A DNA stretch of 30,628 bases from Geosiphon pyriformis (Eukaryota > Glomeromycota > Glomeromycetes > Archaeosporales > Geosiphonaceae), in contig JAAOMT010000647.1 of assembly GCA_016748015.1 (NCBI GenBank), positions 342,040 through 372,667 of the forward strand, in the 5' to 3' direction. Every line of letters begins with the position of its first letter. Positions within the stretch are counted from its first letter, which is position 1. The position numbers and the translations under genes were made by a program. Positions 1 to 30,628 of the stretch are shown here, one piece after another. Below the pieces are notes generated by a model. The model had not been told where the DNA came from. It ran no database searches and saw nothing but the letters and a program-made list of their open reading frames with translations.

Positions 1-66
1 TTTTTTTTTTTTTTTTTTTTTGAAAATTTTAGTTTCAAAAACTTACGCTTTACAAACTTAAAAAAA
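1..66. other. Poly-T run and 5' flank of the lipase-like gene
   Basis: The window opens with a T run of 21 bases followed by AT-rich sequence up to the proposed ATG at 67. No exon upstream of 67 can be judged because the window starts here. The T run is a low-complexity tract of unknown significance. Confidence 0.5.
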
Positions 67-239
67 ATGGTTTACCTATTCAAATTTAAATGGTCAAAAG
101 TATTCTTAAAGTCTTTCTTATTTCCCCAATTGACGAGCATCATTTTTTTAATTTATTTTCTATTTCAAAATGAATTTATTATTATTAAAATTGAAGATTA
201 TGGAATTCAAGAAAAAAATCACTTTTTTAATATATCCGC

Positions 240-294
<55 letters not shown>

Positions 295-1599
295 GTAGTT
301 AAAATGAAAAGGAATAATCTAGATTTAACATTTGTAAAAATGGTTATTCAAGATGAAATTGTTTTAAATGAATTATCTTCTACTGCAACTTTTGCGTGGG
401 AAGCATCTTGTCAACAAATTTATGAAACTAATAAAGTAAATCTCTTACATGGTGTTAGTGTGAAAAGAGTTTGGGGTTAGTAAAAATTCATTTCTATTTT
501 TATAAAAGGATAAATTTATTTTTTTTTAAACCGAAATTTTTTTATCATTTTAATACACCACCACCACCACCGCCACCACCACTAACACTACCACTACTAC
601 TACTACTACTACCACTACCACTACCACTACCACTACCACTACCACCATATATATATATATAGCAATATTCTCAGATGCTACAATTTCTTTTGGTGCTATT
701 GAGTACCCATTTGATCAAATGGCAAACCCTAAAAGATTTTTTTGGGATTCTACTCCTTATCCATATGCGGAACATGCTAATGTTTGCAAAATTTTTTATG
801 AAAGATGGGAAAAATATTCATCCAAGTTTTGGAAGAAATTGGTAAATCTTGAAAAAGAAAATAATAATTATACATTCACAGGATTCGGCATTGGGGCTGG
901 TAAATAAATTCTTTTTTTTTATTATTTTTTATTATTTTTATTATTTTTATTTTAGATTGAAAAAATATTATTAATAAAAAAGTTTCTTGATTTTTAGTCT
1001 TTGCCGTATTTGCTGCACTTGAATATAAAAGGAATAATATGGAAGCATCAATAACTCTTATTACATTTGGTCAACCACGTATTGGTGATGACTTATTCGT
1101 CATTTATACACAACGTATACTGGATAAAGCTTGGAGGGTCACATACCGTGACGATTGGCTACCTAATTTTCCAATTGAGGGTTTTAATCGTGAGATGGCA
1201 AGTCCTTTACGCAATGGTAATCCTAAAGTTGTATATAGACACTTTCAAAAAGAATTTTGGATAGAGCCTAGATGCGATTGTTCAAATCATGAAGAGGTTT
1301 ATTTATGTTACCATATGGCTAGTTTACATGAGAATGAGGTATTTCTTGAAATTTTTATTGGGGATGGGGTGGAGTAGGATGGGCTTTTTTTTATTTATTT
1401 TTAAATTCATTGATCTGATTCGAAATATTTCTTTTAGAATTGTAATGCGAGAATTCATTTACATAACGTAATTTATCCAGGAAAAACTTGGAGTGAAGCA
1501 ATAGAATCATACAAAGTATCACACCCTGTTAATGAGCATCTTGGTCCTTATTTTGGACATACTATGTCACAAAATTGTCCAGAATTTAAAACATCTTGA
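67..1599 (+). CDS. Class 3 lipase-like alpha/beta hydrolase with Gly in place of the catalytic Ser
   Basis: Four exons (67-475, 663-899, 998-1338, 1438-1599) splice to 1149 nt, a 382-residue protein; all phases agree and the three introns are GT-AG (476-662, 900-997, 1339-1437). The N-terminus has a basic stretch and a hydrophobic segment (about residues 15-35) that could be a signal anchor, then a poly-Asn run. The class 3 lipase (fungal lipase) fold is seen in TFTGFGIGAV (207-216), the nucleophile elbow; ITLITFGQPRIGD (from 234); RDDWLPNFP, which supplies the usual Asp (D268); and HLGPYF, which supplies the His (H363). The elbow normally reads G-x-S-x-G, but here it is G-F-G-I-G, so residue 212 is Gly. 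Triacylglycerol hydrolysis by the usual mechanism is therefore unlikely; a binding or other non-canonical role is inference. The start at 67 is the first in-frame Met in the window and an upstream exon cannot be excluded. Confidence 0.82.
239..293 (+). repeat. AAT microsatellite encoding poly-Asn
   Basis: A run of AAT triplets lies inside exon 1 of the lipase-like gene and reads as about 17 Asn in a row, between the hydrophobic N-terminus and the catalytic domain. It stays in frame and probably forms a disordered linker whose length varies among strains. Confidence 0.9.
553..661 (+). repeat. CCA/CCACTA low-complexity tract and TA run inside intron 1
   Basis: Intron 1 of the lipase-like gene (476-662) is mostly a C-rich CCA, CTA and CCACTA tract followed by a TA dinucleotide run that leads directly into the acceptor AG at 661-662. 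It is the most C-rich stretch nearby. It is intronic: skipping it joins exons 1 and 2 in phase to give a smooth lipase-like sequence. Confidence 0.8.
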
Positions 1600-2006
1600 A
1601 AATTTATAATGCTAGAAATTAAATTAGTTTTTTTTAAAAATAATTGATTTTATTATGAGTTTCAATAATTATTCAATTGTAGATATTATTTCTGTTTACA
1701 CAAGTCTTAATATGTTGTGTGAATAAATATATAAATAAATATATAAATAAAATAAAATAAAATAAAATATAATATAATATAATATAATTGCTCACAGAAG
1801 AAAAAAAATGTTGAGATTCGAATATCTCGTCATTAAAGAATTGACCTAAATAAAATATATTCGTTAAAAAAAATAAATATAATTTAATTTAATTTTTATT
1901 CGCGTTAAGTTAATTATGACCGGAACGATAAATACTTTACTACTTTTACTAACTGTAAAATTTTCTAATTTCTTTTTATTTCAATACCTCGGATTTCACA
2001 AGAAAA
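1600..2006. other. 3' flank of the lipase-like gene, AT-rich simple repeats
   Basis: This stretch holds tandem ATAAATA/AATAA/AATAT tracts at about 1720-1788 and otherwise plain AT-rich sequence. I see no gene. It probably contains the 3' UTR of the lipase-like gene. Confidence 0.5.
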
Positions 2007-2420
2007 AATGTTCCCGAATATATATAAACACTGGAAGAAGGATAAACGATCCGCGAAACCTGGAAAAAAATAAAAAAAATAAACTGGTGAGTCATTAAAA
2101 GATCAACATATTACACCAACTGTGGTTGCTCAATTATGTTTTAGAGTTGTATCACTACTTATTGAATTGGTGAGACCCGAAAAATTTAGACGACATATTG
2201 AATAAAAATATATTAGATTCGCTTTTGGAAACAAAAATGCTAAAGATTATTTTTTCATCAAGATAATGATCCCGAAAACACACACACACACACACACATA
2301 TTTATAGAAAAAAAACGAGATAACATTATTTAAATTGTTCAGTTCAGTCTCCTGAATTTAAACCCAATATGAAATCGGTCCACTTTACAATAGAGATGAG
2401 CTTGGAATAGGATTGAAAAA
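2007..2420 (+). pseudogene. Relic of a decayed coding region, family unknown
   Basis: Protein-like patches occur on the plus strand in an otherwise AT-rich area. From 2007 a frame reads MFPNIYKHWKKDKRSAKPGKK, then two TAA stops in A-rich sequence, then TGESLKDQHITPTVVAQL and a hydrophobic/basic continuation ending RPEKFRRHIE before another TAA at about 2202. A different frame continues NILDSLLETK. Further on, near 2347-2410, QSPEFKPNMKSVHFTIEM is open. The composition resembles real protein rather than random AT translation, but the pieces cannot be joined without several stops and shifts. The CTGGTGAGT at about 2083 could also be an intron donor. I do not recognise the family. Confidence 0.3.
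2277..2300 (+). repeat. CA dinucleotide microsatellite
   Basis: An uninterrupted run of CA units of about 20 bp lies inside the decayed coding area. It is a simple sequence repeat with no evident function. Confidence 0.85.
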
Positions 2421-2525
2421 CAATTTTTAATGAAAAATGTTAATCGATTCGATGCCAAAAAGAGGGTTAGAAATAAGAGATAGAAGCAAAAAGTATAAAT
2501 ACAGATTTTTTAGTTTTGTAATTGT

Positions 2526-2558
2526 AATGTATGATGTATGATGTATGATGTATGATGA
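2526..2558 (+). repeat. Short tandem ATGATGT repeat
   Basis: Four tandem 8 bp units of the form GTATGAT follow one another. This is a small minisatellite with no associated gene. Confidence 0.8.
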
Positions 2559-3212
2559 TCTATTTTTTTTTTAGCAGCTTCTAACATTTACTTTTACAAA
2601 ATAAGGAAAAATAAAAAATTCCATTGAAATATTATTTTATTATTTTTAAATTAATTTTTAAAAGAATAAAAGTGCAGGCTTTTAAGTAAAAAGAATGATC
2701 AATAGAAAGAATGATTAAGAAAAATCATAAATAAATAAATAACTAACTAATTAACTAACTAAATTGATAAATAAATAAAATAATTAATAATAATTGAATT
2801 ATTGCACATTTTTATAATAACTAATTAAATCTATAAAAATTTAAATAAATTAATATTATCAAAATTTTTATTTTTATTTATATATATTAGCAATTTCAAA
2901 AAACTTGACATTTTTATAAATAATAGTTTAATTATAATATTGTTTGTAATTAAATCAAATTTAATCTGTATTATATTTACCAAATGTAAAACATAAATTA
3001 CTTTAAAGATTTACATGTATTCTTGTTACTTTTATTCTTAAAAGTCCACAAGACCAGAAGAATTAAATTCTATTCAATTTTCATCATTACATCAAAATAT
3101 ATTGCTATCCACCTAAACTCATCTTTGTTAAAGCTCTTATGGTCAATAACATATCAGAGCCAATTATTTTGAAATATTATACAATTTACTGATTATGATC
3201 ACATATCAAAAA
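2559..3212. other. AT-rich intergenic region with a short protein-like patch
   Basis: The region is mostly AT-rich and non-coding. On the minus strand around 3075-3160 a frame reads DHKSFNKDEFRWIAIYFDVM with stops on both sides. This may be part of the 3' UTR of the methyltransferase gene or a relic of an older gene. Nothing else is visible. Confidence 0.35.
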
Positions 3213-4747
3213 TTAATCAAGGAAAGTCAATTCTAATATTTCCCTTTTCACGTTAGCGGTAACTGTATGAACCACCTTGATTGCGAATAAATTATCACGT
3301 TCAACAAGTTGACGAAATACCAAGGTGCCTCCACCGACTCCAAAATACATTGTCTTTGCAGAAACCAACCTTAAATATGAATCATAATCGATTTGTCAAG
3401 GAACGGTTTAAGAAATGAGTAGTTCTTCATAAGCTTTACAATAAAAAATGGATACGCGATTCCTTTGGGTGGCTTTAATATATTCTTGATAACATCATAT
3501 AATTTTTTAGCGGAATCTGGATTGTAAATTGTTTCGGAGGTGAGTAATAGATCATATTTCTCTTCTGAAGATTGGATATTTAAAACATCCTATATAATTG
3601 AATTACATTAATGAACAAAAGATATTTATCTGAATAAGGAAGATGATTAAAATCAGCGGTTATGCTTACTATTAATCCGTTCCAATCGCCTGCAAAGAAT
3701 TGAGAGTTTTCAAGGGCTTTTTTTAATATATTCTTGTCCTCAAGAACATTCAACTCGGCTATACCATTTTCATCAATATCGTGAATTCCTGGTTTGATGA
3801 CCGTATTCAGTAAAATATTGGGTATTGTGACCAAATTAATCACTTGTTGGTTATAGTCTTGAAAATCAACTCGCATTGATTTTCCACAGTTCAACATATA
3901 AATTCCAGGGAGTCCAGAGCCACAACCAAGCTAAGATAAAAAAGTTCATGCCCAATTTTTAATTAAATATGTAGAAAAAGGAATAATAAATTATAATGAG
4001 TTAATTATGCACAGACATATTTCACTATGAATTAGAGATTTACCTCCAGGACCTTTATTGCATCAAAATTTGCTACTCTTCCAACAAGATATTCAACAAG
4101 ATCAATCGAGCACTCCCAAGTTTTCAATCCACCTATGTTTGAAGAATGAAAACAGATGTCAAAGAAAACTATTATTTTTTTCACTACTTTAATAAAATCA
4201 GAGAAATATTAAAAATTTAATGACCCTCATATACTCCTTTGACCAAATCACTCTCATTCGTGAGATCCAAAAAATTGCTGCAATCAGCCAGCTGTTCGCT
4301 TTCTTCCATATCATCATCTAATGCGATTTGACACTTGATGTCAGAGAGATGGCGCTTAAATAGCAAGAAACTATTTCTATCATTAACTTTCAATGTGATG
4401 GTTTCGGCCATTAAAGTTTCAGGGAGGTTTTCTAGCTGAAGAAATCAAATTAAAATGTGAATAAAAAAATTTTAACCAAGGAAAACATAAATTACCTGAG
4501 AAATAACCTTTACACACTTTATAACAACAGGAACCGCTGCCGTGCTTTTCCTGTCGTCTAAGCTTGCCTCATGAAGCATACCAATGATTTCGACCTCTTG
4601 ATCTTCGAAATCTATTTCCTCGTCCTCAGATAAGCCAAGTTCCTGGGACTAATAGTATAAATAATGAAAAATTTAAGTAAACAGCGTTTTAGGTACTTGA
4701 AAACTACCGTTGTTCCAACTCACTGAGAAATTAAAACGAAAAGCCAT
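3213..4747 (-). CDS. HPM1: METTL18/Hpm1-type protein-histidine N-methyltransferase
   Basis: Seven exons (4747-4724, 4648-4496, 4435-4225, 4132-4044, 3930-3670, 3589-3456, 3369-3213) splice to 1029 nt, a 342-residue protein; introns are 60-113 bp, all GT-AG, and every phase agrees. The family is a class I SAM-dependent methyltransferase whose yeast (Hpm1) and human (METTL18) members methylate one histidine of ribosomal protein uL3 (RPL3). Visible signatures are the short N-terminal MAFRFNF; DLVKGVYEGGLKTWE (about 121-135), typical of this family; motif I LELGCGSGLPGIY (158-170); the acidic loop VDFQDYN; LTSETIY (262-268); and AKTMYFGVGGGT (295-306). Length is close to the 370-residue homologues. 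An acidic stretch (residues 15-28) lies near the N-terminus. The start is set by the ATG before a perfect GTGAGT donor. The gene appears intact and is the clearest housekeeping gene in the window. Confidence 0.92.
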
Positions 4748-4859
4748 AATTTTGGAGAATTGTTTAGATAATCGATGATCATCGTGTTATAAATGTTTGG
4801 AATCTGATCGACATCCAGACCATTTTCGGGGTGTGAAACCTAATCTATAATAAAAGATT
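4748..4859 (-). promoter_or_regulatory. 5' flank of HPM1 with a 12 bp palindrome
   Basis: The 100 bp upstream of the HPM1 start have clearly more G and C than the AT desert that follows. They contain the perfect palindrome CGATGATCATCG at 4773-4784. A promoter or 5' UTR role is inferred from position only; no core promoter element is evident. Confidence 0.3.
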
Positions 4860-6784
4860 GGAAAAATTTTTTTAAGGATGAATTTCTGGAAATACAATTA
4901 TTAGTAGTAAAACAAAAAAAAGCCCAGTACTAAAAAAAAACATATATTAAAAATTTGATAATTCAAAATAGCCTAATTATATTAAAAAAAATTTCTATTT
5001 TCAATAAACCTATTTAATTGTTATAATAATAATAATAATAATAATAATTTATTAAAAAGAAATAATATCTTTTTTAATTTAACCAAAATTAAAAACTTAA
5101 ACAATTAATAAACATATATAATTTGTGTTTTTTTAATTTGCTTTTTAATTAATAAAATTTTGTATAAAGTTTTTTTAAAATTACAAATTATCTAATTATA
5201 TAACAAAATCAAATTAAAATACAAATAATGTTATTTGTTAAAAATTTAATTTAAAAATATTTTTTTAATTTTTATTATTAACTTAATATCAATTAAAAAT
5301 TTTACAAATTATATTGATTATATAATTATTAATAATACAATTTTTCAAATTTTTACATTAATTATTATAAAAAAGTTATATTAATTTACAAATATTACTA
5401 AATTCTATAATTATTTATTTATTACTTTAAAAAATTTAAGTAAATTTAAATAAATCAAATAAAATTTAAGTATTTTAAGTATTTTAAATAAATTTTTAAA
5501 AATATATGATTAGTATTATTTAAACAAAAAAATCAATAAAAATAATATTATTAGTTAATTTATTAAATATTAATGTTATATATTATATAATAACTAAAAA
5601 TATTATAAAATACTATAAAATATCTAAAAATATTACAGATATTATAAAATTCTTAAGTAATACTTTAAAATTGTTAAAAATACCAAAAAATAATTAAACA
5701 TACTAAAATTATTATAAAATATTTTATATTATTAAAAATATGTATATATACAAATAATTTTAGTTAACAAAAAAAGTATTAAAAATTAAAAAAATTGTTT
5801 TTATTTTTAAGTTAAAATTATTTTTTTGATTTATTATATATAAATTTAAATTATTATATTAATTAAATTTTTTATTTTATTTAATTATTTTTTTTAGATA
5901 AACAAAATTTAAAAAATATATAAACTAAAAAACCATTTAAAAAAACAACATATAATATTAAATATTTAAATTTAAGTTAATAAATATTTAATATTTTTAT
6001 ATTATTAAAATAATTTAAATAAATTTAAATACAATTAATAATATCTTTACTAATAAAACATTTATAGCTATAAAAGCTACTTAATAATATTTTATAAAAG
6101 TGGTTTTTTAAATAAAATAATAATTAATCAGTCTTTTGTTAATTTAAAACCATTTTTTTTGTTTTTCTTTTTACTGCTATTCAAATAATTAAAAAAGCCA
6201 AAATAATCAAGAAACAATTTCTTTAAATTTTTGTTATATTTAATAACAATTTTTTGAAACGTTAAAAAGCTTTTTTTCTAATGTTTTTAGTAATTTTAAT
6301 GTCTTAAAACCAGTTTTTTTAGCTCTTTTATTAGTTTTATATTATTAATATTAATTATAATATTTGGTTTTATTATAACTGTAAATAAAAAAATATTTTT
6401 TGTTTAGAATAATAATAATAAAAACATATTAATTAATCTTAATTTAAATTAACTTTTGACTGTATTTGTTAATATATTAATTTTTAATTAATTTTTATTA
6501 GTTTTAAAAGCAAAACAAAACATGTTTTTAATAATACTTAGAAAATAATTACTGATTATTAAAAATTTACTAAGTAAATAACTATTTTAATGTTTAATAT
6601 CTTTATTAAAATCAAAATAACTTATTTTAAAACTGTTTTTTAATCTGTATATTATTTTTTAGTGTAAAATTTATTTTTAAAATCAATAAATTGATTTTTT
6701 AAATTGGTAATAATACTTGTTTTATCTTTTATTTTAGATATATAATTGTGATTTTTGGTTTTAAAAAAAACTTGAATATTATAG

Positions 6785-6912
6785 TTATTAAAATTAGTAT
6801 TTTAAAAAAATATTATATTTAATAAAATATTTTTGAATATTAATATTGTTTTAAATATTAGAATATAAATAATTTGATTTTAAATTGTAAAAATATTATT
6901 GTTTTTTTTTTT
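6785..6912 (+). repeat. Decayed copy of the AT-rich repeat (fragment)
   Basis: This segment aligns by eye with 25643-25760 in the same orientation. Shared anchors include ATTAGNANTTTA, then AATATTAATATT, then ATTATTTGGCTT versus ATAATTTGATTT. Most differences are C to T or G to A in this copy. It is short because the surrounding sequence is too degraded to extend the alignment by eye. Confidence 0.6.
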
Positions 6913-8224
6913 TAAATTTTTATTTAAATTTGTAATTTTAAGTTTTTTAAATTTTGTTTTACTAATACTAAATCTTATATAAAAATTTCTGTCTTATTAA
7001 TTTTTTTTGTTTTTGTTTTTTACTTATTTTTGCTATTATTATTATTAATTTTATAATTGGTTTTTATTTGGTTTCTTTGAAATTTAAAATAATTTTAATA
7101 ATTAAATTAATTATTAACTCTATTAATATTTTGATTTAATTAATAATTAAGTTAATTAATGCTTTTTTTGTTCTAATTGCAAATAAAATTAAATAATATT
7201 AGTAAATATATTAATTGTTTAGATTTAAAAATTGTTAAGCTTAAAACAAAATTTGGTTTTAATAGTAATAAAAAAACATTATAAATATTATTATTAATAA
7301 AAAAATATATATTTAAATAATAATTTTGTAAAAATTTTAAATATTTAATATAAAATTTTGTATTAATAAACTATTATATAATTAAATAGTTTATTGTGCA
7401 AAAAATGGCTTTTTGAGTAAATTTTTTATTAAATTTAACTTATTTTGTTTTTAATTAATTTAAATAACTGATCATATATAAAAAATATATAAATTATAAC
7501 TATATAGGAATTTTTGAATTTTTTTTCATAATTAATAATTAAATTATACTTAATTAAAATATAAAATTTTTTTTTTAATGTAATTATGTTTTTATATTTA
7601 TTTTTTATAAAATATTATCTTTTACTTATTATAATTTATATATTATACAATTTTTTATAAAAAAAAGTTAATTCTATTAAATAATTTTACAATTTTAATA
7701 TATATTAAAAAACATATAAAAAAGAATAGATTTAATATAAAATATTTTAAATTTTTTTATAAAATAATAAAAGTAGTTTTATAATTAAAAATTAAATATT
7801 TATTTGTAATAATATTAATATTTAAAATTTTTTATTAAATACAAGTTTTTTATAGAATATAATCTTAATAATAATTAAATATTTTTTAAACCTTAAAATA
7901 ATAATAGCAAATTTTTATTAATAATTATTAAAAAACTAAAAATAAAACATATTTAATTGTTAATTTTAAAAATCAAATTATTAATTTTAAAACTACATAA
8001 TTAAAATTATTATTTAATTTGGTTTTAAATATATTATAAAAAACAAAATAATCTTAATAATATTTTTAATTATTAAATTCAAATAAATATATAAAATAGC
8101 TTTAAAAATTTTAAAAAATTAAAATAAACAATAATATACTATAATAAAACTACTTAATAAAATAAGTAAAAACAATATTAAATTAAACAGTTATTTTAAT
8201 TGTTAACTTTATATATATAAAAAT

Positions 8225-9035
8225 TATATTGTTATAATTAAAACTTTTAATTTTTAATTTTTAATTATTTATATTAATTATTAATATTATTAACCATTCT
8301 ATTTTAAAGAGTAATTATTAATGTAATTATTAACTTAATTATTATTATTTTTTAAAAATATATAAATAAAACTTTTTAAAACAATAAAAATTTATTTATA
8401 CTTATTAAAAACAAAAATTAATATAATAATATTAATTTTTTAATTTTTTTTCATATATATTTTTTTCTGATTTGTATAATTATTAGTTTTTATAAAATAT
8501 ATTAAATAAATATTTACTAAAAAGTATAATTAAAACTTAATATTAAATTTTAAAAACACTAATATGAAATATAAAATTATATTAATATATTATTTTTTAT
8601 TAAAATACAAATTATCTTTCTATATTTAGATTCTTTTATTAGTTTTTAAAAAAATAATAATTAAAATATTTATGAAATTAATTTTACATATTAAATTTTT
8701 ATTAATTTAATTTACTTATTAAAGTTAAATTATTTTATTATTATATTTATTATTATATAATACTATTTTTTTTGTATTTATTAGCTTGTTATTTTTAATT
8801 ATAACAATATATAAATATGTATATTTTTAAAAATTACTTTTAAACCAAAAAAATCTTTAAAAATACTTAAAACATATTACAAAAATTATTTTTAAACAAA
8901 TAAATAAATAAATGTTTTTGTGAAAATTTAGATATTATTATCATTAGAACTAATATTTTAATAAAAATATATTTAATAAAAGACTTTTAATTATTAATAT
9001 AAATTTTTAAGTATTAAAATTTAAATTAAGTAATT
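8225..9035 (+). repeat. Decayed copy of the AT-rich repeat
   Basis: The segment aligns co-linearly with 25015-25730. The clearest part is 8465-8735 against 25263-25530, for example GTATAATTATTAGTTTTT against GCATAATTATTTGTTTTT, and the shared CTTATTAAAGTTAAATTA near the end. In this copy most mismatches are T or A where the 25 kb copy has C or G. No coding potential is left in it. Confidence 0.75.
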
Positions 9036-9250
9036 TAAATTATAATGTGTTTTTATTTTTTTTTATTGAATGTTAAGATAAAAAATATTTTTGTAATTGG
9101 AAAAAATGTTAGCATTTTTAGAAAAATAATTAATAATTTAAGCAAAAAGGTTGTTAAACTTATAGTAAAATATAATATAAATGATATAATTAATAATAAT
9201 AATATGTTTTACAGCAACCAAATTCTTCTGTTAATAAGAAAAAATTTGCT

Positions 9251-12200
9251 AAAATAGTAATATTTTGGAAGATGTAGGCTCTTAATATATAGCTTCAGCA
9301 TAATATGGTTTTGATTGGTTCGAATGGCTGGTCACGTGTAGAAAGCTTATGAGCCATACTATTTTAGAGTATTTTATTTACTGTATAATAGTAGGTCGCA
9401 CTCTTTAAAAAAAAATCAAATTCTTTTAAAATATTTTTATTCATTTAATTAATATTTTTTTAAATAATAAATTTATATAGAAACAAAATAAGATTTGTTT
9501 TATACCTTTATAAATTATTTAAAAAATTATAAATTAAAATTAACCAATAATAAAAATTCTAAATATTAAAATAGTCAAATCAAAAATTTCACTAAAAAAC
9601 TCTTGACTTGTACACTTTTATCAAAAATTAGCACAATAATTTATTAAATTTGAATTAAAATTTTTATTTAACTAAATATATATATGAAAGCTTTACACAA
9701 GAAAATTGTAGAACAACAGCTGGAATTTGATAAATTTGATAAAATCAAAAAGCACATTTAAGATTGTAAGTATGAACTTTTCTTTTGTTAATGTTATTGT
9801 TATTTATTAACATAATTAGTGTGAAAAACTTAAGCTGAGAAAATTTAAACAGAACTAAAAGTTTGGCTATATAAACGCTTTTAAAAATAGGCTATATTGT
9901 TTTGCTATCATTGGATCAAGATGTGTAAGTTCCAGTTTCTAGTGTATAACTTCTTAAACTTAAAATTATCAAAGATAGCTTATTATAAGAAAATTATAGC
10001 AAAGTAAGTGTATAGGCTTTCTAAATTATAGCGTTTTATAGTATCTTAACTGCGTCTCACTTTTGAATTATTATTATTGGTTTTTAATCAGTTTTTTAAA
10101 AAAAAATTATTTTTTTAAATTTTCCTAAAAGATAAAGAATATCTTTAAAAGTAAACTATTAATGAATGAAGATTTTTAATAATAACTTATTATTTTATTT
10201 TCGAAATTAACATTATTCACGAGTATTAATAATTTTTAAGAAATCTATAATAAAATTTTGAATTTTCTAAAAGCGAAAAGAGATTAGAAATAATAAATCT
10301 TAAGAAATAGCTGGTAAATAAGTATTTTTTAGATATAATTGAAAAACCTTTATAAAAGGTTTTAATGTTTGATTACTAAATTTAAGTGTTGTATATTTTT
10401 AACACCATATTTCTTCAATTCATTGTGAAATCCTTTTAAAGGTTTATAAAACTAGATATTGAAATTAATTAATTTATATAACTGGCTTACCCGTTAGAAA
10501 GGATTAAATTTTATAAAATATTTTCATATATCTTTAATTAATCTAGTTTCGGCGGATACCTAGTCAAAATAGAGAGCCCGCTCTTTAAAAAAAGCATTCT
10601 ATTTAAAAAGAATCTCTCTTTCAAAGTTCCTAGTAATTAATTTTGCCGAGCATTAATATATTTATTCTACTCTCTATTATTACATATAGATTAATTATAC
10701 TTCATTATATTGGTTCATGGTGATTCGCACTTATAAAAGTTACTATAACATACGCAATTAATTTAGATCTTGGATTGAGTTAACCCACAAACTCAGAATA
10801 AAACTAGGATAAAATAATATTTAGAACGATTGTATTGCTGAGCTCATTGAAAAGTGTCATTATCCCAATCTATTGAATAGCCTTAAAGTTAGATGTATAA
10901 TAAAAAGCCTAAAATTGAGAGCTACAGTTTAATTGATTAGAAAAACACAGAAAAATACCAAAAAACCGACGAAATATTGAATATATCCAGGTAGAGTATA
11001 TCTAAGTTGCATCTCAAGTTTCTAGAAAAGTGAATCAATTTTTTGAATTAGTTAATATGTTAATTTGATTTTACTTTTCAATAAATTTAGTGTATTTAAA
11101 AGTTAAAAAAAATTTCATGGTGTTATTTAATGCTTATTTGCTATCTATCATAGTTATTTTAAATTTATATAATAAAAAATAAATTAGTTGAAAATTTAAT
11201 TTTGATACAACTTCTTTTTAAAAATGCTTTTAATCTTCCTTTTTATTAATATTTAATAAAGAAGATTTAGACCTAAGTTTATTGATAAAAATTAAAATTA
11301 AATCCTTATTGTGAAGATGTACAAAGTCTATCAATTTTTAATGTTATTTTCTAAAAAAAACTTAACCAATTTTTGTATTAAGTTATTAACTTTTAAATTG
11401 TCTTGCTTAATCTTTATATTTTTGAACAAAAGGCAAGCATTATATTTTTTTTAAATATAATAATATTCATAATAAGTTTATTAATTTTTAAATAATTTAT
11501 ATTGTAAAAAATATTTGACTTGATTACTTTTCCAAATCAGTTATTTTGATTTCGTTAAATTCAAAACTTAATAATACAATAAACAGAATAATTGAAGTAT
11601 TTTCCAAAAATAGTAAAAGAAAAGTGCTTTTGCTTTTGTTTATTTTAAATAACTGGTTTTTTCCTTAATTTCTACTTTTTTAGTTTAATTTGGACATTTA
11701 AAAGTTGTGGGAATTTTATAAAAAATGGTTTGTTTGATTTTTTAATTTATGAATTTTTTTAAATAAATGTTTCTAAAAAGATTCTTGAATATTTAGATTA
11801 TTTATTAAACTGTTAATGTTGTTAATTATTGGAAGTTTTATAAATAAGCATTTTTTTTTGTAATTTTCATTTTTTCGTCATTTATTCTTTTTATTTCTCA
11901 TAAGTACTGTTATTCTAGGTTAACTTGTAATAATTTAAAAAATTTACAGATTGTTTATGTATTTCATAAAATAATTCATTTTGTCTTATACAAAATCTTA
12001 TTTTATTTATTTATTTGAAATTGAACTCTGCCAATTAGACTTGAAATTCTAAAAAACCTATCACTAAAATATCTAAAAAATACTTTCACATAGAATATAA
12101 ATTTAGCTAAAAATAATTTTTATGACGGTTATTTTATATTTTTCTGAAGGTTAAAATTAATAAATAAAACAATCTTTTTTAGGTTTTTACCAAAAGATAT

Positions 12201-12423
12201 TAATCATTGAAAACCTTGCATATTTTATGTTTGCAAAAAGTACAGCTTTAGAACTATAATTTTGAAATATTAAACTGCGTTATCAAAAAAAATGTTTATA
12301 ATTATTAATTTATCTTATATATCCATCACCCGAAAAAAATACAGTTGTAATCCTAAATATAGATGATGAAGTTTTCCAGAATTCATTTCCTATGCGATTT
12401 TTGAAAAAATAATTTTTAAAATA
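9251..12423. other. AT-rich region with islands of higher GC, no gene recognised
   Basis: Two islands (about 9250-9410 and 10540-11040) are richer in G and C than their surroundings but contain stops in all frames. The first has GGTTCGAAT at 9317-9325, resembling a Pol III B box, about 30 bp after TAGCTTCAG; no cloverleaf can be folded. On the minus strand near 10855-10790 short protein-like words interrupted by stops suggest an old transposon or gene relic. From 11050 to 12420 I see only AT-rich sequence. Confidence 0.35.
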
Positions 12424-12545
12424 TCACTCTTCGCGAATAGATTCTATTATGCTTTCTCGATTCCACATATAAGCTGTTGTAATTTTAAACTATAGATAAC
12501 AAATAATTTACTTTTTAAAAAAATATCAAAAAGATTAGAATTTCT

Positions 12546-13902
12546 TCATACTATACCTATATCTAATACTGTTCTCCCATGCCTATCCCTAATATCTTTT
12601 CGAGCCTTATATTGGTTAACTAATAATGCAAATATCTTCTCGTGTCCCTCTTTAGCTGCAAAATGTAAAGGTGTCCACAAGTCCCATTCATCTCTAGCAT
12701 CGACATCAACATCAACATCAACATCAATCTCAATCTCAATCTCTAAATTTCTATCCGCTTTCTTTTTTCTCTTCTCTTTGCTTATTAATAAAAATTTGAT
12801 AACCTCTGCATTTCCAGTCATGGCAGAATGATGTATCGCCTGTCTTCCCAATTTATTCTTGCATTTAGATCAATTTTATAATCTTCTAAAAGCGTTTTAA
12901 TGAGCCGTAAATTTCCAGATATCACAGCATTCTGAAAAAGGTTAATTCCAGAATTATCAGATGTCATTAAAAGGATGTCCAAATGTGCAGTGTTATAAAA
13001 ATGAAGATTAGAATTTGAGAAATACCCTAGGAAAAATAGAACAATATCGAAATTTTTATAGAGTGCAGCAGTATGTATTGGTAATCGGCCTGAATTACTT
13101 GATGTAAATACAGTTTCCGACGAGAGTAATGTAAAGTATTTCACAAGAGCTAAATGACCTTGAAATTATAAGTAATTATAACATAAAAATTAAATAATTA
13201 ACATTTGATAAAGGCAAAAATTAAAAATATTGATAAATGGAACCTTCTTTTAAAGCCAGATGAAGACTATTCCAGCTATCTTTATTTTTAGATTAACTCT
13301 GAACTAATTCTTTCGCGATGTCAATTCTCCCCTTCATCGCTAGAAATAAATATATCGAAATCAGAAATAAACCTAATAGAAAACAGAGAATCTCAAATTT
13401 ATCAAATATAATTATCCTTACCTGAAATCATTAAAGGTGTCCATCCGCCATGTTTTATACAATTTACATCTATATTCGAATGATGACATAAAAACTTAAC
13501 ACATTCTAAATCTTCAATTACTTCATGAAGTGGTTGCCTTCCTGAGTTTAAAAAGATGTGCTCGTTTACTTAATCTAATAGTGGTAACTTTCAAAAATGT
13601 GGTTATTTGAGTTTTTGCATACCATGAATATTAACTCCTGTAACATCTGCACTAAATTCGTTCACAAACAATTTCAAAATATCAATTGCATAGTAAAGTG
13701 CTGCAAAATGTACCAATGTATCACCATATTGGTCTTTTTTAACAATTATTTGTTTAGCTGCTTTTTTAAGGCAGTCTATGCTCATATTTGAAAGGATAGA
13801 TGTTAAAATTTGATGAATTTTTGTGGGATTATTAGTTTGAATAAACTATAATAAAGAGGTTTTGCCATGTATTTCTAGATGTGAAATTTGATTTTCATTC
13901 AT
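12546..13902 (-). pseudogene. Broken ankyrin-repeat protein gene
   Basis: Four exons (13902-13623, 13541-13422, 13339-13244, 13158-12546) with GT-AG introns of 81-85 bp encode about seven or eight ankyrin repeats, such as GDTLVHFAALYYAIDILKLF, GRQPLHEVIEDLECVKFL, GGWTPLMISAMKGRIDIAKE, WNSLHLALKEGHLALVKYF and WTPLHFAAKEGHEKIFALL. Ankyrin arrays bind proteins; no other domain is seen. The frame is broken three times: TAG at 13846-13848 soon after the likely start ATG (13902-13900), TAA at 13293-13295 between two repeats, and a one-base shift in an A-rich stretch near 12850-12862. A dipeptide run of EI and DV (around 12700-12750) from a hexanucleotide repeat interrupts one ankyrin unit. The splice sites remain good, so inactivation looks recent. 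The proposed start lies a few bases from the end of the inverted repeat arm. Confidence 0.75.
12697..12745 (-). repeat. Coding hexanucleotide repeat (Glu-Ile / Asp-Val)
   Basis: A tandem 6 bp repeat, CATCAA then CTCAAT on the plus strand, encodes alternating Asp-Val and Glu-Ile on the minus strand within the ankyrin pseudogene. It inserts a charged/hydrophobic alternating loop between two ankyrin units. Confidence 0.8.
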
Positions 13903-14153
13903 TGTAAAGTAGAACTTTCAGATTATAATGCAAAATATGGTATGAGTAAAAGAGGCAAAAGGCCTTAAATCGGAGACTGTATAAATTGGTGATAAGTTAG
14001 AGATGATCATGATAATCATGATAATTATGCAATATGGGAGGTTTGTTTACTAAATTCGCGAGATTAAGACCAACCTCACAGTTATTGAAATTAAGGATAA
14101 TATCTGGCAATTGAAATAACGCGAAAAATAGTATAATTAATTTGATAATAGGG

Positions 14154-14231
14154 GCAAACGTTTACTCGGATCAATCCCAAATCTCAAATCTCAGAGAACT
14201 TTGCATTAAAGAATTAAGCAACACATTATAA
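14154..14231 (+). pseudogene. Copied C-terminal tail of a Sel1-type gene (left arm)
   Basis: The frame ANVYSDQSQISNLRELCIKE continues to SNTL and a TAA stop. It is nearly identical to the C-terminus of the kinase/Sel1 pseudogene at 22531-24208, on the opposite strand. The similarity to that gene stops just before the Ala codon, so only the tail was captured. It cannot be a gene by itself. Confidence 0.85.
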
Positions 14232-14499
14232 AAATTGTGAAACGAGTAATTGAGGATGAGCTATAAAACTTAAATTTAATTTTTTTTGAATTAAAATGAA
14301 TGATCTAAAAAGTCATTTTAAATAGACACAAAATATAAACACACTCAAAGCTATGTTATTTTCTAAAATATATTAGAAAGATTATTCATTTTTTGACATT
14401 CCTTCTTTCTGTTTTAAGTTTTAATTATAAGCAAGATCTTATTGGTCCTAACCAGTAATGCTCAAAGTTTCAGGTTATAGGGAAGGTTTTTGACATAAA

Positions 14500-14735
14500 A
14501 ATTAGTTAAGGCAAATTGTCTTAGGAAGGAAAACGCGGCACTCAAATATTCGATTAAACCCTCACACACAGAGTTCAAACCCTCTGTGGGGCAAATCAAA
14601 TATAGATTATCTGTCCGGGAAGACATAAAACTATCCGTCGATGGAAGATGACGTTAATTAACCCATCTGATATGATGTAAATCTACCCATCTGATATGAT
14701 GTAAATCTTCCATCCGAAATGATGTAAAACTATGT
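14500..14735 (+). promoter_or_regulatory. Possible Pol III-type A box / B box pair with hairpin
   Basis: TAGTTAAGGC (about 14503) resembles an A box (consensus TRGYNNARNNGG, last two G missing). GTTCAAACC (14573-14581) fits the B box consensus GWTCRANNC exactly. A T run of eight at about 14727 could end a Pol III transcript. CACAGAG pairs with CTCTGTG around the B-box loop. The spacing of about 70 bp is long for a plain tRNA and I cannot fold a cloverleaf, so a tRNA-derived SINE head is only a hypothesis. Confidence 0.25.
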
Positions 14736-14870
14736 TTTTTTTCATCTAGTATGACGTAAACCCATCCGGAACGATGTATAACTATCGGCCACATTAAATA
14801 AACCCATCCGAAATGATGTAATCTATCCGTCAAAGGAAAATGACGTTATTCACCATTCGCAATGATGATA
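14625..14870 (+). repeat. Tandem array of ~24 bp units, left arm
   Basis: About seven degenerate units follow CCATCYGRWATGATGTAAA with spacers. Two neighbours are identical (CCCATCTGATATGATGTAAA). Each unit carries TGATGT or TGACGT followed by A or TA. The same array appears in the right arm (about 19845-20060) and, shortened, at 21946-22140. Confidence 0.85.
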
Positions 14871-17545
14871 ATAATTCTGACCCCTAAACATAATATAAAA
14901 GTTTTTTTTTATTCGCAAATAAAAATCTCATTTTATAATATGTTTCGTAAATAAACTAGCTAAAGAACAAAAAAAGATAAAGAAGGTTTTTAACCCAAAT
15001 CCACGGCTTTGCCAAAATTATTTAGCCAAATTTGAAAAATATACTTTTTTACTCTTTTTGAATTCAAAATTTTATTAACTTTAAATTTAACAAGTTATTT
15101 TAAATGAATCGAATTTCTTGTAACTTAACTTATTACAAAGTTAAATTGTTTTAATATTGTATTATAAAAGCCAAACTTTAATAATTATTTCAAATTTCAG
15201 TGTTTTTTGATGTCATTTATTTGTTTTTTCTTTATATTTATTGATATTATTTTCAGGTTTACAGATTAATATTTTTTTAAATCTCTTAAATCTTAGCAAT
15301 ATATTTTTTAACAATAAAATTTACTGATTTTCTGATATAAAGAATTTCATCTATCATTTTAATTGAAATTTAGAAGATGCTATTGTATGTTAATAATACT
15401 AGATTGAACCAATTATTTTGTTGATAATTCATAAAACATTATAAGTACTATACTAAAATATAATTAATATTTTTATCTAACTATTGGTTTAAGAGTAAAA
15501 TATTAAAGATTACAAAATTTTAATATCAAAAAACTCAAAAAACAATTTTAAAATCAAAACACAAATTAAAAATCAATCTTTAAAACCATTTTAAAATAAG
15601 TAAAAATTGTAATAAACTAAAAAGCAAATTATAAAAAAATTTGAACCAAAAGCAAATATTACATAATTTTATGTATATTTTTATAAACTTTTTTTACTGT
15701 GGCTACTAAAATCTTTTAATAATTAACTTAAAAATTTTACCAACTTCAAAGTATTAGGTTATTGTAATTTTATTCAAGACTTGCAATCATTTGAGCTCTT
15801 TTAATTCATATATTTTATAATAGATAAAATAGAATTCAAAATATTATTAATAATTTTCTTGGCAAAATTATTAATACTTGTTATTTAATTGCTTTTAAAA
15901 GCTTTAAATCAACACAAAAGGAAAAAAAAGCAGCAATTTCCAATTTTTTAGCTTTGAATAACATAGTTTTTTGTTAATCATAAATTTCATTACTTTTTTT
16001 TCAAATAATGTAAAAAAGTATTTATTTTGTTCTGGAATAATAAGAAATTTTGAATTAAAATCTCCTAAAAAAATTGACCATTAGACTTGCTATTAATTAA
16101 GTGTTTGTATTATTATAAAATACTAAAGATTTTTGTAATTATAAAAACAAAAGTAAAAATTTGTTTTAAAATTTAAATACATTGTTAACTTAGGATGATC
16201 ATATAAAAAAATTTTACTTTTTTGGTTAAAACAGTCAATAGTGTTACTATCTTTGAATAATTATTAATAAAAATCGGCAAATCCAAAGAATTTTTGAACA
16301 TTTTTTACAAAACAAAGCATTTTCTAATCCAAAATTGTTTAATTCCTCTTAAAATCTATTAAAAAAAACGATATACTTAAGTAATTCAACTTAAAACTGG
16401 TTAAACTTGTATTTCTTACGCTTAATATATAATTTACACTGTTATAATTACTTTAATATTTGACATATATATATTTTATGCTTTTTTTGGTTTTTGGAAT
16501 AAATAAAAATTAATTTAAAAATATTATTTATTAAATATTAAAACACAGCAGAAGCATTTGTTAATTTAAAAAGCACAATTAAATACTTAAAATAGTTATA
16601 ATGCATTTAAAAAGTCATTTTTTATTCATTTTTTATACTAAGTTGTAAATATTTCAAAGATCAATCTTTGTAAATACACAAACAAAATATAACTGATCCA
16701 ATAAATTCAAAATTAAAAGTAATAAATATGGATTTTGGCTTTAAAAAATTATAGATTAGTCTAAATAAAGAAGTTTTACTTTTTACCAATTTAATAAAAC
16801 AATTATACAAATAATGTTTTAGTAATAGATTAGCTTATTTCTTAATTCAATATATTAATGTATTTATAATAACTAATTAGTAACTTTAAATTATTAGCAA
16901 GTTCTGAATTATGCTTTTTTACTAATAATAAAGTTTTTTCAGAATTTTTTGATTAACAGCTATTGATATTTTAAATACATTGAAAAATTTAATAATATGT
17001 GTTTTTTAATTAATCAATAAATTATGCAGCTGCAACCAAGATAACTTTAAAATAATAGTATAATTTAGACTTTTAATAACATTGAAAATAATTTTTTGAT
17101 GTTTAATAATAACAAAAATTAACTACTGAATATTTTAATTAATATTTTTTATATAATAAAACATTTATTAATAACTTCTAATAATATAGGATGTTGTTTT
17201 TTAATGAACAAAATATTATGTTAAACTGCAAGATTCTAATCAATAAAACAAGAAATAACATTTGAGTTTCTGTAATTATACTAAGACTAAACTTGATAGT
17301 CTAAATTAACAGTATAGTTAAACTAAAACCATAACTAGAAATATCAAACTGTTAATAGATGTTGGATTTTAAAACTAAAACAGAAACTTGCTCTGAAGCA
17401 ATAATAGATTTAATTTACTATACTAACAGAACTTTAAATACTAGTTACAGAAGTTAGAATATACAAATATATAGTCCTTACTGCATTTAAACCTAATTAT
17501 TTTTTGGCAAAGCTGTTAAAATTTTATTAACTAGTTTCATAAAAC

Positions 17546-17660
17546 ATTAATGAACAATATGACCAGATTTTTTACAATATAAACAGAAATTATTACTCCA
17601 CCAACGAATTTTTTTCGCTTCTGTAAGTGGTTTGTAACAAGTTGTATTAATTTGTATTGA
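17546..17660 (-). pseudogene. Relic of a Ty3-type retrotransposon Gag with zinc knuckle
   Basis: The minus strand reads YKPLTEAKKIRWWSNNF followed by CLYCKKSGHIVH and a TAA. In Ty3/gypsy Gag proteins a PLTEAEK-like motif and a basic stretch come just before a C-x2-C-x4-H-x4-C knuckle; here the two Cys and the His are kept and the last Cys is lost to the stop region. Upstream sequence to about 18110 contains more protein-like fragments with many stops, consistent with capsid sequence. No protease, reverse transcriptase, integrase or LTR was found. It is a dead fragment. Confidence 0.6.
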
Positions 17661-19447
17661 ATTATCTCAAAATAAAACTGACAGCCAACTATCTACAGAG
17701 GATTAAACAGATACAGAATTACCAGCATAATTTCGAAAACTTCATTCCTTATGATGTTCAAGGAGTCAATTATTACAACAAATTGTATTTCCAATAGCTT
17801 TACTTAATATACTGGCATTCAACAAGGTTAGCAACAAGTCTTGAACATTATTACACAACTTAAAACAGAATTAATTAATTAATTAATTAATGTTTTCTCT
17901 TTTCAATTAACATTACATACAAGCAGCTAAAATTTTGCAGCATATATCGCAACAGACTGATTCTTTTGTTAAAAGTGACATAACTGGTTGGCCAAAACTC
18001 AGACCTTGTCTGTATTCACAAAGCTGATCCACAAAGGTTCTGAAACAGTCTGGAATTTCTCTGATCAACTATTTCCTCGTAACAATTAACCTCTTGGTAT
18101 TTATATAAATTTTCTTCTTATGTTAATTATTAATAAATCATTAATTCAACTGTTAATTTTTAATCATATATATGAAATAGTATTAATTATTGTGCATTTG
18201 TATATTTATAATGAATTATTTGTTTATTTTTAAATTATTGTTAAAAATAATTGTAATTTAACAAAGCCAAATTTTTTTAAATGATTTTATATTATTATAT
18301 TTATATTAAATCTTTTACTTAAATGTATTGTTCAAATGTTTTTACATAAATTATGAAAGCTCGTTAAAACTTATAAGACAATTTTATTAATTAAAATTGT
18401 AAATATTAAATAAGTGATCAATGTTTTTAGTTTTAAAAAATTGGTAATTATGTTCCACTCGAGTATAATTCATAAATATTTAAGTAAAAATATTAGATTT
18501 TTGCAAATTTAATGGTTATTTATTCATTGTATATTTTATATTAATATAGAGTATATTTATTTTTTGGACCCAATCAACTAATTTTTAAAAAGAAAATTGA
18601 ATCAAGTAGAATTATTTTAATTTTAATTATATTATATGCAACTTGGTTATAAATATTTAATTATTTGCTATTAATATCAAAGCAATATTAAAAAAAAACT
18701 TGCATTAACTATAAATTTATTGATGATATTAATTTTTATCTTAATAATAAAAGCTATGCTAAAAATTGTCAATATTATTGTAAAGAGACTCTATACAAAT
18801 AATTATATTATTTAAATATAAATATAAAAAATAAATTAAATCATTCAAATTTTAAATATTTAGAAACAATTTAGATTTACATGAATTTTAGTTTGTTATA
18901 TCACTACTTAAGATGGCTTTTTTTAAAGCAATAACTTTCAATAATTTCTTTGAAAATAGGTCAGTTTATAATAGCTGTACAAATATAATTAAGAGAATTT
19001 CACTAGCTTATTTCTAATAAAATTTTTTTTGGTATTTTTGAGTGAATTGCAGATTTTCAATGAATCAAATAGAAACAAATACATAGCAGCTAAAAATTAT
19101 TTTATAACTATTAATTAAATGGATAAATTTATAATTGTTAATTATAATAAACTATTTCTATTATTTCTTAAAAAGAAAAGCATTTTCAATCAAAAAATTC
19201 ATTGTCAAACGATTACTAGTTTTCATTCTAAAAAATAGTCACTTATAAAAGAAATTTTACTAATAAAAATAAAAGATTTAGAGCTTTTATTCTGAAAGCT
19301 ATCTCAGATATTACCTAGTTTTTTATTAAAAGAATTTAATTATATGCTAATAAGATATAAAATAATGAGAGAGAGCACTTCAGTTTTTTAATATTGAAAA
19401 TATCCATTACGAAAAGACGAAGGAATTTTCTCTTATATTAACATCCT

Positions 19448-19564
19448 ATGAAACTTCTCTTGGAGGAATTTGCTGCTTCCGTATTTGCAGGTCTACTCAC
19501 CAGAATGGATTGTAATGAGTTTATTGGTAGCTTTTTGGATAACTCATATTTTATTTTGGAGTAG
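19448..19564 (+). other. 38-codon protein-like open frame
   Basis: The frame starts MKLLLEEFAASVFAGLLTRM and ends at TAG, with an upstream in-frame stop. The composition is balanced, unlike the AT translations around it, and the local GC is higher. It may be an exon fragment of a lost gene. I do not recognise the family, and no splice sites are convincing. Confidence 0.25.
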
Positions 19565-19844
19565 CATAAATCATGATAACGAAAAACTGAAAACAGATTG
19601 CCAAGGAAAATATTAGACGTATCGTTCGAAAAAAGCTATATTTCTCAAATTTGGCTAAATAATTTTGGCAAAGCCGTGGATTTGGGTTAAAAACCTTCTT
19701 TATCTTTTTTTGTTCTTTAGCTAGTTTATTTACGAAACATATTATAAAATGAGATTTTTATTTGCGAATAAAAAAAAACTTTTATATTATGTTTAGGGGT
19801 CAGAATTATTATCATCATTGCGAATGGTGAATAACGTCATTTTC

Positions 19845-20060
19845 CTTTGACGGATAGATTACATCATTTCGGATGGGTTTATTTAATGTGGCCGATAGTT
19901 ATACATCGTTCCGGATGGGTTTACGTCATACTAGATGAAAAAAAACATAGTTTTACATCATTTCGGATGGAAGATTTACATCATATCAGATGGGTAGATT
20001 TACATCATATCAGATGGGTTAATTAACGTCATCTTCCATCGACGGATAGTTTTATGTCTT
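19845..20060 (-). repeat. Tandem array of ~24 bp units, right arm
   Basis: This is the mirror image of the array at 14625-14870, with the same unit order and two adjacent identical units. Words such as TTTACATCATATCAGATGGG repeat. Conservation between arms is very high here compared with the AT-rich core they flank. Confidence 0.85.
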
Positions 20061-20091
20061 CCCGGACAGATAATCTATATTTGATTTGCCC

Positions 20092-20115
20092 CACACAGGG
20101 TTTGAACCCTGTGTG
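20092..20115. other. Perfect hairpin in the right arm
   Basis: CACACAGGG, loop TTTGAA, then CCCTGTGTG form nine Watson-Crick pairs. The left arm keeps a stem with different bases and a different register (CACAGAG with CTCTGTG), and the 22 kb copy keeps it with one mismatch. On the minus strand the core reads GTTCAAACC. Confidence 0.8.
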
Positions 20116-20658
20116 TGAGGGTTTAATCGAATATTTGAGTGCCGCGCTTTCCTTCCTAAGACAATTTGCCTTAACTAATTTTTATGTCAAAAACCTTCCC
20201 TATAACCTGAAATTTTGAGTATTACTGGTTAGGACCAATAAGATCTTGCTTCTAATTAAAACTTAAAACAGAAAGAAGGAATGTCAAAAAATGAATAATC
20301 TTTCTAATATATTTTAGAAAATAACATAGCTTTGAGCGTGTTTATATTTTGTGTTTATCTAAAATGACTTTTTAGACATAAATTTTATACAATGAAAATA
20401 TATTAAATACTCAATTCGTAGGAAATATTTAAAAGTTCAGAAAATTTTAGAACATTAATTTGTGAAAGTATTTATTTTCGTTTCCATCATTCACTTTAAG
20501 ATTTTTAATTCAGAAAAACAATTTAAAATTAAATTTCATAGCTCATCTTCAATTACCCGTTTAAAAGAATTGACAAAGTTATTTCACAATTTTTTTAAAC
20601 TCTAATTTCTAAGGCAACTGATATTATCAATGCTGAATAAATTCTCTTTATAATTTGT

Positions 20659-20725
20659 TGCTTAATTCTTTAATGCAAAGTTCTTTGAGATTTGGGATTT
20701 GGGATTGATCCGAGTAAACGTTTGC
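20659..20725 (-). pseudogene. Copied C-terminal tail of a Sel1-type gene (right arm)
   Basis: The minus strand reads NVYSDQSQIPNLKELCIKEL, then the copy is interrupted where the other two copies continue to the stop codon. It matches the tail of the Sel1 pseudogene at 22531-22610 in the same orientation. Confidence 0.75.
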
Positions 20726-21020
20726 CCTATTATCAAAATAATTATACTATTTTTCACGTTATTTCAATTGCCAGATATTAATCTCGCGAATTTAGTAAAC
20801 AAACCTCCTACATTGCATGATTATCATGATCATCTCTAACTTATCACCAATTTATGATTTACCAACTACACTATACAGTCTCCAATTTAAGGCCTCCTGC
20901 CTCTTTTACTCATACCATATTTTGCATTATAATCTGAAAGTTCTACCTTTTGAAGAGATAGACAATTTATCTTTCGCATTTCATATATAAGTCGTGACCG
21001 CCTGTTTTGACAACTTATTG

Positions 21021-21089
21021 CATCTGAAGACGATCCAGCCAGAAATTTTACACCATTCATGGAAGCTGATTACAAATTCATTAGAAAGG
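21021..21089 (+). other. Possible orphan exon
   Basis: Just outside the right arm a frame reads LIASEDDPARNFTPFMEADY and continues KFIRK up to a GTAATG donor-like site at 21090. The composition is balanced and protein-like. An upstream TGA in the same frame and no clear downstream exon mean it could be the remains of a gene cut by the repeat insertion. The family is unknown. Confidence 0.3.
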
Positions 21090-21945
21090 TAATGTTTTTT
21101 AAAAAGAAATAGTTTAGTTACCAGAAAAGTACATCCATTCTAGTAAGTCTACAGCCATTTATTGGGTTAAAAGCTGGGAGAAACCAACCAACCAACCAAT
21201 ATTAAAAGTTCGCAGTTTCTTGGGTGAAAAAAATTGTTCTATTCTGTTTAAAATTCAAATAAAAAAGAATTTTTAATTACCTATGTATCAAGTTATGATG
21301 TGGTGTACTATATGAGCGGGTATCGTCCTCTGCTATATGACATCCGTCCTACTATATTATTACAGTCGTAAGATGAATGTACTCAATCCGTTAGATTAAG
21401 CATGGAAATCTAATGGAAAGAGCACGAAAAATAATAAAAGCTGAGAATGAGCATCAAATTTCTGATCTAAAGTCAATACTGAACCGATCATAAAATATTT
21501 GTTTGGTTTTATAAAAAGTAAAATTCTAATTCATAAACATTTTGAATGTGTACTAAAAATTATTGAATAAAAATCTAATGTTGTATGTTATAATAAACAT
21601 TATTATGATGTTATTTGGCCCTATCAATCCATTACTATAATATGATTTTCATTAAAGAAAATTCATATGTAAATATTTTAAAATAATTAATGTCTTAAGT
21701 TTTTTTTTGACAAACAAAATATTAAATTTGTTTACTTTTTACAACTTTTTAATATTATAATATCCTTATTTAAAAACACATATTCATATATTATTATTAT
21801 TTTATTATTATTAGTTTTTTAAGTCTGTGTTCTTTTTTTTTTAATTTAAGACTTTGGAAGATTGCATTTTATATAACAATAGCTTTGACTAATTTCTTTC
21901 AAAATAATTAAATTTTCTAATAGCTATACAAATATAATTCAAAGA
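21090..21945. other. AT-rich spacer before the third repeat copy
   Basis: No gene is visible. CCAACCAACCAACCAA is a short tandem repeat at about 21185. The end (21877-21944) resembles 18928-18996 within the inter-arm core, sharing CAATA, AATTTCTTT, AATAGCT and ACAAATATAATT in order. Confidence 0.5.
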
Positions 21946-22600
21946 AACGGATAGTCTTACGTCATATTGGACGGGATAGTTTCACATCGTTCCGGATGGG
22001 TTTACGTCATACTGGATGAAAAAAAAACATAGTTTTACATCATTTCGGATGGAAGATTTACATCATATCAGATGGGTAGATTTACATCATATCAGATGGG
22101 TTAATTAACGTCATCTTCCATCGACGGATAGTTTTATGTCTTCCCGGACAGATAATCTATATTTGATTTGCCCCACAGAGGGTTTGAACCCTGTGTGTGA
22201 GGGTTTAATCGAATATTTGAGTGCCGCGTTTTCCTTCCTAAGACAATTTGCCTTAACTAATTTTTATGTCAAAAACCTTCCCTATAACCTGAAACTTTGA
22301 GCATTACTGGTTAGGACCAATAAGATCTTGCTTATAATTAAAACTTAAAACAGAAAGAAGGAATGTCAAAAAATGAATAATCTTTCTAATATATTTTAGA
22401 AAATAACATAGCTTTGAGTGTGTTTATATTTTGTGTCTATTTAAAATGACTTTTTAGATCATTCATTTTAATTCAAAAAAAATTAAATTTAAGTTTTATA
22501 GCTCATCCTCAATTACTCGTTTCACAATTTTTATAATGTGTTGCTTAATTCTTTAATATAAAGTTCTCTGAGATTTGGGATTTGGGATTGATCCGAGTAA
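21946..22600 (-). repeat. Third copy of the Sel1-tail repeat, overlapping the Sel1 pseudogene
   Basis: This copy has the same order as the right arm and orientation: tandem array (21946-22140), hairpin (about 22170-22200), about 330 bp of shared spacer, then the Sel1 gene tail. Here the tail is continuous with the rest of the gene, so this is the likely source or the closest relative of the source. Similarity with the arms stops at about 22600, within the coding sequence. The array is truncated at its far end compared with the arms. Confidence 0.88.
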
Positions 22601-24208
22601 ACGTTTGCTTCTATTTTGGCTGCCTGTATATAGTATTGACTAGCCATGAGAAAACTCGGTACTGTTCCAATTTCCTGTTCATATGCTATCCTGAGAAGAA
22701 CTTGTCCCAATTGATGTCCATGGTTAGTAATCCTTTGATAGTGTATTAGAGGCCATAGTAGTGCCTGACTCCATAGTATAAGCAACAGCTAAAGATACCT
22801 CTGCTAATATATCTTCTTAATTGGCACCTAATGTATAAGATTTAAAAGCTTCTGTTACACTGGCACCAATTTCATACTCATAGAAAAGACCAAAAAGAAA
22901 AGTATATTGAGAAAGATTTTTGATATTGGCTTTCAAAATATTAAAAATATATTCTGGAGCAACATGATTTGCTCTTAAATAATCTGTAATTCTTTGACTC
23001 ATTTGTCAATCAGGGAGGATGGTATTCACAGCCTTGTTTACAATTTTCAAAGTATGATTAATTAACGTCTTCTTTCTTGAATTGTTGATATAAGATTCAG
23101 TAGTGTTTGGAAAGCTATAAATATTAGTTGAATAGTTTGGCGCAGAGTTGTTTGCAAGATAATTATTTGTGGAATGATTTGGCATAAAGGTGTTTGAGAG
23201 ACTGTAGTTATTCATAGAATGAATTGGTGCAGAGTTGTTTGGAAGAAGATAACTATTTGTGGAATAAATTGGTGCAGAGGTGTTTGAGAGGCCATGACTA
23301 GTTGTGGAGTGAATTGGTGCAAAGCTGTTGGAAGAGGGATTGGTTGACAAATTAATTGGTACAAAAGTGTTTGAAGAGTAGGAGTAAATTGGCACAGAGA
23401 TGTTTGGAGGGGGATGATTAGTCATTAAATGAGTTGGTAGCGATGTGTTTAACAATGGATAATTATTAGTTGAATGGTTTAGTGCAAAGGGATGATTAGT
23501 TATTACATCAATTGGCAGATGGTTTGGCAATAAATAACTATTAATTGAATGGTTTGGTGCAGAGGTGTTGGAAGAGGGATAACTAGTCGGGAAATGAATT
23601 GGTACAGAGATGTTTGGAGGGGAATAAGTAATCGTTAAATAAATTGATGCAGAGGGGTTTGAAGAGGGATAATTATTAGTTGAATGGTCTGATGCAGAGT
23701 TATTTGAAAGAAGATTACTAGTTATTGTATGAGTTGATTCAGAGGTGTTTGGGAAAGGATAATTATTTGTGGAATAAATTGGTCTAAAGTTATTGGGAGA
23801 AAGATAACTATTAGTGAGATGAGTTGGTGCAGAGATGTTTGAAGAGGGATAATTTGTTGTGGGATCAATTGGTGCGGAATTATTTGGAGAAGTGTAACTA
23901 GTGATGGGATAAATTGGTTCAGTAATATTAGAACTATTGTTGTTAATGGTGGAATAAATTGGGTCAATATTGCTAAAACTATTACTATTATTGTTGTTGT
24001 TGCTGCTGTTTTTGTTATCATCATCGTTAATATTTAAAGAAAAAAAATTTAAAAAAAATTTAACTCCATTGTTTTATCAGTTGTGCTTGTGGGAGTTTCC
24101 GTCCATTCAATTTTTAAAAGCCTTTGGGATACTTCTTTAATATCTGGATGCTTGGTTGGTTCGCCATTCCAACATTCTGTATAGAGTTTTGCACATTTCT
24201 CTGGTGTT
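22531..24208 (-). pseudogene. Broken protein kinase / Sel1-repeat gene
   Basis: The minus strand begins after an acceptor (TTTTCAG) with the end of a protein kinase domain, TPEKCAKLYTECWNGEPTKH, matching subdomains X-XI, where the usual Arg is replaced. A TAA follows in a T-rich stretch (about 24045). A long open region to 23009 encodes about 20 degenerate 15-residue repeats of the form SAPIYSTNSYLLPNN. Then come a TGA (23006-23008), QMSQRITDYLRANHVAPEYI, Sel1 repeats (FLFGLFYEYEIGA; LGQVLLRIAYEQEIGT), a TAA at about 22817 and a frameshift near 22740-22750; the gene ends ELSNTL and TAA at 22531. Kinase/Sel1 fusions are common in Glomeromycotina and are thought to signal or scaffold. The rest of the kinase domain is not found upstream, only AT-rich sequence. 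The gene is dead or a fragment. Confidence 0.78.
23040..23970 (-). repeat. 45 bp coding minisatellite
   Basis: About 20 tandem units of 45 bp (one is 42 bp) encode 15-residue Asn/Ser/Pro/Thr-rich repeats with the pattern A-P-I-x-S-x-x-x-Y-x-x-x-N-x-S. The frame stays open for about 340 codons although the gene around it is broken. No start codon lies near its beginning, which fits an internal exon. Confidence 0.88.
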
Positions 24209-25839
24209 CTGAAAATTGATGTTTCTTATTTACTGTGAGTTTTAAACAACAGATTATATATCTTTTAAAATTAATTTAAAACAATATTTAATAATTAATC
24301 TGTTTATAATACAAAAATTATATATGTATTACAAAAAATTTAATTAGTTATTAATTATTATAATATTCATAATATTAAACAATAAAACATTAAAACAATT
24401 ATAAATTATTATAGTTCTAAAACAGTCATATTTTTATTTAGCATAAAAGTTCTTTTTTGATTAAAACATATAAAATATTCTTTTTACGTTTTATAAATAT
24501 TAAATAAAAAACTATTTCGATGCTTTATTTATACTAAAAAACAAATAATAATAAAAAATAAAATTGAAATATATTTTGTTATCAATTCACAAAAAACTAT
24601 AATAAAAACACAAAAAATTGGCAGTAAAATAAATAAGTATATGCTTAAATACATAACTGCTAAAATACTTTTTTTTTAATATGCTAAAAAAAGTTTTGTT
24701 TTATTATAAAAATTTGTTATATAAAAAAACAACTCAAATATTATGAAAGACTTGGTAAAATTATAGAAAATATAAAGCTTTTAAAAAAAACAACTTCAAA
24801 AATTCAGATGAAAATTTTAAGCATTAAATATTTAAATATTTAAGAATTTTGATTGTTCTAAAACGAATTAAAACACTTTTATAAAAGTATGGTTTCTTAA
24901 ATCCAAAATAAATATTGTTACAGTTATTATATATTTTATTAAGCAAAATTTTTATTAAATGGTTTTATTTTACTAAAACTTAATTCTTTTAGCAAAAATA
25001 ATGTTATAAGTAAAACTTTTAATTTTCAATTATCCTATTTATCAAGCCAAAGTTATTTTACATATATTAATTATTGATTTAGTTATTGACTTAATTATTA
25101 ACCAAATTATTAACCAAATTATTAATCTTTTTTTTAAAAATATATAAGCAAAATTTTTTAAAGTTGTAAAAATTTAATTCAGACAAAAATTTACATTTAA
25201 AATAATTTATTTAAAACAAAAATTAATATATAATATTAATTCTTTTATTTTCTTTTACTTTTTTTTGATTTGCATAATTATTTGTTTTTGTAAAGTATAT
25301 TGAATAAACATTTACTAAAAAATACAACTAATACTTAATATTAAATTCTAAGAACAGTAATATAAATCATAGAATTACATTAGTGTATATTTTTTTGTTA
25401 ATAGTATAGACTATCTTTTTATCTTCAGATTTTTTTATTATCTTTTAAAAAATAATAACTGAGATATTTATAAAATTAATTTCACACATTAAATTTTTAC
25501 TAATTCAATTCACTTATTAAAGTTAAATTATTTTTTAATTATTTTTATTATTATATAATATTGTTTTCTTTTGCTATCTATTAACATATTATATCTAATA
25601 TTATCTTTAAATTTATGAAAGTCTTTAATAAAACAGTATTTAAGATTAGCACTTTACATAAAAATTATATCTGGTAAAAAACTTTTGGATGTTAATATTA
25701 TTACAAGTATTAAAGTTTAGATTATTTGGCTTCTGTTTGTAAAGCTGTTATTGCTGTTTTTTTAACAAAATTTTAAGTTTTCTATTGTATTTAAGATTTT
25801 TGTTAATTAACTTATTGATTTGATGTCTTATGTTAAAGT
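24209..25839. other. AT-rich region upstream of the Sel1 pseudogene
   Basis: No kinase exon is visible here although the gene would need several. The segment 25015-25755 is the better preserved copy of the AT-rich repeat found in the 5-9 kb desert. The remainder shows no features. Confidence 0.5.
25015..25755 (+). repeat. Better preserved copy of the AT-rich repeat
   Basis: This segment aligns with 8225-9035 and, in its last part, with 6785-6912, all in the same orientation. It keeps more C and G than the other two, for example ATATCTGG versus ATATTTAA. It ends about 85 bp before the hAT-like element. No coding frame was found in it. Confidence 0.72.
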
Positions 25840-26184
25840 TAGAGCTCCAAAAGAGTCAAGTTAACTCTCTTTGACTCAGTATCTGACTCATAAGAGTCAA
25901 GTTTGAATTATAAATATTCTGACTCGACTCACCGAGTCTTATATATAAGTAGATAAAATCTCAATTTAGCTTTTTTTAACTTGAACAATAACAGATGATC
26001 AGTTATTATTATTCTATTGGTCGAGAGTAAAAATTTTACCAATAAAATTTCTACACCTGACAAATAACAAGTCGAATTGGGTTATAGGCTACTAAACTCG
26101 ACTCGATTTCTTAAAATGAAAATTTTCTGACTTTAATTTAAGTCAGACCAAGATTCAACCCGATTCGACTTGTAAGGAGCCCTA
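25840..26184 (+). mobile_element. hAT-like miniature inverted-repeat element
   Basis: The 345 bp element begins TAGAGCTCC and ends GGAGCCCTA, an inverted pair with one mismatch. It is flanked by GTTAAAGT (25832-25839) and ATTAAAGT (26185-26192), an 8 bp target duplication with one mismatch. TIRs starting TAG and 8 bp duplications are typical of the hAT superfamily. Inside, GACTC or GAGTC occurs many times, mostly near the ends, as expected for subterminal transposase-binding repeats. There is no transposase, so it would need one from elsewhere. Confidence 0.8.
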
Positions 26185-26192
26185 ATTAAAGT

Positions 26193-28062
26193 TGTTGCTC
26201 TTTTAAAATTACACAATACTTTTTTGCTAATAATTAGATTAATGCTAATTTTAGTCCAGTCGAATTCTGTTATAAATATTGAAGCCAAATTTGCTTCAAA
26301 TTAAGAGTAATTTATTTCTTTATTATTGAATTTCTAAAAAAATATTAGTTTTTAATTATTTTATGTTTTTAACTTTTTATTTGAATTGTTAATTTTGTAA
26401 TTATTTAATTATTATCAAATAATTAATAAAATATACTGAATTAAAATTACTTTACTTTATTTAACTTTTGTAAAGAATCTGCACTTATATTTATGTATAT
26501 ATAAATATTTTTGTATAATAAATAATGTTAATCTATCAATTGATTCTACAGCTCAGTGATCGTTATTTTGGGCTCGATAGGTTTGGAATTATCTTAAAAT
26601 AACTTTTTTTACCTTCACTCAAAATAAGAAATTGATTGTAAATTTCTTAAAGATGAGTTGTAATGAAAAGATAATCGTTTTTGCTCAGCAGATAATACAA
26701 TTGAACTAGATTAAACATGATTTCAAGTTTCTGTTATAATCAAATAAAAATAAAAATATAATATTTGAAACTACCATAAGTTTTTTAATGAATCCATTGT
26801 AGCCTTATTTGATAAAAACAAAATACAAAATTGTGCTTTTTTAAATATTAATTGAGATTTGTGAGCCAAGAGTTTTCGAAGGCTCTGGTTTTTAATAATA
26901 TTGAAAGCAGGTTTGTATCTTTTTTTAAAAAAAAATCCGAGTTGTTAACTTCTACTTACCTTTTCAATATTCTTTATTCCCAATTTAATAAGAGAATCTA
27001 AATTTTTTTATACCCAAACCAATGGTACTTAATTACTCTTTTCTCTCTTTTTAACCTTTCCCTTTTCTCTTATATAAGCAAAATAAAATTCTGAAATTTT
27101 ATTTATTTATTTATTGAATATAAAATTTTTCATATGTATATTTTTTTCATTCATTCTCCTTCTTCTTTAAATTTTACTTCTTTCTTTTTAAATAAAATTT
27201 AGAATAATTCTTTTATCTAATAATCAAAAGCAAAAATGTCACATCTTTAAAAAAATTATTAGAACCAATATATCATTGAATATGACTGGTAATTAATTGT
27301 GTTCTAATTTCAAGAGTGAAATAAAGTGTTATTAACATATTATTGTTTTGCCTATTTCACTTTTAAAACATTTCTTTTTAAACAGAATAAAAATTTTTTG
27401 GCTTTAATGTTTTTTATTGCTGTTCAAATTTTAAACAAGTTTGGACTTATTTTACAGATTGAACATTTTTATTGATAATTTAACAATATACAAATTAATA
27501 AACATTAAGAATAGAATTTGAATAAAAATAATAATTAATATTGAACATGAATAGTAATAATTTAGCAATTATTTTTTTTTATATAAAAAATAAAATGTGT
27601 AATAATAAAATTTAAATTTGATATGAAAAATACATTAATATATATATAATATTTTTTTTTGTAATTAACAAATAAAAATTCTATTAATTATATTATTAAA
27701 AAAAAAAATATTTTTTAATATATTAATAAAATTTTATACTTGAATTTCTATTTAAACAATATTCAAATGCTAATCAAGATTTTGTTATACTTAAAAAAAT
27801 TTTGACTTATAATAAAAAATTTTAAAGTAATTTTCCAATTTTCCAAGCTTTTTTTAGAAAACAAATAAAAACTTTTTAAAAAACTTTAAACTTTACAAAA
27901 TTATAAACATTTTATTAAAAAAATTACAATTAACAAATAACATAATATGCATCTATTAATTTAATAACATTATCAATATTTGTATAAAATTCAAGTGGCT
28001 TTTGTTCAAAATATATTTTAAATTATTAATATTTTAACTTCTTATCTCACGATTTCAGTAGC
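26193..28062. other. AT-rich region without recognised genes
   Basis: The sequence is AT-rich with poly-A/T tracts. A slightly GC-richer spot at about 26545-26590 (CAGCTCAGTGATCG) resembles a Pol III A box but has no partner at the right distance. No coding sequence is visible. Confidence 0.5.
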
Positions 28063-28278
28063 TTATTGAAAAGTCATAATTTCTAATGTTAGAATTTTTA
28101 CAAATTTTAGCAGCAAGATCTCATATTTTGCCAGTGATCCGGTTAAAGACAAAATGATGCTATTTTTTCCGCTAAAACCGACATCTTTTTGGTGGCTCAT
28201 ATGTTTCTTTGCATGGAATATTTTATATACACTATTCAATTTTTCGCTTTTTTTTTTAGATCTATTTAAATTGATCAA
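28063..28278 (-). pseudogene. Protein-like open frame of unknown family, probably a gene fragment
   Basis: A 71-codon frame contains HAKKHMSHQKDVGFSGKNSI and LTGSLAKYEILLLKFVKIL, a balanced composition in a region where random frames are Lys/Asn/Ile/Phe-rich. No signal peptide or known domain is evident. There is no recognisable splice site on either side, and the first 12 residues may be AT-derived. It is most likely one exon or a remnant. Confidence 0.35.
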
Positions 28279-28794
28279 ATTTATATGAACATTTTTTACA
28301 ATTGCATCATTAATTTAGTTCCTGTATTATGAATCATAATATTGCCTAAAACATTTGCAAAACATATTTTTTATAAAAAAAACGTTCAATTAAAAAAATT
28401 AAAACATGGGGGCATAATTTATTATTGAATGAAACTTATAGCATTAATCAAAAAATTATTGTAAAAAACGATAAAGTTATTAATAATCAATAATCAATTT
28501 TAAAAATCTATAAATATTTTTTATAAAACAAAAATGGTATTTATTTTACACAAATAATAAATTTAATCTGTTCAAATATTAATAATTGAAGTAAATTAAT
28601 AATCTCCCGATTAAATTAAAAAATTTCGAAGATTCCCTTTATAAAAAAGTTCTATCAATTCTTTAGAAGATACGTTGACCACAGATCAACTTCAAAAATC
28701 TCATTCTAAATTAGCTCCCAATTTTATTTTCATTTTTTAACCATTTATTTTTTTATTAAAAAAATATATATGAAAGTGGTCTCAACTAAAACTC
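28279..28794. other. AT-rich spacer
   Basis: Nothing is recognised here; it probably includes the 3' flank of the minus-strand gene that ends at 28795. Confidence 0.4.
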
Positions 28795-30582
28795 TTATCT
28801 AGAAGGCGTTGGTAATTCTGGATATTCTTTTTCTTCTTGCTTATACTTTAGTTTGTTTTGTTGAAGTGAGTTGAACTGGAAAAACATTTATATGATCATT
28901 GTTCATAAATTTTTATTCATCCTTTTGGCAGTTAAGAGTACTTCAGCCTATATATTAAAGGTAATTTTTTTTAATAGTGAAACATTATAAATATTAATAC
29001 TTATTAATACTTACCTCAAAATTCATCAATTGAATTATATCTTTAGCAAATGTTTCAAAATCTTCAAAACAAACCGGTAACTTCATAGAAAGAAATTCAT
29101 CAAGTAAGTAAATTGATAGAAGTGGTCGGATTAAGTATTTGATATTAATGTAGCCATCTATAATCAAAAAATATATAAATGTAAGTAAAAATATTATTAT
29201 TTGATTATTTGATTAATAATAATTTTAATACTTACTAACTAATTGTATCAAATAAATCTTTGCTTGTTCTTTAGGAATGGTCTTTAAAATTCTCATCGCA
29301 TTTCTGGATAATTTAATAGAATCTTCCTTTTCTTTTCTTGCTGTTGTTTTTCTTTCTTTAGAAAATTCAAACAGAATAATTACTTGATTATTTTTTTTGT
29401 TTTTATTAATTTTAATATTTCATCAAATTTGTGTTTTCTTGTATTTGATGTCATTAACTCAATCCTAAATAAAATACAAATAAATAAATAAACATTAATT
29501 TAAATTTTAAATTTTAAAATTACCATCCAATATCCAAAAGATCTATATGCATACGAAATAAACGTGTCATCATATAGATAATCATATCAAACGCAAACGT
29601 ATACTTCAAATTATAATACTCCGCTTCATAGGCTCTGGGAGCTTCTAATCGAACCGAACTAAAAAAATAAATTAAAAATAAGTTAAAAACGAAATTAAAA
29701 ATAATTTAAAAAATAAATATATATATAATACATATCAATGAATAAAAATTTGTTGAGCTATATCATGATCTTCATAAAAGTGAGATCAAATCTCTCACTT
29801 ATAAATGATTTGCGAACAAGAGTGGGAATTTGGCTTCTATTACTCGTTGCTTCAGTAAATTGATCAATATATTGTTGAAATTCGTCCGTTTGACTCCATA
29901 CTTGTCTTTTGAGTATATCACTTAACCAATAATTTTGTTCAAGTTCAAAATTTAAATTTTTTTATTTTATTTCTCCATTAGAAATATCAATAATACCATT
30001 ATGAATTATTGATGACATTAAGGTTTTTTCCTGAGTTTTTTCTTTTTGTTGATATTCTTTCAAGATTTCAAATAATTTTTTTTGTGTTATTTTTTCATTC
30101 TAAAAATTTAAAATATAATTAATATTTATTATATAGAAATATAATATCAAATATTAAAATACTTTACCTGTGGAAGTGTTTCGATTTCTTCGTTATCTTG
30201 TTCGATATTAATTTCTTCAATATCGCTTTCATCTGACTCATAATTTTCACTTTCGTTCTTAGTATTACTTTTTTTCGATATAATAATAAAAATATTTTAA
30301 TTTATTATTATTTCTTTATTAATTTAAAAATTACGTTACTAACTTTTTTAGTTTTTTTAAAGGAGACTGAACCCGGATCTAAAGTAGAATCAAAAATACG
30401 TTTTTCGGATAATGTTGAAACTGAACCAGAAACTAAGGTTGGTTTAAAAATACAGATTATAGCTTTCATCATTAATGCATAATTTCCTAAATTTCAAACT
30501 TGCCTTGAATTATTTCACAATAGATTTTAATCTTTTTAAATTTGATGTACCATTCACCTAAATTAAATGCCACAAGTTTCAT
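28795..30582 (-). pseudogene. Broken multi-exon gene of unknown function, possible PD-(D/E)XK-like core
   Basis: Eight exons can be read: 30582-30504, 30432-30344, 30257-30168, 30099 to about 29737, 29658-29524, 29464-29236, 29157-29015 and 28875-28795. Phases agree except at three lesions: TAA at 29962-29964, a one-base shift in a T run near 29775, and a one-base shift in an A run (29391-29398). The donor after exon 4 reads ATATGT where GTATGT would fit the phase. Exon 1 uses a GC donor (GGCAAGT). The N-terminal half is acidic and low-complexity; the C-terminal half has SFISERFDL, TFYEDHDIAQQIFIH, EAPRAYEAEYYNLKYTFAFD, TRKHKFDEILKL and QVIILFEFSKERK, then PTPSR and a stop. Asp in KFDE and Glu in FEFSK would fit a nuclease-like fold as in large Glomeromycotina families, but this is a weak inference. 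The 5' end may extend beyond the window. Confidence 0.6.
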
Positions 30583-30628
30583 CTCATTTCTGATAAGAGA
30601 GTTTTCTGAATTGAGAAAATTTTCAAAA

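Follow-up and report, generated by a model that had tools for sequence, protein, structure and literature searches.

Duplicated and inverted blocks of an ankyrin 5' flank in Geosiphon pyriformis probably reflect gene-family shuffling

Layout of the locus

The window (the whole stretch of Geosiphon pyriformis DNA that was analysed, 30,628 nucleotides; contig C203, positions 342040-372667) was compared with itself, and the assembly that was searched comprised 124.7 Mb in 406 contigs. The window is AT-rich, with a GC content of 7.5-35% per kb. The self-comparison revealed two inverted arms, mapped at 13906-15050 (arm 1) and 19629-20949 (arm 2), which enclose an AT-rich core of about 4.6 kb. The best-matching parts of the arms (14274-15050 and 20408-19629) were 97.3% identical over 781 columns (1306 bits), and the outer parts (13906-14232 and 20949-20647) were 79% identical in a gapped alignment. 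Because none of 20 dinucleotide-shuffled versions of the window gave an inverted self-match above 55.4 bits, versus 1306 bits for the real one, the inverted geometry described in an earlier note on this DNA stands, with slightly different edges. The third repeat copy described there was found at 21975-22615 (98.4% identical to 14786-14147 of arm 1 in the self-comparison), and the extra sequence that the arms share beyond the supposed gene tail, which the third copy lacks, amounts to about 240 bp (13906-14150).

Pieces named ANK, U, T, R, CL, M1, M2, CR, X, B, Y and SEL in window order were mapped onto the loci (U and T of arm 1, CL, M2, CR and Y without an assigned strand). ANK (11680-13905, minus strand) is an ankyrin-repeat gene or fragment and is followed by U (13906-14150), T (14151-14232) and R, which occupies 14233-15050 in arm 1 (plus strand). 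The inverted copy of R in arm 2 lies at 19629-20408 (minus strand) and is followed by the 238-bp piece X (20409-20646, minus strand) and by T and U of arm 2 (20647-20949, minus strand), placed by the self-comparison and the locus map. The third copy (minus strand) consists of T plus R without X and without U, and is fused to SEL (22616-24240, minus strand), a truncated kinase/Sel1-type gene fragment. X, which arm 1 also lacks, is kept in remote ANK flanks, and it was deleted in arm 1 and the third copy. Another fragment, B (20950-21788, plus strand), is joined to U of arm 2. Since the piece Y (21789-21974) continues CR in a relative on C183, where the order is B-Y-CR-R, part of CR was deleted before the third copy.

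R contains a hairpin (around 14559-14591) and an array of ATGAYGTAAA units (14672-14760), which we take to be CRE/bZIP-like. All 12 ATGAYGTAAA matches in the window lie within the three R copies, versus 0.4 expected, and all but two of the matches in other loci (L012:7013 and L035:158) lie within R. The hairpin gave fold z-scores of -2.2 to -5.1 (three window copies and C107) and was absent from C218:248k, C356 and C77 in the alignment. A tRNA-derived SINE origin, prompted by the B-box-like hairpin GGTTCAAACC, was rejected, as no tRNA was detected by ARAGORN, and Rfam returned one chance-level match (E 0.64) in one search and none in another.

The core consists of CL (15051-16150), its left part; M1 (16151-18064, minus strand); M2 (18065-18908), present in close copies on C345, C344 and C183; and CR (18909-19628), the flank beside R on the arm 2 side. 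A Pfam search of the window core in six frames detected a gag-like stretch on the minus strand of M1 (around 17870-18064; PF03732, E=0.0081), below the Pfam cut-off. Searches in three frames per copy gave E values of 0.031 for the C345 relative and 0.0065 for the C344 relative, and no gag-like match for the C355 relative. A CCHC zinc-knuckle pattern at 17544-17585 is interrupted by a stop in the window copy and uninterrupted in the C344 copy; it was found in none of the scanned C345, C183, C298 and C355 sequences. No polymerase, integrase or transposase was matched in the window core (Pfam, six frames, E up to 0.5), in agreement with the earlier remark, as far as transposases are concerned, that no transposase or recombinase is visible. 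The core is probably decayed retroelement-derived sequence, as its gag-like remnant suggests.

Close copies of the core (about 83-97% identical) were found on C345, C344 and C183. Among the 40 of 97 candidates that were scored, core pieces matched many other contigs at about 64-82%, and nine core matches began at query base 25, that is, at window position 15084, the point in CL from which diverged dispersed copies are matched. Near the equivalent of window 15081-15089, the relatives L002, L004 and L011 carry an insertion of about 140 bp with an apparent 9-bp target duplication, the window site being empty; the insertion is possibly a small MULE-type element. CR was also considered as a coding exon, which was not supported: its conserved 80 bp is open in one window frame and interrupted or shifted in the other aligned loci, and stops were present in four of the six other CR copies listed by the protein search (C345:62137, C183, C354 and C257).

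The ankyrin 5' flank and its joins to other gene pieces

ANK is the native neighbour of arm 1. Pfam recognised Ank_2 in it (2.5e-17, for 12546-12869), and it has paralogs elsewhere. Its candidate start codon was placed at 13900-13902 by the start alignment. Codon 19 is an in-frame stop (around 13846-13848) that is absent from the aligned close paralogs L004, L005 and L008 (C344 twice and C15), so the window copy is probably a pseudogene.

The order ANK-U-(T)-X-R was found in seven of the eight remote ANK loci that were fetched (C218 twice, the end of C270, C356, C77 and C184 twice), at roughly 68-90% identity. T is present in six of these seven, C356 having no T match; the window T itself matched two remote loci directly and weakly (the end of C270, E 2e-4; C77, E 0.01), and the other remote T matches run via the C77 sequence between U and X. 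At remote loci R is also followed by a piece of CR (19468-19549 or 19053-19199), and CR pieces are in order at C77, the end of C270 and C356. At the eighth locus, C121, no more than 54 bp of U is retained, and three further ANK loci (C268, C190 and C311) had no match in the R search. Altogether, the block is present at seven of the remote ANK loci, of which there are at least 11; several of the seven were chosen because of their R match, and at least four loci (C121, C268, C190 and C311) show no R. The ankyrin flanks L029 and L034 are distinct, being 82.6% alike over 2,025 columns.

Judged by this order, the repeat block U-T-X-R-CR is best read as the native 5' flank of an ankyrin-repeat gene family. 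U lies directly before the ANK start, recurs in arm 2 and stands beside remote ANK genes. R can exist apart from ANK, since R-CR occurs without ANK at C107 and C270:205k, with different end points, and U-T-X-R occurs at C160 without ANK by DNA match. Pfam detected no ankyrin near the remote R loci C107, C270:205k and C344:42.6k, the last of which carries a cwf18 splicing-factor gene, and found no match beyond CR at C107, C77 and C270:205k. The array and hairpin form a putative regulatory block upstream of the ankyrin genes.

SEL had no Pfam match to a Sel1 repeat in its window copy. Its intact paralog on C257 gave kinase matches as well as Sel1 (4.9e-21) in two stretches, the best of which lies past the join, and the name Sel1 therefore rests on homology to C257. 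The earlier note took the piece shared by the three repeats to be the last 26 or so codons of a real gene 3' end. The window frame is open there, but the intact C257 paralog continues for 99 residues past the shared motif QYYxQAA (QTA in one copy), including a further Sel1 repeat, and the fused copies on C203, C345 and C183 (twice) end after 28, 3, 22 and 35 residues, respectively, the 3' end of the C354 Sel1-type fragment lying outside this comparison. Because C257 reads on, with Sel1 past the join, and the four fused copies end differently, T is not a gene end. The three fused copies outside the window read the piece differently, the piece lies upstream of ankyrin genes elsewhere, and the frame and stop seen in the window are preserved in six of the 12 T copies that a script detected. 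A gene-tail origin of the repeat is ruled out by the C257 read-through, the divergent fused ends and the ANK-U-(T)-X-R order at remote loci. The idea of a gene-end segment is thus refuted: T belongs to the ankyrin 5' flank, to which a truncated Sel1-type gene was joined. A gene reading in frame into the repeat had looked like the source of the repeat, a tempting misreading that is corrected here.

The intact gene and the U-T sequence share the 6-bp GGGGCA at the SEL-T junction, and this join is accordingly identified, from the aligned sequences, as a microhomology join. It was probably made once and then duplicated, because it is common to the four fused copies. X or part of it is kept in the three other Sel1-fused copies; the third window copy lacks X, like arm 1. 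The B-U junction lies some 3 bp ahead of the candidate ankyrin start codon and is the same in the window, C284 and C183; on C344, B occurs without U there. A Pfam search of the plus strand of B returned no match. The B-region pieces 21118-21193 and 21658-21840 matched many contigs at 72-97%, as could be expected of the termini of a small dispersed element. Within SEL, positions 23006-24073 form a long frame that repeats every 15 residues (units of 45 bp), has a high content of Asn, Ser, Thr and Pro, and has no Pfam match. The region C257:872500-882400 (L021) holds B, Y and CR pieces beside the intact kinase/Sel1 gene and gave no R match; it may resemble a donor cluster.

Copies, junctions and local similarity

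The query 14154-15052 gave at least 30 matches in the assembly, and the hairpin part alone was found in at least 15 places at 93-100% identity on seven contigs. Close R copies numbered, as lower bounds, three each on C203, C345 and C183, two each on C344 and C15, and one each on C284 and C354; at least two remote matches of the hairpin part were 73-75% identical. Contigs C344, C345, C183 and C15 begin or end inside the duplicated unit or within 200 bases of R, and these four contig ends are a sign that the unit broke the assembly. Telomere repeats are present in the assembly, and the matches listed covered no R-carrying contig.

The pieces around R occur in mixed combinations. Inward of R lies CL on C203, C344, C15, C183 and C345, or CR on C203, C345, C183, C354, C344 and C15, with a weak piece of it on C284; outward of R lies ANK, B or SEL. 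ANK is combined with CL on C203, C344 and C15 and with CR on C344, SEL with CL on C183 and with CR on C345 and C183, and B with CR on C203 and, weakly, on C284. The R|CL junction recurs on C344, C183, C15 and C345, and the CR|R junction recurs twice on C345 and also on C183, where it falls at the same base. U was also found near the 5' side of SEL on C354, C345 and C183. The left flank of the C345 copy at 55051 is unlike the ANK, B and SEL flanks.

Inverted R pairs were detected in two of seven further stretches tested, C183:3350-16500 and C345:48051-67053, and none was detected in the two C344 stretches, C284, C354 or C183:28700-36129. C344:1-10800 contained one inverted pair of 175 bp, which lies in the core and not in R. 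On C345, the inverted pair of the window recurs in shortened form with most of the core missing. The C183 pair surrounds SEL; its two sides are 90% identical within R, dropping to 71% within CR.

A tree of 15 R copies placed the three C203 copies in one clade (support 100/99), whereas the copies sharing contigs C183, C345 and C344 formed no supported groups, and seven of 12 inner branches were unresolved. Copies within C203 are thus closer to each other than to copies at other loci, a pattern not seen on C183, C345 and C344. Over 14647-15050 the arms differ at 3 of 404 sites, versus a mean of 6.3% and a minimum of 2.6% for 64 other pairs (38 of 102 being dropped for coverage). Over 14347-14746 arm 1 differs from the third copy at 1 of 400 sites, versus a mean of 3.0% and a minimum of 0.5% for 102 other pairs, and from arm 2 at 6 of 400, within the range of the other pairs (minimum 0.5%). 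Further out, over 14147-14346, the arms differ at 23 of 198 sites. The 3/404 difference of the inner arms fits local gene conversion, and so does the patchwork of similarity together with the shared loss of X, as judged from one genome; recent local duplication followed by exchange could mimic it.

Origin of the repeats

The structure is real and of an ordinary kind: gene-flank blocks have been duplicated and inverted, with chimeric joins between gene pieces and homogenisation on a local scale. The three repeats probably represent gene-family shuffling and not a new mobile element. The whole account that we favour, with fairly high confidence, is segmental duplication of an ankyrin 5' flank and gene pieces, with chimeric microhomology joins, re-duplication and local conversion. 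The flank U-T-X-R-CR would have been copied with neighbouring gene pieces by segmental duplication; microhomology-type breaks would have joined it once to the truncated kinase/Sel1 gene at GGGGCA and once to B, some 3 bp ahead of the ANK start. The fused blocks would then have been duplicated again, leaving in the window an ankyrin-flanked and a B-flanked copy in opposite orientation around the decayed core and a Sel1-flanked copy next door. Recombination among near-identical R copies may have shuffled the outer flanks, and gene conversion may keep the R segments of C203 alike; conversion as the cause, and the number and order of the events, we infer. The homology, the order of the pieces, the junctions and the local clustering of the C203 copies are observed. 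Collinear blocks of genes or gene fragments were found at several places with high identity, and two junctions, SEL-T (GGGGCA) and B-U, show breakpoints of the segmental-duplication type without transposon hallmarks. The duplication with an inverted pair that the earlier note had also considered is supported by the many copies, the recurrent junctions and the inverted R pairs on C203, C183 and C345.

The earlier suggestion that the segment became mobile fared less well. The many dispersed copies expected of a mobile element were found (at least 15, on seven contigs), but fixed ends were not: R ends vary, no fixed ends at unrelated sites were found, the flanks are mostly the same few gene fragments, no target duplication was seen at the tested edges, and none of the MULE matches listed lies near a copy. 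A foldback or long-TIR DNA transposon of about 7 kb, with the arms as TIRs, the core as a decayed body and C345:55051-58592 as an internally deleted copy, is improbable. In such elements a core lies between long inverted repeats that contain a tandem array, and the window resembles them in these features: the arm-core-arm unit is complete here, recurs on C345 with most of the core missing and with one outer flank unlike the usual ones, and is truncated where contigs C345, C344 and C183 end. It differs from them in that no random insertion sites, target duplication or core transposase were found. Most outer flanks belong to the same three gene families, R is found in varying combinations of an outer ANK, SEL or B with an inner CL or CR, and, as U belongs natively to ankyrin genes, the arms do not stop at an insertion edge on their outer side. 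When flanks of 25 bases were compared, the longest common word was 5 bases and was not at both edges for the window arms and the C345 pair, and the C183 pair had no common word of at least 4 bases; a 7-base match near the T edges lies within U, a piece that is inverted-repeat sequence in its own right.

In Rhizophagus irregularis, amplification of kinase/Sel1 genes is associated with MULEs, which are located close to the expanded genes (PMC8647823), and SEL lies between inverted R copies on C183 and C345. A Pack-MULE-type element, in which MULE transposition would have transported kinase/Sel1 and ankyrin fragments enclosed by long inverted repeats (on C183 and C345, CR-R-X-T flanking SEL), is nevertheless very unlikely. 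The 18 MULE matches listed genome-wide, a lower bound, all lie more than 200 kb from any R copy; where one contig carries both, the smallest distance is about 225 kb, on C284. On C183 the inverted homology decays toward CR, and the flanks have no common word of at least 4 bases. A distant MULE source could act in trans. That the inverted arm is an assembly misjoin is very unlikely in our judgement: the assembler evidently struggled, as four contigs begin or end in or beside the unit, but both core junctions are also present on other contigs and the outer flanks of the arms differ, unlike those of a hairpin read artefact.

The favoured segmental duplication resembles known segmental duplications or low-copy repeats in its multi-copy blocks of gene pieces, common junctions, inverted pairs and local homogenisation; unlike typical cases, the shared block is about 1 kb and AT-rich, lies in a fungus-like genome and is homogenised on one contig only. 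The arms are more alike inside than outside, like sex-chromosome-type palindromes with arm-to-arm gene conversion (PMC8981503), but unlike those palindromes they are short, with diverged outer parts, a spacer long relative to the arms and a conversion deduced from similarity. The families amplified beside repeats are of the same kind as in Rhizophagus irregularis (PMC8647823), from which the present case differs in having no MULE match near the copies among the matches listed. The locus offers a worked example of how duplication and microhomology joining can shuffle expanded kinase/Sel1 and ankyrin families with no transposase nearby.

If the upstream block drives the expression of the genes joined to it, such joining would offer a way of bringing unrelated genes under shared regulation. 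A further reading, which we hold to be unlikely, is that the ankyrin 5' flank is a portable promoter block whose array and hairpin have been attached repeatedly to other gene bodies (kinase/Sel1 and B), with conversion in the inverted pairs keeping the block uniform; if it were true, unrelated signalling-type genes would come under one regulatory sequence.

Separate from the arms, the self-comparison also revealed a direct repeat pair in the window (8226-8799 and 24998-25599; 77.5% identical).
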